Source: a virus. From it: a DNA stretch of 64,000 bases. The stretch lies in IMG/VR virus record IMGVR_UViG_3300037258_000358, positions 1 to 64,000 of that record. One strand, given 5' to 3'. The translations under genes were made by a program, and so were the position numbers. Positions within the stretch are counted from its first letter, which is position 1; each line of letters starts with the position of its first letter. Shown in pieces: positions 1-64,000 of the stretch. The notes under the pieces are model-generated. The model saw only the letters and a program-made list of their open reading frames with translations. It was not told where the DNA came from and did not search any database.

Positions 1-2781
1 GGCGCCCTGCTGGCGCTCGCCGCGCCGGCCGCGGCCACCACGAATTACCAGCTGCCGATCATCAAGGTGAACGGGCAGTACAGCCAGCTTCCCCCGGGCT
101 ACGGGATCAAGCTGCAAAGCACTGGCCTTGTCCAATGCATCCACCTGGATACGTCGGGCGACGTCGTCCCCATGGGCGCCGACTGCGCCACGGCCGGGTC
201 CGTGGTCGACAGCTTCGACACCCGCATCGGCGTCGTCACCTTCGAGTCGGCGGATCTTGACGAGGTCTGCGCCACGGACGGGGATGTCCTCCAGCGCAGC
301 GGGGGCGTCTGGGCCTGCGCGGCGCCGCCGAGTTCCGGCGTCACGAGTTTCGATACGCGCACCGGGGACGTCACCTTCATCTCCTCGGATCTCGACGGAC
401 TCTGCTCGACAGACGGCGACGTGCTCAAGCGTGTCAGCGGGACGTGGACCTGCGGCTCCGGCGGAGGCGTCACCTCGTTCAACAGCCGGACCGGAGCGGT
501 CACCTTCACCAATGCCGATTTGACTGCGGTTCTGACCTCGGCCGATGTCGTGGCCGCGCTGGGCTACACGCCGGTCAACCCGTCGAGCCTCGGGACCTTC
601 GCTGGCCAGAACTATGCAACTCCGCCGACCATCGGCGGGACGACACCGGGGCAAGGCGACTTCTCAGGCCTGAACGACACGGCCCTGACGATCTCGACTT
701 CGGTCTGCACAGATGGCTCAAAAACCCTGATCTCGTGTGGGAGCGGTCCAGGAACCGGGACTGTGACCAGCGTAGGCCTCTCTCTCCCAGCGACGTTGAC
801 CTGCACCGGCTCGCCAATCACCACGTCAGGGACATTCTCCTGTTCCTGGGCCAGCGAGGCGCAAAACTCATTCTTCGCCGGGCCGACGTCAGGCTCAGGC
901 ATCCCGGCCTTCCGCGCCTTCGTTCTGGGCGATCTGCCGGCGATTGCTGACGGGTCGATCCTGGCCAACATTTCTGGCGGATCGGCCATTCCAGCGGCAA
1001 GCGCCCTATCGCTGATCCTCGATCATGACCTATGCGCCACCAACGGCCAGGTGGCCTATCGCACCGGAGGGGCCTGGGGGTGCGCGGCGCCAGCGACGCC
1101 GACGATCAGCAATCCTCTCTTCATCCCGAACACTGAGTCCATCGGCATCCTGACGGGCGACGTTGCCCCAACCTCGACCGCGCTTTGGGCCGGATCGCTC
1201 GGCCTCTCGATAGATGCGGCGGATGCCTATGTCTATCAGGGCGCAGCGACACCCACTGTCGTCCAGTCGGCGCAGACCAGCGGCGCGGCCGTGGCGGGGC
1301 CGGGGTCGATCGTCGTCACCCTGGGTGCGTCGCCGACGCCCGGAAACTGGATGATAGCCGCCGTCGAGTCGAGCAGTGTAATCAGTGCCAACACTGGATG
1401 GACGATCTTCAGTGGCCCGACGACTTGTGGCTTCGCCGAGACTAGGTTCGCTTATCGGCGCGTGACGGCCGCCGACACCGTAGTTCAAAACCCATTCTTC
1501 GTCGGCGCGACCGTCTACATGGGCGCGCCGATCATCACCGAAATTGCCGGGCTACCGCTCAATTGGGCGCAGGTCGTCCAGAGCGTTCCAGCGCAGGTCT
1601 GCAACGCCAGCGCCACGAGCGCGAACATCACAGCGACGACGGGGATCGCGAACAGCCTGGCCCTCGCCTTCGGTGGTTATCAGGTCAACGGCAGTTCCGG
1701 TGTGGGAACGCAGTCGATCACAGGCGTTACCGGCGGTCAGATTTCATCCAGCACCTTTAATATAGGGGCCGGCAGGAGTTTCGGTCTGATCGAGGCCAAC
1801 GCCCTCTATGCGAGTCCGTCATCTTCCGTAACAGCGACGCCTGCGTCGACGATCAGCAACAATGGCCTGACCGCCCTGCTGCTGATCCTCAACCCCGCCC
1901 CGGCCGACGCCGAGAGTTGGGAGCCGTTGAGCTACCTGCGGACGATCTACGCCAACGCCGTCGCCAAGACGACGCGAGCGTTCAGTCTCAATTTCAATTC
2001 CAACTTCACCGTCGCGGACGACGGCAATGGCAATGAGACGGTCGGGCTCGATCTTAGTTCTCCACCGGCTATCGGCGGGACGACGCCAGCCGCCGGAGCG
2101 TTCACCACTCTTTCCGCAACGGGTGGTCTGACGACCAACATCACCGGCGGCGGTAATCAATGTCTGAGCGCCAACAATAGTGGCATCGTTTCAGGGACAG
2201 GGTCAGCCTGTGGAAGCGGCGGTGGTGGCGGGACGGGACTTTTCAACCAGACAATTTCGACGACGCCCACAATAAGCAGCACCGACTTAACCGCGTCCTC
2301 GACATATACGCTGACGAATGTTGCGACAGGCGTAAAGCTAAACGGAAGCGGCTATGCTTATGAGTCGACACCTAGCGCGCCATGGTCCTACATAGTTCTG
2401 ATCGCCAACGAAGCTTTCGGTAACGCCGAATACCAAGGGCCACTACTAATGGCCGGCGACGGGTCAAAGTATCTCTATCTTACCGTGCAGGGCCGAGCTG
2501 TGGACGGGGCGGCGACGGCCGTTGTGCAAAACTGTCTAGTGTCAGCAGGAAATTGCGGTTATGCCAGCACCGACTATGTTACAATTAACTGGATACCAAA
2601 TTCTTTCTTTTATTGGCTCAAGGTTTACTACGACGGGACAAACATTCACTTCTATTTGAGTGCAGAAGGATCGGTGTGGACATCGATTTACAGCGGAAAT
2701 GCCTACGCGACCGCATGGAATCACATCGGCGTCAGCACAACCTTGGGGGTTGTCCTTTCATGGACGCAGGGGACGAGCTGA
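1..2781 (+). CDS. Tail fibre protein, 5'-partial, with signal-peptide-like N-terminus
   Basis: The frame is open to the left window edge, so the GTG at 67 is probably not the true start and 926 residues are visible. The first visible residues read GALLALAAPAAATTNYQ, like the end of a Sec signal peptide. Residues about 70-200 hold three copies of a repeat with core SF(D/N)(T/S)RxGxVTF followed by a Cys-containing DGDVL..W.C segment; the last copy runs into ALGYTPVN, a motif common in phage tail fibres. Gly/Thr/Ser-rich segments (PPxIGGTTP, seen at least twice) follow, then a C-terminal part that may be a beta-sandwich or lectin-like domain (inference). The likely role is the distal host-recognition fibre. 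The signal-like N-terminus is odd for a virion protein. Confidence 0.75.
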   Translation, partial: GALLALAAPAAATTNYQLPIIKVNGQYSQLPPGYGIKLQSTGLVQCIHLDTSGDVVPMGADCATAGSVVDSFDTRIGVVTFESADLDEVCATDGDVLQRSGGVWACAAPPSSGVTSFDTRTGDVTFISSDLDGLCSTDGDVLKRVSGTWTCGSGGGVTSFNSRTGAVTFTNADLTAVLTSADVVAALGYTPVNPSSLGTFAGQNYATPPTIGGTTPGQGDFSGLNDTALTISTSVCTDGSKTLISCGSGPGTGTVTSVGLSLPATLTCTGSPITTSGTFSCSWASEAQNSFFAGPTSGSGIPAFRAFVLGDLPAIADGSILANISGGSAIPAASALSLILDHDLCATNGQVAYRTGGAWGCAAPATPTISNPLFIPNTESIGILTGDVAPTSTALWAGSLGLSIDAADAYVYQGAATPTVVQSAQTSGAAVAGPGSIVVTLGASPTPGNWMIAAVESSSVISANTGWTIFSGPTTCGFAETRFAYRRVTAADTVVQNPFFVGATVYMGAPIITEIAGLPLNWAQVVQSVPAQVCNASATSANITATTGIANSLALAFGGYQVNGSSGVGTQSITGVTGGQISSSTFNIGAGRSFGLIEANALYASPSSSVTATPASTISNNGLTALLLILNPAPADAESWEPLSYLRTIYANAVAKTTRAFSLNFNSNFTVADDGNGNETVGLDLSSPPAIGGTTPAAGAFTTLSATGGLTTNITGGGNQCLSANNSGIVSGTGSACGSGGGGGTGLFNQTISTTPTISSTDLTASSTYTLTNVATGVKLNGSGYAYESTPSAPWSYIVLIANEAFGNAEYQGPLLMAGDGSKYLYLTVQGRAVDGAATAVVQNCLVSAGNCGYASTDYVTINWIPNSFFYWLKVYYDGTNIHFYLSAEGSVWTSIYSGNAYATAWNHIGVSTTLGVVLSWTQGTS

Positions 2782-3038
2782 TCATCCTCACTCCCGCGCC
2801 CCGTCCTCGGCGAAGCCCACCACGGCGGCGACGAGAACCCCCATTCGACACCCCATCCCGCTAATGCTATCTGAGCCTTGCAAGGGGGGGGGCGCCGCCG
2901 GTCGAAGCAGTAGGCTGTCGAAAGATTATTTCGCCGCCGCGCCTCACGTCGCCTAGCGCCCGCGCCTGATTCGGGTATCTTTTCCCACGCTGGCGGGCGA
3001 CCGGCGGCTCTCGACAGATCCAGGGTACGGGGCGCGCG
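2782..3038. other. Intergenic region with G9 tract
   Basis: This 257-bp gap lies between the fibre gene and the sulfotransferase-like gene. It holds a perfect 10-bp palindrome CCTTGCAAGG followed at once by a run of nine G (2884-2892). A TATCTT-like -10 lies near 2973 but has no good -35. No supported gene was seen on either strand. Confidence 0.4.
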
Positions 3039-3746
3039 TTGTCGCATCCATTCATCATTTGGGCGGAGCCCCGGAGCGTGGGCACCGCGCTTTCCAATGC
3101 GCTCAAGGCCGTATCCGAGCATCCGGCGATGTATGACGACCCGTTCATGTACGGCGGCCGCCCTGGCCTGCTGAATTGGGTCTATGAGGCCTGGAGGCGC
3201 GGGAACGGCGAGCCGCTATCCGTCGAGATGATGAAGCGCATCTGCTTCAAGGAAGTCCCGGCCAACTTCGATCCCTGCTTTAACGAGGCGATCGCCCGGG
3301 CGGCCGAACCCAACGGCTATCGCCACATCCACCTGGTACGCTGCAACGTGTTCGCCCAGCTGGCCAGCCGCGGTGTTGCCGAGCAACTGGACGCCTGGTC
3401 GCGGGATGAGACGGCGACCAAAACCGCCAGTCTCGTTCAACTCGAGCCGCTCGACGTGGACGACCTGATCCGCAAGTATTATCGGGGCGGCGAGTGTTGG
3501 GCTGCGCTGGAGCGGGACCTGCCCGGCTTTCTCACCGTCCGCAGCGAGGACGTGGCCAGCCGCGATTGCGCTCGCAGGCGCGTCGAGATCGTGCGCATCC
3601 TGGACTTCCTGGACATTCCGGCTGATCGGCTGGCCACCGTCGACGACATCCTGTCTGAGGACGGGGACAACACTGAAGCCCTGTGGTCGAAGGTGCCGAA
3701 CATCGAAGCCTTGAGCCGGGCGCTGGCGCAAAGGGGCATCGGATGA
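3039..3746 (+). CDS. Sulfotransferase-like P-loop protein
   Basis: 235 aa from a TTG start. The N-terminus PFIIWAEPRSVGTALSNAL resembles the 5'-phosphosulfate-binding loop of sulfotransferases (PRSxxT), and the later VRSEDV..........I..FLDIP segment resembles the 3'-phosphate-binding region. The family transfers sulfate from PAPS to sugars or proteins. The stop overlaps the ATG of the following glycosyltransferase (ATGA), which suggests that both act on a common glycan, either on the host surface or on the virion. The substrate cannot be read from sequence. A ribosome-binding site before the TTG is weak, so the start is uncertain. Confidence 0.6.
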   Translation: MSHPFIIWAEPRSVGTALSNALKAVSEHPAMYDDPFMYGGRPGLLNWVYEAWRRGNGEPLSVEMMKRICFKEVPANFDPCFNEAIARAAEPNGYRHIHLVRCNVFAQLASRGVAEQLDAWSRDETATKTASLVQLEPLDVDDLIRKYYRGGECWAALERDLPGFLTVRSEDVASRDCARRRVEIVRILDFLDIPADRLATVDDILSEDGDNTEALWSKVPNIEALSRALAQRGIG

Positions 3747-4879
3747 CCGATCTGGACCCGCTGGCCCTGGACGATCTCGAACTCGCCCCGCGCCCACATG
3801 CCATTTTCCCGTCGATGGAATCCGCGCACGTCGTCATCGTGATCCGGGCCGACGATCCCTATTCGTCATGCAGCGCCCGGGGGCTGAACGTCACCTCCAT
3901 GATGACGGCCCGGGTTCTTCGCCAGAAGGGAGCTGATTGCGATATCTGGCATTGCCCGGATGCCCGGGAAGTGATGCTGAAGCTGCGGCGCGAGGAACCG
4001 CGCCAGCGCCGGCCGATCACGCACGTCGTCATCAATACGCCCGGCTTCGTCCCCCCGGACGCCTTCGGGGAACTGGCCACCACATGGCCCAACGTCCAGT
4101 TCGTCATGCTCAACCACACGGGCCTGGCGTATCTCTCCATCGACCCGGACGGCTGGCAGAACATCCGCGCCCTGCTCGACATGCAGGCCATGCTCGACAA
4201 CGTCCATGTGGCCGGGAACAACCCGCGCTTCTGCGCCTCGATCAAGGCCGGGTTCGGCAAGCGGACGCTGCTTCTGCCCAACCTGTTCGACCTCGAGCAA
4301 TTCAAGCCGCTGCGCCCCAAGCGCCGGTCCTATGCTCCATTGCGGATCGGGTCCTTCGCCGAGGGGCGGCCATGGAAGAACCAGCTGGCCGCGGCTCAGG
4401 GCGCGCTTTCCATCGCCCGCGCGCTGGGCGTCCCGCTGGAACTCTACGTCAACGATGAGCATCCCCACGACAATTGGGACCGCGTCGGACTCATCCGCGC
4501 AAGGCGCGAACTATTCCGCGGCTTGCCCTGGGCGACGCTCGTCCCCGTGACCTGGCAACCCTGGCACGCCTTCCTCCACACCGTCGAGGCGATGGACCTG
4601 ATGCTCTATCCCTCGTTCGACGAGTCGTTCGGTATGGTCCCGGCCGATGGCATCGCCATGGGCGTCCCCTGCGTCACGGCGCCGTCGCTGGAATGGACGC
4701 CGCGGTCCTGGCAGGCGCTCGAGCCGTTCGACCCGGCCTCTATCGCCAGAACGGGTCTCAGGCTCCTTCGCCATCGGCGCTGCGCCCTGTGGTCCGGGCG
4801 CCGGGCCCTGAAGCGCTATGTCCATGCCGGCGCGCGCACGTGGCTGCGCTTCTTGGGTTCGGGACGCCGACTCAGCTAA
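3743..4879 (+). CDS. GT-B family glycosyltransferase
   Basis: 378 aa, starting at the ATG that overlaps the previous stop (ATGA); an in-frame GTG at 3683 would only add residues out of family. The segment LYPSFDESFGMVPADGIAMG, followed by VPCVT, is the E-x7-E-like nucleotide-sugar signature of GT-B (GT4-type) enzymes. A central KN(Q)LAAAQGAL segment is typical of the start of the C-terminal Rossmann domain. It probably transfers a sugar from a nucleotide donor in the cytoplasm. Coupling to the sulfotransferase-like gene suggests surface or virion glycan decoration. Confidence 0.75.
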   Translation: MTDLDPLALDDLELAPRPHAIFPSMESAHVVIVIRADDPYSSCSARGLNVTSMMTARVLRQKGADCDIWHCPDAREVMLKLRREEPRQRRPITHVVINTPGFVPPDAFGELATTWPNVQFVMLNHTGLAYLSIDPDGWQNIRALLDMQAMLDNVHVAGNNPRFCASIKAGFGKRTLLLPNLFDLEQFKPLRPKRRSYAPLRIGSFAEGRPWKNQLAAAQGALSIARALGVPLELYVNDEHPHDNWDRVGLIRARRELFRGLPWATLVPVTWQPWHAFLHTVEAMDLMLYPSFDESFGMVPADGIAMGVPCVTAPSLEWTPRSWQALEPFDPASIARTGLRLLRHRRCALWSGRRALKRYVHAGARTWLRFLGSGRRLS

Positions 4880-4901
4880 TCCAGTCAGACAGGAGACGCC
4901 C

Positions 4902-5690
4902 ATGCCCAATCTCGCCCTTGGCCGCAAACCCCGGACCTTCAGACCCTCGATCCCGCATATGTCCGCGCTGATCTCCGGTCGAAAGCTGGCGCCGATCCCG
5001 ACGTCGGCCGACTGGCTGACTGCGCTGCCGAGCGCCCTGGGGGTCATGGGTAACGATTCTTTGGGGGACTGCACGTGCGCCGGCTTGGGTCATGCAATCC
5101 AGGTCTGGAGCGGCAATGCCGAAGGGGCCGTCATCACCATCCCAGACAGTGACGTGCTCGAGATCTATGAGGACGCCTGCGGCTATGTGCCGGGCGATCC
5201 GTCCACGGACCAGGGCGGCGTCGAGCAGGATGTCCTGGCCTGGGCGCACAAGACCGGCATCCCCACGCCCGGAGGACCGGACAAGATCGCGGCCTTCGTC
5301 GAGATCGATGTCCGCAACCTCCATGACATCTGCCGGGGCATCAACGAGTTCGGCCTCGTCTATATCGGCTTCAACGTCCCGGCCTATCTCATGGCCAACG
5401 GCCCTCCGCAGGTCTGGGATGTGAACCCGGTCGGCGATCAGACCATCGTCGGGGGACATTGCGTCGTCCTGCCGTCGTATGTGTTCACCCTGGCGCCCAA
5501 CGGCTACATCTCCGAGGCGACCTTCGGCCTGATCTCCTGGGGCGAGAAATTCGCCATGACGGCGGCGTTCTTCCGCGCCTTCGTCGACGAGGCCTACGCC
5601 GTCGCCGATGCGCACTGGATCGAAGCGACCGGCGTCGATCCGTTGGGCATGACCCTGGCGCAGCTCGAAGCGCAGATGAGGGCGCTGTGA
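4902..5690 (+). CDS. Papain-like (C1-fold) cysteine peptidase-like protein
   Basis: 262 aa. The ATG at 4902 has a good AGGAGA site at 4891. The motif GDCTCAG (Cys57/Cys59) fits the catalytic Cys region, VGGHCVVLPSY (His186) fits the catalytic His, and LISWGEKFAMT near residue 210 fits the NSWG/WGE segment of papain-like enzymes. There is no propeptide or signal peptide. A tail-associated or lysis-related role is possible, but it could also be an inactive structural homologue because the Asn of NSWG is replaced. Confidence 0.55.
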   Translation: MPNLALGRKPRTFRPSIPHMSALISGRKLAPIPTSADWLTALPSALGVMGNDSLGDCTCAGLGHAIQVWSGNAEGAVITIPDSDVLEIYEDACGYVPGDPSTDQGGVEQDVLAWAHKTGIPTPGGPDKIAAFVEIDVRNLHDICRGINEFGLVYIGFNVPAYLMANGPPQVWDVNPVGDQTIVGGHCVVLPSYVFTLAPNGYISEATFGLISWGEKFAMTAAFFRAFVDEAYAVADAHWIEATGVDPLGMTLAQLEAQMRAL

Positions 5691-5848
5691 AAGAGCTGCT
5701 GGCGGGAGTCGGGATCGCCATCCTGCTCCTGGCCATCAGCGCCGGATCCTCGTGTTCGTGGATCTGCAACGACTTCGGCCGGACGAACGACTGTCCCGCC
5801 TCGCACAAGACCAAGCCGCACAGAGCCTTGACGCCCGGCGAGGTCTAG
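5687..5848 (+). CDS. Small one-TM or lipoprotein-like protein
   Basis: 53 aa, starting with the GTG that overlaps the previous stop (GTGA). One hydrophobic segment (residues 5-19, LAGVGIAILLLAISAG) precedes SSCSWICN. The Cys could be lipidated, but the lipobox is poor. Size and layout recall small spanin components; this is only a suggestion. Confidence 0.5.
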   Translation: MKELLAGVGIAILLLAISAGSSCSWICNDFGRTNDCPASHKTKPHRALTPGEV

Positions 5849-5880
5849 GACTCCCATCGTCGCCACGTCAGACTTGGCCA

Positions 5881-6144
5881 ATGGCCGATTCAGCCGAGGT
5901 ATCTGTCGATTGCTCGGAAGCCGCCCAGGTCGTCGCCGAGATGCGTCTGTGGAACGGGCGCACGTCGGAGCTGCCGACGTTCCTGCGCGCCGAGTTCCTC
6001 GCCGTGTCGACGCTCCCGGCCGATGATCTGATGATCGTCGAGGTCGACAGCGGTAAGCGCGATATTGCGCTCCGGATGTCCGGCAGGCTCAGCGTCTTGA
6101 TGGCCAATCTCCGCGCCCAGCGCGCCGCGCGAGACGGCCTGTGA
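5881..6144 (+). CDS. Hypothetical protein, 87 aa
   Basis: Starts at the ATG 5881; the upstream in-frame extension has the look of shadow sequence. Acidic N-terminal half, Arg-rich C-terminus, no membrane segment or known motif. Its stop overlaps the GTG of the next gene (GTGA), so the two are translationally coupled. Confidence 0.55.
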   Translation: MADSAEVSVDCSEAAQVVAEMRLWNGRTSELPTFLRAEFLAVSTLPADDLMIVEVDSGKRDIALRMSGRLSVLMANLRAQRAARDGL

Positions 6145-6659
6145 CCCTGATTGAGATTTGCGCCGTGGCCGGGGCAGTCGGCGGCGTCGTGTCGCCGACA
6201 GCCGTAGTGGTGGGCCTGATGGTCCAAGCGCGGTCTACCGAGAGGGTTCGGATCGCGGCAGAGGCGAAGCGCCAGACGGCCCTCGAAAAGGCTGACGCCA
6301 GCGTCCTGGCCATGGTGGAGGGCCAAACCGCGGCGCTCAGGGACCTGACGGCCCAGATGGCGCGGTCCAATGACGAGCGAGAGAAGCACGAGGTCGAATG
6401 CTCCGGGCGATGGGGCGCGGCCGACGCGAAGATGGAAGTATTGGTCGAGCGCGGCCGCGACGTCGTCGGCCTGGCGGAAAAGGTCGGGGCGTTCGGCGCC
6501 GACCAGGCCCACAACAAGGCCCTTCTGGAGCGCGGCCAGGGACGGTTCGACGAAGCGTTCCGCGCCCTGGGCAACCTGACCGAGGGCATAGGCGCGCTGC
6601 AGAAGGGGATGACGGCCATCGAGGACCGCCTTAGCACCGGGCGCCGCACCAAGCCGTAG
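6141..6659 (+). CDS. N-anchored coiled-coil membrane protein
   Basis: 172 aa. One N-terminal TM segment (about residues 5-27, Gly/Val/Ala-rich) is followed by a long Ala/Glu/Arg heptad-like region, consistent with an extended coiled coil. The architecture fits an inner-membrane spanin or another phage membrane accessory protein. No family could be assigned. It lies just before the converging lipoprotein/holin-like pair, which is compatible with a lysis function (inference). Confidence 0.55.
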   Translation: MTLIEICAVAGAVGGVVSPTAVVVGLMVQARSTERVRIAAEAKRQTALEKADASVLAMVEGQTAALRDLTAQMARSNDEREKHEVECSGRWGAADAKMEVLVERGRDVVGLAEKVGAFGADQAHNKALLERGQGRFDEAFRALGNLTEGIGALQKGMTAIEDRLSTGRRTKP

Positions 6660-6674
6660 ACAGGACCATGCGCT

Positions 6675-7250
6675 TCAGGTCGGCGGCAACGTCGAGAGCC
6701 ACGCCTGAACCCGCGCCTTGGCAGTATCGGCGTATTTCTTTCGACCCGAGGCCGGGACCGCCATGTACTGGCTGACCGCGTTCTGCATGGAGACGGCAGA
6801 GCGCCCCGTTGCACGGCTCGCCATGGCGGCCGCAGCCGACAGGGAGATACCGAAGAAGGCGCCGATCGCCACAAGCAGGATCTGCGCCGCCTGGATCCCG
6901 ACGATATAGGCTGTCGGAATGCCGGGGATGTTCTCGACCAGCGAGAAGGCCTCGTTCAGCAAGCTGAGAAGCGCCTGGGCCGTGGAAGCAGCGCCCGTGG
7001 CCGATGTCAGCGCCGCGAAGGCTTGTTCCGCCGTCTCCACGTCACTGAGGACAGTATTCAGCTGCGTGGTGAGCGCCGGATCGAGCGTCTCGACGAGCGG
7101 TACGACCTTGGCCAACGCCGCGACGGCCGTGGCCGCATAGCCCTGGACATCGGCCAGGGCAGTTCCAGTCGAGCATCCGCCCAGCAGAAAGAGCGGCGCT
7201 GTGGCGAGCGCACCTAGCAACGCGGAGCGCCGGCTGGTGGGAAATCTCAT
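6675..7250 (-). CDS. Tat/Sec-type lipoprotein
   Basis: 191 aa. The N-terminus carries SRRSALLGALATAPLFLLGG followed by Cys: a twin-Arg region, hydrophobic core and lipobox LLGGC, so a lipid-anchored envelope protein is expected. The mature part is Ala/Thr/Leu helical with a second hydrophobic stretch (AYIVGIQAAQILLVAIGAFF). It follows the holin-like gene by 33 bp on the same strand. A lipoprotein made by a phage can be an outer spanin or a superinfection-exclusion protein; neither is proven. Confidence 0.6.
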   Translation of the reverse strand: MRFPTSRRSALLGALATAPLFLLGGCSTGTALADVQGYAATAVAALAKVVPLVETLDPALTTQLNTVLSDVETAEQAFAALTSATGAASTAQALLSLLNEAFSLVENIPGIPTAYIVGIQAAQILLVAIGAFFGISLSAAAAMASRATGRSAVSMQNAVSQYMAVPASGRKKYADTAKARVQAWLSTLPPT

Positions 7251-7283
7251 GGGAAATCCTTTCAGAAAGGGAGGGGGAAGTGG

Positions 7284-7601
7284 TCAGGCCGCTGGCGCCG
7301 TGCCCGGGGCTGGTAGCGCGCCGCTTTTGGTCATGGCCTTCACGACCTCCGGCGGAATCGGCCCCTCGGGAGGCGCGGTGTAGAGCGCGACCTTGGCGGC
7401 CAGTTTCGCCTGGCTCGCGGGCGTGACGACGGCCCGCAGGATGGCCACAAACACGGACCACAGTGCGGCGACGGCCGCAATCGTGGTCGCCGGAATGCTG
7501 AAATGGATAGCCGCGGCGAGCGCGATGATGGCGGCGCCCAGGTTGGTGAAGATGACGGGCTCGCCGTCGATGAGCGCCAGCAGGCGTTGAAGGTAGGTCA
7601 T
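7284..7601 (-). CDS. Two-TM holin-like protein
   Basis: 105 aa with two adjacent hydrophobic helices (about residues 17-36 and 38-62) and a polar Pro/Ala-rich C-terminus. Size and topology fit class II holins or related phage membrane proteins. The next gene on this strand is the lipoprotein, and the endolysin candidate is far away at 46194, so a lysis role is inferred from topology only. Confidence 0.5.
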   Translation of the reverse strand: MTYLQRLLALIDGEPVIFTNLGAAIIALAAAIHFSIPATTIAAVAALWSVFVAILRAVVTPASQAKLAAKVALYTAPPEGPIPPEVVKAMTKSGALPAPGTAPAA

Positions 7602-7769
7602 TCTGGTCCCCCGATAGGTGCGAAAATGATGAGCGAGTGTCCGCTTCGACGGCGCGAATGTCCATCGCCGCGAAATTGGCCGTTCCAGGGGCGTCCGCGG
7701 CGCGCCTGCCGGGGCGCCCTCCGCGACCGCCCGTTGGAGCGTCGGAAAGGAAAGGGGCGCCCACGGCGC
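7602..7769. other. Intergenic region with GC-rich inverted repeats
   Basis: 168 bp between the methyltransferase stop and the holin-like start, both on the - strand. It holds GC palindromes including GGCGCGCC and GGGCGCCC followed by pyrimidine-rich sequence on the - strand. These could slow transcription, but no canonical terminator was seen. Confidence 0.3.
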
Positions 7770-8795
7770 TTATTTCGGCGCGACGTCGAGATAAGCCTTT
7801 ATGAAGGCGCACGCTGTTTCCGCGTCGAGAGCATCGCCATAACCGCGCAGTCGTCCCATACGCGCGGGAGACGCATCAACCAGCGGGCATGCGCCGGGTT
7901 CAACCGGGCGCCAACGGCCGTCTCGGCAGAAGAGCCAATCAGCGCCGGGCCCTGGTGGATCACTTGGTTGTTGAGCTGTTCGCCCTTCTTCTCCCCGCCA
8001 CGGGACGCGAATGATTCCAAATTGGGCGTCCGATAGTCGCGTTCGCTCGGCGTCGCCCAACCGGTCAGACGCGACGTGTCCTCCAGATAGAGCACTACCG
8101 TGTTGTGGCCGTCTGATTTCCGGTACAGCCGCACCTTCTCCAGTGTGTCCGGAGACCTCGAACGGTTCTGCGTATCTGGCGTCGGCCAGCCCGCGAAGGC
8201 CACGACCTGCTCGAGCGTCACGGTCGCCTTGGAACCGTCTGGTCGTTGGCCAGACGCCGTCGTTCCAGGGGGCACGCTCTGCCCACCGCTCGGCGTCGTT
8301 GGCGTCGGCCACCCAGAGGAATCGTTGTCGGATGTGGTAAGCGCGGAAGCCCGCAGCCGATAGATCAGCCGCCCCGAAGGCGTAGCCGATGCCTTCCAGG
8401 TCAGCCGATACAAGATCGATCCAGGCATCTGCGTTCGCAACCTGTTCACCAAAGATGTTGCCAGGCCTGCGCTCGCCGATGAGCCGAAACCATGGCGGCC
8501 AAAGGTGGCGCGGGTCTTCGAAGCCTTGGCGCTTGCCGGCGGCGCTGAATGGCTGGCAGGGGCATGAACCGGTCCAAACAGGTCGGTCGTCTGGCCATCC
8601 GGCGCGTCGGAGGGCGTAACTCCAGACTCCGATGCCAGCGAAGAAGTGGCATTGGACAAAGCCATCGAGGTCGCTGGGCTGGACTTCCTGGATCGGTCTT
8701 TCATCGACGACCCCCGGAGCGATGGCGCCGGCTTCGATCAGGCTGCGGAGCCACGCCGCTTTCTTGCGGTCGTTCTCGTTGTACCACGCAGTCAA
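7770..8795 (-). CDS. C5 cytosine-specific DNA methyltransferase
   Basis: 341 aa from a TTG that overlaps the upstream stop (TTGA). Motif I FAGIG is at residues 52-56. The catalytic motif GSCPCQPFSAAG has Cys80. The ENV motif appears as EQV near residue 117, HIRQRFLW corresponds to the QxRxR motif, and the C-terminal RMGRLRGYGDALDAE segment is motif IX/X-like. It methylates cytosine in host or phage DNA, typically for restriction evasion. It is the last gene of the recombination operon. A second frame inside it also has family-like features (next entry). Confidence 0.88.
   Translation of the reverse strand: MTAWYNENDRKKAAWLRSLIEAGAIAPGVVDERPIQEVQPSDLDGFVQCHFFAGIGVWSYALRRAGWPDDRPVWTGSCPCQPFSAAGKRQGFEDPRHLWPPWFRLIGERRPGNIFGEQVANADAWIDLVSADLEGIGYAFGAADLSAAGFRAYHIRQRFLWVADANDAERWAERAPWNDGVWPTTRRFQGDRDARAGRGLRGLADARYAEPFEVSGHTGEGAAVPEIRRPQHGSALSGGHVASDRLGDAERTRLSDAQFGIIRVPWRGEEGRTAQQPSDPPGPGADWLFCRDGRWRPVEPGACPLVDASPARMGRLRGYGDALDAETACAFIKAYLDVAPK
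7799..8704 (-). CDS. Alternative-frame ORF inside the cytosine methyltransferase
   Basis: 301 codons without stop in a second frame of the same strand, fully inside the methyltransferase gene. It carries SGWPTPT, AGWPTPD and TGWATPS repeats and a C-terminal LNPAHARWLM..P..WDDCA segment that resemble a group of phage methyltransferase-associated proteins (from memory). The WPTP repeats lie opposite LADA-type repeats of the methyltransferase frame, so similarity could be a by-product of constraint on the other frame. Listed because both frames look protein-like; translation is unproven. Confidence 0.3.
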   Translation of the reverse strand: MKDRSRKSSPATSMALSNATSSLASESGVTPSDAPDGQTTDLFGPVHAPASHSAPPASAKASKTRATFGRHGFGSSASAGLATSLVNRLRTQMPGSILYRLTWKASATPSGRLIYRLRASALTTSDNDSSGWPTPTTPSGGQSVPPGTTASGQRPDGSKATVTLEQVVAFAGWPTPDTQNRSRSPDTLEKVRLYRKSDGHNTVVLYLEDTSRLTGWATPSERDYRTPNLESFASRGGEKKGEQLNNQVIHQGPALIGSSAETAVGARLNPAHARWLMRLPRVWDDCAVMAMLSTRKQRAPS

Positions 8796-9073
8796 TTCTT
8801 GACGTGCGCGTCGGCTTCGGCCTGCGCTTCCGCCGCCTCGGCCGAGCGCAGGATCGCATCGACCACGCCGCCGACGGATGGATAGAGGATGGCCAGGATC
8901 GGCCGGGGCGCCCGTACGCAGGTCATATGTTTGATGTGATAGCGGATGACGGCATGGAGCGCGCCCGAACAGATGACCTCTGGCGAGATGCCACGGCTCT
9001 CGGCGTGGGCGAGCATCAGGGAGACAGCCTGGTCGGTCGCGGCCGCCTCGGCTTGGTACTGGAGATCGCTCAT
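8792..9073 (-). CDS. Hypothetical protein, 93 aa
   Basis: ATG overlaps the RecT-like stop (ATGA), and its own stop overlaps the TTG of the methyltransferase. Mostly helical with an Ala/Glu-rich C-terminus; no recognised motif. Position suggests co-expression with the recombination genes. Confidence 0.6.
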   Translation of the reverse strand: MSDLQYQAEAAATDQAVSLMLAHAESRGISPEVICSGALHAVIRYHIKHMTCVRAPRPILAILYPSVGGVVDAILRSAEAAEAQAEADAHVKN

Positions 9074-10596
9074 TCGTCCGGGGCCGATGCGTTGCGGATG
9101 TCGACCACAGCATCGGCGATAGGATCCTCCAACTCAAGATACGTCCGGGTCCGCGCGAGGGCGCGGAAGGATTTGCGCACGTCGGCCGGCGCGGCCTGTT
9201 GCGCCCAGGCCATGAAATACATCGGGTCGTGCTCCGGGTTGACCTTCATCTTCTCGACGGCCGCGCGGTTGTAGGCGAGCGAGAGCGTGCGCTTCTGGTC
9301 CCCTGCATCGAAGGCCTGGAATTCGCCGCTCTCGATCAGGTCGTAGATTTGCCGGGCGATCGTCGGCCAGTCGGGCGCCCGCATGATGATCTCGCGCCAC
9401 TCGACTACGGGCGCTTCCGCCCCATTGCCGCTTTTCGTCTCTTCCTGGATAGCCTCGGCCTCAGGCGTGCGGTGCGCCTCTCCCTCGTCCGCCGGACGGT
9501 CGCCAGGGAAGGCGTCCTCTTCATTCGCCTGTGGCTTGTCGATCTCGCCAGCGCTCGTAGCCTCGGACTGCGCTGGCTGGCCAGAGGCTTCCTCCGCTGA
9601 AACCTCCGACGCATCGGTCGCAGAGTCCGGCGTAGCGCTGTCCGCCTCCGCAGTGTGGGCAGCGCTCTCGGAAGGGTCCGGCTGAGGATCTTCGACCTCC
9701 GCCTCGACCTCATCGCCGACCACGGACTGGCGCAGTTCCTCGACGCGGAGACGCGCGGTCTCTTCGACCCACTGGCGATTTTCGTCGTCGAGGGCCTCGA
9801 TCCATTTCTCGTCGCCCCGGAGAATATCGGCGATGTCCGCGCCGGTCTCCGCGTGACGCAGGGCCGTGACGAGGGCCGTGACAGCTTGGACCAGTTCAGG
9901 CCCCTCTTCAGCGACTCCCGCTGCTTTGGCGCTCTCCGCCTCCGCCTTCGGCGCATTCAGGCGAGCCGCGAGGCCCGATGTCTGGCGCCCGTTATCGCGA
10001 GCCGGAAGGACTTCGAAATCCCTGACCTCTTCGGCGATGGACGTTCCGCGCAGGACATCGGCCGCCCCGTCCCGACAGGCGAATCCCCGGGCGCGCATCT
10101 GGAGCATCCGCCTCTTCGCGGTCTGCCAGGGGCCGTCCTTGGACCAGAGTTTCGCCTCCTTGGCCTGAAACACCGAGAACGTCCGCTCGATCTCTTCGCC
10201 GTCTGGGCGCGTCACCCGGCAATGAGCGGTCATGTCGTCCGGGTAGGCGTCGCTCTCGTTGGCGAGCCACTCCTTGATCTTGAAGCGGTGTGCATAGAGC
10301 AACGCCGGGATGGCGTCCCCCCAGATCGTCAGCTGGTTGTTCACCATGTAGAAAGCGCGGATCGCCTGCATGGGCGGGAAGCCGAGTTCGGCGCCGGTGA
10401 GGATCGCCACCGTGCATTTCTCGGCGGTGTTCAGCGTCTTGGGCGCCAGATCGGCCCGGGCGATGGCGGTCCCCAGCCGGAAGGCGTCCTCGAGCGACCG
10501 CGGAAGGATGGCGGCCAGTTCGGCCCCGGCCATGAGCGGCTGCGCGGGCCGAACGGCGACTTCCTTGCGGTCTTCAGTTGCGGGTTGGTTGGTCAT
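9070..10596 (-). CDS. recT: RecT-like single-strand annealing protein
   Basis: 508 aa. The N-terminal ~210 residues match the RecT family: EKCTVAILTGAELGFPPMQA, a NQLTIWGDAIPALL segment, and KDGPWQTAKRRMLQMRARGF followed by ADVLRG. The family anneals single-stranded DNA after exonuclease resection. The middle (about 280-390) is an acidic Glu/Ala/Pro/Ser-rich linker, and a separate C-terminal helical domain follows, so it is about twice the usual RecT length. The gene directly follows the RecE-type nuclease with an ATGA overlap. The long linker and extra domain may recruit partners such as SSB (inference). Confidence 0.8.
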   Translation of the reverse strand: MTNQPATEDRKEVAVRPAQPLMAGAELAAILPRSLEDAFRLGTAIARADLAPKTLNTAEKCTVAILTGAELGFPPMQAIRAFYMVNNQLTIWGDAIPALLYAHRFKIKEWLANESDAYPDDMTAHCRVTRPDGEEIERTFSVFQAKEAKLWSKDGPWQTAKRRMLQMRARGFACRDGAADVLRGTSIAEEVRDFEVLPARDNGRQTSGLAARLNAPKAEAESAKAAGVAEEGPELVQAVTALVTALRHAETGADIADILRGDEKWIEALDDENRQWVEETARLRVEELRQSVVGDEVEAEVEDPQPDPSESAAHTAEADSATPDSATDASEVSAEEASGQPAQSEATSAGEIDKPQANEEDAFPGDRPADEGEAHRTPEAEAIQEETKSGNGAEAPVVEWREIIMRAPDWPTIARQIYDLIESGEFQAFDAGDQKRTLSLAYNRAAVEKMKVNPEHDPMYFMAWAQQAAPADVRKSFRALARTRTYLELEDPIADAVVDIRNASAPDE

Positions 10597-11519
10597 ATCG
10601 CGGCCTCAGCCTCCATCATTTGCAGTTTCCGTTCGATCTTCGAGCGCTGCCAAGGCGGCATCTCGACGAATTCGGCGTCGCGCTGGTTGCCGCCCGGCCC
10701 TGGCCAATGGCCCTCGTCCATGCATCGCTTCATGAGCCGTAGCGACGCAGCGACCTGCCGGTCTCCCAATTCGATATCGGCCGGCTTCAGGGTGCGCACC
10801 CGGCAGCAATAGGGCGGCTTGGTCTCGACGAACACCGTGGAGAAGGATTGCATCTCCATGCCGAGGATCTGTTTGAAGGCGCGGGCGATCATCGCCGCCT
10901 GCATGTTGATCCCGGTATCGCCGATGGCCTTTTCGATCCATTCGTCAGTCACGGACGCGGCGGTTTTCAGATCGGTGACATCGGCGCTGTCGTTGGGCAG
11001 CGAGTCGGGCCTGACCTTCAGCCAGATCCCGGTTTCCTCGTCCAGACAGATCATCGTGTGTTCGATCAGCCCCCCGAGGGCGCCGTTCCGAACCAGGGCG
11101 TTCTGCGCCAGACTGGCGGCCATGCCGTCGATGGCCTCGGTATGCTTGGGCTCGATGACCTGCATGCCTTCAACTTGTTTCTCAGCCCGCCACGCCTTCG
11201 CTTCCTTCGTCCGCCAGGAGTCGAACTTGTCGGGGCGCACGACGAAATGCTCTTCGAAATAGCGCTGGCCCAGGATCAGGTGATGCGCAGCTTGGCCCAG
11301 GATCATCGCCTCGCTGGGATCGTCCTCTTCCCGGTTCGGGTTCAGATAGAGCTTCAGATAAGCATGCGCCGGGCTGTCTTCGAAGATCGTGTGGAGAACT
11401 GATCGGGAGGCGCTGGGCGTCGCGGTGAGTTGGCCATGATATACGTCCATTCCGACGTCCGAATAGACGCCCGGGGCATTCAGAGGCCGATGGCGGAAGG
11501 GGATGATGTCCATGGTCAC
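10593..11519 (-). CDS. RecE-like PD-(D/E)XK exonuclease
   Basis: 308 aa from the GTG that overlaps the upstream stop (GTGA); the ATG at 11513 is an alternative. Features of the RecE/DUF3799 nuclease family include an early Ser-rich SxSxxxxxL..SPAH segment, GQAAHHLIL, the acidic cluster VRPDSLPNDSADVTDLKTA (D..D-x-K) and a following Q in INMQAAMIARAF. It resects double-stranded ends for the RecT-like partner encoded next. Confidence 0.82.
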   Translation of the reverse strand: MTMDIIPFRHRPLNAPGVYSDVGMDVYHGQLTATPSASRSVLHTIFEDSPAHAYLKLYLNPNREEDDPSEAMILGQAAHHLILGQRYFEEHFVVRPDKFDSWRTKEAKAWRAEKQVEGMQVIEPKHTEAIDGMAASLAQNALVRNGALGGLIEHTMICLDEETGIWLKVRPDSLPNDSADVTDLKTAASVTDEWIEKAIGDTGINMQAAMIARAFKQILGMEMQSFSTVFVETKPPYCCRVRTLKPADIELGDRQVAASLRLMKRCMDEGHWPGPGGNQRDAEFVEMPPWQRSKIERKLQMMEAEAAI

Positions 11520-12811
11520 TCTGCGGCTTGCTGAAGCGCGACGCGGCCGTCTTCGATGACGATCACCCCCGCACGGCCCGAGGCAACCGTCTCGATCCAA
11601 ACCTGCAGGTCCTCGGTCGCGGCGAATTGCGCCAGAAGCGCCATGCTGTCGTTGTCGAGCAGGGAGCCGTCGCGCACCCGGATGATCCGGAGCTTCGGGT
11701 TCATGGCCGCAGCGATGGCGATGGAAACGCGCAACTGCTCGGCGTCCGACGCCTGATCAAGCGGAAGGCCATTGAAGGTCACGCCGTCCTCGGAAAGCCC
11801 AAGGCCATCGACCGGCAACTTCGCCTGAGCGATGGCCTCGGTCCTGATTCGTTCTCTGTTCGCCATCTGTTCGGTGAGCAGTCTGGATTTGGCCTCCAGT
11901 TCGGCCGCCTCTTCCTCCAGGCCGACCTTGGCGAGCCGCGATCCCTCGACGGCGTTGAACCGACGCGCCTTGTCGATCTCCGCGCTGAGGGCCTGCGTGT
12001 CGATAGGGTCGTCGAGGGGCTTGGCGTTGGATACAGCCTCGTTTCGCTTGCCGACCCGGGCCTGGAGTTCATCCACCTCTTTCGCCAGAGAAGCGGCCTG
12101 CGCAAGCAGATCGTCCGCCCTGTCGCGTTTCTCATCGGCCAGATTGACCAGAGCCAGTGTGTCACGCTCATAGGAAAGCCGTTGCTCCCGGAGCGTGGCG
12201 ATCTTGGCATTGTGGTCGCTGGCGCCCGTCAGTCTGGCGAGCAGATCATCGAGCGGCGCGGACGGCTCTTCGATCTCCGCTAGGGTGATCGCGGCCGCCC
12301 TGGCCTTCGTGCTTTCAGCCTGGCGGTTGATGTCGCGCCGGTTGTCGAAATCGGCCTTGTTGGATTGGGCGATGGCGTCGAAGTCCACACCCGGGACAAG
12401 CCGCTGGAGGTCGCGAAGCTGGTCCTTGCCGTCCTTCTGCATGAAGTCGAGCGGATCGAATGTAAGAGAACCGACGAGGCCGTTCAGGATTTCCTGCGGC
12501 TTGGGATAGCGCGCGCCATCCTCGCTCTCGACAACGAGGGAGGTGGTGAAGCCGCCATCTTCCTGGGCGTTGAACGTGCGCCGGATCTTGAGCTGGCCCA
12601 TGTCCAGGCGGATCACGGCCCTTTCCTCGCCGGCCCGGATCGGCCGCGTCGGAATCCGGCGCTCGCCGGCCAGGGCATAGAAGATGGAATCGAGGATCGA
12701 GGTCTTTCCGGCCCCGTTCTTGCCCGTGATCTCGACGATGTTGCCCTCAGGCGTGATCTCCACCGCCGACAAACGCTTCACGTTCTCGGCTTCGAGCCGG
12801 ATGATTTTCAT
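11516..12811 (-). CDS. SMC/RecF-like AAA ATPase
   Basis: 431 aa from ATG 12811 with AAGG upstream. Walker A GKNGAGKTS is at residues 30-38, just after MKIIRLEAENVKRLSAVEI, as in RecF/SbcC/SMC ATPases. A coiled-coil middle (about 150-330) separates the ATPase halves, and the C-terminal half has a degenerate Walker B region (LRIIRVRDGSLLDN). It is first in the operon with RecE- and RecT-like genes, so it probably helps process DNA ends. Confidence 0.75.
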   Translation of the reverse strand: MKIIRLEAENVKRLSAVEITPEGNIVEITGKNGAGKTSILDSIFYALAGERRIPTRPIRAGEERAVIRLDMGQLKIRRTFNAQEDGGFTTSLVVESEDGARYPKPQEILNGLVGSLTFDPLDFMQKDGKDQLRDLQRLVPGVDFDAIAQSNKADFDNRRDINRQAESTKARAAAITLAEIEEPSAPLDDLLARLTGASDHNAKIATLREQRLSYERDTLALVNLADEKRDRADDLLAQAASLAKEVDELQARVGKRNEAVSNAKPLDDPIDTQALSAEIDKARRFNAVEGSRLAKVGLEEEAAELEAKSRLLTEQMANRERIRTEAIAQAKLPVDGLGLSEDGVTFNGLPLDQASDAEQLRVSIAIAAAMNPKLRIIRVRDGSLLDNDSMALLAQFAATEDLQVWIETVASGRAGVIVIEDGRVALQQAAE

Positions 12812-12922
12812 GGGATCGCCTTGGAATCGTCGAGGTCCGAAAAGTGTGGGCTCAAATAATTCCGTTGGCAAGCAGGATTGCATGAGACGGTGGCCTATGG
12901 GATGTCTATTTCACGCCGACTC
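12812..12922. promoter_or_regulatory. Divergent regulatory region
   Basis: About 110 bp between the recombination operon (-) and the HTH gene (+). Promoters for both are expected here. On the - strand TTGCCA followed after 17 bp by CACACT is a weak candidate. A second in-frame ATG for the HTH gene lies at 12902. Confidence 0.35.
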
Positions 12923-13150
12923 ATGACCAAGCCGCTCATCAATCCTCACCCGGAAGTGGCCGCTCTAGCTGACCATTGCTTCCGTGCGGGCGTGAATGTT
13001 CCGGACGTTCTGAGGCGCGCCAAGGTCGCCCCCTCGACCTGGATGCGCTGGCGTCGCGGAATGTCTCACTCGTCCTCGACGATGTTCGCCCTCAGAGCGG
13101 CGCTCGCCGAAATCATCAAGGAGAACGAATCCCATGCCCAAGCCGACTGA
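12923..13150 (+). CDS. Small HTH regulator (Cro/CI-like)
   Basis: 75 aa (ATG 12902 would add 7). The segment VNVPDVLRRAKVAPSTWMRW is a plausible helix-turn-helix, followed by a short helix. It sits at the divergence point between the recombination operon and the + strand early genes, where phage switch regulators usually lie, so it is a candidate for controlling both. No partner repressor gene was seen next to it. Confidence 0.6.
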   Translation: MTKPLINPHPEVAALADHCFRAGVNVPDVLRRAKVAPSTWMRWRRGMSHSSSTMFALRAALAEIIKENESHAQAD

Positions 13151-13694
13151 ACTTTCCAACCAGCCCTCTGACGACCAGGTCCGGACTTACATGAACGGGA
13201 TGATCGAACTGATCGTCGAGCGCGAGGAACTGAACGCCAAGATCGGCGGCTTCCGGAAGCTAGCCAAGGCCCAAGGCGTCGAACTCAAGCGCGCCGACAA
13301 CATCATCAAGATGCTGGATTGGGAGCCCGAAGAGATCAAAGCTGCCTTCGCCGCCGACCGGCGATATGCGGAAATCATGGGGATGCCCGTCGGTACTCAA
13401 CTGGACCTCTTCGACGGATCGGCGGACACGGCGGCCGACGTCAAGGAAAAGATGAAGTGGCGCGCCCGCGGCCGTATGCTGGGCCTGGCGGGAAAGGGGG
13501 ACGCGACCGAGGCGCCCGAGGGTTGCCCCCCCGAATGCTGCCAGGCCTTCGCCGAAGGCTGGGAGGACGGCCAGGATGAGACGCAACAGGCTTTCCTGCG
13601 CATTCAGGGCGAGAAAGACGGGAAGGTCACGCCGATCAAGAAGGGCGCGAGGGCCAAGGCAGACGAAAAAACCGAGGATCCGCTTCTCAACTGA
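13134..13694 (+). CDS. GapR/DUF2312-like protein with RMF-like C-terminal segment
   Basis: 186 aa; start has GGAG 8 bp upstream and overlaps the previous gene by 17 bp. Residues ~20-90 have the helical pattern of GapR/DUF2312 (ELIVEREELNAKIGGFRKLA, AKAQG, then ..MGMPVGTQLDLFD), an alphaproteobacterial DNA-binding chromatin family. Residues ~110-150 contain RGRMLGLAGK......CPPECCQAFAEGWEDGQ, resembling the ribosome modulation factor fold (G-x-x-x-G-L...W-x-x-G). The fusion is unusual. The function is inferred from similarity recalled from memory. Confidence 0.5.
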   Translation: MPKPTELSNQPSDDQVRTYMNGMIELIVEREELNAKIGGFRKLAKAQGVELKRADNIIKMLDWEPEEIKAAFAADRRYAEIMGMPVGTQLDLFDGSADTAADVKEKMKWRARGRMLGLAGKGDATEAPEGCPPECCQAFAEGWEDGQDETQQAFLRIQGEKDGKVTPIKKGARAKADEKTEDPLLN

Positions 13695-13695
13695 G

Positions 13696-14205
13696 ATGCG
13701 CGAGATTGAGCCTCTGACAGCCAAAACGGCGCGCGCCACGTGGGCCTATGACCCGGAGACAGGCATTCTCAGGTGGCGCATCCGGCCAGCACCATGTGTT
13801 CGGGTCGGCGACATCGCCGGAAGCGTGAATAGCAACGGCTATTTGAAGGTCGACTTTCGTGGCCGTACATATGCCGCTCATCGATTGGCGTTTCTGATAG
13901 CCGAGGCCCGATGGCCGCGCGGCGATCTGGACCATCGCGACCTGGTCAAGTCGAACAATCGTCGGGACAATCGGCGCGAGGCGACGCGGTCGCAGAACGT
14001 CGCCAACGTCGGGCTGCGCCTCGATAACTCTAGCGGATTTCGGGGCGTCACGCGGCGAAGGTCCGGGTCGCGACCATGGCGTGCCGTCCATGTAGTCGAC
14101 GGCGTTCGCCACAGCTTGGGCGATTTTTCCACTGCGGAGGAAGCAGGGGCGGCCTACGCCGCTTTCGTCGCCGAGCATCGCGGAGAATTCGCGCGGTGCA
14201 AATAA
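13696..14205 (+). CDS. HNH homing endonuclease with AP2-like domain
   Basis: 169 aa from ATG 13696, one base after the previous stop. The N-terminal part has HRLAFLIAEARWPRGDLDHR followed by a D-N-R-x-x-N-L-like segment (SNNRRDNRREATRSQNVAN), the HNH_3 pattern. Residues ~115-165 (SSGFRGVTRRRSGSRPWRAV...LGDFSTAEEAGAAYAAF) match an AP2/ERF DNA-binding domain. Such free-standing homing nucleases are common in phages and spread their own gene. Confidence 0.82.
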   Translation: MREIEPLTAKTARATWAYDPETGILRWRIRPAPCVRVGDIAGSVNSNGYLKVDFRGRTYAAHRLAFLIAEARWPRGDLDHRDLVKSNNRRDNRREATRSQNVANVGLRLDNSSGFRGVTRRRSGSRPWRAVHVVDGVRHSLGDFSTAEEAGAAYAAFVAEHRGEFARCK

Positions 14206-14732
14206 TCGGCTGGGATCTCGGGAGCCACCTTTGCGGCTGGGCAGTCACCGACTGCGAGCACCTTCCTGCCGCCGGCGCCTTCGAATTGGATCGGTGCACT
14301 CCAGACACAATCGGCGACATGGGCGCTCAATTCAGCCGGCGCGTCATGGAGATTCACGAACGGTTTCCAGGCTCGACCCATTGGGTCAGCGAGCGCCCGC
14401 TGCTGACGCCCACTGACCTTAGATTCACCGTCGAGAGGCTCTGCGGCCTTTCGATTCTGCTCCAGACCATCGGTCGCAAGCTGGGGCTGGAATGCGCCAT
14501 GGTCGAGCCGAGGACGGCCAAGGCGGAATGGGCTGGCCGAAACGCCTCAAAAGACGAGATGATCGCCATCGCGGTCCGGATGGGGATTCAACTGCCAAAG
14601 GCAAAGGCAAACGGTCGCGAGGACGCCGCCGACGCTTGTGCCGTCGCCAAAGTTGGGGTCCGCCTCTTCGCCCGGCAACACCTGACGCGCTGGGACCAAG
14701 CGATCTACCGACGCCAGGGAGGGTTGATCTAG
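14196..14732 (+). CDS. RuvC-like Holliday junction resolvase
   Basis: 178 aa from the GTG at 14196, giving the usual start VQIIGWDLGS. Catalytic acidic residues fit RuvC: Asp in IIGWDLG, Glu in WVSERPL, and the DAADA pair near the C-terminus. It resolves branched DNA during replication, recombination or packaging. It overlaps the HNH gene by 10 bp and ends 4 bp inside the convergent HNH gene. Confidence 0.75.
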   Translation: MQIIGWDLGSHLCGWAVTDCEHLPAAGAFELDRCTPDTIGDMGAQFSRRVMEIHERFPGSTHWVSERPLLTPTDLRFTVERLCGLSILLQTIGRKLGLECAMVEPRTAKAEWAGRNASKDEMIAIAVRMGIQLPKAKANGREDAADACAVAKVGVRLFARQHLTRWDQAIYRRQGGLI

Positions 14733-15313
14733 CGCGACATCCAGTCCGCCACGCGCCGCAGATCGGACGGTGAATAGTCGCGCTTGATGTTGTTGCAGCG
14801 CCAGCAGATCATCCGGACGTTTTCGCGCTCGTAGCCTCTGTCATTGTCGAAGCGGTCTATGCTCGGGCTGTCATTTCTCTTCTGGCCCGAGCCGGTCGAT
14901 CCCGTGCAAAAGGTCACGCCGCAACACTCGCAGTTAGGCTGCGCGCGAAGCCACTCTTCGACAGCCTTCGGCGACAGCCATTCTGGCTTTGGCCAACCGC
15001 GGTCGCGACACCTCATATAGATTCCGGAGGCCATGCTGTTCGCCTTGACCTTCAGCGGCACGCGGGCCTGTCGTGCCCGCTCTACAGCGCGTTGGCGGTC
15101 GCCGTGCGCCGTCTGGTAGAGTGCGCGACGCCTAGTCGCGATCCGTTCTGAGTTTTTGCGCCTCCACGCCGTCAATGTGGCTCGCGAACAAATCCGGCAT
15201 TTGCTCGTCAGCCCGCGTCGGCACACCCGGCTGGGCGCGAAGAATTCTGACGTGTGCGGGTTGGGGGTCTGGCATTGGCTGCATACTTGAATTGGAGGCG
15301 AGGGAGCCATCAT
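14729..15313 (-). CDS. HNH endonuclease with N-terminal zinc ribbon
   Basis: 194 aa. N-terminal CSQCQTPN....F.........CRICSR forms a zinc ribbon. The C-terminal half has NCECCGVTFC...SPSIDRFDNDRGYERENVRMICWRCN, the HNH pattern with Cys pairs. The start lies 182 bp inside the MT-A70 frame, in a region where this frame, not that of MT-A70, looks coding. Probably a homing gene that settled in the 3' end of the methyltransferase gene. Confidence 0.75.
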   Translation of the reverse strand: MMAPSPPIQVCSQCQTPNPHTSEFFAPSRVCRRGLTSKCRICSRATLTAWRRKNSERIATRRRALYQTAHGDRQRAVERARQARVPLKVKANSMASGIYMRCRDRGWPKPEWLSPKAVEEWLRAQPNCECCGVTFCTGSTGSGQKRNDSPSIDRFDNDRGYERENVRMICWRCNNIKRDYSPSDLRRVADWMSR

Positions 15314-15968
15314 GCTTGCCTACCTCATTTCCCCACGAATGCCAGTTTTCCCTGTTCGACCGCGCAAATAATTCCAAGTACGGTCCGCCGACGAGCGCCT
15401 CGAGACGATCATATTGCTGATGCGGCTTGGCGGAGTGAGCGCCGCGCGGACAGTAGATCAGTTGCTCGACGCCCTTCGAGAGCCGGGGCGGTGAACCGCG
15501 ACCAAAAAGAAAGGTGATCTCGGCCTGCTTTCGGAACCAATATCCCATGGAAAGGTTCGGGCGCTTGCCGCGGCGGTCCTTCACCCAGACAGGCCCGAGG
15601 GTGCGGTAACTGAACCCCCACGCTTGCCCTAGGGCGAGTGCTTGCGGGACCATGGCGTCCAACACCCACATGACGAGGACGCAGTCTGACGCAGCCACCT
15701 CGGCCACGCTGAGGGCCTTCAGCATCGGCATCGGGACGACGCGGTAATGCTGGACGGCCGCGCGCTGCGGGATCGCGCCGGCGCTCTGATAGGTTCTGAA
15801 CGCCCATGGTGGATCGGCCAGGATGCAGCGAAAGCCGCCTTCTACGCGGGGGAGGGGGCCGAAGAGGGCCTCAAGCGCCAAGTCCGCTCTTTCTCGCCGA
15901 GCTTCGCCCCCGAGCCGCCTGCTTTCGAGCGCTGCACTTTCTGCGCCGAGAGAAGTTCCTTCAGACAT
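15132..15968 (-). CDS. MT-A70 family adenine methyltransferase
   Basis: 278 codons. The catalytic motif CILADPPWAF is at residues 48-57, and the C-terminal core YLELFARSNRENWHSWGNEV is diagnostic of MT-A70 enzymes, which methylate adenine N6. After about residue 220 (from 15308 on) the frame runs under the HNH gene and looks non-coding, so the native C-terminus was probably replaced. The ATG at 15968 overlaps the winged-helix gene by 127 bp; a TTG at 15881 would shorten the overlap. Confidence 0.8.
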   Translation of the reverse strand: MSEGTSLGAESAALESRRLGGEARRERADLALEALFGPLPRVEGGFRCILADPPWAFRTYQSAGAIPQRAAVQHYRVVPMPMLKALSVAEVAASDCVLVMWVLDAMVPQALALGQAWGFSYRTLGPVWVKDRRGKRPNLSMGYWFRKQAEITFLFGRGSPPRLSKGVEQLIYCPRGAHSAKPHQQYDRLEALVGGPYLELFARSNRENWHSWGNEVGKHDGSLASNSSMQPMPDPQPAHVRILRAQPGVPTRADEQMPDLFASHIDGVEAQKLRTDRD

Positions 15969-16138
15969 TGGCTGGCGCTCCGGTTGTCGACGCCGATGGC
16001 CCGGGCCACCTCGCTCGTCCGCAGCGGCCGGCTGGCCTTTGACAGCGCCTCGAGCGCGCGCTGTTCACGTGTCGGACCCGTTCTTGGAGCCACCGGAGTT
16101 CGCCTCGCACCCCTCGTATCGGTATCGACGTAGAACAT
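15842..16138 (-). CDS. Winged-helix DNA-binding protein
   Basis: 98 aa. TREQRALEALSKASRPLRTS then EVARAIG and NRSASQCLKELLSAQKVQRS form a MarR/BlaI-like winged helix. Starts at ATG 16138 or GTG 16093. It overlaps the end of the replication initiator gene and the start of MT-A70, typical of a compact early operon. Possible regulator of replication genes. Confidence 0.55.
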   Translation of the reverse strand: MFYVDTDTRGARRTPVAPRTGPTREQRALEALSKASRPLRTSEVARAIGVDNRSASQCLKELLSAQKVQRSKAGGSGAKLGEKERTWRLRPSSAPSPA

Positions 16139-17234
16139 CTGGCCAGAGTCGGCAATCCGGGGCGCCGGGAGGGGGGCCCCAATGGCCTCTATCCCAATCC
16201 TTGCGCAACTTCGTGCGCCAGCGGTCCATGGTCGACGTCTGCCGAGCCACGCCGGGCCATTCGTAGGTTCCGATGGCATGGCGGTTGCCGCCGGCCGGGG
16301 CGATGTAGGTCTCGTTTTCCCAGACGATGGGCTCGCCCTCGATGCACGGCTCGTCCGGCGGTTCCTCGACCTTGGGAAGGCGCCCGTCGGCGTACTGCCA
16401 GCGACCCTCGTCGATCGCCCTGGCCGGTGACATGGCATAGCGGCCGGCGTCCTTGGTCTGATCGTTCGTCTTGACGAACCGCAGCATCGCCTCGGTCACC
16501 ACGGCAGGGTCGTGGCCATCCTCGGCGGCGTCCCGGAGGGCGTAAACGATCTTCATCGGGTCGTCGCGGCAGCGTTTCTGAGCCGCCTCGGTCGATGCAT
16601 CGAAGATCCTGGCGGCGAGATTTCGGAGGTCCGGCGACGAGGCGTCCGGGATTTTCAGCTTCAAACTCGGCCTCGCGCGCGGCGGAGTAGAATCCTTCCT
16701 TCCTTCCTTAAGACTCTCTTCTAAGGAAGAAGAAAGAGAGTCTGTTCTTATAGGCGCCGCAAATGTTGCGGTCTCGAGACCACTCGCAGCATTTGCGGCG
16801 CGCTCTGTGGATGCAGGATTTGCAGTTAGTCCACTCGCAAATTTCGCAGGGGACTCGACCTCGAATTCGCTGGGAACCGACTGACCATTTCGGCGCTCGA
16901 GGATGCCGGGATCGCCTGGAGGGGGTGCGTTGGCATCCTCGTCGCGGCCGTTCGGGAAGATGGTAACCGGCGAGAAGTTGATCTCGATCAGGTCGGAAAG
17001 ACGCCCTTGGCCACGAACGCGTTTGGTGCGCTTGATCAGTTTCCGCTCTTCGAGGTCGGTCAGCGCCGTAAAGACCGTTCTCTCGCAGAGATTGCAACCC
17101 TCCGCGATGGCGCTTTGCGCGGCCCAGCATCGACCATGAGTACCGGCGAGTTCGCAGAGATAGAGAAGGACCAGGAGAGACGTGTATTTGTCTACGCGCT
17201 GCGCCCACGCCCATGCCGTAGCTTGTCCGCTCAT
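16065..17234 (-). CDS. Replication initiator (winged helix, O-protein-like)
   Basis: 389 aa. The ATG overlaps the helicase stop (ATGA). Residues ~10-86 form a winged helix (LCELAGTHGRCWAAQSAIAE, ..CERTVFTALTDLEERKLIKR) as in phage replication initiators that bind origin repeats and load helicase. Residues ~125-175 form a low-complexity linker, encoded by iteron repeats (see origin). The C-terminal half (REsidues ~190-389) is helical, with an acidic Pro-rich segment and a Trp/Arg-rich end. Its neighbour is the DnaB-type helicase, as in lambda O/P and similar modules. Confidence 0.75.
   Translation of the reverse strand: MSGQATAWAWAQRVDKYTSLLVLLYLCELAGTHGRCWAAQSAIAEGCNLCERTVFTALTDLEERKLIKRTKRVRGQGRLSDLIEINFSPVTIFPNGRDEDANAPPPGDPGILERRNGQSVPSEFEVESPAKFASGLTANPASTERAANAASGLETATFAAPIRTDSLSSSLEESLKEGRKDSTPPRARPSLKLKIPDASSPDLRNLAARIFDASTEAAQKRCRDDPMKIVYALRDAAEDGHDPAVVTEAMLRFVKTNDQTKDAGRYAMSPARAIDEGRWQYADGRLPKVEEPPDEPCIEGEPIVWENETYIAPAGGNRHAIGTYEWPGVARQTSTMDRWRTKLRKDWDRGHWGPPPGAPDCRLWPDVLRRYRYEGCEANSGGSKNGSDT
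16695..16850. other. Candidate replication origin inside the initiator gene
   Basis: Four near-palindromic 14-bp repeats with consensus YGCAAATNNYGCRN lie at 16758-16771, 16784-16797, 16811-16824 and 16836-16849, with centres 25-27 bp apart. Beside them (about 16697-16755) is the least GC-rich stretch of the gene: a purine/pyrimidine-biased tract with two overlapping inverted repeats (CTTCCTTA/TAAGGAAG and an 11-bp AGACTCTCTT arm). Iterons plus an easily melted segment inside the initiator gene is the layout of the lambda origin in gene O. A fifth copy lies at 22884-22897. Confidence 0.7.
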
Positions 17235-18787
17235 ACCATTCTCCCCCTCGGTGGTGGCTCGCTGGACCGGACGGCGTTCCAGGCGATATCGATCCAGACC
17301 TTGGCCGAGCGCGACGTGCTGCCGGCGCGGACCTTCCCTGGGATGATCTCGAGTTCCTTGGACGAGCAGCGCCGGTCCCATTCGTACCAGGCCGCGTCGT
17401 CGGACTTGGCCGGCTCCTTCTCGCGCTGCGCATAGAAGGCGTCGCGGAAGGGAAAGATGATGGCGTCGGCGCAGTTCTCGATGATGCTGGAGTCGCGTAG
17501 GTCGCCCATCTGCGGTCGCTTGTCGTCGCGCCTGCGGTTTTCCCGGTTCAGGTGCGCAAGGGCCATGATGTGGATATCCAGGTCGTCGGCCACGCCCGCC
17601 AGGTCGATCACGATATTGGATTGCTCGCTGTAGCGGTCGCCGCGTTTGCCGTCTGGCCGCATCAGGGTGAGGTTGTCGAGGATCAGAAGGCCCGGCCGGA
17701 TCCCGGCGCGCGCCCATTTCGAAATGACCCGTCTGGCGATCGAGCGCAGGTTCGAGGGTTTCAGCCCGGAGCGTTTGAGCATCTCGATCGGCCACCCAGC
17801 GAAGATGTCCCGGGCGTGGCGGAGCATTCCTCTCTGTTCCGCGGTGACCGTCCGGTTTCGCATGGCCTGGAAGGTCGGGAAGTCGGGCCCGAAGAGCGCA
17901 TAGCCGATGTCGGCGAGGTGCCGGTGTGTCAGCTGCCCGACAGTCATTTCGCCGCTCAACTCGAGCACGCCGAATGGCTGACCCTCGCCGATGGATTTGA
18001 GATAGGCCTCGCCGGTCTCGAAGGCGTCCGTATGATAGATCTCGACCTCGCGCCACCACGCTGGGGCAGCGACCCGATTGGCAATCGAGCAGGCCAGGGC
18101 GCTCTTCCCCATACTCGAATCGCCGCCCATGATCGTCATCTCTTTGGGAAGCAGGAAGCCGATCTGAGTGTGAAGTGGCTCGATGCCGCAATGGGCGCCG
18201 ACAGGCTTCGACACGTCGTCGATATCGGCCAGGACGGCGTCTGCGGCTTCTTGGGCGCCAACAGGGGACAACCTGGGGTCGACGCGCGAGAGATCGGTGA
18301 TCTGGCGCTCGGCCTCTTCGATCAGGGCGTCCGTGGTGAGGCGTCCTGTCTCTCCCGTTTCCGGAGCTTGGGCCAGCCGGATGATATCCCTGGCCGTGGC
18401 GATCAGCGACCGGCGGATGGCGAGCCCCTGGATCAGCCGGGCGTAATGTTCGGCCTCCCGCGCGGGCGGCGCATGTTCGATGAGGGCCAGGAAGTATTTG
18501 CGGCCGCCCAGTTCCCTGTAGGCGGGATCGCGCCTGAGGGCCTCGCCCACCGAGATCGGCTCGACGGCGCCGCTGTCGGCGATTTCCTCGCATATCGTCG
18601 TGAACAGGCGACCATGGAACGGCTCGAAGAACGAGGCCGCGTCGAGCTGCGTCTCGAGTTCGTGCAGCGCGTCATTGTCGCAGAGCAGGATCCCGAGAAG
18701 GGATTGTTCGGCCTCGATGTTGGCGGGCTGCTCGTCATTCGCGACGTCCGGAGAGCTGCGAAGATCGAGCATGCTCATAAGCGCCAT
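17231..18787 (-). CDS. dnaB: DnaB-type replicative helicase
   Basis: 518 aa; ATG with GGAG 6 bp upstream. N-terminal DnaB domain (NIEAEQSLLGILLCDNDAL) at residues ~22-120, linker, then RecA-like core with Walker A GGDSSMGKSA (221-230), Walker B LLILDNLTLM and the ALAHLNRENRRRDDKRP loop typical of DnaB. It unwinds DNA at the fork and is loaded by the initiator encoded next. Between Walker A and the conserved LELSGEM motif is an extra ~30-residue segment (WWREVEIYHTDAFETGEAYL). Confidence 0.9.
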   Translation of the reverse strand: MALMSMLDLRSSPDVANDEQPANIEAEQSLLGILLCDNDALHELETQLDAASFFEPFHGRLFTTICEEIADSGAVEPISVGEALRRDPAYRELGGRKYFLALIEHAPPAREAEHYARLIQGLAIRRSLIATARDIIRLAQAPETGETGRLTTDALIEEAERQITDLSRVDPRLSPVGAQEAADAVLADIDDVSKPVGAHCGIEPLHTQIGFLLPKEMTIMGGDSSMGKSALACSIANRVAAPAWWREVEIYHTDAFETGEAYLKSIGEGQPFGVLELSGEMTVGQLTHRHLADIGYALFGPDFPTFQAMRNRTVTAEQRGMLRHARDIFAGWPIEMLKRSGLKPSNLRSIARRVISKWARAGIRPGLLILDNLTLMRPDGKRGDRYSEQSNIVIDLAGVADDLDIHIMALAHLNRENRRRDDKRPQMGDLRDSSIIENCADAIIFPFRDAFYAQREKEPAKSDDAAWYEWDRRCSSKELEIIPGKVRAGSTSRSAKVWIDIAWNAVRSSEPPPRGRMV

Positions 18788-19092
18788 GCTGTCTCCGCTT
18801 GGCAGTGCGGGCAGCCTCGGCTAGGGTGAATGAAGCCAAACAAGGCGGTCGCGTTCCCTCCGTGGCTGGTCCCTCCGGCTACGAGACGGGAGATAAGCCG
18901 ACAATCTTGGGCCGGGTGCGGAGTGTCGAGGCTCCCCCCGGCCGGCCGTCCTTCAATAGAACCGGGAATCAGGGCGACGCAAGGGCGCCATTCGCGCGCG
19001 AGCGAACGTCCGCGCCCAGACCTGGTTCCAAGACGCTAAATGTAGCGTGGGAGTGGGGATCCGAACCGCTAGGGGTGGTGGAGCACCGCTCG
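18788..19092. other. Leader region of the replication operon
   Basis: About 300 bp without a gene, between the terminator and the helicase start. It must hold the promoter of the - strand replication operon, but no strong match was found. It includes a 6-bp stem with AATG loop (ACGCTA/TAGCGT, 19033-19048) and GC palindromes. Confidence 0.4.
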
Positions 19093-19124
19093 AAAAAAAA
19101 CTGCGGCGGTTTTGATCACCGCCG
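19093..19124 (-). terminator. Rho-independent terminator
   Basis: On the - strand: stem CGGCGGT, loop GATCAAA, stem ACCGCCG, then CAG and eight T. It overlaps the stop of the HNH gene at 19116 and separates the small early genes from the helicase operon. Confidence 0.88.
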
Positions 19125-19604
19125 GCGCGGCCGGTTCTTGGCCTCGTCTGCTTTCTCCCTGGCCGTGAGGCGAAGAGCGCTCTTCAGAAGCGAACCGGGC
19201 GCAGGCCGAGTCGGGCCGAACTGGACCGCGTAGCGCGACGGCGCCGGGCGAGTGGGCGCTGCAGGTTTGGGCGTCTTCGGACGTTTCGACATCGGCGCGC
19301 CTTTCAGCTTGCGACCGCTGCGGATCTTCGATGGCTTGCGAGGGGCGAACGCCGCTTTCTTCCAGAGCGCCTTGATATGCGAGCGCACGGCCGCGTCCTT
19401 CGACGTCTTGGCCTTGTGGCACGGGATGCAGAGCGGCCTGCACGCCTCGTCAGTGTCGGGTCCCCCGACCCAGAGGCTCGAGTCGTGATCTATCTCGAAG
19501 GCGCCTTCGATCTTTTTGCCGCAGGCGCACCTGCCGTCATAGGCCAGGAAGATTCGGGCGCGCCTGGCGGCGTCCATGGGGCCGCGCGGGGTGGCGCCTG
19601 TCAT
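19116..19604 (-). CDS. HNH endonuclease
   Basis: 162 aa. GRCACGKKIEG.FEIDHDSSLWVGG...C.PLCIPCHKAKTSKD is an HNH core with zinc-binding Cys pairs. The C-terminal 60 residues are Lys/Pro/Arg-rich and probably DNA-binding. Small HNH nucleases of this sort can assist packaging or act as mobile nucleases. ATG overlaps the previous stop (ATGA). Confidence 0.75.
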   Translation of the reverse strand: MTGATPRGPMDAARRARIFLAYDGRCACGKKIEGAFEIDHDSSLWVGGPDTDEACRPLCIPCHKAKTSKDAAVRSHIKALWKKAAFAPRKPSKIRSGRKLKGAPMSKRPKTPKPAAPTRPAPSRYAVQFGPTRPAPGSLLKSALRLTAREKADEAKNRPRRR

Positions 19605-19762
19605 CGCCCCCTGACCTTCAGCGCCCGATCGATCAACTCAGCGACGGCGGCCGTGATCGTGACGCCGCTTTCCCTGGCGTAGGCCCTGAGCCGGTCGCCC
19701 AGATCGCGTGGGATCCGCATCGGGATGTTGTCTACCTCGTAAGGCGTCTTGGGTCTGGCCAT
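19601..19762 (-). CDS. Ribbon-helix-helix protein
   Basis: 53 aa. NIPMRIPRDLGDRLRAYARE followed by SGVTITAAVAELIDRAL is the Arc/CopG beta-alpha-alpha pattern. Start ATG overlaps the upstream stop by one base (TGATG). Likely a small transcriptional repressor. Confidence 0.7.
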   Translation of the reverse strand: MARPKTPYEVDNIPMRIPRDLGDRLRAYARESGVTITAAVAELIDRALKVRGR

Positions 19763-20094
19763 CAGTCCGGCTTGCCAGCTAGGCCGCAATAGCCGCCAGC
19801 GGGAAGGGGTGCCTTGATCTCGACATAGCCGTTTTCGTCCGGCTCCGAGTTGGTGACGGACCAGCCCTTCCAATGATCGAAAAGCACGTTGGGATGGACG
19901 CGCTGCGGCCCCATCACTTCATCTGTTCGCCACGCCATGCAGTCGGAGCCGATGCAGCGCGGCGCGCCCTCCATTGCCATATGGAGCGGCGGCCGATTGA
20001 CGGCCACCGTGAAAATATCACCATCTGCAGTGCGCGCTTTGCCCGGCTGCCGCGCGAACGGACACCATTTGGTCTTAGCTTCGTCTTCGGTCAT
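19762..20094 (-). CDS. Conserved phage protein with Cys motifs
   Basis: 110 aa. Begins MTEDEAKTKWCPFAR and contains CIGSDCMAWR and GYCGLAGKP, a pattern recalled from many phage hypothetical proteins; four Cys may bind zinc. Function unknown. Translationally coupled to both neighbours. Confidence 0.65.
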   Translation of the reverse strand: MTEDEAKTKWCPFARQPGKARTADGDIFTVAVNRPPLHMAMEGAPRCIGSDCMAWRTDEVMGPQRVHPNVLFDHWKGWSVTNSEPDENGYVEIKAPLPAGGYCGLAGKPD

Positions 20095-20324
20095 GGGCGT
20101 TTCCTTTGGCGTTGAAACTGGCGCGCCTGAATGCGAGCTGTGATCAGTTGCGCGGCCAGCTCGCACGCAGCCAGGGCGTGCGGCCAATCGTCATGCTTGA
20201 TGCAGGTATCGAGCGCGCGCTGATAGACGCCAAGTGTGTTCCTTTGCGCGGCGTCGTCTAGACGCGCCGTCCGGTAATAGACGGCGCCCTGGCTGGAGGA
20301 ATAGACGCGCTGCTCAGTCATCAT
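20091..20324 (-). CDS. Hypothetical helical protein, 77 aa
   Basis: Two adjacent ATGs (20324, 20321). A helical, Ala/Gln/Arg-rich protein with a basic end (FQRQRKRP); no known motif. Overlaps the downstream gene by ATGA. Confidence 0.55.
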   Translation of the reverse strand: MMTEQRVYSSSQGAVYYRTARLDDAAQRNTLGVYQRALDTCIKHDDWPHALAACELAAQLITARIQARQFQRQRKRP

Positions 20325-20481
20325 CGTGGCCGCTGGGAAGCGGACGGCCAGTCTGGCCGATCCATGCGATACGGAACACCTCCGAGATATCGAAATCGTC
20401 AAAGGCAGCCTCGACCGGCGAGCGGTCCGACAAGGCGTCGACGCCTTGCGCAAGACGGGCGAAGAATTCGCAATCGGGCAT
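20314..20481 (-). CDS. Hypothetical acidic protein, 55 aa
   Basis: A short frame with a good AGGAGA site 7 bp before ATG 20481. Starts MPDCEFFARLAQGVDALSDR and ends in Asp residues. It fills an otherwise empty gap, has GC-rich third positions and overlaps the next start by about 10 bp. A hairpin of the leader family lies at 20505-20518. Confidence 0.55.
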   Translation of the reverse strand: MPDCEFFARLAQGVDALSDRSPVEAAFDDFDISEVFRIAWIGQTGRPLPSGHDDD

Positions 20482-20504
20482 TTGGGAGTCTCCTGGTTAA
20501 GGGC

Positions 20505-20518
20505 GCGCCAAGTGGCGC
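20505..20518 (-). other. Leader hairpin, copy c
   Basis: GCGCCA-AG-TGGCGC, located 24-37 bp upstream of ATG 20481. Same family as the hairpins at 20915, 22052, 22536 and 22856. Confidence 0.55.
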
Positions 20519-20522
20519 TAGC

Positions 20523-20891
20523 CTAGCGGCGCATTCGGCGGAAGTTTTCGGCGTTTCGCTCTTCGATGGCGACGAGCTGAGCCTCGACGTCCGGCTGAGC
20601 CAGATAGTCGGCCCGTTGCTGGTTCTCGCGGATCGCCGCCGTGAGCCGATCAGCGAGAGCGGCCTCGTCAGTCGTGATCGAGAACACATGCGAATAGGTC
20701 TGGAAATTGCCGAAGAAATGGACTGTGCCGGGCACAAAGGCAGCCTTCCCGTCGAATCCTTCGGGATCGAGGCTGACGAAGTTGCCGTAGCGCTCAAAGG
20801 TCCGGTCGAGCGGGTCGCTGGCCAGCCGATCAAACAGCGCCTCGATGGGAAGAGTGCGTCCTCCGCCATTCGAGTTGATAATCGTCGTCAT
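20523..20891 (-). CDS. Hypothetical protein, 122 aa
   Basis: ATG preceded by AAGGAAA. Contains GNFVSLDPEGFDGKAAFVPG and a C-terminal helix rich in Glu/Arg/Asn. No family recognised. It has its own promoter-hairpin leader (20912-20964). Confidence 0.6.
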   Translation of the reverse strand: MTTIINSNGGGRTLPIEALFDRLASDPLDRTFERYGNFVSLDPEGFDGKAAFVPGTVHFFGNFQTYSHVFSITTDEAALADRLTAAIRENQQRADYLAQPDVEAQLVAIEERNAENFRRMRR

Positions 20892-20911
20892 TTGTCGGTT
20901 TCCTTCTAAGA

Positions 20912-20964
20912 GGCGCGCCTGAGGCGCTGACAGTTATTGATATCAAATTGATCGAGCCATGCAA
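20912..20964 (-). promoter_or_regulatory. Promoter with 5'-terminal hairpin, copy a
   Basis: On the - strand: TTGCAT (20959-20964), 16 bp, TATCAA (20937-20942), 7 bp, then CAGCGCC-TCA-GGCGCGCC; the hairpin stem is 20915-20927. The transcript would start at or next to the hairpin. Same geometry as 22050-22102. Confidence 0.55.
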
Positions 20965-20969
20965 GTCTT

Positions 20970-21188
20970 TTATGCGCACTCGCCGTCGTTAAATCCTTCC
21001 GGGCGAAAGCCGGTCTCGAGCGCCTCGATAGCGACGCTGATCGGCCCGGAGATCGGCCGGCGATCACGTTCCATCTCGCGCACGAGCTGGGCGCCGCGGC
21101 CGGTCAGCCGCAGTGCATCGGCAAGCAAGCCCTGCGACCAGCCGAGACGATGCCTGGCGGCTATCAGGTCGGATCCAGTCTGGATCAT
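20970..21188 (-). CDS. XRE-family HTH protein
   Basis: 72 aa: LIAARHRLGWSQGLLADALR then GRGAQLVREMERDRRPI is a Cro/CI-type helix-turn-helix. AGGAG lies 6 bp before the ATG. It has its own candidate promoter at 21220-21249. Probable regulator of the small early genes. Confidence 0.7.
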   Translation of the reverse strand: MIQTGSDLIAARHRLGWSQGLLADALRLTGRGAQLVREMERDRRPISGPISVAIEALETGFRPEGFNDGECA

Positions 21189-21219
21189 CGGGACTCCTCA
21201 GGTGATCTTGCGCGCGGGC

Positions 21220-21249
21220 ATTATGCGCGCGTGCGCGGCCGAGGGACAA
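21220..21249 (-). promoter_or_regulatory. Promoter candidate for XRE gene
   Basis: On the - strand TTGTCC (21244-21249), 18 bp, CATAAT (21220-21225). A GCGCGC inverted repeat overlaps the -10 region and could be an operator or leader hairpin. Confidence 0.5.
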
Positions 21250-21264
21250 CGGCAGAATTTACAG

Positions 21265-21453
21265 TCACCATTTCGGGCTCAGGTTGATCGCGCCAGCTGG
21301 CCACCGGGCGTTCAAGCGGGCGACAGCTTCGCGCTGGCCCACGTTCACCGGCTGGCCAGACTGGACGGTCAGCTTTGGCGTCGAGGCCTGCCAGCCCGCG
21401 TTCTGGATCGACTGGCGCGCATAGTCGTCGACAAAGTAAGGCGCGCCTCTCAC
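21265..21453 (-). CDS. Hypothetical protein, 62 aa
   Basis: Starts with GTG overlapping the upstream stop (GTGA). Contains a Gln/Val/Ala/Arg-rich middle and ends in AGAINLSPKW. Function unknown. Confidence 0.55.
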   Translation of the reverse strand: MRGAPYFVDDYARQSIQNAGWQASTPKLTVQSGQPVNVGQREAVARLNARWPAGAINLSPKW

Positions 21454-21677
21454 GAGATGGCCCGCGGCAACACGGGATGCGTTTGCGCCCACGGGGCAGC
21501 TTGCCCATAGGGCACGACATCGCCGCCCCAGACCTTGCCGACCGCCCGCGATCTCGCGCAGGCGGTCTTGCCGGCCGCATAGGCGGAATCGACGTCCGCC
21601 GCCTCAACGTCCCCGGACCATGCGCTCGCGCGGCCTCTCGGGGTTCCGTACTGAATCGTCACATGAAAGCGCGACAT
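21450..21677 (-). CDS. Hypothetical protein, 75 aa
   Basis: ATG with AGGAG 9 bp upstream. Starts MSRFHVTIQYGTPRGRASAW followed by a DVEAADVDSAYAAGK helix, the pattern of small phage proteins with a beta-hairpin then helix. A leader hairpin (GGCGTTC/GAAC-CGCC) is at 21700-21718. Confidence 0.55.
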   Translation of the reverse strand: MSRFHVTIQYGTPRGRASAWSGDVEAADVDSAYAAGKTACARSRAVGKVWGGDVVPYGQAAPWAQTHPVLPRAIS

Positions 21678-21785
21678 CGGTTCGACTCCTGTTAGGTCTG
21701 GCGTTCAAGGGAACCGCCGGCCCGGGGGTGCTAGGTCAAAGTGACCGGGCCAGCGGCTCTTTTCAGCGTCAGACTCCTTTGCTGG

Positions 21786-22028
21786 CTAGGTGGAAAGGGC
21801 GGATTCGGTTCGCGCCAGATAGCAGCGGGCGAGCGCATAGGCTGTCCGGTCGGCGCAATCCCAGGCCTGCGTCCGGCGCACATGAAGTTGCGACGGCGTC
21901 TGGCTTTCCCACCATGAGCGCTCGGCTCTGGCGAAAGCCGGGCTCAGGGATTCGGTAAGCGACTGGAACGCCGCGATATCGGCGTCAGTCGGAACCTTAT
22001 TCCAGTGGAACTCGAGGGGCGTGGTCAT
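21786..22028 (-). CDS. Hypothetical protein, 80 aa
   Basis: Starts MTTPLEFHWNKVPTDADIAA; helical and Trp-rich, no known motif. Led by promoter-hairpin copy b. Confidence 0.6.
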   Translation of the reverse strand: MTTPLEFHWNKVPTDADIAAFQSLTESLSPAFARAERSWWESQTPSQLHVRRTQAWDCADRTAYALARCYLARTESALST

Positions 22029-22049
22029 TGATCGGATCTCCGGATCAAG

Positions 22050-22102
22050 GCGCGCCACTGGCGCTGATGGATTATTGATATCAGAAACGAGCGAACGCGC
22101 AA
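22050..22102 (-). promoter_or_regulatory. Promoter with 5'-terminal hairpin, copy b
   Basis: On the - strand: TTGCGC (22097-22102), 16 bp, TATCAA (22075-22080), 7 bp, TCAGCGCC-AGT-GGCGCGCC (stem 22052-22064). Spacing is identical to copy a at 20912-20964. Confidence 0.55.
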
Positions 22103-22108
22103 GCCTTT

Positions 22109-22231
22109 TCAGGTCAGCGTCTGGAGGAAAGCTGCGAGCGCGTCGACGTTCGCCATGGCATGGCCCAGCCAGTGGAGCGCCCAAAGGGCCGCGGCGATGG
22201 AAAGGCCTGCGGGAATGAGGCGAGAGATCAC
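22109..22231 (-). CDS. Small one-TM protein, 40 aa
   Basis: GTG start overlaps the upstream stop (GTGA). Residues 5-25 (LIPAGLSIAAALWALHWLGH) form one hydrophobic helix. Short phage membrane peptide of unknown role. Confidence 0.5.
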   Translation of the reverse strand: MISRLIPAGLSIAAALWALHWLGHAMANVDALAAFLQTLT

Positions 22232-22512
22232 GGCGCCAACTCAGCGCGAGCTGTCGCCGCGTCGTCTTCGCATCCGCAATCGAATTGTGACCAGACACCG
22301 GCCATCTGGCGCTTGGCGCGCTGGACAGCCAGATCCGCGACAGAGGCGCGCAAGGCGACGTCGACCGGCTGGCCATGATCGAGCCGGTCCAGAAGCAAAT
22401 CCTCCAGCTCGATCCAGTAGCCGAGCGGCCGCGGCGACTGTGACCGCGCATAACGGCCAAGCAAGCGCCACGCGACATAGTCGAGATTGGGAGTCGTGGA
22501 TCGAATGGTCAT
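22228..22512 (-). CDS. Hypothetical protein, 94 aa
   Basis: Starts MTIRSTTPNLDYVAWRLLGR; contains a GYWIELEDLLLDRLDHGQPV helical segment and ends with FDCGCEDDAATARAEL. Leader hairpin d (22536-22548) precedes it. Confidence 0.6.
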   Translation of the reverse strand: MTIRSTTPNLDYVAWRLLGRYARSQSPRPLGYWIELEDLLLDRLDHGQPVDVALRASVADLAVQRAKRQMAGVWSQFDCGCEDDAATARAELAP

Positions 22513-22535
22513 GGTCTGGGGTCCTCGTGAAAGGC

Positions 22536-22548
22536 GAGCCTGAGGCTC
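22536..22548 (-). other. Leader hairpin, copy d
   Basis: GAGCC-TCA-GGCTC on the - strand, overlapping the stop of the upstream gene. Stem bases differ from copies a-c in a compensatory way (A-T for C-G). Confidence 0.55.
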
Positions 22549-22837
22549 AGAAACGATTGAGGCGAACGCGGCGTGAAACGTAGCGGCCGGGCGACGTCCG
22601 GTCATACCCGGACAGAATGGCGAAGCCTTCCTCAGCATCGCCGGCGGCGAAAGCCTCTGCGGCGCACTCGGCTCGATGCTCGGCCTGAGACGCATAGAGG
22701 TCAGCCTCGCGACGTGAACGCTCAGCGATGCGCTTCGCCTTGTCAGCTTCCTTGTCTACGCCATAGGCGACGCCAGATGCACATTGCGTCACGCCGCGCG
22801 AGGCGAGGAAAGCGGCGATTTCGTCTCTGTCGGACAT
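22547..22837 (-). CDS. Hypothetical protein, 96 aa, first gene of its operon
   Basis: Starts MSDRDEIAAFLASRGVTQCA; charged helical middle with Lys/Arg/Glu/Ala repeats (KEADKAKRIAERSRREADLY), ends in an Arg-rich tail. Function unknown. Confidence 0.6.
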   Translation of the reverse strand: MSDRDEIAAFLASRGVTQCASGVAYGVDKEADKAKRIAERSRREADLYASQAEHRAECAAEAFAAGDAEEGFAILSGYDRTSPGRYVSRRVRLNRF

Positions 22838-22855
22838 CGGTCTGATCCCTGGGGC

Positions 22856-22868
22856 GAGCCTGCGGCTC
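22856..22868 (-). other. Leader hairpin, copy e
   Basis: GAGCC-GCA-GGCTC on the - strand, 7 bp after the -10 of the promoter at 22878-22907, followed by GCC as in the other copies. Confidence 0.55.
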
Positions 22869-22877
22869 TGACAGATG

Positions 22878-22907
22878 ATTAGTCGCAAATTTCGCAGGGA
22901 AGGTCAA
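22878..22907 (-). promoter_or_regulatory. Early promoter with an initiator iteron in its spacer
   Basis: On the - strand TTGACC (22902-22907), 18 bp, ACTAAT (22878-22883). The spacer contains CGCAAATTTCGCAG (22884-22897), identical to the fourth iteron of the origin, so the replication initiator could block this promoter. Confidence 0.5.
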
Positions 22908-22993
22908 GTCTATTCGGCAGGAAGTGCACCGCGCACCGAGCCATGCAAGAGGAAGAGACCGCGCGCGAGCGGAAGATATCAAGCCCGGTGCGC

Positions 22994-23066
22994 GGTAATA
23001 CCAATATCGGCCGGTAATACGGAAACTGAGCGGGTAATACCTTGCGCTGAGCGCCAATGGTAATAC
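22994..23066 (+). repeat. Four GGTAATAC direct repeats
   Basis: Identical 8-mers at 22994, 23013, 23033 and 23059 (spacing 19, 20, 26 bp), ending 9 bp before the RHH start codon. They are candidate operator or centromere-like sites for the RHH protein. Confidence 0.65.
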
Positions 23067-23075
23067 GCTGCGCGG

Positions 23076-23444
23076 ATGTCAAAGGTCGTCAAATCGTTCA
23101 AGGTCGATTCCGCCGCTTGGTCGGCGTTCGCTGAGGCTTGCCAGAAGCAGGGTCGGGCACCGTCCGCAGTTATCGCGGCCTTTGTGGAAAAGCGGCCAGT
23201 CGCGACGAAAGCGGCATCGGCGGATTCGGCGTCGCCGCCTGCGGCGTCGCCAGCACAGAAACCGGCCGCACCGCCCAAGCCAGCGGCAGCGCCAGGCCGG
23301 ACGGTCACGGTCGCCCAGCCGACGCCTGCAGGATCCACACGAGCGATGGCTCAGCCTCGCGCCAATCCACCGCGCACGGTCGACGCGGCGACGCTGGCCA
23401 GCATGCCGATGTGGCAACGCAAGATCTTCGGTCACGTCGACTGA
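23076..23444 (+). CDS. Ribbon-helix-helix protein with Pro/Ala-rich tail
   Basis: 122 aa. KSFKVDSAAWSAFAEACQKQ and GRAPSAVIAAFVEK fit an RHH fold. The rest is a disordered Ala/Pro linker ending in a conserved-looking TLASMPMWQRKIFGHVD segment that may bind a partner. The four repeats just upstream point to autoregulation or a partition-like role with the ParB-like gene that follows. Confidence 0.6.
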   Translation: MSKVVKSFKVDSAAWSAFAEACQKQGRAPSAVIAAFVEKRPVATKAASADSASPPAASPAQKPAAPPKPAAAPGRTVTVAQPTPAGSTRAMAQPRANPPRTVDAATLASMPMWQRKIFGHVD

Positions 23445-23455
23445 GACACAGACCG

Positions 23456-23475
23456 CGTGCAAACATAGTTGCATG
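23456..23475. promoter_or_regulatory. Inverted-repeat operator shared with terminase promoter region
   Basis: CGTGCAA-ACATAG-TTGCATG; 16 of 20 positions match CGTGCAA-CCATAT-TTGCACG at 42211-42230. Lies 30 bp before the ParB-like start. Confidence 0.5.
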
Positions 23476-23504
23476 ACGCTCGACCCCGTGCGACGCTGAT
23501 CGCC

Positions 23505-24104
23505 ATGGTTGACTCGACGCAATCCTGGCCCGCGCTACACGTGCGCAAGGTCGCAGTCGGCGAGCTGACCGCATCCCCGGACAATGCCAGGCGGCATGAC
23601 GAGTCGCAGCTGGCGCGGATCGCCGCGTCCATAGAGCGCTATGGGTTCACCGCCCCGATCCTGGCTGACGAGTCGGGCGTGGTGATCGCCGGCCATGCGC
23701 GCCTGGCGGCCGCGTTGCGCCTGGGACTGGACAGCGTTCCCGTCGCCTACGCCACAGGCTGGACCGACGAACAACGCCGGGCATACGCGCTGGCTGACAA
23801 TCGCCTCGCCGAACTCAGCTCATGGGATGAGGCGACGCTCGCGACAGAGCTCGCAGCGCTGGCCTCGCTCGGCGAAGACCTCGCATCCATCGGCTTCGAT
23901 GCGGAAGACCTCTCACGCCTCACGGGAGACGCCGGTAGCGAGGCTCAGTTTACTGAGATCGCTACCCACCCCATAGGCGACCGATTTTGGCTCTCCATCC
24001 GCGGCCCAATTTCCTTGCAGAGCCTCTTTCTGTCGGCGTTCAAGGCAGCCGCTGCGGGCAATCCGGACATTGAGATCGACATTGGGAGCGTTCAGCTTGA
24101 GTAG
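23505..24104 (+). CDS. ParB/sulfiredoxin-fold nuclease-like protein
   Basis: 199 aa from ATG 23505. Residues 20-110 follow the ParB N-terminal pattern: NARRHDESQLARIAASIERY, then G(H)ARLAAA in VVIAGHARLAAALRLGLDSV and ..ALADNRLAELSSWD. In phages this domain is often fused to a DNA methyltransferase; here the methyltransferase half is absent and an unrelated ~70-residue tail follows. It may be a stand-alone ParB-like regulator or a remnant of the fusion. No ParA gene was seen nearby. Confidence 0.7.
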   Translation: MVDSTQSWPALHVRKVAVGELTASPDNARRHDESQLARIAASIERYGFTAPILADESGVVIAGHARLAAALRLGLDSVPVAYATGWTDEQRRAYALADNRLAELSSWDEATLATELAALASLGEDLASIGFDAEDLSRLTGDAGSEAQFTEIATHPIGDRFWLSIRGPISLQSLFLSAFKAAAAGNPDIEIDIGSVQLE

Positions 24105-24171
24105 GTCCAGGGATGGCGCCGACCTCGATTCCAAGGAGGGGGCCGCCCTTCATGTGAACGGGGGAGGGGGT

Positions 24172-24187
24172 ATGGTCCCAAAAATCG
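24172..24187 (+). pseudogene. 5' stub of the gene interrupted by the transposon
   Basis: ATG 24172 follows a GGAGG site. Reading continues for five codons and then hits the transposon end. Joining this stub to base 28110 restores one open frame into the 3' part beginning near 28133. Confidence 0.55.
24180..24187. repeat. Target site duplication, left copy
   Basis: AAAAATCG, repeated exactly at 28102-28109. Confidence 0.9.
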
Positions 24188-24213
24188 CGGTATTATGGCG
24201 CAAACGCCGGAAG
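24188..24213 (+). repeat. Left terminal inverted repeat
   Basis: 26 bp, perfect reverse complement of 28076-28101; identity stops right after. Confidence 0.92.
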
Positions 24214-24276
24214 CGGAATCCGGCCCTCCGCGCCATGTCTCCAGGGAACGATCCTAGGAGGCGCGCCGTGAGGGCG

Positions 24277-25212
24277 CTACTCGCGCCAGGGCTTTGTAAG
24301 CCAGCGGAAAAAGGCAAACGCGCCCTTCGACGCGCGCTCTATGGTCTTTGTGTAATTGTATTCCTCGCCGCCTGCCAGAATAAACGTTCGGTCGTATTCA
24401 CTATAGACAGTGCAGAAACCAGTCACGTGGTTGTTGCTGAAAATATCGCTGAATCTCACATACCCATGGAACACAAAGTGCTTATTAGCGCCGCTCTTAA
24501 AGATGGCGTCCAGGAGCACGTCGGCCGGGAATTGTTGGGACTGGTAGACGACCGATTTCTCGCCAGCCGGGATGACTACTCCATAGGGAAGTTCCATTCC
24601 ATTCCCGGCGTTCGGATCGAGCGCGGCTGGAAGAAGCTCATCCATGAGCGCGATTTGGTCCATTCTTTCGTGGATAAAGGCCGGTGTGCGGCCGACGTTG
24701 CGAAAGCGGAAATCGAGGCGGCTCAACTTCACCTGTCTGGAGGGCTTTTCGCCTTCGGTGATCTCCTCGATGGCTGGATCGACGATTTCCAGCGCGAGGA
24801 ACGGCCGCTCCAATTCGGTCAACGCCCGTTCGGCAACCCGCACGGATCGGCTGATATGGCGCGTCTGAACCACCAAGATGATCCATTGCAGGAAAGCGGC
24901 GAGGGCCAAGGCCCCTGTCAGATAGAGAAGATACCACTGGGTCTTCGCTTCATCCTGGCCTGCCTTGGCTATATCGGCGGCTTCTTTCTTGCTCTCTGGG
25001 GTTTGGGTGAGCGTGACAAAGGCCGGTTGCTCTTTGGAGCCGCGCTCGTCGGCCTGGGCACGTTGGGCGCCCTTAGCGGGATTGGCGTGTGGACTCTGGT
25101 CGCTTGGTGCGGCTGAGAACGCGCAACAGACGCACGCGGCGAAAATCAGTCCGGCTCGTGCAACCGCACGGTGTTGATGCCGAGCGCCTTCATGGCCGCG
25201 AAGAGGAACCAT
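24277..25212 (-). CDS. Membrane-anchored passenger protein
   Basis: 311 codons; start uncertain because it overlaps the DUF6471-like gene. A hydrophobic N-terminus (GLIFAACVCCAFSAA) may be a signal, then one TM (about 95-120, YLTGALALAAFLQWIILVVQ) followed by a coiled-coil-like RVAERALTELERPFLAL segment and a soluble beta-rich C-terminal domain. This architecture is common in uncharacterised proteobacterial proteins. Function unknown. Confidence 0.6.
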   Translation of the reverse strand: MVPLRGHEGARHQHRAVARAGLIFAACVCCAFSAAPSDQSPHANPAKGAQRAQADERGSKEQPAFVTLTQTPESKKEAADIAKAGQDEAKTQWYLLYLTGALALAAFLQWIILVVQTRHISRSVRVAERALTELERPFLALEIVDPAIEEITEGEKPSRQVKLSRLDFRFRNVGRTPAFIHERMDQIALMDELLPAALDPNAGNGMELPYGVVIPAGEKSVVYQSQQFPADVLLDAIFKSGANKHFVFHGYVRFSDIFSNNHVTGFCTVYSEYDRTFILAGGEEYNYTKTIERASKGAFAFFRWLTKPWRE

Positions 25213-25382
25213 GCGGGAAACGCTCCCCGGTTGATCTTTATCTGAACTGACGCCTCCGTTTCCGGTAGGCCCATCTCAGTCAGGCGTCGAGCTAGCTCGG
25301 CATGTTTCACGCCAGCGTGGACCATCGACGCCTTCAGATGGCGCTTGGCCGTTTCCGACCATTCCTCGCTCTTTGCAGACAC
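25146..25382 (-). CDS. DUF6471-like small protein
   Basis: 78 aa. KASMVHAGVKHAELARRLTE then ETEASVQIKINRGAFPAWFL matches the DUF6471 pattern (from memory), an HTH-like domain. Shares a divergent promoter with the transposase and is a candidate transposase regulator. Confidence 0.65.
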   Translation of the reverse strand: MSAKSEEWSETAKRHLKASMVHAGVKHAELARRLTEMGLPETEASVQIKINRGAFPAWFLFAAMKALGINTVRLHEPD

Positions 25383-25412
25383 GTTAGCTTTCCATTCTTC
25401 TGACCGAAATCA

Positions 25413-25463
25413 ATCATATCTGTTTGTTTTTCCCTTGCAAGTGATCGCCTAAAATCATACACT
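25413..25463. promoter_or_regulatory. Divergent promoters sharing one -35 palindrome
   Basis: The palindrome TTGCAA at 25435-25440 serves as -35 in both directions: + strand with TACACT at 25458-25463 (17 bp) and - strand with TATGAT at 25413-25418 (16 bp). Confidence 0.6.
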
Positions 25464-25484
25464 TCTGATTGTAGAGCAATCAGA
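25464..25484. promoter_or_regulatory. Inverted repeat before the transposase gene
   Basis: TCTGATTG-TAGAG-CAATCAGA, perfect 8-bp arms, 9 bp before the transposase ATG. Could be an operator or an mRNA hairpin limiting translation. Confidence 0.6.
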
Positions 25485-25492
25485 TGTGATCG

Positions 25493-26488
25493 ATGCCCAA
25501 GCCAACCGGCCAGCATTTCCTCCTTTCCCGGCAAGCCAAGACGCTCTCTCTGGCGACGGTGTTCCGCATGTCGGACGAAGAAGCCGAAATGGCCTTCCGA
25601 AAGGTGCGCTGGGGCGAGACTGACGGCGAGCCGGTTTGCCCTGCCTGCGGGGGCTTAGATGCCTATGATTGCCGGCGCCCGAACGGCGCGCCCCGCTGGG
25701 AATGCCGCGAGTGCAAGAAGCACTTCAGCGTCACCTCGGGGACGCTGTTCGCGTCGCACAAGCTCCCGCTGCGATCCTACCTCGCGGCCATCGCGATCTT
25801 CTGTAATGAGGTGAAGGGCAAGTCGATGCTCGCCATGAGCCGCGACCTGGGCATGAGCTACAAGGCGGCGTTCGTGCTCTGCCACAAGATGCGCGAAGCC
25901 ATGGCGGCCGAATTGAGCGGGCGCGTGGTCGGCGGCGAGGGCAAGGAAGCTGAGGTCGATGGCGGCTATTTTGGCGGCTACGTGAAGCCTGCCAATCGCG
26001 TCGAAGATCGCGTCGACCGCCGGCTATCCGAGAACCGGACCGGCAAGCGCAAGGTCGTGGTGATCATTCGCGAGCGCGGCGGCGACAGCCTCCCGGCGGT
26101 GTTCAGGTCCGAAGCCGCCGCGACCAACTTCATCCGCTCGCACGTCAAGCCCGGAACGGTCGTCAACGCCGACGAAGCGGGCTCCTGGGATGCGCTCCAC
26201 GCCAAGTATGAGATGAAGCGCATCAATCACGGCGAAGCCTACAGCCTCGACGGTGCCTGCACGAATTGGGCGGAAGAGTATTTCAGCCGGCTCCGTAGGG
26301 CTGAGGTTGGCCACCACCACCACATCTCCGGCGCGTATCTGCTTCGCTACGCCCAAGAGGCGGCGTGGCGCGAAGACAGCCGCCGGGTGGGCAATGGCGA
26401 ACAGGTTCAGCGCGTCGCCCAGCTTGCCATGGCCAAGAAGCCCAGCGTCGATTTCTGCGGCTATTGGCAGAGGCACAAAGCAGCTTAA
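25493..26488 (+). CDS. IS1595-family (ISXO2-like) transposase
   Basis: 331 aa. N-terminal zinc ribbon VCPACGG...WECRECKKHFSVTS, then the ISXO2 DDE domain: EVDGGYFGGYVKP (first Asp), VNADEAGSWDALH (second Asp) and the last region with NWAEEYFSRLRRAEVGHHHH. The family catalyses cut-and-paste or related transposition at inverted ends. Length is normal and there is no frameshift, so the element may be active. Confidence 0.92.
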   Translation: MPKPTGQHFLLSRQAKTLSLATVFRMSDEEAEMAFRKVRWGETDGEPVCPACGGLDAYDCRRPNGAPRWECRECKKHFSVTSGTLFASHKLPLRSYLAAIAIFCNEVKGKSMLAMSRDLGMSYKAAFVLCHKMREAMAAELSGRVVGGEGKEAEVDGGYFGGYVKPANRVEDRVDRRLSENRTGKRKVVVIIRERGGDSLPAVFRSEAAATNFIRSHVKPGTVVNADEAGSWDALHAKYEMKRINHGEAYSLDGACTNWAEEYFSRLRRAEVGHHHHISGAYLLRYAQEAAWREDSRRVGNGEQVQRVAQLAMAKKPSVDFCGYWQRHKAA

Positions 26489-26495
26489 GATTGGG

Positions 26496-26526
26496 TCGAC
26501 GGGCGGGGCCCACCCCGCCACCGTCG
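26496..26526 (+). other. GC-rich hairpin after the transposase gene
   Basis: TCGACGG(G)CGGGG-CCCA-CCCCG... forms a long stem, without a T-run. It may stop or stabilise the transposase transcript. Confidence 0.4.
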
Positions 26527-26612
26527 ATAGCAATGCGCCAGCATCGCGTGGATGAACTTACGCGAGTCGCGTCATGCCTCAAATCGTAATCGATCACCTG
26601 ATCTTGGATGCG

Positions 26613-26843
26613 TCAGCCCCTGAGCGCGCGTCGCAACCCTTCCCGAACGGCGTCGAGCGCAACCGGTTTTGCGGCCTCAACGGCCTTTCGTTTCAGGTCG
26701 CCCCAACGTCCGAGTTGCCGCCCGCAGCCTTGGCAAGAGGCGATGGAGTCATCGGTTTTGCCATTGGAGAGGACGAGTTTGGTCGGCCCGCGAGTTGGGC
26801 ATTGGAATTTGACGCTGATATTTCCAAGCGGAATGTTGTTCAT
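26613..26843 (-). CDS. Small zinc-ribbon passenger protein
   Basis: 76 aa from ATG 26843: MNNIPLGNISVKFQCPTRGP, later SCQGCGRQLG, then a basic helical tail. Two half Cys motifs suggest a degenerate zinc ribbon. Function unknown. Confidence 0.5.
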   Translation of the reverse strand: MNNIPLGNISVKFQCPTRGPTKLVLSNGKTDDSIASCQGCGRQLGRWGDLKRKAVEAAKPVALDAVREGLRRALRG

Positions 26844-26945
26844 GTCTCGGCTCCAAATGGGGCCGACGACGCTTGACCAAGAGACTGGAATCGCAAGATT
26901 CTCAGGCTCTTCTTGGCGGTCGCCGTGTCGTCGGCGATTGAATAA

Positions 26946-26982
26946 ACCCTCCGGCGCGTCCAACGCCGGAGGGTTCTCTTTT
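26946..26982 (+). terminator. Bidirectional rho-independent terminator
   Basis: 11-bp perfect stem (ACCCTCCGGCG/CGCCGGAGGGT) with a 7-base loop, followed by TTCTCTTTT; on the other strand TTTATT follows. Confidence 0.85.
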
Positions 26983-27100
26983 CGGACGATTCCATTTTCG
27001 GCGCCTAGCCTGCGGTTAAACGCAGGCGGCTCGCGCTTGAGCGGCCCTCACTGTTCAGCCTAAACTGCCTGCGGGATGGCCTCATCGGCCCTCCTGGGGC

Positions 27101-27235
27101 GTTGGAACCCCTCACAAGGCGGCCCGAGTGCGGCCGTCAACAGCACTCCTCGACCATGCGGTCGGGGAGGCGTCAGTGTATGTCCAGGGCGCAAGCCTAA
27201 AGACTGGCGCGGCTCTCCTTGTGAGGCTTCCAAAC
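27101..27235 (+). ncRNA. Structured RNA candidate in the transposon
   Basis: A closing helix pairs 27110-27119 with 27217-27226 (10 bp) and, across an internal loop, TTGGAA with TTCCAA. Inside are a 6-bp stem (GAGTGC/GCACTC), a 10-bp stem CTCCTCGACC-ATGC-GGTCGGGGAG, and a GGC-GCAA-GCC hairpin with a GNRA tetraloop. No known RNA family recognised. Could be a cis element of the downstream gene. Confidence 0.5.
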
Positions 27236-27258
27236 TCCCCGGCTCCGGGACGGGGAGT
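27234..27258 (+). promoter_or_regulatory. Hairpin over the ribosome-binding region
   Basis: ACTCCCCG...CGGGGAGT, 8-bp stem ending 5 bases before the ATG at 27263. It would bury the Shine-Dalgarno-like GGGGAG, so translation of the next gene may be controlled. Confidence 0.5.
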
Positions 27259-27262
27259 GGAA

Positions 27263-27616
27263 ATGCAGTGTCCCTACTGCCTCGAACAGATCATCGACGG
27301 CGCCAAGCTTTGTCGGTTCTGCGGGAAGACGCAGGTAGCCGAGAAGGCTAGGCGTCACAACCGCTTGGGCGTCGTGCTGCTCTCATCTATCGGCGTAATC
27401 GTGGTCATGCTCGTGTCCATGATCGTGCTGGAATCGGTGTTTGGGCCGCAGAGCCTCAAAGATGAGGCCAATATCGAAAAGGCGAATTGCATCGCCAACA
27501 AAGGCGACGGTTACTGGACAGGTTCGTCGGGGATGACACTGGCTAGGTTTTGTGAGGCCTCCGCCGCTCTGAAGGTGCTCGAACAGGACCGGAAAGATCA
27601 CCCCGAGCGCTACTAG
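27263..27616 (+). CDS. Zinc-ribbon membrane protein
   Basis: 117 aa. Begins MQCPYCLEQIIDGAKLCRFC, a zinc ribbon with CxxC pairs, followed by basic residues, one TM (about 32-54, LGVVLLSSIGVIVVMLVSMI) and a soluble tail. Similar small membrane zinc-ribbon proteins are widespread and uncharacterised. Confidence 0.65.
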   Translation: MQCPYCLEQIIDGAKLCRFCGKTQVAEKARRHNRLGVVLLSSIGVIVVMLVSMIVLESVFGPQSLKDEANIEKANCIANKGDGYWTGSSGMTLARFCEASAALKVLEQDRKDHPERY

Positions 27617-27619
27617 CCC

Positions 27620-28042
27620 TTAAGGCTCGACAGCCCACCTCTTCGGCGATCCCTCCAACCGCACTATCCCCATGCCGATCCGCCGCTCTAGCGTCAGGTG
27701 CAGCGCGCATTCTATGGAGTTGGTCCCGAGGTAGCCTTTGACGCCTTTGGCGGCGGCGATCTTGTTGGCGATCTCCCGCGTGGTCATGGGCCGCTTGGCC
27801 TGGCGCAGGATGTCGAGCGCCATACGCGCCCAGGTTCCGGTGTTCTCGCCCCGGTGATTGGTCCATGGCCGGATAGGCTTGATGGCCAACACGTTCTCGT
27901 CAGGCTTGAAAATCAGGAGCGCTGCGGCAAGGTGAGTCGCATCCGCCGTCAGCCGGATCGGGTCGCCTTCATGGACTAGCAGCATCCCGATTGTGCGGGC
28001 ATACTTCTTGCGAAGGGCGACGACGACATGAGACTCGGCCAT
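27620..28042 (-). CDS. Winged-helix passenger protein
   Basis: 140 aa. MAESHVVVALRKKYARTIGM... then LADAT.LAAALLIFKPDEN, and a C-terminal winged helix (MALDILRQAKRPMTTREIAN). It resembles a family of alphaproteobacterial proteins often found beside mobile elements (from memory). Stop lies 3 bp from the convergent zinc-ribbon gene. Confidence 0.6.
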   Translation of the reverse strand: MAESHVVVALRKKYARTIGMLLVHEGDPIRLTADATHLAAALLIFKPDENVLAIKPIRPWTNHRGENTGTWARMALDILRQAKRPMTTREIANKIAAAKGVKGYLGTNSIECALHLTLERRIGMGIVRLEGSPKRWAVEP

Positions 28043-28075
28043 GACCGGAAATGTGGTGCTAGATCAGGCCGTTGT

Positions 28076-28101
28076 CTTCCGGCGTTTGCGCCATAATACC
28101 G
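28076..28101 (-). repeat. Right terminal inverted repeat
   Basis: 26 bp, perfect inverted copy of 24188-24213. Confidence 0.92.
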
Positions 28102-28109
28102 AAAAATCG
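28102..28109. repeat. Target site duplication, right copy
   Basis: AAAAATCG, same as 24180-24187. Confidence 0.9.
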
Positions 28110-28455
28110 CGGAAGGGCGCGCGGCGTCGGGGATGATGTCCGTGTCCTGGGATTTGGAAGCGGGGCGGCCGGATGGTGCGGCAGTGATCAAGGTTCTGGA
28201 CGAGGATGGGGTGATACACATGGCGCGAGTGGTGACCGACCGGGCCGAGATCGAGGCGATACTGAAGGGCCTGGGCGTACGAGCGAGCGGGAGACCTCCA
28301 AGTCGGTCGAGAAAGTCGACACGGGGCGCGGCGTCCTGATTCTCCCGCTCCCGGCCCTCCCTGCCTTGGGGGAAGAGATCGAGCGCATGCAGCGGAAGAT
28401 TGCGGACGCGATGTTCATTCCGGCCCAGTTGCTGTCGCGGGGGCCGTATAGATGA
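28110..28455 (+). pseudogene. 3' part of the interrupted gene, probably also frameshifted
   Basis: From ATG 28133 one frame reads MMSVSWDLEAGRPDGAAVIK...EIEAILKGLGV and then degrades into Arg/Ser-rich sequence, ending at 28339. The -1 frame from about 28280 reads GVLILPLPALPALGEEIERM...FIPAQLLSRGPYR and ends at 28455, where its stop overlaps the next ATG (ATGA). This suggests one ~110-codon gene split by a frameshift, or two overlapping genes. The transposon removed its native start, though internal ATGs could still be used. Confidence 0.5.
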
Positions 28456-28640
28456 GCCGCCCTCCACAAGGGGCGCGGATCGAGTTTCGCTGGCGTCGCC
28501 GGCCGACCGCGGCCTGGCACGCGGGCTACGTCAACCACGTGGGCGACGAGAAGATCCGGATCGGGTATTGGCCGGATGATCCCTTGGGCGGTCCGACAGT
28601 GGCCATGGGCGACATCGAATGGCGGGAAATGCCAGGATGA
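28452..28640 (+). CDS. Hypothetical protein, 62 aa
   Basis: ATGA overlaps at both ends. Basic N-terminus and a beta-rich GYVNHVGDEKIRIGYWPDD segment; possibly a small SH3-like fold. Function unknown. Confidence 0.6.
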   Translation: MSRPPQGARIEFRWRRRPTAAWHAGYVNHVGDEKIRIGYWPDDPLGGPTVAMGDIEWREMPG

Positions 28641-28858
28641 CCAAGTTCACCTCGACGGCAGTCGAGCGCGACCAAGTGCGGGCGGAGATGATCGCCATGG
28701 GGTTCATTGTGCCAGAGGGTTGGCTGGCTGACGCAGTCCTTGAGTCGATCGTGCGCCATCGCAAGGGGGAGAGCCTGATCGCCGTCCGAGCCCGGTGTGG
28801 CGCCGGCGTCGCGCGGATGACCGACATTATCGCCAGCACTTTCCGGGAGCGCGCATGA
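28637..28858 (+). CDS. Small protein with HTH-like C-terminus, 73 aa
   Basis: Contains AVLESIVRHRKGESLIAVRA and ARMTDIIASTFRERA, compatible with a short HTH. Coupled by ATGA overlaps. Confidence 0.6.
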   Translation: MTKFTSTAVERDQVRAEMIAMGFIVPEGWLADAVLESIVRHRKGESLIAVRARCGAGVARMTDIIASTFRERA

Positions 28859-29082
28859 CCGCCTACATGACGTCGCCCGGCGCACGGGCGCCAGACGCGC
28901 CGATCGCCTTCGTCGATGAGTTGGGCCCCAGCGCTCCGCAGTGGCTTCACGACGCCGTCCTGGACGCTTCCTACCGGGTCACGGAAGGCGCGTTCTACCG
29001 CACCCAGCCATGGCCATTCGACGTGCGCCGGGTTTTCCAGCGGATGGCCTTCGAGGCGCGGCAATTGGGAGCGGGCGAATGA
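28855..29082 (+). CDS. Hypothetical protein, 75 aa
   Basis: Contains PQWLHDAVLDASYRVTEGAF. No recognised family. Its WLHDAVLDAS segment resembles WLADAVLESI of the preceding gene, so the two may share a domain type. Confidence 0.6.
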   Translation: MTAYMTSPGARAPDAPIAFVDELGPSAPQWLHDAVLDASYRVTEGAFYRTQPWPFDVRRVFQRMAFEARQLGAGE

Positions 29083-29522
29083 TCCATCCCATGGACCTCG
29101 TCCGCTGCGTCGACGCCGGGCAGTATGACGCGCGGCCCGTGTTCCTGCGGGAAGGGCGAGTCTATCGGGTGAAGGAGCTGTGGCCGGCGGAATTCCAGCA
29201 CGGCGATTGCGTCCGTTGCCACACCCGCCATCCGGGCGTCGAGGTATTCGGCCAGCGGGATGTCGCGATCTGCTATTGCCCGGGGCGGTTTGCCGAGGTT
29301 GACGACAGCGCTGTCGACCACAGGCGCACCGAGGAAATCATCCGGCGCCTCGAAGAGACGCCCGTCCGGGAGGGGTATGTCGATGGAGCATTCAGACCCG
29401 GCCTGGTGGCTGATCGCCATGGGCATGAGCGGCTTCGCCTTCGTCGGCTACCTGGCCATCGGCGCGGCCGTGGCGTGGCTGTGGAGGGCGCTGAAGCACC
29501 GGACGGGGACATCCTGAGATGA
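29079..29522 (+). CDS. Hypothetical Cys-containing protein, 147 codons
   Basis: Starts MIHPMDLVRCVDAGQYDARP; CVRCHTR and CYCPG suggest zinc binding. From about residue 100 the frame runs under the small TM gene and looks Arg-rich and non-coding, so the real functional part may end earlier or a frameshift may exist. Confidence 0.55.
   Translation: MIHPMDLVRCVDAGQYDARPVFLREGRVYRVKELWPAEFQHGDCVRCHTRHPGVEVFGQRDVAICYCPGRFAEVDDSAVDHRRTEEIIRRLEETPVREGYVDGAFRPGLVADRHGHERLRLRRLPGHRRGRGVAVEGAEAPDGDILR
29383..29517 (+). CDS. Small one-TM protein nested in another frame
   Basis: 44 aa (ATG 29377 would add 2): MEHSDPAWWLIAMGMSGFAF then VGYLAIGAAVAWLWRAL. GC-rich third positions and a clear TM helix favour this frame. 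Stop is 1 bp before the next ATG. Confidence 0.55.
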   Translation: MEHSDPAWWLIAMGMSGFAFVGYLAIGAAVAWLWRALKHRTGTS

Positions 29523-29857
29523 CCTTCGACGCGGACCGCGGGGCCCGTTATCCCTACCTCGAGACCCTGGCCATCAACTTCGTCCACGCCATCAAGGCGC
29601 GCCTGGGCGATGAGGCCGGGAATGCGCCCGTCGCCAGGGACCTTGCCCTTCATCTGGTCGCGGCGGCCCTACAGGACCAGTTCGGCTGGCATCGCGAGGA
29701 AGTGACCAAGGCCCTGGCCAAGATCCTCGGCATGGCCCTGCTGGAGTCGGACGAAGCAGACCTGAAGGTCCGTCTCGACGACATCGCCGACTGGATCCGC
29801 CAGGGTTGGGCCGAAGCGCGCCAGATGGCGGAATTGGCGAAGAAGGAGTCGAGCTGA
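29519..29857 (+). CDS. Hypothetical helical protein, 112 aa
   Basis: Contains LHLVAAALQDQFGWHREEVT and a charged helical C-terminus (EARQMAELAKKESS). No known motif. Confidence 0.6.
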   Translation: MTFDADRGARYPYLETLAINFVHAIKARLGDEAGNAPVARDLALHLVAAALQDQFGWHREEVTKALAKILGMALLESDEADLKVRLDDIADWIRQGWAEARQMAELAKKESS

Positions 29858-30129
29858 TGGCGACGGCGATGCGCCCATGCACAACCTGCAAATGGCACGC
29901 GCCGCGGGCGATGGCGTCGGACTGCATCGCGCCGCAGAATATCGACCATCGGTGGATGGCCTATCGGGCCCGGTCGCAGGGCGCCGCAGGCTTGGCCCCG
30001 GACGATCAGGTGTCATTCCGATATACGGTGACCAATCTGCGCGGATCGGGCTGGATCGAGGCCAGAGTGGACAACCGCTGCGGCCGGGAGGGCCGGTGGT
30101 GGGAACCGGCGGAAGGACAGGAAACATGA
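29857..30129 (+). CDS. Hypothetical Cys-containing protein, 90 aa
   Basis: Begins MATAMRPCTTCKWHAPRAMA...C; the CTTCKW...C pattern with a later Cys suggests a metal site, as in many small phage proteins. TGATG coupling to the previous gene. Confidence 0.6.
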   Translation: MATAMRPCTTCKWHAPRAMASDCIAPQNIDHRWMAYRARSQGAAGLAPDDQVSFRYTVTNLRGSGWIEARVDNRCGREGRWWEPAEGQET

Positions 30130-30509
30130 TCGACACTGCGCCGTCATGCCCCGAAATCACCAAGCCGCCCTTCTGCACGAACGCCACGGCGCCGGTGCTA
30201 TCCCCGTGTACCGAAATCACCTTCATCCATGGGCAGATCGAGTGCCGGCTACCGGGTCCAGATTCTCCAATCGAGATCGACAGCACTGCGCCTCCCGGCG
30301 CGATCGTCCTCGACAGACCTCCATGCGGGACGCCGGACGTGGCCGCTGGCCAAGCCAGCACACCATGGCGCGTAAAGGCCAGGTTCGTCTATCGCCGTGC
30401 CGCGAACAACCTCATCGGCGAGCCATGCGACCCGAAGGCTAACCCGCCTCTGGGCCTGATTTGCCACGACACGCTGTACGACAATCCGCCCCCAGGGTTT
30501 GGATGGTGA
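30126..30509 (+). CDS. Hypothetical Pro/Cys-rich protein, 127 aa
   Basis: Rich in Pro and Cys (seven or more Cys), no TM. Coupled to both neighbours (ATGA; TGATG). Function unknown. Confidence 0.55.
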   Translation: MIDTAPSCPEITKPPFCTNATAPVLSPCTEITFIHGQIECRLPGPDSPIEIDSTAPPGAIVLDRPPCGTPDVAAGQASTPWRVKARFVYRRAANNLIGEPCDPKANPPLGLICHDTLYDNPPPGFGW

Positions 30510-31417
30510 TGAAGATCTATGCCTCCGTTGCGGGCGGCCTGGGGGATTTTATCCTGCAGATACTGGGCGGGAGCGACATCCCCTATTTCCGCGACCTGAA
30601 ACAGCGTCATCCCGAGGCCGACACCTGCGTCCATGCCTGGTACGTCACCGATTCCTCGCGGGACCTGCTGATCGCCAATCCGGACATCGACCAGGTCGTG
30701 CTCAACGATTTCGATCGCCTTTGGGAAAGCCGCGGCGTCGAGATCGCCCAGGACGCGGGCTATCGCCGCTTCACGGACGAGGAACGCTGCATCCTGACCC
30801 GCGCCACGCCGACCTGGACGCTCAACCAGCTCGAGCGTGAATATGCGACCAATGTCCTGGCCGGCCCTCCCTTCGTCGCCTTCCACCCGTTCGCCGGGAC
30901 GCTGGACAGGGATTTCCGGGCCAATGGGGTCGAACCGGAGGCGGCCGCGGCGGCGATGTGCGAGGCCGGGGTCCGCGTGGTCCTGTTAGGCGGCAATTCG
31001 AAGCGCCAGACGCACGACGGCCACGAAGATCTGGCCGACGCCTTCGACTATGCCCACGAAAACCTCGTCGACATGCGCGACCAGCCGCAGGTCACCTGCC
31101 GCCTGCACGCGTTCCTCGTCTCCAGGGCCCGCGCCTTCATCGGCACGACCAGCGCCTACAATTGCGCCGCCGAGATGTACGCGGTGCCGACCCTGGCCTT
31201 CACTGCCGATTTCATCCGCCGCCACGTCGAGCGCGACATGGGCGGCATCTTCTGGATGATGCGGGAACGCGGGACGCGAGTGGAGTATTTCGATCATCTG
31301 CCGGCCGATCCCTGCGGCCTGATCGCTGAATTCGCAAAGGACCACTGTTCGATGGCCCTTGGCAACGTCATGAATTTCAGCGGCCACACCATCCCGATCC
31401 TCGGAGCAGAGTCATGA
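30509..31417 (+). CDS. GT9-like (heptosyltransferase-type) glycosyltransferase
   Basis: 302 aa (ATG 30503 also possible). MKIYASVAGGLGDFILQI recalls the N-terminal Gly-rich loop of GT9 enzymes; C-terminal VVLLGGNSK...LVDMRDQ..VTCRLHAFLVSRARAFI then GTTSAYNCAAEMYAVPTLAF match the nucleotide-sugar half. Phage members may modify host surface glycans or virion parts. Substrate unknown. Confidence 0.65.
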   Translation: MKIYASVAGGLGDFILQILGGSDIPYFRDLKQRHPEADTCVHAWYVTDSSRDLLIANPDIDQVVLNDFDRLWESRGVEIAQDAGYRRFTDEERCILTRATPTWTLNQLEREYATNVLAGPPFVAFHPFAGTLDRDFRANGVEPEAAAAAMCEAGVRVVLLGGNSKRQTHDGHEDLADAFDYAHENLVDMRDQPQVTCRLHAFLVSRARAFIGTTSAYNCAAEMYAVPTLAFTADFIRRHVERDMGGIFWMMRERGTRVEYFDHLPADPCGLIAEFAKDHCSMALGNVMNFSGHTIPILGAES

Positions 31418-31800
31418 GCGTGCGCAGCGGCCCATGGAAGCTCTGGGAGCGCGATCAGCTTCGCGAGCTGGCGGCCGATGGCCATCCCGATACGGCCATA
31501 GCCCAGTCCATGAACCGCCCGCGCAGCGAAGTCCGCAACATGGCCCGGGCCCTGAACATCAAGGTCCATGCGGTCGGAATCGCGCAGAGGGCGCCCCCGA
31601 AGCAGACAGTCAGACAGAACGCCGACCCGGCGCCTCGCGGCCCCGCGTCGCTCGACCATGAGCGCTCCTTGCACGACCAGCACAGGCGACGGGACGAAGC
31701 CTACGTCGCGATGCTCCTGGCGGACGGTGGATTCTGCTATGCCGAGATCCGGGACGGCCTGCGCGTCCACGTGTGGCCTGGCGGGAGAGTGACGGCGTGA
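31414..31800 (+). CDS. HTH protein
   Basis: 128 aa. PWKLWERDQLRELAADGHPD then TAIAQSMNRPRSEVRNMARA is a Myb/SANT- or sigma-like helix-turn-helix common in phage accessory genes. Pro-rich linker, then a short C-terminal domain. ATGA coupling. Confidence 0.6.
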   Translation: MSVRSGPWKLWERDQLRELAADGHPDTAIAQSMNRPRSEVRNMARALNIKVHAVGIAQRAPPKQTVRQNADPAPRGPASLDHERSLHDQHRRRDEAYVAMLLADGGFCYAEIRDGLRVHVWPGGRVTA

Positions 31801-31816
31801 CGGTGGAGGCGGTGAC

Positions 31817-32170
31817 ATGCGTGCTTCGAAGGAGCTTGTCGTCCACGGGTCGGGACTGCGGGCCAGCGCACGCAAGAGCGAGCGCCGCGCTGGCGGCTAT
31901 GTGCCGTCATCAGAGCAATTGGAGATCGCCGAGGGCGCGCTCACCGTCCACAGCGACGAGATTGAGCGCCTGCGCGTTCTCGTGGCTCAGGCCGAAGAGC
32001 AGATGGTCGCCAGCGCCGAGGCTTGGCTCGAGGCTCAGGCTCAGCACTTCAAGGCCAAGCGCGCCCTCGAACGCATGATCGTGAACGCGCGGCGCACATT
32101 GTCGAAGCCAACCACGACTACGGGGTTGATGATGGGCGACCCAGCGCCGGGACGGACGCCATGGGCGTGA
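31817..32170 (+). CDS. Coiled-coil protein, 117 aa
   Basis: Good GGAGG site upstream. Residues ~35-95 are Ala/Glu/Gln/Leu-rich heptads (EIERLRVLVAQAEEQMVASA). Function unknown. Confidence 0.6.
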   Translation: MRASKELVVHGSGLRASARKSERRAGGYVPSSEQLEIAEGALTVHSDEIERLRVLVAQAEEQMVASAEAWLEAQAQHFKAKRALERMIVNARRTLSKPTTTTGLMMGDPAPGRTPWA

Positions 32171-32253
32171 GCGGTCCCGGGATGACCAGGGCCGCGATCA
32201 TCGTCCTGGCGATCGTCGCTGTAGCCTTCATGGTCCTGGCGGGACGAGCGTGA
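32161..32253 (+). CDS. Small one-TM peptide, 30 aa
   Basis: MGVSGPGMTRAAIIVLAIVA then VAFMVLAGRA. Stop overlaps the next GTG (GTGA). One TM helix fills most of the peptide. Confidence 0.5.
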   Translation: MGVSGPGMTRAAIIVLAIVAVAFMVLAGRA

Positions 32254-32891
32254 CGCCCAGGCGCGACCCGACGCGCCGGTTCTTCGTCAAGAAAAAGAGC
32301 CGCATCGATAACGCCGCGCCCATGCTCCGGGCCAAGATCGGCGTGCGCAAGGCCGTGCTCGAGAACCTCGGCGCCGAGGCGCATGTGTTCGATGCCTTCG
32401 CGGGATCTGGCGAACTCTGGGCCGACGTATGGAGGGACGCGAAATCCTACGTCGGCTGCGACGTCAGGTTTTTCGCCGATGAGCGGGAATGCTTCGTCGC
32501 CGACAATCGCCGGATCCTCCGGGCTGTCGACCTGGGGCGGTTCACCATCTTCGACTTCGATGCCTACGGGTCGCCTTGGGAACAGGTGATCATCCTCTGT
32601 GCACGCCGGCGGCTGGCGCCTGGCGAGCGGCTGGGCGTCATCCTGACGGAGGGCTCGATCCTGAAACTGAAGATGGGGACGCTTCCCCATGCCCTGCGAC
32701 TGATCGCCGGGATCCGCGGCAACCCGGCCGGCCTCGCCCGCGGCGATGGCGTTCTGGACGCGGCCGTCGCCGGGATGGCCCGACGATTGAATGCCGTCAT
32801 CGTGAGGCAGTGGCGAGCCTGGGGCGCCAGCGGCGCCCGTATGCGCTACGTCGGCCTCGTACTCGAGGGAAAGACCTCAGGCGACGTCTAG
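32250..32891 (+). CDS. Class I methyltransferase-like protein
   Basis: 213 aa. AHVFDAFAGSGELWADVWRD is motif I; YVGCDV is motif II; FDFDAYGSPWE resembles the D-P-F-G-S-P catalytic region of tRNA guanine methyltransferases. Ends 15 bp inside the convergent operon. A nucleic-acid substrate is plausible but not shown. Confidence 0.6.
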   Translation: MTPRRDPTRRFFVKKKSRIDNAAPMLRAKIGVRKAVLENLGAEAHVFDAFAGSGELWADVWRDAKSYVGCDVRFFADERECFVADNRRILRAVDLGRFTIFDFDAYGSPWEQVIILCARRRLAPGERLGVILTEGSILKLKMGTLPHALRLIAGIRGNPAGLARGDGVLDAAVAGMARRLNAVIVRQWRAWGASGARMRYVGLVLEGKTSGDV

Positions 32892-33041
32892 GGCCTTCCG
32901 GACCGCGTACCGGCTCGTAATGACACGGTAGCCATCGGCGAACTCGACGAGGGCGCTGTTCATCCGGCCGACGGCGACGATGCGGCAGGGCTCACCGAAC
33001 CGTTCCGGCAGGTACTTCCGCCAACGCCAAGTGTGGCTCAC
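32877..33041 (-). CDS. Hypothetical protein, 54 aa
   Basis: GTG overlaps the upstream stop (GTGA). Beta-rich with EPCRIVAVGRMNSALVEFAD; possibly an SH3-like or KOW-like barrel. Last gene of the long - strand operon. Confidence 0.55.
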   Translation of the reverse strand: MSHTWRWRKYLPERFGEPCRIVAVGRMNSALVEFADGYRVITSRYAVRKALDVA

Positions 33042-33268
33042 CCGGCGCCGCCGCACATCGGACACGTCAGCCAGCGCCCGATCATGTCGATGGCCGTCGC
33101 CGGCACGGACCCGCTTCCACCGCATCGCTCGCAAGGACCATCCGGCGGCGTCAGATGAAGCGCAGGGGGTGCATCGACTATGCGCACTGGCGGGTTGGCC
33201 TCAGCTAAGCGTCGGCGGTGCTGGGCGTATAGGCGCTGGCGGGGATCGTCTTGCGGGAGGTCCATCAT
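33038..33268 (-). CDS. Zinc-ribbon protein, 76 aa
   Basis: C-terminal CERCGGSGSVPAT......CPMCGG is a DnaJ-like zinc motif (CxxCGG twice). N-terminus is Arg/Gln-rich. Two adjacent ATGs overlap the upstream stop. Confidence 0.65.
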   Translation of the reverse strand: MMDLPQDDPRQRLYAQHRRRLAEANPPVRIVDAPPALHLTPPDGPCERCGGSGSVPATAIDMIGRWLTCPMCGGAG

Positions 33269-34116
33269 CGGGGATCGCCCTCCCACCCGAGCGGTGCCTG
33301 AAAGCCTGAAGCATGGGCGTGGCCACCGCCGCCATACGCCGCCGCAATCACGGAAACATCGGCCCCATCGTCCATGGAGCGGAGTGAAAAGACCCGCGCG
33401 CCATCAGCGCGGTCAAAATAGCACGCCCCGAACGGATAGCCCTTGGCCAGCTCATGCGCCGCGTCCGACGACATCGTGTAGGGCAGATTGGCGACCCGGA
33501 CTGGATAGCCGCCGATCACCATGCTTCGCGTGGTCTGAGCGAGCAATTCCCTAACGTCTTTGTGGTGCTTTCGCTCAATGGCGACGCCTTGGGAGATGAT
33601 GTTCTCCAGTCCGGCGCGCGTGCTCAGTTGAGCGGCCAGATCATCCCACGCGCCAAACTCATACGAGTGGCTGAAGAGGACAGCGGCGACCTCTCGCGAG
33701 CCGTGCAGTTGGAAGCGCCAGAGATCGCGGTCCTGCACGTAGAGGCAAATTGGAGGTGCTTCAGAGTCGTGGCAATAATCCCACGCCAGCACGGCCCCGC
33801 TGCGGTCCATATCGAACACAACATCCACATTCGGGTGAGCGCGGGCATCCCAGCCTTCCAGGTCAGCCTGCGCGCTCTTGTGGTGGTCCAGGATCGTTAG
33901 CGACCGACATTGTTCGACCATCTTGTCGAGGACCGGCCGCTTGTAGGAAAAGTCCACCAATAGCACGTCTTTGTCAGCCACGTCTGGCGGTGCTTCGCCA
34001 TAAACGCCAGGATGGAATTGGACTGCGTCGCCCCACTTTTTCCAAACGGCCCACGCTGATGTAAATCCATCGGCACACGGATGATGGTGGATGCAAATAT
34101 CAGGTGCGTCGGTCAT
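33265..34116 (-). CDS. DHH/DHHA1 family phosphoesterase
   Basis: 283 aa from ATG 34116, which has GGAGGG upstream. HHHPCADGFTSAWA (motif I-like), LLVDFSYK (motif II), ILDHHKSA (DHH motif III) and C-terminal AAYGGGGHAHASGF (DHHA1). The family hydrolyses short oligonucleotides, pAp or cyclic dinucleotides, or acts as RecJ-type nuclease. In a phage it may salvage nucleotides or remove signalling dinucleotides used in defence (inference). Confidence 0.8.
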   Translation of the reverse strand: MTDAPDICIHHHPCADGFTSAWAVWKKWGDAVQFHPGVYGEAPPDVADKDVLLVDFSYKRPVLDKMVEQCRSLTILDHHKSAQADLEGWDARAHPNVDVVFDMDRSGAVLAWDYCHDSEAPPICLYVQDRDLWRFQLHGSREVAAVLFSHSYEFGAWDDLAAQLSTRAGLENIISQGVAIERKHHKDVRELLAQTTRSMVIGGYPVRVANLPYTMSSDAAHELAKGYPFGACYFDRADGARVFSLRSMDDGADVSVIAAAYGGGGHAHASGFQAPLGWEGDPR

Positions 34117-34179
34117 AGTTCCCTCCAGTGCAAAAACAGGTATTTCAACATTCTCCGGGATGAAAGAGTCCTTCATCCT

Positions 34180-34458
34180 CTACACGGAGCCCTTGGCTGG
34201 AGTGTTGGCGAGAGCATCGGCCGCCATTTGCACATAGTCCTGGTCTGGGTATTGAGGGGCATAGGCACCTGCTGCCCAGAGCCACGCCCAATTTGGTTCT
34301 TGAACTCCTGTCGGCGTGAAACGGGCGTTACACCGGACGCAAAACAGATAATGCTCCGGGCGCTTATAGACGAGCGGCTTGCGACCGCAGCAGCGGCCCT
34401 TCTCGTCCAAATGTCTCGCCGGGAAGGATGCTGGCAAATCTTGTCCCCCCTCCATCAC
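34180..34458 (-). CDS. Hypothetical zinc-binding protein, 92 aa
   Basis: GRCCGRKPLVY..PEHYLFCVRCNARF forms a zinc ribbon; the C-terminal part is Ala/Tyr/Trp-rich. The start overlaps the upstream stop. Confidence 0.6.
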   Translation of the reverse strand: MMEGGQDLPASFPARHLDEKGRCCGRKPLVYKRPEHYLFCVRCNARFTPTGVQEPNWAWLWAAGAYAPQYPDQDYVQMAADALANTPAKGSV

Positions 34459-34781
34459 GACCGCTCTCCCGCAGATCGGGCGAAGGCCACAGAGGCTTTG
34501 CGGAGCCGGGACAGCGCCAGCAATTCCTTGCCCAACAGGACGCGCCCTTTGATGGCCGCGGCGTAAGCCTCGGCAGCGCTAATCACCTCCCCAAGGCCGT
34601 CCTGGGCCAAGATGGCGTCTACCTCGGCGTAAACGTAAGCGCGGTCAGCTTCATCATGGTCCTCCCAACGCGGCCCTTCGTCGTGGCTATCATAGAGGCG
34701 TTCCCACATCGCCCGCGCGGCCCTCTCCCGGAAGGTATTGCGAGGGATGGTCGATTCAGGTGACGAGCCGTACACGGTCAT
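34455..34781 (-). CDS. Hypothetical protein, 108 aa
   Basis: ATGA overlap with the upstream gene. Acidic N-terminal half (DEGPRWEDHDEADRAYVYAE) and an Ala/Leu-rich helical second half. Similar small proteins are common in phage accessory operons. Confidence 0.6.
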   Translation of the reverse strand: MTVYGSSPESTIPRNTFRERAARAMWERLYDSHDEGPRWEDHDEADRAYVYAEVDAILAQDGLGEVISAAEAYAAAIKGRVLLGKELLALSRLRKASVAFARSAGERS

Positions 34782-35584
34782 GCTTTCGAGGTCTCCGCGT
34801 TCGCAACGCTGATTCCAAGGCATTCAGTATGGTGGTGTGCCCCGCCTGACAGCACGGGGCAGTAGCCGAACCCGAGCGCCTTTCCACAGGTCGCGCACGG
34901 CTCGAACATGCGAATGAGGTTGCGGGCGATGTGGAAATTCACCTTCCAATGATGGACGTGCCAGCGCGGATGCTTCCACCATGGGCGGTAATGCCGATGC
35001 AGATTGGCCGCGATCAGCTTGACGAGAGTTTCAGGTTCTTCGGCGGTGGAGAGGTTGTCGATCGGATTGAGCGCGAGAGCATGAGCTTGGTCGGTCACGT
35101 CCCGAACGCGGGTGAAGGCTCTGCGCATCCATTTGGCGTGCGCGCCGCCGTCGCCGTTCTGGCCATTCCACCAGCGCCGAAGTTCAAGTTCGCGCGCCAC
35201 CATGACACAAACCGCCATGGTTTCGGCGAGCGGCATTCGGGAGTAAGTGTAGCCACGGCTATCGTCCAAACCGCCAGGATGATTGACGGGTGTTCGCGTT
35301 CGCAGGGCGCGGCCGACCTCGAACATCGTGGCCTTGTCGGCGAGGATGTATCTCACCGCGTCGGCGTAAGGCCCGGGCGAACGGTCAAACCAGCCACAAC
35401 TATCGTCGGTGCGATTGCCAGTTCCCGGCTTCTCAGGGTCGACGTGCCAGATATCGACACCAATCCACGGCGCGAGGCCATAGAGGAAGCGCCCGAAAGA
35501 CCATGGCTTTGGTTTACCTCTGAAGCTGACGCCGCCGGCCGGATAGGGCGGGAAGCTGAAAGCCAGCGTCGACGGATCATACAT
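34778..35584 (-). CDS. Hypothetical protein, 268 aa, with C-terminal Cys motif
   Basis: Starts MYDPSTLAFSFPPYPAGGVS after GGAAGGA. Trp/Arg-rich helical middle and a C-terminal CATCGKALGFGYCPVLSGGA..HTEC zinc-like site. No family recognised. It is preceded by a 15-codon ORF with a very strong ribosome site (see findings). Confidence 0.6.
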   Translation of the reverse strand: MYDPSTLAFSFPPYPAGGVSFRGKPKPWSFGRFLYGLAPWIGVDIWHVDPEKPGTGNRTDDSCGWFDRSPGPYADAVRYILADKATMFEVGRALRTRTPVNHPGGLDDSRGYTYSRMPLAETMAVCVMVARELELRRWWNGQNGDGGAHAKWMRRAFTRVRDVTDQAHALALNPIDNLSTAEEPETLVKLIAANLHRHYRPWWKHPRWHVHHWKVNFHIARNLIRMFEPCATCGKALGFGYCPVLSGGAHHHTECLGISVANAETSKA

Positions 35585-35655
35585 TCTCAGTCCTTCCAAG
35601 CATTTCGCAAGTACGGCTCGTCATTATTCTCTCCTCCAAGCTGCGGCGCGCTCGC

Positions 35656-35880
35656 TCATGGCCAATAAAGCCCGTCGCGATTGCAGTTCGGGCATGGGCG
35701 CGCATTGTCGCAATCTTCGGCTTCGACGGACCCTCGACACAGATCATCGCAACAGCCATGAAGCCAGCCGTCGTCACAGTTATAGCAGCCCATTAGGCCG
35801 GGACCGCCGATGTTTGGATCGTCATCCCAATCGTCTAGGTCATCGTCCGACTCTGCGGAGCGCTCGCGGGAATGGGTCAT
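35656..35880 (-). CDS. Cys-rich zinc-binding protein, 74 aa
   Basis: Acidic Ser/Asp N-terminus, then CYNCDDGWLHGCCDDLCRG and CPNCNRDG: at least eight Cys in zinc-ribbon spacing. Coupled upstream by ATGA. Confidence 0.65.
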   Translation of the reverse strand: MTHSRERSAESDDDLDDWDDDPNIGGPGLMGCYNCDDGWLHGCCDDLCRGSVEAEDCDNARPCPNCNRDGLYWP

Positions 35881-36125
35881 GGCTGATCTACTAGCGAAGC
35901 CCGGAAACCGCCGCAGGTATTCACAGCGCAGATCACGAGCGCGAGAATTGCCGACGCTTCGGGGTCGCTGCGATCAAGCGCACACAGGACCACGCGGCCA
36001 TTTGCGTCTCTCAGACGGCCAGCGCAGTATTCGTCCTCGGTCCACGGCAACGGTGCTTGAACGGCGCTGGCCATCGATTGGAACGCGTCTGTGGTCTCCA
36101 TCTTGTCGAGGCGCAAGATCGCCAT
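35877..36125 (-). CDS. Hypothetical protein, 82 aa
   Basis: ATG overlaps the upstream stop (TAATG). MAILRLDKMETTDAFQSMAS; a WTEDEYCAGRLRDANGRVVL segment follows. Function unknown. Confidence 0.6.
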   Translation of the reverse strand: MAILRLDKMETTDAFQSMASAVQAPLPWTEDEYCAGRLRDANGRVVLCALDRSDPEASAILALVICAVNTCGGFRASLVDQP

Positions 36126-36463
36126 TACCCGCTCTCCTGTTGCGACTGAGCCTCGTGGGCGGGTGGATCGGGAAGGGGCTGCCAATCCGTCGGTTCGCGA
36201 AGTTCATCAACGCAAAAGCCCGCACTCTCATGCCAACGACAGAAGGTCACGAAACCTTCTAAGCCGTGGGCAGGCGCAGCGAAAACGATGATGCCAGTCC
36301 CATCCTTCGGCGCTTCCTCAATCGGCCGCCATTCGGATAGCACCCCGGCTATGGCGTCGATGACGCGGTCCATCAGTTCGTCGCTGGCATTCAGGAAATA
36401 CGGCCCCCATGATCGCCGCACTTCCTCCCGCGCTCGCTGACGTTGGGTTGGGCTAACCGCCAT
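36125..36463 (-). CDS. DUF551-like phage protein
   Basis: 112 aa. EWRPIEEAPKDGTGIIVFAA and TDWQPLPDPP are hallmarks of DUF551-type proteins found in many phage accessory operons. Function unknown. TAATG coupling. Confidence 0.65.
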   Translation of the reverse strand: MAVSPTQRQRAREEVRRSWGPYFLNASDELMDRVIDAIAGVLSEWRPIEEAPKDGTGIIVFAAPAHGLEGFVTFCRWHESAGFCVDELREPTDWQPLPDPPAHEAQSQQESG

Positions 36464-36672
36464 TACTCGCACCCTCCTGTTTGGGTTGGCGTGGGGATGG
36501 TAACGGTCCCGCCAACGCCAATAAACGGATCACCCAGAAAGCGTTGTGCGGCGCGCACCTGTTCATTATACTGTTCTTTCAGCACACGAGCGCGCGGACA
36601 ATCTGATCGTAAACAGCAAACCCAATCCCAAGGGCAAGCTGAATAGCAATCTTGACGCGCCCTCTCTTCCAT
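36463..36672 (-). CDS. Hypothetical Cys-rich protein, 69 aa
   Basis: Six or more Cys in the first 25 residues (CYSACPWDWVCCLRSDC), then a helix and a Thr/Pro-rich tail. Confidence 0.55.
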   Translation of the reverse strand: MEERARQDCYSACPWDWVCCLRSDCPRARVLKEQYNEQVRAAQRFLGDPFIGVGGTVTIPTPTQTGGCE

Positions 36673-36921
36673 CTACTCTCCCTTCAGGCTGGCGATGGCG
36701 GCGCGGGCTGTTTCGCTGTCGCAAAAACAGATTGCGCGGATATGCCAGAGCGTATCCTCGTCCGGCTCTACAAGGCGCGCAGCCAGCGACAGGAGGGCGT
36801 CTAGATCCCCCATGTCGAGGGCGTGTTCGTTGCCCTTGATCTTGCCGGATTTGGTGAGGGCGCAGGCGGAACGAAAGCGCCGGACGCGATCCAACAGCGC
36901 TCTATCGACGGTGGGGATCAT
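36673..36921 (-). CDS. Hypothetical protein, 82 aa
   Basis: Helical; MIPTVDRALLDRVRRFRSAC and a GDLDALLSLAARLVEPDEDT segment. No known motif. Confidence 0.55.
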   Translation of the reverse strand: MIPTVDRALLDRVRRFRSACALTKSGKIKGNEHALDMGDLDALLSLAARLVEPDEDTLWHIRAICFCDSETARAAIASLKGE

Positions 36922-36925
36922 GGGC

Positions 36926-37243
36926 TCAGGCTCCGATGGCTTTGATAATGCGGCGGAGATCGCCAAGCCGCATGTCGATGCGGTGGCTGTCGCGGGGCCT
37001 GTAGAGCGCGACAGAATGTTCGGCCTCCCATAGCTTGGTGCGCCGGACGAGTGGTTCCGCTGCATGTATGATTTCGATCAACGCCTTGGCGACATCGCGG
37101 ATTCCGTCAGGGTCGCGGAGAGCGATGAGTTGCAACTTTTCATCACTCGCGACTACAAGCCCTTCGGCGGCAGCACCAATGACGCGCTCGGTAAGTCGCC
37201 CGGCTCTATCATCGGGCTCCGGCCCCTCAACTCTATCGCTCAT
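36926..37243 (-). CDS. Hypothetical protein, 105 aa
   Basis: Charged, helical; AGRLTERVIGAAAEGLVVAS and KALIEIIHAAEPLVRRTKLW. Coupled to the upstream gene by ATGA. Confidence 0.55.
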   Translation of the reverse strand: MSDRVEGPEPDDRAGRLTERVIGAAAEGLVVASDEKLQLIALRDPDGIRDVAKALIEIIHAAEPLVRRTKLWEAEHSVALYRPRDSHRIDMRLGDLRRIIKAIGA

Positions 37244-37560
37244 GGGGTGGGGTCCAGCGCCGGAGGAGGAGGCGGCCCGGGATCAAAGGGCGGTGTCTGA
37301 TCGTCGCGTATATAGCGATAGGCCCCGGCAAACGGATAGGCCGACCACACGCCATCGTCTTTTATGGCATTGGCGTATATGAAGGTGGCCGTATCTAGCT
37401 GAGCCGGCTTATCTCTGTCGAACGGGGGCAAATCGAGAAACGCCAGAATTTGGAAGATGGCGCGAGATTGTTCCCCGAATTGCGCCCCCTGCGATGGTCC
37501 TAGTTCATTAAGGTAAAACGCGCCATCCTGGGCAGCTTGCTTTGTGGCTTCGTCAATCAT
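37240..37560 (-). CDS. Hypothetical protein, 106 aa, Pro-rich tail
   Basis: MIDEATKQAAQDGAFYLNEL; contains a compact alpha/beta middle and a poly-Pro C-terminus (DPGPPPPPALDPTP). Confidence 0.55.
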   Translation of the reverse strand: MIDEATKQAAQDGAFYLNELGPSQGAQFGEQSRAIFQILAFLDLPPFDRDKPAQLDTATFIYANAIKDDGVWSAYPFAGAYRYIRDDQTPPFDPGPPPPPALDPTP

Positions 37561-37562
37561 CT

Positions 37563-38024
37563 CTAATTCTCCTTCCCAGGGGTTGCGGAGAGGGCGGCGA
37601 AGGCGACGTCCATAATGCCGCTAGCGTGCACCATTCCCTCGTCGAGCGTGCCTGTCGGATCAGTTACGCCGTTCTCCCACGCACCCGCGTTGGCATGTAA
37701 GCAAAGATCGTAAAGACCCTCCAGCGCCGCTCTCAGCCCGTCCCTCGCAGCGGTCAGCTCTGCGATGCGGGCGGCCATATCGGGAGCGGAGGCGATCAGC
37801 GCGGCGTCAGCATGGCTAAAGCATACAAAGTCGTCGCGGATGTAGGGCGCCGAAGTTGAAGTGCGTTCGATGTGGCACGGGACACCGATGCAAAACTCGC
37901 CCTCATCCAGATAGCCGTAGGTCGGTTGATGCGCCCAATTGACGCGCGGGCGGCTCTGGACAAGAACTGTGCTATCGCCACCAAGCGCCTCCACCCTCCA
38001 TGGTCCCGGCGTATGCCCGCTCAT
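37563..38024 (-). CDS. Conserved phage protein (HTPGPW type)
   Basis: 153 aa. MSGHTPGPWRVEALGGDSTV and the ADAALIASAPDMAARIAELT segment are typical of a widespread phage protein family of unknown function. C-terminal helix and Ala-rich end. Confidence 0.7.
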   Translation of the reverse strand: MSGHTPGPWRVEALGGDSTVLVQSRPRVNWAHQPTYGYLDEGEFCIGVPCHIERTSTSAPYIRDDFVCFSHADAALIASAPDMAARIAELTAARDGLRAALEGLYDLCLHANAGAWENGVTDPTGTLDEGMVHASGIMDVAFAALSATPGKEN

Positions 38025-38206
38025 TCCACCTCTCCCTTCAGAGCCTCGTCAATGAGACGCAGGTCCTCTCTCGCGGTGGCCGTGTCCGCCCAGGTTATAA
38101 CCCAGCCGCGTGCGCGTCTCAGGAGTGCTTCCAATCTGGCGATGCGGGCGTCTTGCGCCTCCACATAGTCGGCGATGTTGGCGCGGTCGGTTTTGGTGAG
38201 GGTCAT
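38021..38206 (-). CDS. Hypothetical coiled-coil protein, 61 aa
   Basis: MTLTKTDRANIADYVEAQDA followed by a single long helix. ATGA overlap with the next gene. Confidence 0.6.
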   Translation of the reverse strand: MTLTKTDRANIADYVEAQDARIARLEALLRRARGWVITWADTATAREDLRLIDEALKGEVE

Positions 38207-38216
38207 TCCACCTCAC

Positions 38217-38420
38217 TCATAGGACCGGTGGCTGAAGAGAGGGTGGAGACCCGAAATTCTCAAGCATGTCGAGAAAATTGGAAGCCTCGTTACTGTCCAT
38301 CAATCCTAAGTCTCCATGAAAGTTCGACTTGATGGAGTGGCGCATAGAATGGCCTGGTCTGGGCTCGAAGGATATGCCATAAAAGGCCAAACGGGATGCT
38401 ATGCTGTCATTCTCTTGCAT
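38217..38420 (-). CDS. Hypothetical protein, 67 aa
   Basis: ATG 38420 has GGAG 7-8 bp upstream (ATG 38426 also possible). No motif seen. Base composition is less GC-rich than the neighbours. Confidence 0.45.
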   Translation of the reverse strand: MQENDSIASRLAFYGISFEPRPGHSMRHSIKSNFHGDLGLMDSNEASNFLDMLENFGSPPSLQPPVL

Positions 38421-38439
38421 TGTCATTCTCCAGTGAGGG

Positions 38440-38586
38440 TCAATCGTAAACGTCCATTATGTCGATCAGATCGAGCGGCGGTTGTTCCGGGGTGGACCAG
38501 CCACAACCCTCGCAATGCCAAGTGCCCCGCACGTCGATTTCAACGCTGTCGCTCTCGGCTATTTGGCCACAATGGGGGCAATACAT
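38440..38586 (-). CDS. Small zinc-ribbon protein, 48 aa
   Basis: MYCPHCGQIAESD...WHCEGCGWSTPEQP: two CxxCG pairs 20 residues apart form a zinc ribbon. Acidic C-terminus. Confidence 0.6.
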   Translation of the reverse strand: MYCPHCGQIAESDSVEIDVRGTWHCEGCGWSTPEQPPLDLIDIMDVYD

Positions 38587-38606
38587 CTAATCCATGCGCA
38601 ACTCGC

Positions 38607-39323
38607 TCATTCCACGTCCCCCGCTTCTCGGGCTGCGGCATAGGCGGTGAGGAAGGCTTGGGCGCGGGCCTCGTATATCCTTCGGTCGGTGTCAGTAAGC
38701 TCATCCCAAGACCATGTCGGTGCTGGATAAACAACACGTCGGAACAGCTCCCCCGCACTCACCTTCGGCCGCTCGTGATGGGCGATGGAGGAAGCGTAAT
38801 CATAGCCCGCTTCCGTGAAGTCTGGATCGCGGTCTTCTTGAGGATTGTTGTGGACCGCTTCGCATCCCGCTACGAAAGCGTTCTTTAGCGCCTCGCGCTG
38901 GTCATCCTCCGTGTCCTCTCTCGCGTCGGCGATCACAGCATCAGCAGCGGCTTGCCAAGGCTCGCCCTCCGCGTGAGTGTCGGCCTGGGTGGCCTCGAAC
39001 GCTTCCCGCGCCACCTCTCCGCCCGTTCTCGGCGAGGTGGACTTGGCGACTGTCGCTCCCATGGTTAATTCCCACAGGCCGTTTTGGGCGTGTTTTCCCC
39101 AAAGCAACTCGCTTGAAGACTGGCCATTGATTACAATGTGGTCCTTCGCACTCCCTGCACACACCACATGGACGCTGCCGCTCCCCTCCGCATCCCATTC
39201 GCGAACCTTTGCCGCGACGGCGACGGCGACATTGCGTAGGATATGAGGCCCTAGAGGTGCTTTGGCCTGAGCGGCTAGTGCAACTGCTTCCAACTCTTCC
39301 GCTTCATTCCGGGGTTCGGTCAT
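38607..39323 (-). CDS. Hypothetical protein, 238 aa
   Basis: N-terminal helical segment, middle with VHVVCAGSAKDHIVINGQSS, then acidic helical C-terminal half. The region where a ribosome site is expected is a C11 run (on the - strand) one base before the ATG. Confidence 0.6.
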   Translation of the reverse strand: MTEPRNEAEELEAVALAAQAKAPLGPHILRNVAVAVAAKVREWDAEGSGSVHVVCAGSAKDHIVINGQSSSELLWGKHAQNGLWELTMGATVAKSTSPRTGGEVAREAFEATQADTHAEGEPWQAAADAVIADAREDTEDDQREALKNAFVAGCEAVHNNPQEDRDPDFTEAGYDYASSIAHHERPKVSAGELFRRVVYPAPTWSWDELTDTDRRIYEARAQAFLTAYAAAREAGDVE

Positions 39324-39353
39324 TGGGGGGGGGGGTTCTTTCGATCACGGCTT

Positions 39354-39794
39354 TCAGATCCTGTCGCCTTCGGCTGCATCGTCGAGAACGCCCTCGGCCG
39401 CGGCGCTGGCCTGGATAGAGGCCAGATGGCGTGCGTCGATGAAGCCGGCCTTAAAGGACTGTTGGCCTAGGGCCAGGGCGTCGGCCCACGTCAGTTCGCC
39501 CATGATCGCCAGGTTCTCGGCCTCGGCAAGCTGGCTGACGGCCAGATGCTTCTGCCATTGGGCGTCCGCGGCCAACCTGGCCTTGCGGCGATCCAGAAGA
39601 TTGCGGATCGGGTAGGCGACCGTCCGCTTGGCAATCCAGCGCAGGAAGAGCCCGAAGAGAGCGACATCGGTGATCGGCCATGCGATGCATGCCCAGAAGA
39701 AGTTTTCCTGAGCGAGGCCATCCTCGCCGAGGAAGGCGGAAAGCACCAGGGCATGGAACACGGCGCCAATGGCCAGGATGAGGACCGGGTTCAT
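39354..39794 (-). CDS. Two-TM membrane protein
   Basis: 146 aa. Helices at about residues 3-22 (VLILAIGAVFHALVLSAFLG) and 32-50 (FFWACIAWPITDVALFGLFL), then a cytoplasmic coiled-coil-like domain. ATGA coupling. Role unknown. Confidence 0.6.
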   Translation of the reverse strand: MNPVLILAIGAVFHALVLSAFLGEDGLAQENFFWACIAWPITDVALFGLFLRWIAKRTVAYPIRNLLDRRKARLAADAQWQKHLAVSQLAEAENLAIMGELTWADALALGQQSFKAGFIDARHLASIQASAAAEGVLDDAAEGDRI

Positions 39795-40207
39795 CGCGGC
39801 CCTTCCAGCATCAACGTCCGGGGCATATGCCCCTTTTCGCGCATATCCTCGAGCTGCGGCGTCGCCCATTCGCTCATGGTCTGGCCATCGTATAGGACCA
39901 TGTCAGCCAAAAACTCCCGCTCAATGGTCGTGGCGCCCTCGCGAACGGCCTCCAATTTGAAGCGGATGATCTGGCCCAGCAGCCGCCAAGCGCGCCGCTC
40001 TTCCTGCGGCGTGTTTCTGGCCTTTGGATTGATGGGGACCGTGACCCGATACATGCAGGCGTGAACCTGAAAGGCGACGACAGACCTCTCGCTGCTTTCG
40101 AAGATCGCGATCTGATCTGCGGCGTGCTTACGCAGCATCGCCTTCACTTCACTCTGGCTCTGGCTGGCCGGAACCTTCGTATCTTGGGCGAAATGGCGCG
40201 TCGTCAT
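39791..40207 (-). CDS. Conserved phage protein, 138 aa
   Basis: Pattern VVAFQVHACMYRVTVPIN... RRAWRLLGQIIRFKLEAVRE..T.EREFLADMVLYDGQTMSEW recalls a conserved phage family of unknown function. Confidence 0.65.
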   Translation of the reverse strand: MTTRHFAQDTKVPASQSQSEVKAMLRKHAADQIAIFESSERSVVAFQVHACMYRVTVPINPKARNTPQEERRAWRLLGQIIRFKLEAVREGATTIEREFLADMVLYDGQTMSEWATPQLEDMREKGHMPRTLMLEGPR

Positions 40208-40998
40208 GCGTAGAGGCCTACTTGGGGACGCCGCGCCATCGCTGGCTGCTCGACGAACCGGAACGACAGCCAGCCCGCGAACAGCGCCATCGGGAGCGCG
40301 GTGATGAAGAGCCAGATCGGCTCATGGACGCCGGCCATGACCAGGACGCCCTGGATCGGCCAGCCGTAGAGGTAGGTCCCGAACGAGATATCCGGGATGC
40401 GCGGTAGCGGCAGGCGAAGGCGCCCGATGTGCGCATGGAACCCGGCGCCAACCAGGAAGGCCGCGAACATGCGATAGACGCTGGCGGCCGGGAACGAGAT
40501 CGCCAGGATGATGAAGAGTGTCGTCACCATGATCCAGATATCCGGGCGCCGCAGGAAGGGCGCGAACAGGAGCGGAACGGCCGCATAGCAGGCGACCTCC
40601 CAGAAGATCGTGTACATCGGCGCGTCGACGGGAATGCCTCCGAACGGCCGCGCGCCAGGCGCCTGCAGCGTCAGGAGACGGCCGACATCGGCCAGCGTCG
40701 GGCTCGCGCCAAGCGACGGCCCGATCAGAAGCGCGCAGACCAGGAACGCCGTCGCGTAGCCCGGCAGGATCCGGAGCGCGCGTTTGCGGGCGAACCGGAC
40801 CGCGTCAGGATCGGAGCGCCAACTGGCGGTCACCAACGCCCCGGAGAGCATGAAGAAGCCCAGGACACACCAGCCGCCGAGCCCCAGCCCAAATGCGCTC
40901 GGCTCAGCACCCGCTTCGCACCAGGGATTGCAGTGCGATAGGATCACGCCGCTGGCGAGCGCGAGACGGATGGACGTCAGGTCAGTGCGGGGGGTCAT
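40204..40998 (-). CDS. Acyltransferase-3 family membrane protein
   Basis: 264 aa with about eight TM helices. SIRLALASGVILSHCNPWCE (R..H motif), GGWCVLGFFMLSGALVTASW, FARKRALRILPGYATAF and the SFRFVEQP end are hallmarks of OafA/OPT-like acyltransferases that O-acetylate surface sugars. In phages this can change the host O-antigen or capsule and block superinfection. Confidence 0.82.
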   Translation of the reverse strand: MTPRTDLTSIRLALASGVILSHCNPWCEAGAEPSAFGLGLGGWCVLGFFMLSGALVTASWRSDPDAVRFARKRALRILPGYATAFLVCALLIGPSLGASPTLADVGRLLTLQAPGARPFGGIPVDAPMYTIFWEVACYAAVPLLFAPFLRRPDIWIMVTTLFIILAISFPAASVYRMFAAFLVGAGFHAHIGRLRLPLPRIPDISFGTYLYGWPIQGVLVMAGVHEPIWLFITALPMALFAGWLSFRFVEQPAMARRPQVGLYA

Positions 40999-41219
40999 GG
41001 ACGCTTCACCAACCCAGCCATGGCCTGGGGAATCCAGTTTCGCGTGTTCGATGCGACGTCGCCGAGCTTGTCGACCGCTGAGGCGAGCGCAGCAACGCCG
41101 ACGCCAATCGCCCCAAGGCCACTCCCGATCGCCAATCCAGCCACGATGATCCCGAAGCCGATGGCGATCCCTGCTCCGAGGATACCCGTCGCCAAATAGT
41201 TCATGTCCGTACCGCTCAT
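40995..41219 (-). CDS. Gly-rich two-helix membrane protein
   Basis: 74 aa; one or two Gly/Ala/Ile-rich TM helices (GAGIAIGFGIIVAGLAIGSG) and a short polar end. ATGA with the upstream gene. Could be holin-like. Confidence 0.5.
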   Translation of the reverse strand: MSGTDMNYLATGILGAGIAIGFGIIVAGLAIGSGLGAIGVGVAALASAVDKLGDVASNTRNWIPQAMAGLVKRP

Positions 41220-42061
41220 GCGCTCAGCCTGAATGATGGCGCCTCAGTCACAGGGAACTCACGCCAGAGACGCCCGTCCAGCAACGCGCCACCCTTGCCA
41301 TTTGCCTTCGGGTCGAGGCGCTCGGCCTCGGCCTTGGAAAGCCCGCGCTCAAAGACGGCCGCGTTCGAACCGTAGTTTCCGAACTGCTTGAAGAAATAGG
41401 CCGAGCCGTAGTCACGGCAGTCGTCGCGGAGGTCGCGGAACCATTGCGGGTCAGAGATCCGGGCGCCCGGGCCGCTCTCCCCGCCTGAGATCGTCCAGTC
41501 AGGCCTGCCGTCGCGGGAAGAGGTATCTGGGAAGCGGAGCGGCCCGACAGCCGGCTCGTAGGAGATGAAGCGCACTACGGCGGGGATGGCCGCCAACTTC
41601 GGCCAGCGCCGATCGAAGTTCTCTTGATCCTCCGTGGTCGTGCCCAGCCAGACGTTCGGATATCCAGAGCCCCAATCGGCAGGAAGGAAGCGCCTGATGT
41701 TCTCGGGGCGCTTGGTCAGGATCAGCCAGTCGAGATCCGGGGTATCGCGGATGACCGTCCACGCCTCGTCACGCCATTCCTTCGGGGCCTTGTTGTCGAA
41801 GAAATCAGAAAGCGAGCACGTGAACACGCGCTGACGGCGCCCATGCTCAGCTTGGAAGCGGCCGGCGTTTCGTTGCCAGCCCAGCGGCGCACCCCAGGTT
41901 TTTGTTCGCTTGCGAATGCCATGCGGACCCCACTCTACCCAACCATATCGAGCATTAAGCGCCTCACTATAGCAATTGTCGCATGCTTTACTCAGCTTGG
42001 TGCAACCCAGCCAGAAATTTTGCGTGCTATCGCACCATTCTATTTTGCTGACCTCAGCCAT
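41216..42061 (-). CDS. Gp37/Gp68 (DUF5131) family protein
   Basis: 281 aa. SKIEWCDSTQNFWLGCTKLS then ACDNCYSEALNARY carries the Cys cluster of the Gp37_Gp68 family; later LILTKRPENIRRFLP, VWLGTTTEDQE and TISGGESGPGAR are also typical. The family is widespread in phages and has a radical-SAM-like Cys motif; function unproven. First gene of the long - strand operon. Confidence 0.85.
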   Translation of the reverse strand: MAEVSKIEWCDSTQNFWLGCTKLSKACDNCYSEALNARYGWVEWGPHGIRKRTKTWGAPLGWQRNAGRFQAEHGRRQRVFTCSLSDFFDNKAPKEWRDEAWTVIRDTPDLDWLILTKRPENIRRFLPADWGSGYPNVWLGTTTEDQENFDRRWPKLAAIPAVVRFISYEPAVGPLRFPDTSSRDGRPDWTISGGESGPGARISDPQWFRDLRDDCRDYGSAYFFKQFGNYGSNAAVFERGLSKAEAERLDPKANGKGGALLDGRLWREFPVTEAPSFRLSA

Positions 42062-42210
42062 TATTCAAATGCTCCGGTTGCAGGGGCGCGCAGATAGGCG
42101 ACTCGCCCCCGTTGCCAATCGAGGTTACGATCACCAGTCTGGCTGGTCTTGGAGGCCATCATGTTTCCCGGTCGAGGACGGTATTCGAATCGTAGTCTCA
42201 GCGCCGCTCT

Positions 42211-42230
42211 CGTGCAACCATATTTGCACG
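42211..42230. promoter_or_regulatory. Inverted-repeat operator before the terminase operon
   Basis: CGTGCAA-CCATAT-TTGCACG, perfect 7-bp arms, ending 10 bp before the terminase small subunit ATG. Related site at 23456-23475. The divergent gap 42062-42240 otherwise has no clear promoter; TTGGCA/TATCTG on the - strand is a weak candidate. Confidence 0.55.
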
Positions 42231-42240
42231 GCGCTCTCTG

Positions 42241-42744
42241 ATGGCTGACCGGGAACTCATCAACGACGAGACGACCCGGATGACAATCCAGGGCCTCGCT
42301 TCCATCTTCGCGACGCAGGAAGAGGCCGCCGCAGTCCTGGGCGTCAAGCCGACCAGGTTCATGACCTTCGTGCGCGACAATCCGGACGTCATGGAAATCT
42401 GGGAGCGGGGAGGGCGGATCGGCAAGGTGTCGGTGCGCCGCAAGCAGTTCGCCCTGGCCGATCGCAACGTCGGCATGGCCATCTGGCTCGGCAAGCAGTT
42501 CCTCGGCCAGCGCGACGACCCCCTCGATGGCAAGCAGAAACTCGACGATGACGGGCGCGTCGCCGTTCCCACCGGAAAGGGCCTGACCACGGAGGACAAG
42601 CGTGAACTCGAGCGGATTCTCTCAAAGGCTGCGGGGAACGAGACTGGAAGTGCCGCCGGGCCTGGACCTGAAGCAGATCCAGAAGGAGCTGGCGGGGGAG
42701 AGCCTGAGGGACTTCATCCGCATCGGCTGGCCGCAGATCGATAA
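42241..42744 (+). CDS. Terminase small subunit
   Basis: 167 aa. SIFATQEEAAAVLGVKPTRF (HTH), then GGRIGKVSVRRKQFALADRN and GMAIWLGKQFLGQRDDP match the phage small terminase pattern. It binds packaging sites and recruits the large subunit. The last ~45 residues overlap the large subunit in another frame. Confidence 0.8.
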   Translation: MADRELINDETTRMTIQGLASIFATQEEAAAVLGVKPTRFMTFVRDNPDVMEIWERGGRIGKVSVRRKQFALADRNVGMAIWLGKQFLGQRDDPLDGKQKLDDDGRVAVPTGKGLTTEDKRELERILSKAAGNETGSAAGPGPEADPEGAGGGEPEGLHPHRLAADR

Positions 42745-44218
42745 ATCCAGCTTCGTTCCTGGATTTCACATTGATGCAATTTGCGACCACCTAGAAGCGG
42801 TCACCCGCGGCGAGATCACCCGCCTGCTGATCAACATTCCACCTCGTCACATGAAATCGTCAGGTGTCTGCGTGGCGTGGCCGGCTTGGATCTGGGCGCA
42901 GGAACCGAACGAGGAAGGCGACTATCCGACCAAGGGCTTCTGGGGCCCGTCGGTGCAATTCCTGTACGCCAGCTACGCCCAGAGCCTCTCGAACCGGGAT
43001 AGCGCCAAGTGCCGCCGGCTGATGCGCTCGCCCTGGTACCGGAGGAATTGGGGCCACCTCTTCGAGTTCTCGGGCGACCAGAACGCCAAGATCCGGTTCG
43101 AAAATGACCAGATGGGCTATCGGATCGCCACCTCGGTCGATGGCCTGGCGACAGGAGAGGGCGGCGACATCGTCGTCGTCGACGACCCGCACAACACCAA
43201 GCAGGCTGAATCGGAGACCGTCCGCGAGGCGTGCCTGACCTGGTGGGACGAGACCATGTCCACCCGCCTCAATGACCCTCGCACGGGCGCGTTCGTTATC
43301 ATCATGCAGCGGTTGCATGAAAACGACCTGACCGGCCACATCCTGGAAACCGAGGGCGCTGACTGGACGCATCTGTGCCTCCCGGCCAGGTTCGAGCCAG
43401 ATCACCCGACCGTATGGGCCCGCGATCCGAGGACGGAACTCGGCCAGCTCCTCTGGCCCGTGCGCGTGCCGGAAACGACGATGGTCAAGCTCGAGCGACG
43501 CCTTGGGCCCTACGCCGTGGCGGGCCAGCTCCAGCAACGCCCGGCGCCGCGGGAAGGCGGCCTCTTCAAGCATGAGTATTTCGAACACGCGATGATCGAC
43601 CGCGCCAATCTGCCGCAGGGCCGCGTCCGCGTACGGCATTGGGACTTGGCGGCGACGGAATTGAAGGCGACGGATATGCGCGGCGCCCGGACCGCCGGCG
43701 TCCTGATGAGCCGGTCGATGGACGGCCGCTATTTCGTTGAGGACTGCCGGACGGCGGCGAAGGGCGGCAATGCCGTCAAGAAGCTGATCCACGAAGTCGC
43801 CGTGCTCGAGGATGGAAAGGGCGTGACGATCTCGCTCCCCCAGGATCCGGGACAGGCCGGCAAGACTCAGCGGCGCGATTTCATGGTCCTGCTGGACGGG
43901 TTCGTCGTGCGCAGCTCGCTGGAGGGCGCCGAGGGCAGCAAGGAAAAGCGCGCCGAACCCTTCGCCACGCAATGCGAGGCGGGGAACGTCTATCTGGTGA
44001 AGGCGCCCTGGAACAAGGAATTCCTCGACGAGATCACCATGTTCCCGGGAGGCGTGCGCAAGGACATCGTCGACGCCTGTTCGGGCGCCTATACGAAGCT
44101 CGTTCCGCACCCGGCCATGCTCATCGGCCAACAGCCGATCGTGGGCGGCATCCTCATCGAGGGCGTCAAGGAGGTCGAGGGCTACATGGAACAGGACTTC
44201 CTCAACGCGATGAGTTGA
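42602..44218 (+). CDS. terL: Terminase large subunit
   Basis: 538 aa from GTG 42602. ATPase: NIPPRHMKSSG (Walker A-like), GDIVVVDDPHN (Walker B), QRLHENDLTGHIL (coupling motif). Nuclease: RHWDLAATE (first Asp), later SLPQDPGQAG and DIVDACSGAY. It packages DNA into the procapsid and cuts concatemers. The 143-bp overlap with the small subunit is long; a later start is possible. Confidence 0.9.
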   Translation: MNSSGFSQRLRGTRLEVPPGLDLKQIQKELAGESLRDFIRIGWPQIDKSSFVPGFHIDAICDHLEAVTRGEITRLLINIPPRHMKSSGVCVAWPAWIWAQEPNEEGDYPTKGFWGPSVQFLYASYAQSLSNRDSAKCRRLMRSPWYRRNWGHLFEFSGDQNAKIRFENDQMGYRIATSVDGLATGEGGDIVVVDDPHNTKQAESETVREACLTWWDETMSTRLNDPRTGAFVIIMQRLHENDLTGHILETEGADWTHLCLPARFEPDHPTVWARDPRTELGQLLWPVRVPETTMVKLERRLGPYAVAGQLQQRPAPREGGLFKHEYFEHAMIDRANLPQGRVRVRHWDLAATELKATDMRGARTAGVLMSRSMDGRYFVEDCRTAAKGGNAVKKLIHEVAVLEDGKGVTISLPQDPGQAGKTQRRDFMVLLDGFVVRSSLEGAEGSKEKRAEPFATQCEAGNVYLVKAPWNKEFLDEITMFPGGVRKDIVDACSGAYTKLVPHPAMLIGQQPIVGGILIEGVKEVEGYMEQDFLNAMS

Positions 44219-44245
44219 GTCATGCTGGGAGCCTCGGAGGGCCAG

Positions 44246-44404
44246 ATGGCAAATTATAGGTTTGTGAATTCGACCGGCCCAATCATCCGCCTTTTCGTCG
44301 CCGGCATCCTCTTCCTGAAGAACGGCAGGTCCGTCATCGTTCAGGGCCGCAAGGAAGTCGCCATTTGCAAGGCGAATGACCAGCTGACCTACGTCGTCGA
44401 TTAG
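44246..44404 (+). CDS. Hypothetical protein, 52 aa
   Basis: GGAGG lies 7 bp before ATG 44246; ATG 44222 is an alternative. Beta-rich; no motif. Lies between terminase and portal genes. Confidence 0.5.
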   Translation: MANYRFVNSTGPIIRLFVAGILFLKNGRSVIVQGRKEVAICKANDQLTYVVD

Positions 44405-44472
44405 CCACCGTCTTTCGCCGGACGGCGCAACACGTTAGCGTCACGTCCGAACCCCGGGGGCGTCGACCAGCG

Positions 44473-46197
44473 TTGGCCAAGAGCACCAACTCCACACAGA
44501 CGCAGTCAAGGGGCATCGCCGGCGCCGCCGGATCGTTCGGCTACGGCGGTACGGCTGACACGTCCTACGGGGCGACATCCAATATCTTCGGCTCGCTGCT
44601 GGGTATCTTCCGGCCGCCCAAGGCCAATCCCTACGCCGAATCAGGCCGGATGGGGACGGCCGTCTGGGGCGGCTTCGTCCAGAATATCGAGAAAGACCCC
44701 CGGCTCTATGGCCAGAACCGATATCGGACAGCGTCCGACATCCTGGCCAATGTGTCGATCGTCGCCGCAGGGCTGCGTTTCTTCCTGAACCTCGTCGCGG
44801 TGCCGGCCTGGACGGTGAAGCCCGTCGAGGACATGCCGCATGGGCAGTCGTCGGACGAAGCCAAGCGCCTCGCTGACTTTGCCCAGGATTGCATCGAGGA
44901 TCTCGACACGGCCTGGACGCGGGTCGTGCGCCGCTCGGGGATGTTCCGCTTCCACGGGTTCGGGATTCAGGAATGGACTGCGCGCCGGCGCGAGGATGGC
45001 CTGATCGGCCTGCGCGACATGGAACAGCGCCCGCAGCATACGATCGAGCGGTGGGAACTGGCCGACGACGGCACGATCCTGGGCGTATGGCAGCGGTGGC
45101 CACAGAATGGCCAGCTGCTCTTCATTCCGCGCGAGAAGGTCGTTTACCTGGTAGACGACATGATGACCGACAGCCCCGAAGGGTTGGGCATGTTCCGTCA
45201 TCTGGTCGATCCGGCCGAGCGCCTGCGCCGCTATCTGAAGATGGAGGGCATCGGCTACGAGCGCGACATGCGCGGACTGCCTATGGGCCGCGCACCGCTG
45301 GCCGAGATCAATCAGCAGGTCGCCAACGGCACGATCACCAAGCGGCAGGGCGAAGAAGCGATTTCCGCCATCCGCAAGTTCGTCCAGCTCCAGGCGAAGG
45401 AAGTGGACTCCTCCCTGTTGGTCGACTCGGCCGCCTACATCGGGCCCACGTCGGACGGCTTTACCGTCTCTCCCGTCCACAAATGGGACGTGGAACTTCT
45501 GAAGGCTGGATCGGCCGGCTTCAAGGAGTTGGGCGACGCCATCGACCGCGTGACCCACGACATGGCGCGGATCCTCGGCGTGGAGACGCTGCTTCTGGGG
45601 AGCCATGGCCAGGGATCGGGCTCGAGGGCGCTCTCGGAGGACAAGTCGCGCAACCTCTATCTCGCCGTCGACTCCACGGTCGATGACATCGCCGAGGGCA
45701 TGCGGCGCGACGCCTTAGGTGCGATCTGGATGCTGAACGGCCTTCCCAGGCGCCTGATGCCGAAACTCCATACGGAGGACGTCGCCTTCAAGGACGTGTC
45801 GTCGGTGGCCAAGGCCCTGGCCGACATGGCGACGGCTGGGGCGATCCTCGCGCCCGATGACCCGGCGATCAACGATGTCCGCGATCTTCTGGGAATCTCG
45901 CGCCAGCCGCAGGGCGATGGCGCGGCTGCCGTCGCGGCGGCGATGTTGCCACGGGCGCTCCCCCCGAAGGGCGGCGCCGTGGACCCGACGGGTGGCCAAC
46001 CGCCTGATGGCGGAACGCCGCCCAAGCCGTCCGGACGCTCCGGACGTGCGATCAATGATGGCAGGCCGAAGGGCAAGATCCCGACCGAGACGAGCGCATC
46101 GCATGCGCCGCAGCCGGGGCCGACGCCGGCTGCACCAGGGTCGCCGCAGACAAGCGGCAAAACCCGCAACGTCACTTCGAGTTCGACGATCCGATGA
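44473..46197 (+). CDS. Portal protein (DUF935-like)
   Basis: 574 aa from TTG. NRYRTASDILANVSIVAAGL, PIx-like EDGLIGLRDMEQRPQHTIER, LPMGRAPLAEINQ, a long helix and LGVETLLLGSHGQGSGSRAL resemble Mu-gp29/DUF935-type portals. The dodecameric portal is the DNA gateway. C-terminal ~100 residues are Pro/Gly/Ser-rich and disordered. Confidence 0.82.
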   Translation: MAKSTNSTQTQSRGIAGAAGSFGYGGTADTSYGATSNIFGSLLGIFRPPKANPYAESGRMGTAVWGGFVQNIEKDPRLYGQNRYRTASDILANVSIVAAGLRFFLNLVAVPAWTVKPVEDMPHGQSSDEAKRLADFAQDCIEDLDTAWTRVVRRSGMFRFHGFGIQEWTARRREDGLIGLRDMEQRPQHTIERWELADDGTILGVWQRWPQNGQLLFIPREKVVYLVDDMMTDSPEGLGMFRHLVDPAERLRRYLKMEGIGYERDMRGLPMGRAPLAEINQQVANGTITKRQGEEAISAIRKFVQLQAKEVDSSLLVDSAAYIGPTSDGFTVSPVHKWDVELLKAGSAGFKELGDAIDRVTHDMARILGVETLLLGSHGQGSGSRALSEDKSRNLYLAVDSTVDDIAEGMRRDALGAIWMLNGLPRRLMPKLHTEDVAFKDVSSVAKALADMATAGAILAPDDPAINDVRDLLGISRQPQGDGAAAVAAAMLPRALPPKGGAVDPTGGQPPDGGTPPKPSGRSGRAINDGRPKGKIPTETSASHAPQPGPTPAAPGSPQTSGKTRNVTSSSTIR

Positions 46198-46670
46198 CCT
46201 TCATCCTTGGAACCCGTTCGCTTCAGACTCTTCAGGGCGTCGAGCCTCGGCTGGTTGCCGTGGCCAGACTTGCCATCTCGATCACCGAGCAGGATTTCGC
46301 GATCTTCCCGCCTGGCGGAGTCCGCACCCTGGCCGAAGAGAAACAGCTTGTCGCCGAAGGAAAGTCGCATAGCCTCAAGAGCCATCACCTCATCCAGGCC
46401 AACGGCTTTGGCGGCGCATGCGATGCGGTTCCGTGGGTAGGCGGAGGACCGGTCTGGGAATGGCCGAGGATTTTCCTCATCGCCCGCGCTTTCCAGGCGG
46501 CGTTCGCTCAGCTTGGTATCGAGGGCACCTGGGGCGCCGTTTGGGACAAGCTGATGAGCGAGTATGGCGATCCGGCCGCCGAGGAAGCGGCCTACGTGCG
46601 GCGCATGCAGGCTGGCGGCTCGCACGATGTATTCGTCGACGGGCCGCACTTCGAATTGGGACGGAACTGA
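46194..46670 (+). CDS. M15-family peptidase endolysin
   Basis: 158 aa. TFILGTRSLQTLQGVEPRLV, GVRTLAEEKQLVAEGKSHSL, SHHLIQANGFGGACDAVPWV and DGPHFEL match the L-Ala-D-Glu peptidase (M15C) pattern with zinc ligands His..Asp..His. No signal or TM, so a holin would be needed. It sits in the head operon between portal and connector, an unusual place. Insertions in the S-H-L...D loop are seen. Confidence 0.78.
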   Translation: MTFILGTRSLQTLQGVEPRLVAVARLAISITEQDFAIFPPGGVRTLAEEKQLVAEGKSHSLKSHHLIQANGFGGACDAVPWVGGGPVWEWPRIFLIARAFQAAFAQLGIEGTWGAVWDKLMSEYGDPAAEEAAYVRRMQAGGSHDVFVDGPHFELGRN

Positions 46671-46671
46671 A

Positions 46672-47241
46672 ATGCCCTATGTCGAAATTCCGCAGAGCGG
46701 CGGCGTCGAATACGACACGTACATCGACCTGGCGGACGCCGATATCTATCTGGCGGCCCAGATCACGGCGACGGGCTGGGCGGCCGCGACTCCAGACCAG
46801 CGATCGGCGGCGATCGTCTCGATGACGCGGACGATCAACCGCCAGACCTGGCAGGGAAAGCCGAGCGATGGCTTCGAGTCGGCGGCCTGGATGGCATTTC
46901 CGAGAAGCGGCCTCGTCTATCGGGACGGATCGCCCGTCGATCCGACGACGGTTCCTCAGGAGGTGATCGACGCCACATGCGAGGGTGCGTCCTACATGCT
47001 GAACGGCGTCCCGATCCAGGACGAGTCGTCGACCTTCAATCCGACCAAGATCATCAAGGCCGGGTCGGTGATGCTCGAGAGTTTCCGCCTGATCGAGCCG
47101 CTGCCGCGCTTCCAGCCGGCCGTGCAGGAGTTGATCGGCCAATGGCTGGGGGGTGGCCCGCTGGCGACGGGGGCCGAGTCGTCCGGGACGGAAGGCCGCT
47201 CGGTCATGAAAGAGCAGTACAACGTAAACCAGGGCTTCTGA
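46672..47241 (+). CDS. Head-tail connector (DnaT-like family)
   Basis: 189 aa. YDTYIDLADADIYLAAQITA, W..AT.DQRSAAIVSMTRTI, NRQTWQGKP and VPQEVIDATCEGASYML fit phage connector/DnaT-like ssDNA-binding annotation. Likely adaptor of the portal ring. Confidence 0.7.
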   Translation: MPYVEIPQSGGVEYDTYIDLADADIYLAAQITATGWAAATPDQRSAAIVSMTRTINRQTWQGKPSDGFESAAWMAFPRSGLVYRDGSPVDPTTVPQEVIDATCEGASYMLNGVPIQDESSTFNPTKIIKAGSVMLESFRLIEPLPRFQPAVQELIGQWLGGGPLATGAESSGTEGRSVMKEQYNVNQGF

Positions 47242-47242
47242 G

Positions 47243-48217
47243 GTGCCGTTGCTCCGGCCGGCGCTCGCCAGACGGTCTGTTCCGGTCCATGCGCGCCCGA
47301 GCCTGCGGCCTCCGCATGAAAAGGGCCTCAGCGCCGTGCTTTCCGGAATGCATGGCCTGGGCGACAACATCTATCAGCGCGCCTACGTGAAGGCCCTGTC
47401 CGAGCAGATCGGCAACGTCTGGCTGTCGACGCCATGGCCGCAGCTCTATGCCGACCTCGACAAGGTGCACTGCATGCGAACGGGGACAAAGCTCCGCACT
47501 CAGGCGAAGAACGAGAGGATTGCCGACTGCTGGAATGTCGCGCCGTTTCCAAGATCGCCGCCTCGCCGGGTGTTCTATTCGCCGCGGGACATGTTCGACG
47601 GGATGTCGATCTTCGAAGCGATGGGCGGCGTGTTCCCGGGCCTTGAGCCGAAAGAACTGAGTCTCCCCGCCGTCCTGACGACGACGCCGCGGGGTCCGCG
47701 CCCTACATCCAGGCCGCTGGCGATCATCCGGCCGCCGACGGTGCGCCGCGAATGGCGGAACGATTCGCGCAATTGCGACCCGACCGCCCTGGCGCAGATC
47801 TCACGGTTCCTGATGCGCACGCACCACGTCATGTCGGTTGCGGACCTTCAGGACGGTGAGGAATGGCTCGTGGGGGCGCCTCCCCCGGCACACGCCCACC
47901 TGCACCGCGGCGAAATCCGGATGATGGAACTGCTCGATCTCTGCCGGGATGCAGCCGTCCTGGTCGGACCACCAGGCTGGCTGGCGCCCTTCGGCATCGC
48001 CTCGCGGACGCCGACATTCATCGTCCTGGGAGGCCAGGGTGGGCACAATGGACCGGACAAGCTCCAACCCGAATGGCTCGGTCCCGGGAAGCTGGCCTAT
48101 GCGATGCCGGACCGTTTCTGTCAGTGCGGCGACAATCGGCATTCCTGCGACAAGCGAATCAGCAATCCTCTCGCTCAATTCTCCAGATGGGCGAAAGCAG
48201 CCGGGGTGATCGGATGA
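47243..48217 (+). CDS. GT9-like glycosyltransferase in the head operon
   Basis: 324 aa from GTG. AVLSGMHGLGDNIYQRAYVK at the N-terminus and RDAAVLVGPPGWLAPFGIAS then TPTFIVLGGQGGHNGPDKLQ at the C-terminus match a heptosyltransferase-like GT-B fold with a Gly loop. It is followed by a methyltransferase, and both are flanked by virion genes. They may decorate capsid or tail protein sugars (inference). Confidence 0.6.
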   Translation: MPLLRPALARRSVPVHARPSLRPPHEKGLSAVLSGMHGLGDNIYQRAYVKALSEQIGNVWLSTPWPQLYADLDKVHCMRTGTKLRTQAKNERIADCWNVAPFPRSPPRRVFYSPRDMFDGMSIFEAMGGVFPGLEPKELSLPAVLTTTPRGPRPTSRPLAIIRPPTVRREWRNDSRNCDPTALAQISRFLMRTHHVMSVADLQDGEEWLVGAPPPAHAHLHRGEIRMMELLDLCRDAAVLVGPPGWLAPFGIASRTPTFIVLGGQGGHNGPDKLQPEWLGPGKLAYAMPDRFCQCGDNRHSCDKRISNPLAQFSRWAKAAGVIG

Positions 48218-48906
48218 ACATGATCGTGGATATTTCAGGGGCCAACCGGTGCCTGGAGGCCATGGCCCACGACAAGTTCCAATGGTTCCCGCAGTTGGGC
48301 GTCGGGTACATCGAAGTCCAGCATCCGCAGTATGACCAGGTCTATTTCGACAACTATCGCCGTCTGGCCAGCACCGACATCGGCAAGCGCCTGAACGCCT
48401 TTCGCGTCGAGATCGTCGAGACTTACGCTTCGGTCTCCTGCCCGGTTCTGGATGTGGGCGTCGGCGCCGGGTCCTTCATTGACGCCTACATGCGAGCCGG
48501 AAGGCGCAACGTCGCAGGCTATGACGTCAATCCGGCCGGCGTCGCGTGGCTCGCCTCGCGCGGGATCTTCCGTGATCTCTATGATGGCGACTGGCCGTGC
48601 GCGACATTCTGGGACAGCCTCGAGCACATCCGCGACCCGGCCTTGGCCCTGGCCCATGTGAGCCGGACGGCGGTCATTTCCCTGCCGATCTTCAAGGGAT
48701 GCGATCACGCCCTCGGCTCCAAGCACTTCAAGCCGTCGGAACACTACTGGTACTTCACGCATGAAGGATTCACGCGCTTCGCCGTCGGCCAGGGGTTCGA
48801 CGTCATTTTCTGGACGAACCGCGAAAGCCTGATCGGCCGCGAGGATATCGAGACCTTCGTTCTGAAGCGCCGGAGCGCGGCCCACGTGGCCCATCACCCG
48901 GTTTGA
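48214..48906 (+). CDS. SAM-dependent methyltransferase
   Basis: 230 aa. Motif I CPVLDVGVGAGSFIDAYMRA, motif II GYDVNPAG, FWDSLEHIRDPALALAHVSR in the position of a Methyltransf_23 post-motif, then SLPIF. ATGA overlap with the GT gene suggests they share a substrate. Confidence 0.75.
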   Translation: MNMIVDISGANRCLEAMAHDKFQWFPQLGVGYIEVQHPQYDQVYFDNYRRLASTDIGKRLNAFRVEIVETYASVSCPVLDVGVGAGSFIDAYMRAGRRNVAGYDVNPAGVAWLASRGIFRDLYDGDWPCATFWDSLEHIRDPALALAHVSRTAVISLPIFKGCDHALGSKHFKPSEHYWYFTHEGFTRFAVGQGFDVIFWTNRESLIGREDIETFVLKRRSAAHVAHHPV

Positions 48907-49484
48907 TGCTGGCGCTCTGCGTCGGGTCGGCCACCTGCAAGGACGATGACCTCGCCCAAGCGCGCCGACTCGGGATTTCGCAGGCAAAGGGCTGGACGGT
49001 CATTGCCGTCAATCACGCAGCGCTGCATTGGCCCGGCGAATTGCCGCATTGGGCCAGCTTCCACGCCAACTTCTTTCCGCGCTGGACGGCGGAGCGCGCA
49101 GCCCTCGGCCTTCCCGCTGCGGGCCAACTGTGGACGGGGACTAGGCGGCTGATTCCCCAGGCCATGGACATCAGGCAAGTCGGCAATTGGGGAGGATCCA
49201 GCGGCCTTCTCGCCGTATCGGTCGCCCACAGCCTCGGCGCCCATGCCATCGTCTGTTGCGGGATTCCCCTCGATTATCAGCAGGGCCACTTCGACAGTCC
49301 GGACAAGCTCTGGCGAGACGCGGCAAATTACCGAAAAGGATGGGTCAGTCACAAAGCCGAAATGGGCAATTTCGTTAAGTCAGTGTCAGGTTGGACAGCC
49401 GAACTGCTGGGCGCCCCGGAGGAACAGTGGCTTGCGCGGGCTGTCCAGCGTGAGCAATCTCTTGTGGCGGAGGACGTGATATGA
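48906..49484 (+). CDS. Rossmann-like phage protein of the glycan cassette
   Basis: 192 aa; TGATG coupling. GNWGGSSGLLAVSVAHSLGA and CCGIPLDYQQGHF, later KSVSGWTAELLGAPEEQWL, are recalled from a phage family of unknown function. Third member of the cassette. May bind a nucleotide-sugar or act in its synthesis. Confidence 0.55.
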   Translation: MLALCVGSATCKDDDLAQARRLGISQAKGWTVIAVNHAALHWPGELPHWASFHANFFPRWTAERAALGLPAAGQLWTGTRRLIPQAMDIRQVGNWGGSSGLLAVSVAHSLGAHAIVCCGIPLDYQQGHFDSPDKLWRDAANYRKGWVSHKAEMGNFVKSVSGWTAELLGAPEEQWLARAVQREQSLVAEDVI

Positions 49485-49750
49485 AGGGCAGCGGCGGAAG
49501 GCCGAAGCAGGTCGTGCGGGCCGTCGGGGTCGACGCCATGATCAAGTCCATAGCGGCCGCGGGCGTGGCGTCGATGCGTGGCGTCGCGCATGATCCGGTC
49601 CCGGACTGGAATCCGGATTTGCACACGCGCTATCGGCATGGGAGTTCGGGATACCGCGCCCCAAAGTGGTACAAAGGATCCCGCTTCGCCAAGCGAGCGA
49701 CAGCGCGGGGCGGCAATCCCGCCGCACATGGGAGAGGCGCATATGGCTGA
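49481..49750 (+). CDS. Basic hypothetical protein, 89 aa
   Basis: Arg/Gly-rich (RGVAHDPVPDWNPDLHTRYR..., then RATARGGNPAAHGRGAYG). Possible virion or DNA-binding protein. ATGA overlap. Confidence 0.55.
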   Translation: MKGSGGRPKQVVRAVGVDAMIKSIAAAGVASMRGVAHDPVPDWNPDLHTRYRHGSSGYRAPKWYKGSRFAKRATARGGNPAAHGRGAYG

Positions 49751-49952
49751 CGAGAAAGAGATCCAGGCACGGGAAGACCGGGTCGCGACGCTGGAGCACG
49801 ATCTGGAATGTCAGGCTATCGAGGCCGTGACGGAATTCTTCAAGGGGACGGCGACACTCAAGTTCCACTGCATCGATGGCGCTTCGCTGGCCAACGGCTT
49901 CGCGATGCGCGTCGAAAGAGCAAAGCCCGATGGTGCTGTTCAACCGAAGTGA
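49743..49952 (+). CDS. Hypothetical protein, 69 aa
   Basis: GGAGAGG before ATG 49743. MADEKEIQAREDRVATLEHD forms a short coiled coil; the rest is alpha/beta. Confidence 0.55.
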   Translation: MADEKEIQAREDRVATLEHDLECQAIEAVTEFFKGTATLKFHCIDGASLANGFAMRVERAKPDGAVQPK

Positions 49953-50946
49953 GTTCTTCGCGAAGGCGACGACGCTTTCGATCGAAGAGGATCGCCTGAG
50001 ACGACTTCTCAGCATGATCGAGGGCGACCTGCGGCGCCAGTTCGATGATTTCGTCGAGCGGTCGACATCGCCTGAGATGATGGCCGAGGTGAGCGAGCGC
50101 CTCGAGCACAATGACGTCGACGGCGCCCTGAATCTGATCGAGCCGCATATCCGGACGCTCGGGACCTCCATCCCCAGGCTCTTCACGGACGCGGCCTTCG
50201 CCGAGACGACGGCCCTTGCCGACCAGGTGCGCGCTTCTGTCGCGGTGAGCTTCGATCCGACCTATCCCGCGGCAGCCTACCTCATGCGGCGTAACCAGCT
50301 GCAGTTCGTCCAGGGCCTCACCGAACAGCAAACTGTGGCGACGCGGGAGGCGCTGTCGAATGCGCTGGAGACGGGAAGGGGCTTTGAAGCGACGGCGCGC
50401 GCCTTCCGCCAGTCTATCGGCCTCGCCCCGGATCAGGTGCAAGCGGTGGCCAATTATGAGCGGCTTCTGCGGGCCAACAGCAGCATGGCCCTGGATCGTG
50501 CCCTTCGTGACCGGCGATTCGATCCGGCGCTCGAGAATGCGATTGAGGAAGGCGAGCCGCTGTCCGAGGAAAAGATCGCCAGGATGGTGGGCCGATATCA
50601 GGAACGCATGCTGGCTTTCAGGGCCCGGACTATCGCCAGGACGGAAAGCATTTCGATCCTGTCGCAGGCGCAGGAAGCCTCGATGGCGCAGAACATCACC
50701 AGCGGCGCGGTCATGGCCGAGGAAGTCGAGCAGGTCTGGAATGCCACGATCGACAACCGGACGCGCGAGACTCATCTCGGCATGAATGGCCAGGTCCGGC
50801 CATGGGGCGAGCCGTTCCAATCCCCATCGGGCGCGTTTCTGCGCTACCCGGGCGACCCGAATGCGCCGGCATCGGAGGTCGCAAACTGCCGCTGTCGCAG
50901 GTCTTTCAAGACCAAGCTGTCGTCTGAAAGAATGCTCGCGGCCTGA
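49930..50946 (+). CDS. Minor head protein (SPP1 gp7 / Mu F-like)
   Basis: 338 aa. N-terminal coiled-coil helices, then RARTIARTESISILSQAQEA and the diagnostic VWNATIDNRTRETHLGMNGQ...NCRCRRSF C-terminus of phage head morphogenesis proteins. Works with the portal during procapsid assembly. Confidence 0.85.
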   Translation: MVLFNRSEFFAKATTLSIEEDRLRRLLSMIEGDLRRQFDDFVERSTSPEMMAEVSERLEHNDVDGALNLIEPHIRTLGTSIPRLFTDAAFAETTALADQVRASVAVSFDPTYPAAAYLMRRNQLQFVQGLTEQQTVATREALSNALETGRGFEATARAFRQSIGLAPDQVQAVANYERLLRANSSMALDRALRDRRFDPALENAIEEGEPLSEEKIARMVGRYQERMLAFRARTIARTESISILSQAQEASMAQNITSGAVMAEEVEQVWNATIDNRTRETHLGMNGQVRPWGEPFQSPSGAFLRYPGDPNAPASEVANCRCRRSFKTKLSSERMLAA

Positions 50947-51068
50947 CATTCCGGTAGTGAATTCAGTGATATCGCCTTCATCGTGATATCAAGAACTCCC
51001 CAAAAACACCACATCTTGCGCCCGCTGAACTTGCACAACAGCATCTAGGCATCGGGTGCGGGACAGCG
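50947..51068. other. Intergenic with repeats
   Basis: Holds two GTGATATC copies and the motif CTTGCACAACAGCATC (51030-51045), a near copy of which lies at 57077-57092. Possible late promoter or processing region. Confidence 0.35.
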
Positions 51069-51626
51069 ATGGCTCTGGGTTTCTTGAAGGAAGCGGGACC
51101 GGCAGTGGGCGACGTTCACGTCAACACGGCCGACTTCCTCGCGCCCGACAAGGGCAAGCGCACACCAGAGGACATCGAGAACGAGCGCAAGGCGAATCTG
51201 CGCACGGGACCCGAAGGCGCCGTTTCGAAGGAAGGCTTCATCGCCAAGGTCGACACCTCGCATGGCCTGGTGTTTGGGTTCGGGATCGTCTGCCGCAAGG
51301 GCGGCCAGCCGTACTTCGACCTGCAGAAGGACCATATCCCCGAGGATTCCATGATCGAGGCCGCGGCCGATTTCATGAAGAACAGCCGCCAGGCGCATGA
51401 GATGCACGCCGGGTCGAAGCAGGGCGATGTCGTATTCGCGATGCCGATCACCGACGACATCCGCAAGTTCATCGCCGACAGCGACGAGACCGGCCTCCTG
51501 ATCGGAATGGCCCCGTCCGCCGAAGTCTTGGCCAAGTTCAAGAGCGGCGAGTACGCCGGCTTTTCGATCGGCGGCGAGCGCATCGACGATGAGGACGGCT
51601 CTGCAGGAGTCCGACGTGCGGCATGA
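51069..51626 (+). CDS. XkdF-like prohead protease
   Basis: 185 aa. GFIAKVDTSHGLVFGFGIVC, YFDLQKDHIPEDSMIEAAAD, MHAGSKQGDVVFAMPITDDI and GYAGFSIGGERI-type end (EYAGFSIGGERID) match phage XkdF, a predicted serine protease that processes scaffold. Directly precedes the scaffold-like gene. Confidence 0.8.
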   Translation: MALGFLKEAGPAVGDVHVNTADFLAPDKGKRTPEDIENERKANLRTGPEGAVSKEGFIAKVDTSHGLVFGFGIVCRKGGQPYFDLQKDHIPEDSMIEAAADFMKNSRQAHEMHAGSKQGDVVFAMPITDDIRKFIADSDETGLLIGMAPSAEVLAKFKSGEYAGFSIGGERIDDEDGSAGVRRAA

Positions 51627-53803
51627 GCGACAAGCCCACGGTCATGCGCCGCCTAAAGATCGCGGAGATTTCGGCCGTGGACCGGCCGGCGCAGGCTCAC
51701 GCCAGGGTCGCCCTGATGAAAAGGCACGATCCGATGATCGATGAATTCATCAAGCGCGAGTTCAGCGACGACAAGCGCAAGGAACTCGCCGAGTCGGGAG
51801 CGGCATTGCCGGACGGTTGCCTTTCCGGCGACACGCTTGTTGAAACGCTCGATGGCCAGCGGCCGATCTCTGGTCTTCTTGGTCGGCAGCGCCTGCTCAC
51901 CGAGCAAGGTTGGAAATCAGCCGAGGTCCAGTATTTCGGAGAGCAGCGACTCGCTGAGGTGCGTCTTTCTCGCGGGTATGTGCGGCGCTCCATTCTTGCG
52001 ACGCTTGGCCACCGTTGGCACACTCGGCGCGGGATCGTGCCCACGGCCGGCCTCCGACCTGGAGACCTGCTTCCTCAAGTATCCCGCGACCGCTTCGCTG
52101 TAGCTGTCGAACCATCCGAGATGGCTGTTGCAGGGGCCACAGAGCAGTCCGCGAACCTCGCCAGTCAGATGGTCATGGTCGACATGGAGCGCGGTCCACG
52201 TGCGCCCTGTCCGCGTGTTTGCACGGTTCAGCGTGGGCGTCCGGCAGCAAATGGCGCATCGGCCGCCCTGCGCGATAAACATCGCCTCGAATTCGGCGTT
52301 TCCGATGCCGTATTTTCGGCGCAAGGCACCTTCTCGGCGACGAAGCCAGCGAAGATCGCCGAAGTCGACCTTGGCGGAAGATTCCTCGGCATGAGTTCGC
52401 TTGCAGGTCTTACATTCGGTGCGCCTCCGGCCGCTTTCCCGAATGTAGAACTCGCTCGGTGGCTGCCTGACTCCGCAGAGTCGGCAGTTCCGCCATGCCG
52501 GATCGTCCGGAAGCGTTCCAGCCAGGATGCGTCTCGCATCTGTGGAACCATGTCGCCACAGGCGTTGGTAATGGGGGCTGCAGAGTCCGACTGCCTTGAC
52601 GATTCCTACGCAGCCCTCGATTTTGCAGGTGTTGACGGTGGATGGTCTGTCGAAGAGGTCCGGATGACCGGCCTCATCGAGTCCGTCTACTGTGGCGTCG
52701 TCCCTGATTTGCATAGGTTCGCTCTAGCCGATGGCCTGATCACCGGCAACAGTTTCCCGATCGAAAACGAAGAGGATCTGCACAACGCGATCCGCGCCGT
52801 CGGCCGGGCCAAGGACGAAGCCAAGGCCAAGGCGCACATCATCGCGCGAGCCAAATCGATGGGCGCCACGGGCGCTCTTCCCGAAGACTGGAAGGCCAGC
52901 AAAGCCGTCCACCTCACTCCCCTGAAAGGAACGACCATGACGCCCTCAGAGCTTCGCAAGTCCCTGGGTCTGGCCGACAGCGCCTCCGATACCGAGGTCA
53001 CCAACGCCCTCATCGTCAAGGCCAACAAGGCCGACGACGACGCCGAGAAGGCCAAGGCCAAAGAGGAAGAGGCCGAAAAGCGCGCGAAGAAGGCCGAGGG
53101 CCTCGCCAAGATGAGCGACAAGCACCGCGGATTCATGAATCACGCGGACGCCAAGATGCCCACGGGCGGCAAGGACGCCTTCGCCGAGATGGAGCCGTCA
53201 GAGCGTGACGCGCACATGAAGGCCAACCCGATCGAGGACGACGGCGACGCGGACGACGTATCGAAGGCCATCAAGGCCGGGACTGCCTTCGTCGCTGCCG
53301 GCGGAATTCTCATCCGCAAGAGCAAGGTCGGGGCGGACGTGTTCTCCGTGCTGAAGGCGACGACTGAGCAGAACGCAACCCTGGCCGAACAGGTCAAGAA
53401 GTCCGACGAGGCAGCCGCGCTCGCCAAGTTTGAAAAACAGGCGGACGCCGAGTTCGCGCACCTGCCGGGCACAAGCGCCGAGCGCGCCGAACTGCTCAAG
53501 GCGATCGACGCCATGCCTGAGGCCGTCAAGAAAGCGACGCTCGCCAACATGGCGATCCAGGAAAAGCTCGCGAAGTCGGCCTTCACCATGATCGGCCGGG
53601 ACGCCTCGGACCTCGGTCTCGAAAAGAAGGACGAGGACAACGCCGAGGCTGAACTCGACAAGAAGGCCAGGGAGATCGTCGGGAAGTCCGCTGGGACGTC
53701 CTACGCCAAGGCCTATGACCAGGTCTGCAAGGACAACCCGGATCTCTACGCCAAGTACGTGAGCCAAAAGCGCCAGCGCACGAACGGCGCCGACGCGGAC
53801 TGA
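51623..53803 (+). CDS. Intein-containing scaffold-like capsid protein
   Basis: 726-codon precursor. N-extein (1-65) holds EISAVDRPAQAHARVALMKR, an XkdF/prohead-protease-type C-terminal motif. The C-extein continues SFPIENEEDLHNAIRAVGRA...HIIARAKSMG, a conserved phage domain (DUF6582-like, from memory) interrupted exactly at G65/S. Then a charged coiled-coil region and an Ala/Lys-rich scaffold-like C-terminus. After splicing the product is ~415 aa and probably assists capsid assembly. Start ATGA-overlaps the protease gene. Confidence 0.82.
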   Translation: MSDKPTVMRRLKIAEISAVDRPAQAHARVALMKRHDPMIDEFIKREFSDDKRKELAESGAALPDGCLSGDTLVETLDGQRPISGLLGRQRLLTEQGWKSAEVQYFGEQRLAEVRLSRGYVRRSILATLGHRWHTRRGIVPTAGLRPGDLLPQVSRDRFAVAVEPSEMAVAGATEQSANLASQMVMVDMERGPRAPCPRVCTVQRGRPAANGASAALRDKHRLEFGVSDAVFSAQGTFSATKPAKIAEVDLGGRFLGMSSLAGLTFGAPPAAFPNVELARWLPDSAESAVPPCRIVRKRSSQDASRICGTMSPQALVMGAAESDCLDDSYAALDFAGVDGGWSVEEVRMTGLIESVYCGVVPDLHRFALADGLITGNSFPIENEEDLHNAIRAVGRAKDEAKAKAHIIARAKSMGATGALPEDWKASKAVHLTPLKGTTMTPSELRKSLGLADSASDTEVTNALIVKANKADDDAEKAKAKEEEAEKRAKKAEGLAKMSDKHRGFMNHADAKMPTGGKDAFAEMEPSERDAHMKANPIEDDGDADDVSKAIKAGTAFVAAGGILIRKSKVGADVFSVLKATTEQNATLAEQVKKSDEAAALAKFEKQADAEFAHLPGTSAERAELLKAIDAMPEAVKKATLANMAIQEKLAKSAFTMIGRDASDLGLEKKDEDNAEAELDKKAREIVGKSAGTSYAKAYDQVCKDNPDLYAKYVSQKRQRTNGADAD
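51818..52750 (+). other. Intein (311 residues) with reversed endonuclease
   Basis: Begins with Cys66 (CLSGDTLVET), has block B ATLGHRW and N4-like VPTAGLRPGDLLP, ends VYCGVVPDLHRFALADGLIT then GN before Ser. Penultimate residue is Gly, not His, as in a known phage subgroup. Between the splicing halves (52077-52642) the + frame is open but has no end-to-end protein-like motif; instead the opposite strand there encodes an HNH endonuclease. Confidence 0.9.
51917..52714 (-). CDS. HNH (endonuclease VII-type) homing endonuclease, antisense inside the intein
   Basis: 265 aa. Residues 30-55 CKIEGCVGIVKAVGLCSPHY (zinc-binding domain common in phage endo VII proteins), 77-104 CRLCGV...CKTC zinc ribbon, 150-200 GGRCAIC...HVDHDHLTGEVRGLLCGPCN (the HNH/endonuclease VII core). 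Core coordinates about 52070-52627 fit exactly between the splicing halves. Codon boundaries are aligned with the + frame. Start ATG 52714; ribosome site weak. Confidence 0.85.
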   Translation of the reverse strand: MQIRDDATVDGLDEAGHPDLFDRPSTVNTCKIEGCVGIVKAVGLCSPHYQRLWRHGSTDARRILAGTLPDDPAWRNCRLCGVRQPPSEFYIRESGRRRTECKTCKRTHAEESSAKVDFGDLRWLRRREGALRRKYGIGNAEFEAMFIAQGGRCAICCRTPTLNRANTRTGRTWTALHVDHDHLTGEVRGLLCGPCNSHLGWFDSYSEAVAGYLRKQVSRSEAGRGHDPAPSVPTVAKRRKNGAPHIPARKTHLSESLLSEILDLG

Positions 53804-53883
53804 TCGCCGGCGGGGGCCGCGAGGCCTCCGCCCAACCCGGCCGGGCTCCCGCCCGGCGCGGCCTCTAGGATGGAGACACCGCC
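53804..53883 (+). other. Two hairpins before the decoration gene
   Basis: GGCGGGGGCC-GCGA-GGCCTCCGCC (GNRA loop) is followed by GCCGGGC-TCCC-GCCCGGC. No T-run. Possible mRNA processing or stabilising element. Confidence 0.5.
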
Positions 53884-54336
53884 ATGGCGGCGAATTATGA
53901 ACGCGCTCATACCATCAGCCGTCCCGTGGGCGCTGACTATTCCCAGCCGGGCGTGGGCGAGTACCGCTTCGCGGTCGTGAACCCCGACGAGGTGACGGAC
54001 TATACCGATCCGTCGCAGCCCGGCCTGTGGTACGGCACCGCCGGCGATCCGCCGCCGATCGCGGCCGGGAACGTCCTCGTCAACACCGATGCCGGCGGCT
54101 ACTGCCCGTTCGTGCTGGCCGGGAAGGCCCTGCCGGGCCAACCGATCGAGTGCGCCTGGGCCGGACGTGTGCTGGTCGTGGCCGGCGCAGCCGTCGTGGC
54201 CGGCGCCATCGTGTCATCGGACGACGCGGGCGCAGCGGTCACGCAAGCCGGCGAGGCTGTAGCCCTCGGCGTCGCGCTCGATGCGGCCGCCGCTGCCGGC
54301 GACGTCTTTTCGATCCTCTTCGCTCCCGTCACCTGA
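53884..54336 (+). CDS. Capsid decoration protein (DUF2190-like)
   Basis: 150 aa. ANYERAHTISRPVGADYSQP and AGNVLVNTDAGGYCPFVLAG, followed by AWAGRVLVVAGAAVVAGAIV and the Ala-rich end, match head decoration (cement) proteins. Lies directly before the major capsid gene. Confidence 0.7.
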   Translation: MAANYERAHTISRPVGADYSQPGVGEYRFAVVNPDEVTDYTDPSQPGLWYGTAGDPPPIAAGNVLVNTDAGGYCPFVLAGKALPGQPIECAWAGRVLVVAGAAVVAGAIVSSDDAGAAVTQAGEAVALGVALDAAAAAGDVFSILFAPVT

Positions 54337-54403
54337 CTGGAGTTAACGCACTGGGGCGAAGTCGTCAGACGTCGCCAGGCTCTAACTGGAAGGAGACTCC
54401 GGG

Positions 54404-55411
54404 ATGCCCGGCAATCCGCAACTAGGCGACGTCCACGTAAACGTGCCGCTGACCAATATGTCGGTGGCCTACATCCAGGACGAATCGAATTTCGTCGCCG
54501 ATCGGGTGTTCCCGAATCTCCCGGTGACCAAGCAGTCCGATCGGTACTTCCAGTACAGCCGGGCTGACTTCAACCGCGACGAGATGGAAGAGCGCGCGCC
54601 GGGCGCCGAGTCGGCCGGCAACGGCTACGACCTGGACAACACGCCGACGTACTTCGCGACGGTCCGGGCCTTCCACAAGGACATTCCCGATCAGATCCGC
54701 GCGAACAGCGACGACGTGCTGGCGCCGGACCGGGACGCGACGATCTTCGTCACCCAGAAGGCGCTCATCAAGCGTGAGGTCACCTTCGCCAACAACTACT
54801 TCAACAGCGGCGTCTGGAACTATGGCGCGACGGGTGTTGACGCCTCTCCGGGATCTGGCGAGTTCCTCCAGTGGGACAACGTCGATTCGACGCCCATCGA
54901 GGACATCCGCGCGGCCCGGCGCGTCGTGCAGGAAGCCACCGGCTTCAAGCCGAACATCCTGGTCCTCGGCAAGATCGTGTTCGACGTCCTCGTCGACCAC
55001 CCCGAGTTCATCGACCGCATCAAGTACAACTTCGCCCAGGGCGTCGCGGCGGTCGCGAACGAAGTGATCATGGCCCAGCTATGGGGCCTCGAGCAGGTGC
55101 TCGTCATGGAAGCGGTCGCCAACTTCGCCCCTCGCGGCGCGGTTGAAGACTCGCAGTTCATCGGCGGCCCCAACGCGCTCCTGGCCTACCGGACCAAGAC
55201 GCCGGGGATGATGATGCCGACTGCGGGCTACACCTTCAGCTGGAACGGCTGGATGGGCGCAACCGGCATGGGCCACCGCATTAAGAGCTTCCGGCTCGAG
55301 CGGAACGAGTCCGACCGCATCGAAGTCCAGATGGCCTATGATCAGAAGATCATCGGCGCCGACCTGGGCTATTTCTTCGACACGGCCGTCAACACCGCGC
55401 TGTCGGTCTGA
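54404..55411 (+). CDS. Major capsid protein
   Basis: 335 aa with GGAAGGAG upstream. VNVPLTNMSVAYIQDESNFV, DRVFPNLPVTKQSDRYFQYS, DIRAARRVVQEATGFKPNIL and the TKTPGMMMPTAGYTFSWNGW region match a phage major capsid family (HK97 fold). Central in the head operon. Confidence 0.85.
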   Translation: MPGNPQLGDVHVNVPLTNMSVAYIQDESNFVADRVFPNLPVTKQSDRYFQYSRADFNRDEMEERAPGAESAGNGYDLDNTPTYFATVRAFHKDIPDQIRANSDDVLAPDRDATIFVTQKALIKREVTFANNYFNSGVWNYGATGVDASPGSGEFLQWDNVDSTPIEDIRAARRVVQEATGFKPNILVLGKIVFDVLVDHPEFIDRIKYNFAQGVAAVANEVIMAQLWGLEQVLVMEAVANFAPRGAVEDSQFIGGPNALLAYRTKTPGMMMPTAGYTFSWNGWMGATGMGHRIKSFRLERNESDRIEVQMAYDQKIIGADLGYFFDTAVNTALSV

Positions 55412-55416
55412 TCTTC

Positions 55417-55854
55417 ATGCCTGCCGCCGCTTTCTTCCGGGAGCCTTTCAACCCCGACGCGCGGTTCGTGGTCGTTCACCAGATGAAGGTGAGCGGGCGC
55501 GAACTGACGATGGGAGCCAGGTTCCCGAAGAAGGCGGTGAGCCAGCGTGTCTTGCGCAAACTCTTCGACAGTCGCCGGATCGGCTATGAGGGCGAGACGG
55601 GCCGGCAGCGGGCCAAGCCTCCCGCGCCGCGCTCGAACATGCACCGGACGACCCTCGACCGTCCCGCGCCAGCGGTTGTGGCTACGCTTCCCGGCGAGAT
55701 CCCGGAGAACTGGCGCGAGTTCAAGGCGAGGGATCTGCGCACGCTCCTGGCCGATCTGCGGCCCGGGATGACCTTCGTCAACCGCATTGAGATGGTCGAC
55801 TGCATCGAGGCGGAACTCGCGCAGCGCGCGAGACTGGCCGATGGGACTGCTTGA
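55417..55854 (+). CDS. Hypothetical virion-assembly protein, 145 aa
   Basis: N-terminal FFREPFNPDARFVVVHQMKV, Arg/Pro-rich middle, C-terminal helix. Position (after capsid, before connectors) fits a head-completion protein. Confidence 0.55.
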   Translation: MPAAAFFREPFNPDARFVVVHQMKVSGRELTMGARFPKKAVSQRVLRKLFDSRRIGYEGETGRQRAKPPAPRSNMHRTTLDRPAPAVVATLPGEIPENWREFKARDLRTLLADLRPGMTFVNRIEMVDCIEAELAQRARLADGTA

Positions 55855-56221
55855 CCGCCAGCTGGCCCGACAGCTTCTCCAGGGCTTCCAGGGAAAGAAC
55901 ATCCTCCAGGCGGCCAAGCTGTGGCGTGCCGTGCCCACGGGAGGTCTCGACAGCCACGGCGACCCGGTCAGTTCAACCCCGACGCTATGGGACTTTCAGG
56001 GGTTCACGGAGGATTACAACGACGCTTTCCGCCGGGCCGCGGGCATCCCCGAACTCGATATCAGGGTCAATATATTCGGCGCCAGCCTGCCCCCTGGAAT
56101 CATTCCGATGAAGGACGACAAGGCCTTTATCGCTGGCCAGTGGTGGCAGATCCGCAAGCCCGGGACCGATCCCGCGAAAGCATTATACGTCTGTCAGTCA
56201 TTTGGTTGCGAGACGCCATGA
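55841..56221 (+). CDS. Head-tail connector protein, 126 aa
   Basis: DIRVNIFGASLPPGIIPMKD and FIAGQWWQIRKPGTDPAKAL suggest a beta-rich neck protein. Overlaps the previous gene by 14 bp. Confidence 0.55.
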   Translation: MGLLDRQLARQLLQGFQGKNILQAAKLWRAVPTGGLDSHGDPVSSTPTLWDFQGFTEDYNDAFRRAAGIPELDIRVNIFGASLPPGIIPMKDDKAFIAGQWWQIRKPGTDPAKALYVCQSFGCETP

Positions 56222-56637
56222 CGACCTGGTGGGATGACTCGGGCGTGACGGCGAAGGTGCGTGACGGCGCCAGGGCCGGGGTCATCGCAGCAACAGAGGC
56301 CGTGTTGGCCGAAGGCACGAGGCTGATCCTGTCGCCGCCGAAGAGCGGACGCATCTATCGTCGCGCAGGCCGCACACATCAGGCCTCGGCAGCGGGCCAA
56401 GCGCCAGCTAACGACCTCGGGTTTCTGGTCGCGTCCGGACGGGCGATCTATCCAGATCAGGAAGATCTTTTCGTCATCAGTGGAATCGCCAACTGGTCGA
56501 CTGAATATGCCGTGTACCTGGAACTTGGAACGGCCAGAATTGATCCGCGACCCTACGCCTTTCCGGCACTTGATTTCGTGTCCCCCGAGTTCAGCGGCTA
56601 TGTCGCGCTCGGCATCCAGGCGAGGCTTGTCGTATGA
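56218..56637 (+). CDS. HK97 gp10-like tail completion protein
   Basis: 139 aa. LSPPKSGRIYRRAGRTHQAS...GTARIDPRPYAFPALD fits the gp10 family; typical neck/tail completion. ATGA coupling. Confidence 0.75.
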   Translation: MTTWWDDSGVTAKVRDGARAGVIAATEAVLAEGTRLILSPPKSGRIYRRAGRTHQASAAGQAPANDLGFLVASGRAIYPDQEDLFVISGIANWSTEYAVYLELGTARIDPRPYAFPALDFVSPEFSGYVALGIQARLVV

Positions 56638-57074
56638 GCGAGCCGCTCGACCTGGGTCCGGCGTTCCGGACGGCAATCCTCGCCAATGATGCGATCACGG
56701 GCCTGCTCGCCACATGGGAGGGTGAGCCAGCCGTCTATACGCGAAGGCCCGTTCCAGACGATGCGCCTTACCCGCTCATCCTCATCGCGCCGCCAGCGTC
56801 GATCGGCGACGCAGACTGGCTGACGGTCAGGATCCCGCGCCCGCGACTCGATCTCATCGCCTACGGCCTCCAGCCGGGCGATTACCGCAACGTCGAGACC
56901 ATCGGCTATCTCCTGAGGGAGCAATTCCACCGCGAGCCGTTCTCGATCAGTGTCGATGGCTACAGCGTCCTGGACATCGTCGCCAACGGGCCGATGCCCG
57001 CGCCGGTCGACGATCAGAACGAGGTCGGACGGGCCGTCCTGCTGACCATTCGGCTTCGGGACTTGTCCACGTGA
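56634..57074 (+). CDS. Tail terminator (DUF3168-like)
   Basis: 146 aa. AILANDAITGLLATW...VYTRRPVPDDAPYPLILIAP and the DYRNVETIGYLLREQF helix fit the Gp17/DUF3168 terminator that caps the tail tube. Confidence 0.72.
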   Translation: MSEPLDLGPAFRTAILANDAITGLLATWEGEPAVYTRRPVPDDAPYPLILIAPPASIGDADWLTVRIPRPRLDLIAYGLQPGDYRNVETIGYLLREQFHREPFSISVDGYSVLDIVANGPMPAPVDDQNEVGRAVLLTIRLRDLST

Positions 57075-57135
57075 TTCTTGCACAACATCATCGGCGTCGG
57101 CAGGCCGGCGCCCTCCTCGGGGAAAGGACCATCCC

Positions 57136-57612
57136 ATGATTTCGACCGCTGGTGGCGTAACCCTCGCGATCGGGGGCGCCGTCGTCCTCGATCCCCTCAA
57201 CCCTCCGATCCTCAGCGACTACACCAGCGAGAGCTACGTCGAGATCGACGAGGTCGAGGATGGTGGCCAGGTCGGCGACGAATCGTCCTCGATCACCTTC
57301 ACGTCCTTGCTCGACGGCCGCGTGCGCAAGCTCAAGGGGCCGCGCGACGCCGGCACGATGGCGGTCGTCGTCGGTCGCGACGGGACGGACGAGGGCCAGT
57401 CGGCCCTGCAAGCCGCCGAAACGACCGTCTACGACTATTTCTTCCGCGTCGTGTTCAACGATCCGGCCACGGTCGGCGGCGATCCGACCACCTATTACTT
57501 CTGTGCGAAGGTCATGGGCGAGCGCACGAACATCGGAAATGTGTCGAACGTCATCAAGCAGACCTTCAACCTTGGCGTGAACACGGCTATCACCGTCGTC
57601 GCGCCCACCTGA
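57136..57612 (+). CDS. Major tail tube protein
   Basis: 158 aa. Beta-rich; ESYVEIDEVEDGGQVGDESS, RDAGTMAVVVGRDGTDEGQS, VMGERTNIGNVSNVIKQTFN are typical of siphophage tail tube proteins. A copy of the TTGCACAACA motif lies upstream. Confidence 0.78.
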   Translation: MISTAGGVTLAIGGAVVLDPLNPPILSDYTSESYVEIDEVEDGGQVGDESSSITFTSLLDGRVRKLKGPRDAGTMAVVVGRDGTDEGQSALQAAETTVYDYFFRVVFNDPATVGGDPTTYYFCAKVMGERTNIGNVSNVIKQTFNLGVNTAITVVAPT

Positions 57613-57633
57613 GGGGCGTAGCCAGGAGGCTAC

Positions 57634-58098
57634 GTGGACGACGAAAAAGCCAACGAGAACGCCCATCTGACGGGCGTCTATCAAGTCACGATCGGGGAAG
57701 AGGCCTATCCGCTGAAGCGGACGGTCGGCGCCCTGAGGGCCATCAACCTCATGGCCGGGGGGTTGCAGAACAACAATCCCAATGTCTCGACGGTCGTTAC
57801 CCGTGTTCTCGGGCGCGACCTGGAGACCATCGGCGCGGTGATGCGTGCCGGTTGCGGCGTGGCCCCGAACGCCTTTTCCAAGCTCGAGGAACAGGTCTTC
57901 AATGCCGGGGTGGACGATGTCGTGCCGAAGATCTGCGACTTCATCTTCCTGCTTCGATCGAGGCCCGGGACGCCGATCCCGTACAGCAAAGCGGAAACCG
58001 AAGAACAGGAACGCCTCGCCAAAGAGGGAGGCAAGACAGAGGAAAAGGCGGACCCTACGCGAAGCCCCTCTCTCTCGGAGAGTACGCAGACGAACTGA
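57634..58098 (+). CDS. Tail assembly chaperone (G-like, zero-frame product)
   Basis: 154 aa from GTG. Contains GALRAINLMAGGLQNNNPNV and NAGVDDVVPKICDFIFLLRS. In siphophages this gene is read as a short and a frameshifted long form. Confidence 0.75.
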   Translation: MDDEKANENAHLTGVYQVTIGEEAYPLKRTVGALRAINLMAGGLQNNNPNVSTVVTRVLGRDLETIGAVMRAGCGVAPNAFSKLEEQVFNAGVDDVVPKICDFIFLLRSRPGTPIPYSKAETEEQERLAKEGGKTEEKADPTRSPSLSESTQTN

Positions 58099-58412
58099 TC
58101 CGCATCGCCTGCGGAAGCCTCGGCTGGGCGCCGGAAGTTGCGTTCAATATCGACATCGGGATCATCCTCCTGGCCTGGCAGGGGCGCATGGACGATATCG
58201 AGCGACTCGAGCAGATCGCCTTCGGTGCGCAGGGCCATAAGATCAAGACCCGCAGGGACATCGACCGCGACAAGTGGATAGCCCAGAACGGCGGTATGTC
58301 GGCGATGTGGCGACAGTTCGAGGCGCAGCACAACGCCACCTTCAAGCCGAAGTCTGGCCGGAAGGGAATCCGTCGTTTACCGTCTGCGGCGCCCGAGGGG
58401 ACGCATGGCTGA
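57634..58412 (+). CDS. Tail assembly chaperone, -1 frameshift product (GT-like)
   Basis: The -1 frame continues from the slippery-like GGAAAAG (58041-58047; codons GAA AAG) as GGPYAKPLSLGEYADELIRI...FEAQHNATFKPKSG to 58412, overlapping the tape-measure start. The downstream part has no start of its own, as in lambda G/GT. Confidence 0.65.
58041..58047 (+). other. Slippery heptamer
   Basis: GGAAAAG; A-site Lys slips AAG to AAA, P-site pairing is imperfect. Confidence 0.5.
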
Positions 58413-61400
58413 TTCTGAAAACACGGTCGGCGGCGTAAACGTCGAGGTCAGCGCCGATCTGACCAGGTTCGCCTCGGGCCTCCAGGCGGCCAGGGCGCAG
58501 ACCCAGCAATTCGACCGCGAAGCCGCGACGGCCATGGGCAATGTGGCCAGGGCCACCGAAGGCCTGACCGCTTCGCAACGCAGCCTGGTCGCCGCCGTCA
58601 CGTCCGGCAAGATGTCCCTGGCCGAACTTTCGGCCTATCTCGGCAAGAGCGCGGACGCGACCAAGACCCTGGCTGCGGCTCAGGCAGCTCTCGCTGTCGA
58701 GACCAAGGGCGCCGCTGCGGCGACGGTGCCCCTGGCCGTCGGGGTGAAAGCGGCCGATGTCGCCATGGGCGGCATGAAGATCCAGACGGCCCTGGCCACG
58801 CGCGAACTGGTCGTCATGGGCCGGGAAATCGCCAGGGGCAACTTCAGCCGCCTGGCGGGATCTGCGACCATCCTGGCGCAGTCGATGGGCGTCCTGGCCT
58901 TCGCCTTCACGCCCGTCGGGATCGCCGTGATCGGCCTGACCGCCGGTCTTGCCATCGCCACCATCGCGACGCTGAATTTCGAGGCGGCCCAGGCGAAACT
59001 GGCCCGGACGATGGAGACGACGGGCCGCGTTTCCGGTCTGACGACGGCCCAGGTCAAGTCATTTGCGACCGAGGCTGCGGCGGCGAGCGGACAGTCCCCC
59101 AATGTCGCGGCGACCAGCGCCGGGGCTTATGCCTCAGCCGGGGTGCAGAGCCCCGAGGTGCTGAAGAACCTCATCCGCGTCACGCAGGAGTACGCGGACC
59201 TGACCGGACAGAAGGTTCCGGCCGCGCAGAAAGAACTCGCTGCGTCGATGGCGGAGCCGACCAAGGCCGGCGAGAAACTGCTTGGGACTTGGGGCGAGTT
59301 GGATTCGGCGACCAAACGCCAGATCGAAACCCTGACCGCCTACGGAAGGACGGAAGAGGCGCAAGAGGTCATCGCCCGCAAGATGGTGGGCACCCTCGAC
59401 GATACGACCCGGGCCGGGGGCTATACCAAGAGCGCGATGGAGAAGGTCGGATCGGCCTTCGACCAGATGGGGCAGTCCATCGGCCATGCGACCGGCGCGA
59501 TGGACAAACTCATCGGCAGCACCATGCACTGGCTGGCGGTGAGCGCAGGCCTGGCGAAGCATGACGCCGCCATCGGCGCCGAGGCCGCGCAACAGGCCAA
59601 GGACGCGCGCAACGCCGCCCTGGTCAAAATAGAGAACCGCGCCGACGAAGCGCCAGGCACGGAAACACCGGAGGATCGCGACCGGCAGCGCGAACAGGAA
59701 CTCAAGGGCGGCGCAGCGCAGAAGAACCTCGCCATGGGCGCGGCCAAGATCCTCGGCGATGCGGAGGGTGTCCGTCGCTACAAGCAGGAACGCGATTCCC
59801 TCAACGACACGATCAGCCGGAATACCGACGCGCAGGGGCGCTGGATCAGCAGTCTCGATCGCGAACATATGGTCATGCAGGAGTCGGCCAAACTGGCCGC
59901 CGCCAGGCATTCGCACAATCTCCAGGCGGCCAAGGATGCCGAGGACCGGATCACCCTCCTGAAGGCCGGCGACACGGTCGAAACGAATGCCCAGGCGCGC
60001 CAGCACGCCGCCGACGAAGCGGCCCTGACGGGCGCGCATGGCGTCGGGCGTGGGAAGAAGGACATGTTCGGTCCGCAGGACGCCAGCAAGGAAGCCGACG
60101 CACAGGCCGAGGTCGCCCTGGCCGAGGCCTATCTGCAAAGCGGCACGGCCGCAGCCAAGGCGGAAGCGTCGCGCAAGGCCCTGACCGAGGCAACGCTGAA
60201 GGGCCGATCCGCCGCCCAGACAGCCAAACTCGTCCAAGCCGAACTCAATCTCGAGACCGGGAAGGCCGCGGCTGAGGGGGCGAAGAAAGTCGCGGAGCTG
60301 CGCGCCGAGTCGGACGCCTGGGATCGCGCCAACGAGGCCCTGGCCAAGGGAACGATCGGGCGCAATGAACTCGATCGCTCTGTCACCGAAAGCATCGAGA
60401 TCGGCAAGCTCGAAGCCCTGGCCGACGCCGCCAACACCAAGACCAAGGCCGAATTGCTCAAGGTCATCAAGGAACTGAAGGCGGCCTATGACGCCTCGGA
60501 TACCTCCAAGGATCAGTCGGTCATCGCCCGGCAGATCGACGAGACCCGCGACAAGATCGAGGACATGAAGGCGGAGATGGCCGCCATCGGCCAGCCGAAG
60601 GGACAGGCCGCCATCGGGACCGCGCAGCGGACGGCACAGCGCACGCTCAAGGATCAGGGCGTCGATCCATCGAGCGCCATGGGCCAACAGTTCGTCGGGG
60701 GACAGGTCGACGAGGCCAAGGTCAAGAACGCCCTGGAGGCGGCACAGGCTGTCGACAAGCTGGTCAAATCGACGAAGGAGGAAATCGTCGTCCTGGGCCA
60801 GGAAGGCCAGACCTACGGCATGACCAAGCAGGCCGCAGCCACCTTCGTCGAATACCACAAGCTGCTCAACGATGCGCAGAAGGAGGGCATCCAGCTCGAC
60901 GAAAAGGAAAGGGCCGCGCTCGCCAACGTCGCCGCGGCCTATGGCCAAGCCGAGGTCGCCTCGAAGAAGCTGACCGATGCCCAGAAGGGCGCGCAACAGG
61001 CCAGCCAATCCCTCGCCGACACCTTCTCCAAGGGCATTGAGGGGATGATCTACGACGGGGACAAGCTGAACGTCACCCTGCGGTCGATGAGCCAGCAGAT
61101 CGGCAAACAGACCCTTGACGCGGTGCTGACGGGGTCAGGCCCCTTCGCTCAGATCCTGGGGACCAGCCAGAACGCCGCTGGCGGTCCTGGCGGCATTATG
61201 AACGCTCTCACCGGGTCCCTCTTCGGCGTGCCGGGAAGCATGGGCAACAAGCCAGATGGCACGGCGGCCAATCCCCTCAATGTGGTCATGGCTGGGGGCG
61301 CGGGAGGGATGGGCGGGGGCCTGCTAGGCGGCATGGGAGGCGGCAGTTCTGGCGGCATCATGGGGATGCTGAGCAGCCTGTTTGGGGGAGGCGGCGGAAG

Positions 61401-61728
61401 CTCGGGCATAGCTGGGGGACTCGGAGCGAGCGAGGACATGATGGCCTTCCTCCACACCGGCACGTCCTATGTCGGGACGCCCGGGCGCCAGGTCCGCGCC
61501 GATCCTGGCCTCTTCATCGACGCGCCCAGACTCCACAGCGGCCTTGCGCCAGACGAGTTTCCGGCCATTCTCCAGCGTGGCGAGCGAGTCACGCCGCGGG
61601 GAGGCGGAGGGAACAGCGGCGTGCGCGATGTCCACATCCACGTCAGCTCGCCCGACACGACGAGCTTCGCGCGGACCGGTAGCCAGATTGCCCGGAACAC
61701 CAAGCGCGAGATGGCCAGCACACGATGA
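58405..61728 (+). CDS. Tail tape measure protein
   Basis: 1107 aa. Long Ala/Lys/Glu helical protein with hydrophobic patches near residues 165-200 (ILAQSMGVLAFAFTPVGIAV) and C-terminal Gly/Met/Ser-rich region followed by FPAILQRGERVTPRG...DVHIHVSS, typical of siphophage tape measures. Its length suggests a tail of roughly 165 nm if 0.15 nm per residue holds. Confidence 0.9.
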   Translation: MADSENTVGGVNVEVSADLTRFASGLQAARAQTQQFDREAATAMGNVARATEGLTASQRSLVAAVTSGKMSLAELSAYLGKSADATKTLAAAQAALAVETKGAAAATVPLAVGVKAADVAMGGMKIQTALATRELVVMGREIARGNFSRLAGSATILAQSMGVLAFAFTPVGIAVIGLTAGLAIATIATLNFEAAQAKLARTMETTGRVSGLTTAQVKSFATEAAAASGQSPNVAATSAGAYASAGVQSPEVLKNLIRVTQEYADLTGQKVPAAQKELAASMAEPTKAGEKLLGTWGELDSATKRQIETLTAYGRTEEAQEVIARKMVGTLDDTTRAGGYTKSAMEKVGSAFDQMGQSIGHATGAMDKLIGSTMHWLAVSAGLAKHDAAIGAEAAQQAKDARNAALVKIENRADEAPGTETPEDRDRQREQELKGGAAQKNLAMGAAKILGDAEGVRRYKQERDSLNDTISRNTDAQGRWISSLDREHMVMQESAKLAAARHSHNLQAAKDAEDRITLLKAGDTVETNAQARQHAADEAALTGAHGVGRGKKDMFGPQDASKEADAQAEVALAEAYLQSGTAAAKAEASRKALTEATLKGRSAAQTAKLVQAELNLETGKAAAEGAKKVAELRAESDAWDRANEALAKGTIGRNELDRSVTESIEIGKLEALADAANTKTKAELLKVIKELKAAYDASDTSKDQSVIARQIDETRDKIEDMKAEMAAIGQPKGQAAIGTAQRTAQRTLKDQGVDPSSAMGQQFVGGQVDEAKVKNALEAAQAVDKLVKSTKEEIVVLGQEGQTYGMTKQAAATFVEYHKLLNDAQKEGIQLDEKERAALANVAAAYGQAEVASKKLTDAQKGAQQASQSLADTFSKGIEGMIYDGDKLNVTLRSMSQQIGKQTLDAVLTGSGPFAQILGTSQNAAGGPGGIMNALTGSLFGVPGSMGNKPDGTAANPLNVVMAGGAGGMGGGLLGGMGGGSSGGIMGMLSSLFGGGGGSSGIAGGLGASEDMMAFLHTGTSYVGTPGRQVRADPGLFIDAPRLHSGLAPDEFPAILQRGERVTPRGGGGNSGVRDVHIHVSSPDTTSFARTGSQIARNTKREMASTR

Positions 61729-62420
61729 ATCAGTTCCAGGACGCCTATCTCCCGGACCAGGTCTGGGGCATCCCGGCTCACGCCACGCCCAGGTTCTCGA
61801 CGCGGATGACGCTGTCGAAGTCGGCGGACGAGTCGCGCACTTCTCTGTGGAAAGTCCCGCTACGCAAATTCCAACTCCCCCTGGCCAACATGAACTTCGG
61901 GGAGATCGAGGATCTGCTCAACCACTTCATCATCATGGACGGCCCGAAATGCACCTGGCCGTGGCGCGATCCGCTGGACTATGCCAGCTGCGCGCCAGTC
62001 CCGCCTGACGAGGGTGATCCGCCGATCACTCCTGTCGATCAGTTCCTCGGCGCCGGCGACGGGGTCACGAGCCAGTTTCAACTCATGAAGATGCGGACCT
62101 TCGGCGGCTTTTCCAGGGTCCGGAACATCTATCTGCCCGTGGTCGACTCCGTGGTCATCAGCATCAACGGCCATGCTCCCGAGGACGTCCCGAGCGGCTT
62201 TCCTCTCTATGGGCCCTATGAGTTCGTCAGTGTTACGCGGCCCGGTGGCATCGTCACGATTTCACCGGCTCCGTCGGTCGGCTGCGATGACATCAGGTCC
62301 GGGTACCTGTGGGACGCCGAGGTCCGCTGGGAAGCGGACGACTCGCTCCAGGCCGCGATCGAATCGATGGACACGCAGTCCGTCGCCCCCCTCAATTTCG
62401 TCGAAGTCCCGAGGTGCTGA
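61725..62420 (+). CDS. DUF2460-like distal tail protein
   Basis: 231 aa. ATPRFSTRMTLSKSADESRT, FGEIEDLLNHFIIMDGPKCT, FRDP-like WPWRDPLDYA and GCDDIRSGYLWDAEVRWEAD match DUF2460 tail-tip proteins. Confidence 0.7.
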   Translation: MNQFQDAYLPDQVWGIPAHATPRFSTRMTLSKSADESRTSLWKVPLRKFQLPLANMNFGEIEDLLNHFIIMDGPKCTWPWRDPLDYASCAPVPPDEGDPPITPVDQFLGAGDGVTSQFQLMKMRTFGGFSRVRNIYLPVVDSVVISINGHAPEDVPSGFPLYGPYEFVSVTRPGGIVTISPAPSVGCDDIRSGYLWDAEVRWEADDSLQAAIESMDTQSVAPLNFVEVPRC

Positions 62421-63515
62421 ATGGCCGGTCTGTGGTGCGAGAACTTCTGGGTCTATCCCTCGATCGCCAACATGATCGAGGGAGCCTGGGCGCAAGCCGA
62501 TTCGATGTGGCATCTCTCTACGGCGAACCCGCCGCAGGGTCCCCAAAACATACGGGCGACCAGCACGACTAACTGGGGCGCGATCCGCCGCATCCTGGGC
62601 GGCAACTTCGAATCGGCCGGCTTCGCCTATCGCTTCTATGTGCCCAACCTGCCGGTTACCGACACGGGGTCGGACTCTCTGAGCAGCTGCATGGTGCTGG
62701 CCATCTTCCTCGACAACAGCGCCAAGATGTCCTGCTATATCGTGCTTGGCACAGACGGATCATTGATTCTGGTAAGCGGTGCCGATACTGCATGGCCGTT
62801 CGGGGAAGGCCAGCCGATCGACGGTCCAATTCTGCAGCGCGGAGAGCCCTGTGTTCTCCCGGCGGCCTACAACCACATCGAGATCTACGGTCTGCCCGCA
62901 GCCAGCGACGGCGCTTTCGAGGTCAGGGTCAACGGCGTCACGCAGTTGAATTACAGCGGCGACACGATCGGATCGTCTGACGGGACGGTCGCCCAGGTCG
63001 CCATCAATTTCGGTCCGGCCGGGGTTGGGTACATCGACGTCGGCGACATGCACACCTGGAACACGCTGCCCGGACAGGGTCCCCAATGGTTCGTCGGCAA
63101 TGCCGCCGTGCTGAACAGGGCTCTGGACGCCGATTCGTCGCCTGAGGAATGGACCCCGTCGTCGAGCGGGGGGCCGACCTACGAACTCCTTCAGGACAAC
63201 AATGATTCGACCTACATCGAGGCGGACGTCGCCGAACTCGAGGAAGCTTTCGGCGCCGCAGCATTCCCTGACGATGTCATCGGGGTGATCTATCAGCAGA
63301 TCAATTTCCGCGGCTACAAGGTCGGGGCCGGGGATTGCGATGTGACGCCGGGCGTCATCTCAGGCGGCATCCTCGCGGAGGCAGCAGCCCTGGTCATGAC
63401 GCCGCAGCCGTCCTGGTATTGGGGAATCATCGCTGACGATCCCGACACATCCGGGGCGCCGTTCTCGGTGGACGCGGCCAATGCATCTAAGCTGGCGCTG
63501 ATCCGGTCGCTCTGA
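62421..63515 (+). CDS. Minor tail protein, 364 aa
   Basis: Beta-rich with a possible concanavalin-like segment (FEVRVNGVTQLNYSGDTIGS; YIDVGDMHTWN). No clear family. Adjacent to tail-tip genes, hence probably virion. Confidence 0.6.
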   Translation: MAGLWCENFWVYPSIANMIEGAWAQADSMWHLSTANPPQGPQNIRATSTTNWGAIRRILGGNFESAGFAYRFYVPNLPVTDTGSDSLSSCMVLAIFLDNSAKMSCYIVLGTDGSLILVSGADTAWPFGEGQPIDGPILQRGEPCVLPAAYNHIEIYGLPAASDGAFEVRVNGVTQLNYSGDTIGSSDGTVAQVAINFGPAGVGYIDVGDMHTWNTLPGQGPQWFVGNAAVLNRALDADSSPEEWTPSSSGGPTYELLQDNNDSTYIEADVAELEEAFGAAAFPDDVIGVIYQQINFRGYKVGAGDCDVTPGVISGGILAEAAALVMTPQPSWYWGIIADDPDTSGAPFSVDAANASKLALIRSL

Positions 63516-63524
63516 GTCCCTCAG

Positions 63525-64000
63525 ATGACCGACGCCTATGTCTCGGAAGCCTTCGTATCGGCAGTCTGTCTGATCAACAGCCCGCCCCGGGTCTCCGAGG
63601 CCTATGTCTCGGCTGTCGTCCACGTCAAGAGCCCGCCAAGGGTCTCCGAGGCGTTCATGTCGGCCGTCGTGAAGGTGCAGGCCGGCGCCCTGGTCACCGA
63701 GGCCTTCCTGCAAGCCCTGGTCTATCGCGCGCCATGCGCCTCGAACCGGGCGGACTTCTGGAAAATCACCCGGACGGATGGCCAGGTGTTCGCCTTCACC
63801 TCGCATGACGAGGATGTCACCTGGGGCAACGTCACCTATCGCCATTGCGGCTCGCTGCAGGATTCGGCCGCCGAGTCGGACTCCGACATCGCCAGCGTCG
63901 GGAGTGTCAGCCTCATGGGGCTGATCACCGATGACGCGATCACGGAGGACGATCTCTATGCCGGACGGTTCGATGACGCCTACGTCGAGTCGTGGCAGGC
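63525..64000 (+). CDS. BR0599/DUF2163-like tail protein, 3'-partial, with N-terminal repeats
   Basis: Cut by the window edge. Three and a half ~19-residue repeats (VSEA(F/Y)xSAVxxVxSPPR) precede a BR0599/DUF2163-like start: RADFWKITRTDGQVFAFTSH then DEDVTWGNVTY. The family is a baseplate hub assembly component followed by an NlpC/P60 protein in related phages. The repeats are an unusual addition. Confidence 0.7.
   Translation, partial: MTDAYVSEAFVSAVCLINSPPRVSEAYVSAVVHVKSPPRVSEAFMSAVVKVQAGALVTEAFLQALVYRAPCASNRADFWKITRTDGQVFAFTSHDEDVTWGNVTYRHCGSLQDSAAESDSDIASVGSVSLMGLITDDAITEDDLYAGRFDDAYVESWQ

Follow-up and report, generated by a model that had tools for sequence, protein, structure and literature searches.

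A passenger-carrying IS1595-type transposon in a phage genome and the candidate switch-like leader RNA among its cargo

The closest described systems to the mobile element considered here are the IS1595 insertion sequences and the 'transporter IS' among them (Siguier, Gagnevin and Chandler 2009), the latter being defined, as quoted in PMC3129680 (citing Siguier 2009), by passenger genes unrelated to transposition. Target-site duplications of 8 bp are a feature of the family, an N-terminal zinc-ribbon domain is present in all IS1595 groups but IS1016 (PMC8101967), and a terminal GG is stated for the ends of the related Merlin elements. For the structured RNA carried by the element, the nearest described relative is sRNA-Xcc1 (Rfam RF02221), whose cloned form measures 88 nt and which gives a band near 100 nt on Northern blots (PMC2996969); in Xanthomonas integrons symE is found downstream of it (PMC12444791). 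The title of Chen 2011 (cited in PMC12444791) describes it as trans-acting, and it has been studied both as a trans-acting, virulence-linked sRNA and as an exported RNA (PMC12189769, PMC12444791).

The DNA analysed here (the window) is a stretch of 64,000 nucleotides from a virus record of 67,839 bases, in which terminase, portal, major head, tape-measure, and DnaB genes identify a phage. Within it, a complete transposon of 3,914 bp spans positions 24188-28101, with the following features:

24180-24187, strand not applicable: left target-site duplication AAAAATCG, exact repeat of the right copy
24188-24213, plus strand: left terminal inverted repeat CGGTATTATGGCGCAAACGCCGGAAG, 26 nt, 100% complementary to the right end
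24277-25212, minus strand: cargo, predicted membrane protein; by eye, a signal-like N terminus and one transmembrane stretch precede a domain bearing ERPF...NVGRTPA motifs
25146-25382, minus strand: DUF6471 protein (Pfam E 1.9e-22, above cut-off) with a predicted XRE/lambda-repressor fold, which may repress the divergent transposase promoter
25493-26488, plus strand: DDE transposase of the IS1595 family, intact, 331 aa, zinc ribbon at the N terminus
26613-26963, minus strand: cargo, small protein, putatively a zinc ribbon (ECs_2282_CxxC of NCBIfam, E 2.5e-6, below cut-off)
26945-26975, plus strand: hairpin resembling a terminator (12 pairs and a short run of T) at the close of the transposase side
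27096-27262, plus strand: structured 5' leader RNA (model match 27096-27248, 121.9 bits with covariance model R1; the last part contains the Shine-Dalgarno hairpin)
27263-27616, plus strand: cargo, zinc-ribbon and transmembrane protein of 117 aa behind the leader (Pfam zinc-ribbon match below cut-off)
27620-28042, minus strand: end-anchored winged-helix protein (HARE-HTH, Pfam E 3e-6, above cut-off), starting 59 bp inside the right end
28076-28101, minus strand: right terminal inverted repeat, 26 nt, 100% complementary to the left end
28102-28109, strand not applicable: right target-site duplication AAAAATCG, exact repeat of the left copy

The 26-bp ends are unique within the window even with 3 mismatches, and none arose by chance in 100 shuffles of the window when up to 3 mismatches were allowed. 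The perfect 8-bp direct repeat abuts both ends, confirming the inverted ends and duplication first described in a sequence-only reading of this DNA; as set by this duplication, the ends read CGG, and GG occupies positions 2-3 in the ends of the whole group described below. The transposase matches the Pfam domains DDE_Tnp_IS1595 (E 2e-36, 125.7 bits vs a cut-off of 27) and Zn_ribbon_IS1595 (E 1.5e-10, 41.3 bits vs 25.4) as well as the NCBIfam IS1595 family (E 2e-37, 129.4 bits vs 75), and aligns end to end with eight relatives at 57-75% identity. Judged by its sequence, the element is an intact 'transporter IS' of the IS1595 family, with passengers unrelated to transposition between intact ends, that was inserted between two phage genes by transposition. 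The sequence-only reading had likewise proposed an intact 'ISXO2-type' transposon with passengers inside a phage, and the ends, duplication, transposase domains, and phage genes of the record all back that proposal; the label 'ISXO2-type' is only the name of the Pfam domain.

The element is flanked on the left by a ParB-like gene whose last position is 24104, and on the right by a small ORF that begins at 28133, so no evident gene is interrupted. Neither the flanking ParB-like gene nor the terminase had a close relative in the searches made, leaving no empty site for comparison, blastn of the element against a phage collection gave no match, and a tRNA/tmRNA search returned none. Elsewhere in the window, a phage head-region protein (51623-53803, plus strand) has an apparent intein-like insert by eye (CLSGDTLVETLDG... 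to ...LITGN/S), for which Pfam reports no intein; an Endonuclease_7 gene (51917-52714, Pfam E 8e-18) lies on the opposite strand inside this insert, and the sense frame is open throughout.

Relatives of the element recur elsewhere. The core of its end sequence matched 22 stretches in IMG/VR and the 22-nt end had five matches in bacterial genomes; transposase searches gave five viral loci and, in 14 of the 385 Alphaproteobacteria genomes sampled, close relatives. Scanning around each transposase for exact 8-bp duplications with matching ends recovered 16 further complete elements of 3.1-7.6 kb, for a total of 17 with the window copy: six in viral contigs (L021, L028, L029, L030, L031, L011) and ten in Alphaproteobacteria genomes (L064, L066, L067, L070, L071, L074, L075, L076, L077, L078). 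All have ends related to those in the window and exact 8-bp duplications, with weaker end pairs (14-15 of 18) in L070 and L077. With the orientation set by the transposase gene, their layout from left to right is left end, variable gene or genes (often encoding a membrane protein, as in the window, L021, L066, and L077), repressor-type gene, transposase, variable cargo, winged-helix gene, and right end. The repressor-type gene, either DUF6471 or XRE, is divergent from the transposase gene; DUF6471 holds this place in 14 of the 17 elements and a true XRE (HTH_3) gene does so in L011 and L028. In 15 elements, a distance of 58-98 bp separates the right end from the start codon of the winged-helix gene. 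Cargo differs between copies, and both the interval from left end to DUF6471 and that from transposase to winged helix are variable.

These comparisons establish, at the level of sequence, that the window element is one of a recurrent, unnamed group of IS1595-type transposons that carry cargo and have a fixed layout. The recurrence of the ends, the duplication, and the DUF6471 and winged-helix genes in unrelated contigs and genomes also contradicts the possibilities that relatives would lack the ends or that the cargo is native to the phage. The group shares DDE_Tnp_IS1595, the N-terminal zinc ribbon, 8-bp duplications, and passengers with the described IS1595 'transporter IS', but differs from them in combining a repressor-fold gene, a transposase gene, and an end-anchored winged-helix gene around changing cargo. 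In a comparison made without ISfinder, we know of no description of such a conserved three-gene layout. Two side observations came from these searches. A 400-bp mini-element (L025, 473-872) has both ends of the same type and an 8-bp duplication, with a truncated winged-helix gene as its sole gene, and the 7.6-kb element L076 contains, as identified by eye, an IS630-like transposase gene at about 2867-3937 that adjoins an XRE-ImmA-like gene.

The structured RNA at 27096-27262, missed in the sequence-only reading, was first met through a plasmid search, as a 78% DNA match over 147 bases to unannotated DNA of Shinella plasmids, and its fold has a z-score of -5.5. Relatives that adjoin small ORFs are found on plasmids from Rhizobiaceae, Nitratireductor, Paracoccus, and a planctomycete. 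In a structure built from nine sequences, 23 of 48 pairs were changed on both sides, a number reached in 0 of 500 shuffles. Covariance model R1, built from these nine sequences with the window copy among them and giving E-values that are rough by construction, matched 48 of 385 Alphaproteobacteria genomes with up to six copies each. Across 39 leader sequences (30 of them outside the R1 building set), 40 of 48 pairs had double changes, which 0 of 500 shuffles matched, and 458 cells showed changes on both sides compared with 132 in shuffles. In the same alignment 91.9% of cells pair, a figure inflated by fitting the alignment to R1 and outweighed by controls in which sliding the pairing partners destroyed the covariation. 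At its gathering score, Rfam found nothing in the window.

The leader also occurs on other viral contigs; a first DNA pattern, probably too strict, found 0 loci there, and two further patterns found six and 0. In the other transposon copies searched with R1, no leader was found; because it is absent from these elements, we regard the leader as cargo and not as transposon machinery. One leader copy, in a Shinella plasmid (L004), is split at about 2252-3992 by a group II intron that has its own reverse transcriptase, and a group II intron was rejected as the identity of the leader itself since this intron interrupts the RNA. A pseudoknot between the P2 loop and an upstream CGG strand looked good by eye and was not supported when tested. 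At another locus (L150, 1032-2283), a leader copy lies close to a distant IS1595-family transposase (31% identity).

Several features point to an action in cis. Of the 39 copies, 31 are followed within 10-110 nt by the start of an ORF with a ribosome site; on the other side 0 of 39 have one, and random places have one in 15% of cases. Immediately ahead of the gene, 17 of the 39 copies have an intrinsic terminator into which the conserved GAYCACC strand folds. In place of its hairpin partner, GGUCGGGGAG can take CUCCCCGAYC as pairing partner (95% of cells, with covariation above all shuffles), which gives a second structure that competes with the first. In the window copy, the leader tail ACUCCCC can pair either with a 5' GGGG, closing stem P0, or with GGGGAGU, the Shine-Dalgarno region, and the two computed folds differ by 0.7 kcal/mol. 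The leader could thus fold either with P0 formed and the Shine-Dalgarno sequence free, or with the Shine-Dalgarno hairpin formed, presumably switching between the two in response to a trigger. The conserved, covarying fold and the alternative expression platforms in cis (terminators, competing helix) are features of riboswitches, and we read the leader as a candidate cis-acting switch.

Downstream of the leader we find genes for a serine recombinase (viral contigs L149 and L154), XRE regulators, an Mrr-type nuclease, and DUF4268, PAP2, and PhyH proteins. In L149 (12194-13927) and L154, the leader lies 33 nt before the large serine recombinase gene, and in L113, L116, and L152 it precedes proteins that resemble PD-(D/E)XK nucleases by eye and have no Pfam match. 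That recombinase, XRE, Mrr-like nuclease, PAP2, and PhyH genes share no pathway would be unusual for a metabolite riboswitch, and a protein-responsive attenuator is accordingly a conceivable identity for the leader, though one we rate as somewhat doubtful given that its conserved internal loop (GUAUGUCCAGG...CUAAAGG) looks by eye like an aptamer core.

The sRNA-Xcc1 family, RF02221, scores 22.7 bits on the window leader against a gathering cut-off of 53, placing the window RNA outside the family by Rfam's rule. R1 and RF02221 nevertheless match the same place at several loci, with the Rfam score above the cut-off at L128 (56.2 bits) and below it at L112, L134, L136, L138, L140, and L035 (34.6 bits at the last), and R1 gives full-length matches at the RF02221 loci L090 (E 3e-5), L084, L108, L103, and L088. 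Among 398 sampled Pseudomonadota genomes, 57 contain RF02221 itself. At 22 RF02221 loci the upstream DNA has a strand with complementarity to the 3' strand (mean score 8.8 vs 6.6 for crossed pairs), and 16 of the 22 have a downstream ORF, compared with 22% at random; the shared fold, including its 5' half, is thus found at sRNA-Xcc1 loci. The two RNAs have the same P4/P5 core and 3' strand, whereas the 87 positions of RF02221 cover the 3' half alone and the window RNA is a leader joined to an ORF. The window RNA appears, then, to be homologous to an extended form of sRNA-Xcc1, which it would resemble in its way of working, and the simplest reading would make sRNA-Xcc1 the 3' half of a cis leader.

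The RNA at 27096-27262 could instead act in trans, as a free-standing sRNA in the manner reported for sRNA-Xcc1, with only an incidental place before the zinc-ribbon gene. The cloned 88-nt species, the Northern band, and the 'trans-acting' of the Chen 2011 title would fit such an RNA, but the strongly one-sided placement of ORFs with ribosome sites, together with the conserved 3' strand, which forms a terminator directly before the gene in 17 of 39 copies, makes this unlikely in our estimation. We lean, with some reserve, towards the leader being an undescribed and widespread class of switch-like 5' leaders on phages, plasmids, transposons, and integron cassettes, with sRNA-Xcc1 as its 3' half, that would control genes of mobile elements in cis (recombinases, XRE regulators, nuclease-like genes, and SymE in Xanthomonas integrons) through terminators or Shine-Dalgarno hairpins.

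Turning to the genes that recur with the transposase, the DUF6471 protein has an AF2 model of good confidence (pLDDT 88), with a Z of 10.3 to the XRE protein 3f6w (VIA), and C proteins and HipB next. It thus has the lambda-repressor-like helical fold of XRE-type repressors in its predicted model, and this fold together with its place divergent from the transposase supports the earlier suggestion that the cargo could include regulators. The model also superposes on the restriction-modification C protein C.Esp1396I (Z 9.4), and the layout of a small divergent regulator is common to XRE repressors, C proteins, and the window element, but the likeness is at the level of fold alone, without a Pfam HTH_3 match; a literature search on DUF6471 found no paper. 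The model of the winged-helix protein has a helical N terminus and a winged helix, with weak and generic structural matches only. From the fold and divergent place of the one, and the model and place of the other, we propose that the DUF6471 protein may repress the shared transposase/DUF6471 promoter region and that the winged-helix protein may bind the right end as an accessory or regulator of transposition, its own promoter having to lie in or next to that end. The transposase would cut and join CGGTATTATG-type ends, and one cargo gene (27263-27616) would have been captured together with its cis-acting leader RNA.

Both proteins could be ordinary cargo regulators, and the transposase and ends might alone be mobile, with the DUF6471 and winged-helix genes as passengers that have no role in transposition. 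The definition of 'transporter IS' quoted above allows for exactly such passengers, and binding by the two proteins is a prediction. We nonetheless consider this improbable, as both genes keep fixed places even where transposases are 55-75% identical and other cargo changes, and as XRE genes replace DUF6471 in the same divergent place. Taken as a whole, the window element is likely best explained as an IS1595 'transporter IS' of a recurrent group that carries regulator genes of its own and, in this copy, has captured a leader-bearing cargo gene.

Among the gene names of the sequence-only reading, DUF6471 and the winged helix now rest on Pfam families, the zinc ribbons fare less well with matches below cut-off, and the membrane protein is without a match in Pfam, PHROGs, NCBIfam, or PADLOC. 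A weak homologue of the membrane protein is found in L021 in the same place and orientation (E 4e-4), and its true start is probably inside the listed ORF because this ORF overlaps the DUF6471 gene. For the gene behind the leader, ATG 27263 is preferred over GTG 27128 as the start; a relative of its product was found in only one of 372 Alphaproteobacteria genomes, which marks this cargo as rare. Defence functions had also been suggested for the cargo, and an element acting as a defence island, guarding the host of the phage or the phage against rivals, would recall sister element L029, which carries an ATPase matching the candidate defence family PDC-M28C (E 4e-20, PADLOC) and a small two-gene pair that is toxin-antitoxin-like by eye, but we find this reading highly doubtful for the window copy, where a defence role is unsupported because none of the five proteins besides the transposase matches a PADLOC family at E 0.1.

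In conclusion, passenger-carrying IS1595 'transporter IS' are already known, making the group described here a variation on a known transposon type. It illustrates the passage from a simple IS to a regulated cargo vehicle, in which a repressor-fold gene and an end-anchored gene are kept while cargo is swapped, and its copies in viral contigs offer a route for cargo between hosts. Should our reading of the leader hold, it would represent a candidate riboswitch class that is open to direct tests and that roughly one in eight of the sampled Alphaproteobacteria genomes contain, and the existing data on sRNA-Xcc1 would need to be reread as describing part of a larger cis leader.

Follow-up and report, generated by a model that had tools for sequence, protein, structure and literature searches.

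The window, the 64,000-nucleotide stretch of DNA that was analyzed here (positions 1-64,000 of the 67,839-base IMG/VR record IMGVR_UViG_3300037258_000358), contains a phage gene that is probably interrupted by a mobile class 1 intein whose homing endonuclease gene is nested within it on the opposite strand. The anatomy of both frames, the intein-less homologues, a transfer-like tract and an unrelated family of antisense inteins with selection on two strands are shown below, while splicing, antisense expression and site-specific cleavage are inferred.

Results

The host gene and the insertion site

The host gene and the intein form a single + strand open reading frame (ORF) that runs without a stop from 51623 to 53803 and whose product has 726 aa. 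According to Pfam, this gene is flanked by an XkdF-like protease (51069-51626) and a capsid-E-like gene (54404-55411), and from this neighborhood we take it to be a morphogenesis gene. An earlier note on this DNA had called it a late capsid gene, which was roughly right. The features on the + strand are as follows.

51623 to 53803, + strand: host (extein) gene and intein as one continuous 726-codon ORF (ORF list; neighbors by Pfam)
51623 to 51817, + strand: N-extein, with the final residues ...ALPDG (alignment to 16 uninterrupted homologues)
51818 to 52750, + strand: intein of 311 aa, Cys1 to Asn311 (sequence; Hint fold; homologous inteins)
51818 to 52081, + strand: N-terminal splicing half with blocks A and B (CLSGDT..., ATLGHRW), 39-45% identical to canonical phage inteins
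52082 to 52639, + strand: in-frame loop antisense to the nuclease core, predicted to be disordered (pLDDT < 50)
52640 to 52750, + strand: C-terminal splicing half with blocks F and G (ESVYCGVVPDLHRFALADGLITGN), aligned with the C halves of L113-L121
52751 to 53803, + strand: C-extein, with the first residues SFPIENEEDL (alignment to uninterrupted homologues)

The intein breaks the motif DG/SFPIEN (slashes mark intein junctions), at which 16 relatives of the flanking protein in IMG/VR are uninterrupted and read (A)LPDGSFPIEN or a near variant; the insertion is therefore exact and lies inside a highly conserved stretch. The earlier note had proposed looking for homologues with inteins at the same site. 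Apart from these 16 intein-less relatives, a search of viral contigs with a DNA pattern for NSFPIENEE returned a single intein-bearing one, on a second contig (L001). One genome match to the pattern was rejected as a chance match in a NorB-like gene.

The splicing halves

The intein reads CLSGDTLVETLDG...ILATLGHRW...ESVYCGVVPDLHRFALADGLITGN, then Ser. Its Cys1 codon (51818-51820) is in frame with the N-extein and fulfills the class 1 criterion for position 1, and its Asn311 codon (52748-52750) is followed by Ser+1 at 52751-52753 (...LITGN/S), fulfilling the C-terminal criterion. In block B (ATLGHRW, TxxH) both the T and the H were invariant in an alignment of five inteins, and the block F motif VYC..V..H.F could be aligned with the C halves of L113-L121. 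The N half shares homology with phage inteins that bear sense LAGLIDADG endonucleases (L113-L115, P318), and a profile of homologous phage N halves matched DnaE intein structures with E-values down to 1e-8. AlphaFold, run with an alignment of the halves, gave a pLDDT of ~90 for residues 1-70 and ~83-93 for residues 281-310, and a pLDDT < 50 across most of residues 80-272. Inteins made up nearly all of the PDB fold matches to the halves (best E=3e-4), with gp41-1 and Ssp DnaB at the top, and the few others were related Hint domains. Generic intein models were weak, Hint_2 reaching E=0.003 on the joined halves, under the curated cut-off.

No Pfam family matched a sense domain within the + middle region. 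Given this result and the predicted disorder, the sense middle looks like a ~190-residue unstructured loop at the place where inteins usually carry their endonuclease, and the canonical criterion of an endonuclease fused in frame with the splicing domain is failed. We classified the insert as a class 1 intein by its Cys1, TxxH, Asn311, Ser+1, Hint fold and intein-less alleles, its splicing activity being inferred. The earlier note's claim of complete splicing halves (Cys1, ATLGHRW and GN/Ser) in the + frame with a conserved extein, at 51818-52750, held.

An alternative is that the insert is a self-splicing intron and not an intein. Antisense homing endonuclease genes are indeed known in group I introns (PMC9548176), which speaks for it. 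Against it, an Rfam search of 51400-53200 returned zero matches up to E=1, so that the group I ribozyme criterion was failed, the frame is open throughout, and the full set of Hint splicing motifs and the fold are present. We consider the intron all but excluded and retain the intein.

The antisense endonuclease VII gene

An endonuclease VII-type (EndoVII) gene, with its start and stop both inside the intein, is encoded on the - strand.

51917 to 52714, - strand: endonuclease VII-type ORF of 265 aa, wholly within the intein (ORF list; Pfam; alignment)
52712 to 52714, - strand: nuclease ATG, the sole upstream start codon and the reverse complement of the block F His299 codon CAT
52535 to 52633, - strand: N-terminal Cys/His zinc-finger-like module (NTCKIEGC...GLCSPHYQRLWRHG) (sequence; similar modules in phage homologues)
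52400 to 52489, - strand: second CxxC...CxxC module (NCRLCG...ECKTCKR) (alignment)
52073 to 52324, - strand: Endonuclease_7 catalytic domain (VDHDHLTGEVRGLLCGPCN) (PF02945, E=7.9e-18; best PDB fold match Hpy99I, E=1.6e-3)

The Endonuclease_7 domain is complete (residues 131-214, 64.6 bits versus a Pfam cut-off of 23.6), and its DHxH core, Asn and zinc-binding Cys pairs were invariant in the alignment with phage homologues. By its profile match and conserved residues, the window nuclease satisfies the criteria of the Endonuclease VII / His-Me (HNH) family. The claim of an endonuclease VII-type HNH protein on the - strand at 51917-52714 therefore held, as an intact ORF with a Pfam domain. The ORF is weaker than that claim implied, as its first ~27 and last ~49 residues are antisense to the splicing blocks and predicted to be largely disordered.

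The intein and nuclease frames are in codon-on-codon register (register 0). It had also been pointed out that the + frame stays open through the antisense gene; this is true, yet unremarkable in the window, since the probability of an open + frame, given the nuclease protein and the phage codon usage, was 0.27 over the entire ORF and 0.41 when only the core was considered. For the window, we accordingly do not count an open sense frame as evidence of selection, given its P=0.27 when the nuclease is recoded synonymously. Selection on the two frames of the window is unmeasurable, because there are only two near-identical copies with one difference between them; for the check on antisense-frame selection that the earlier note had called for, purifying selection was shown in the analogous terminase family only (see below). 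The same note had reasoned that the nuclease would need an antisense promoter of its own. No promoter-like site for the antisense ORF was evident in the window, nor was there a clear Shine-Dalgarno sequence ahead of its ATG (52714).

EndoVII genes are very common as free-standing phage genes. In the EndoVII tree, the window nuclease grouped with L034 (support 97/79) and apart from a clade of intein-nested EndoVII genes, and its nesting therefore looks independent. No close relatives of the window nuclease or intein were found in IMG/VR beyond the second contig. Of the nearest known EndoVII relatives that were opened in phages and plasmids to look for antisense nesting, two proved to be nested on the sense strand in another frame, and the rest were free-standing or unclear. 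Among the 80 best EndoVII loci there were a few long antisense open frames, none of them with intein motifs.

Out-of-frame nucleases on the same strand were found in four terminase inteins, namely EndoVII genes in Gordonia phage Angelicage (L022, 1305-1841), in a Streptomyces anulatus plasmid (L024, 2213-2749) and in L104 (about 2315-2776), and an HNH gene in L116 (about 2501-3250). The three EndoVII genes form one clade (support 100/95). A helicase-methylase-like ORF of ~1046 codons in L085 also contains an out-of-frame EndoVII gene (around 2501-2707); this ORF has no obvious splicing domains, and the arrangement resembles the ShiLan-type insertion considered in the Discussion.

The second contig and probable mobility of the element

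The second IMG/VR contig carries the same arrangement of intein and antisense nuclease. Outside the element, the two phages differ by ~2.7% (130 substitutions in ~4,830 aligned bases), and around it they share the following tract.

51746 to 52809, no strand: near-identical tract (1 difference in 1064 bp, two phages) that spans the intein and extends ~60-70 bp into either flank

At the outside rate ~29 differences would be expected in this tract (Poisson ~1e-11), and ~11 would be expected even at the lowest local rate (~1e-4), as against the 1 observed. The near-identical tract fits recent homing with co-conversion of the flanks, in which cleavage is inferred, but ordinary recombination is not excluded. 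In a separate observation, the XkdF-like protease of the second contig has ~480 extra in-frame bases (4491-4971; window position 51220) that are absent from the window copy; they contain two H-x-T/S-like motifs (HVTI and HITIS), suggestive of a 2H phosphoesterase-like domain.

The element could also be a relic in which one or both genes are dead, for example an unexpressed nuclease ORF that survives only through the youth of the intein. Consistent with a relic, the antisense ORF has no recognizable ribosome-binding site or promoter, and an antisense frame in codon-on-codon register readily stays open in a high-GC phage. On the other hand, every catalytic and zinc residue is intact, and the near-identical copy implies recent spread. 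We therefore regard the relic as unlikely and prefer a functional, mobile intein.

A terminase intein family with antisense HNH_3 endonucleases

A scan for related inteins yielded L122 (also L134; IMGVR_UViG_3300001605_004696), which has an intein at the Walker A motif of the terminase large subunit (GPFG/C...HHN/SGKSS) and, nested antisense within that intein, an HNH_3 endonuclease (Pfam E=2.5e-6). This terminase apparently contains another intein downstream of 3367, one with a LAGLIDADG-type endonuclease in the canonical sense orientation; sense and antisense architectures would therefore coexist in one gene. Searches with either frame identified nine further records, all of cultured phages: Pectobacterium phages Ymer, Abuela, Sabo, Koroua, Amona, Taid and Pappous, Dickeya phage Setonix and Pseudoalteromonas phage PHS3. 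An IMG/VR scan with the HNH alignment identified 248 relatives, and 80 loci were kept (the loci of the family are L122/L134, L125-L133 and L135-L213). In all 80 kept loci an open frame ran opposite the HNH gene, always in the same codon register, and 78 of them had a C-terminal intein junction such as HHN/SGK(S/T).

Across the three deep lineages of these inteins the nucleases are 39-49% identical, the splicing halves 46-67% and the sense middle 17-26%. Within the middle region, the Pectobacterium phages showed antisense-silent changes at 0.064-0.127 per site and sense-silent changes at 0.009-0.034 per site. This 2- to 10-fold excess of antisense-silent changes indicates that the antisense protein of the terminase family is under purifying selection. 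When the HNH nuclease was recoded synonymously, the intein frame acquired 6.8 stops on average, while the actual frame was free of stops in 46/46 non-redundant members, so the sense frame is kept open as well. A Shine-Dalgarno-like sequence, most commonly resembling GGATA(A/T)GGAGG, lay upstream of the antisense start in 39 of the 42 members in which an antisense start codon could be identified. Divergence of the nuclease was uncoupled from that of the terminase in both directions (58% against 16%; 63% against 87%), a pattern that suits a mobile element.

The terminase inteins and the window element have different nuclease families, host genes, insertion sites and codon registers (1 versus 0), and the architecture has therefore most likely arisen at least twice. 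The annotation of these inteins is incomplete. In the Pectobacterium phages they are labeled merely as hypothetical proteins; in the PHS3 record (L126, KX912252.1, 2541-4519) the opposite-strand HNH gene is annotated, but the terminase is annotated as a truncated 3' part that begins near the C-terminal end of the intein, so that neither the intein nor the 5' portion of that gene is annotated.

The family bears on two further alternatives. The first is an artifact, either an assembly inversion or a chance antisense similarity, and in its favor antisense shadow ORFs are common at such GC content. Against it, the second contig has the same layout with diverged flanks, which makes the assembly inversion raised in the earlier note unlikely; the Pfam match has E=7.9e-18, with conserved catalytic residues and both frames uninterrupted; and the same architecture is fixed in the terminase family. 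An artifact is thus all but excluded. The second is that a free-standing EndoVII gene landed in a mini-intein as a safe harbor and is a hitch-hiker without specific homing, the intein being vertically inherited. The grouping of the window nuclease with L034 and not with the intein-nested clade (97/79) and the abundance of free-standing EndoVII genes in phages support this view. However, the near-identical tract coincides with the intein and its short flanks, as target-site homing predicts, and the unrelated terminase family holds nuclease and intein together in 80/80 kept loci. We find the safe harbor improbable and favor a homing intein with a nested antisense endonuclease gene.

Discussion

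The reading of this insert as an intein with a nested antisense endonuclease gene, put forward in the earlier note, is supported, strongly so as regards the architecture, with splicing, antisense expression and cleavage activity inferred. In the mechanism that we propose, the sense mRNA would be translated into a 726-aa precursor, in which the Hint halves would fold around a ~190-residue unstructured loop translated from the complement of the nuclease gene; the intein would then excise itself and join the exteins at DG-SFPI. A separate antisense transcript would give a free EndoVII-type nuclease; in co-infecting phages this nuclease would cut the joining site where no intein is present, and the element would spread when the break is repaired from the copy that has the intein.

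The window intein shares homologous halves, insertion into a conserved motif and an endonuclease between blocks B and F with canonical phage inteins (L113, L114, L115 and the Thermobifida phage P318 RNR intein). In those inteins a LAGLIDADG endonuclease is fused in frame in sense, whereas in the window an EndoVII gene lies on the opposite strand. In the inteins of L022, L024, L104 and L116 the nuclease is likewise nested outside the intein frame, and it is EndoVII in 3/4; there, however, it is on the same strand, so that one mRNA can serve both, and the EndoVII members form a clade separate from that of the window. ShiLan has a homing-like HNH gene hidden in another frame of an open phage gene, on the same strand, and splicing domains were undetectable according to its authors (PMC11855218). 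The window does not fulfill the criteria of this type, as its nuclease is antisense and its splicing halves are complete. Taken together, the same-strand inteins, L085 and ShiLan suggest a theme in which endonuclease genes settle wherever the host frame survives, in any frame or strand.

Some group I introns carry antisense His-Cys homing endonuclease genes, for example I-DsqI of Didymium squamulosum, for which antisense expression and cleavage were shown experimentally (PMC9548176). In common with the window, where activity is inferred, the splicing element is on one strand and the homing endonuclease on the other; in contrast, splicing there is at the RNA level in eukaryotic rDNA, so the sense strand needs no open frame. 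Split inteins whose halves are separated by an endonuclease gene have reportedly been described (Dassa, Gorbalenya and Pietrokovski 2009). They resemble the window in that the endonuclease is a separate protein beside the splicing domain, but their host gene is in two parts, while the window has one ORF (51623-53803) with the nuclease overlapping it antisense and fails the split criterion.

The earlier note knew of no intein with an inverted endonuclease. This needs correction, since the layout is fixed in a large, unrelated family of terminase inteins, although we found none published. No intein with an antisense endonuclease turned up in the open-access literature that was searched, and a 2025 preprint on non-canonical actinophage inteins was outside its coverage; the architecture thus appears to be new, with priority uncertain. 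A bolder reading, which we also hold to be likely, is that antisense-endonuclease inteins form a widespread mobile-element class of their own with at least two independent origins (EndoVII in a morphogenesis gene in register 0, and HNH_3 in terminase P-loops in register 1) and with opposite-strand functions under simultaneous selection. With the functions on opposite strands, an antisense transcript would give the endonuclease as a free protein, whose production would not depend on when, or in what amount, the late host protein is made.

In the textbook mobile intein one polypeptide both splices and cuts, whereas here the two functions lie on opposite strands and each must stay intact. These inteins are among the clearest natural antisense overlapping genes with measurable selection on two strands, as measured in the terminase family. 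The antisense layout also explains misannotation, such as a truncated terminase beside an opposite-strand HNH gene in PHS3. Because the terminase form is present in nine records of cultured phages, bench experiments on it are already feasible. The arrangement raises the questions of how an endonuclease gene that lies opposite a late phage gene comes to be expressed and whether the timing of its expression helps homing. Endonucleases can, it appears, invade inteins in any orientation provided that the host frame survives, which supports the view that the splicing and homing parts had separate origins.
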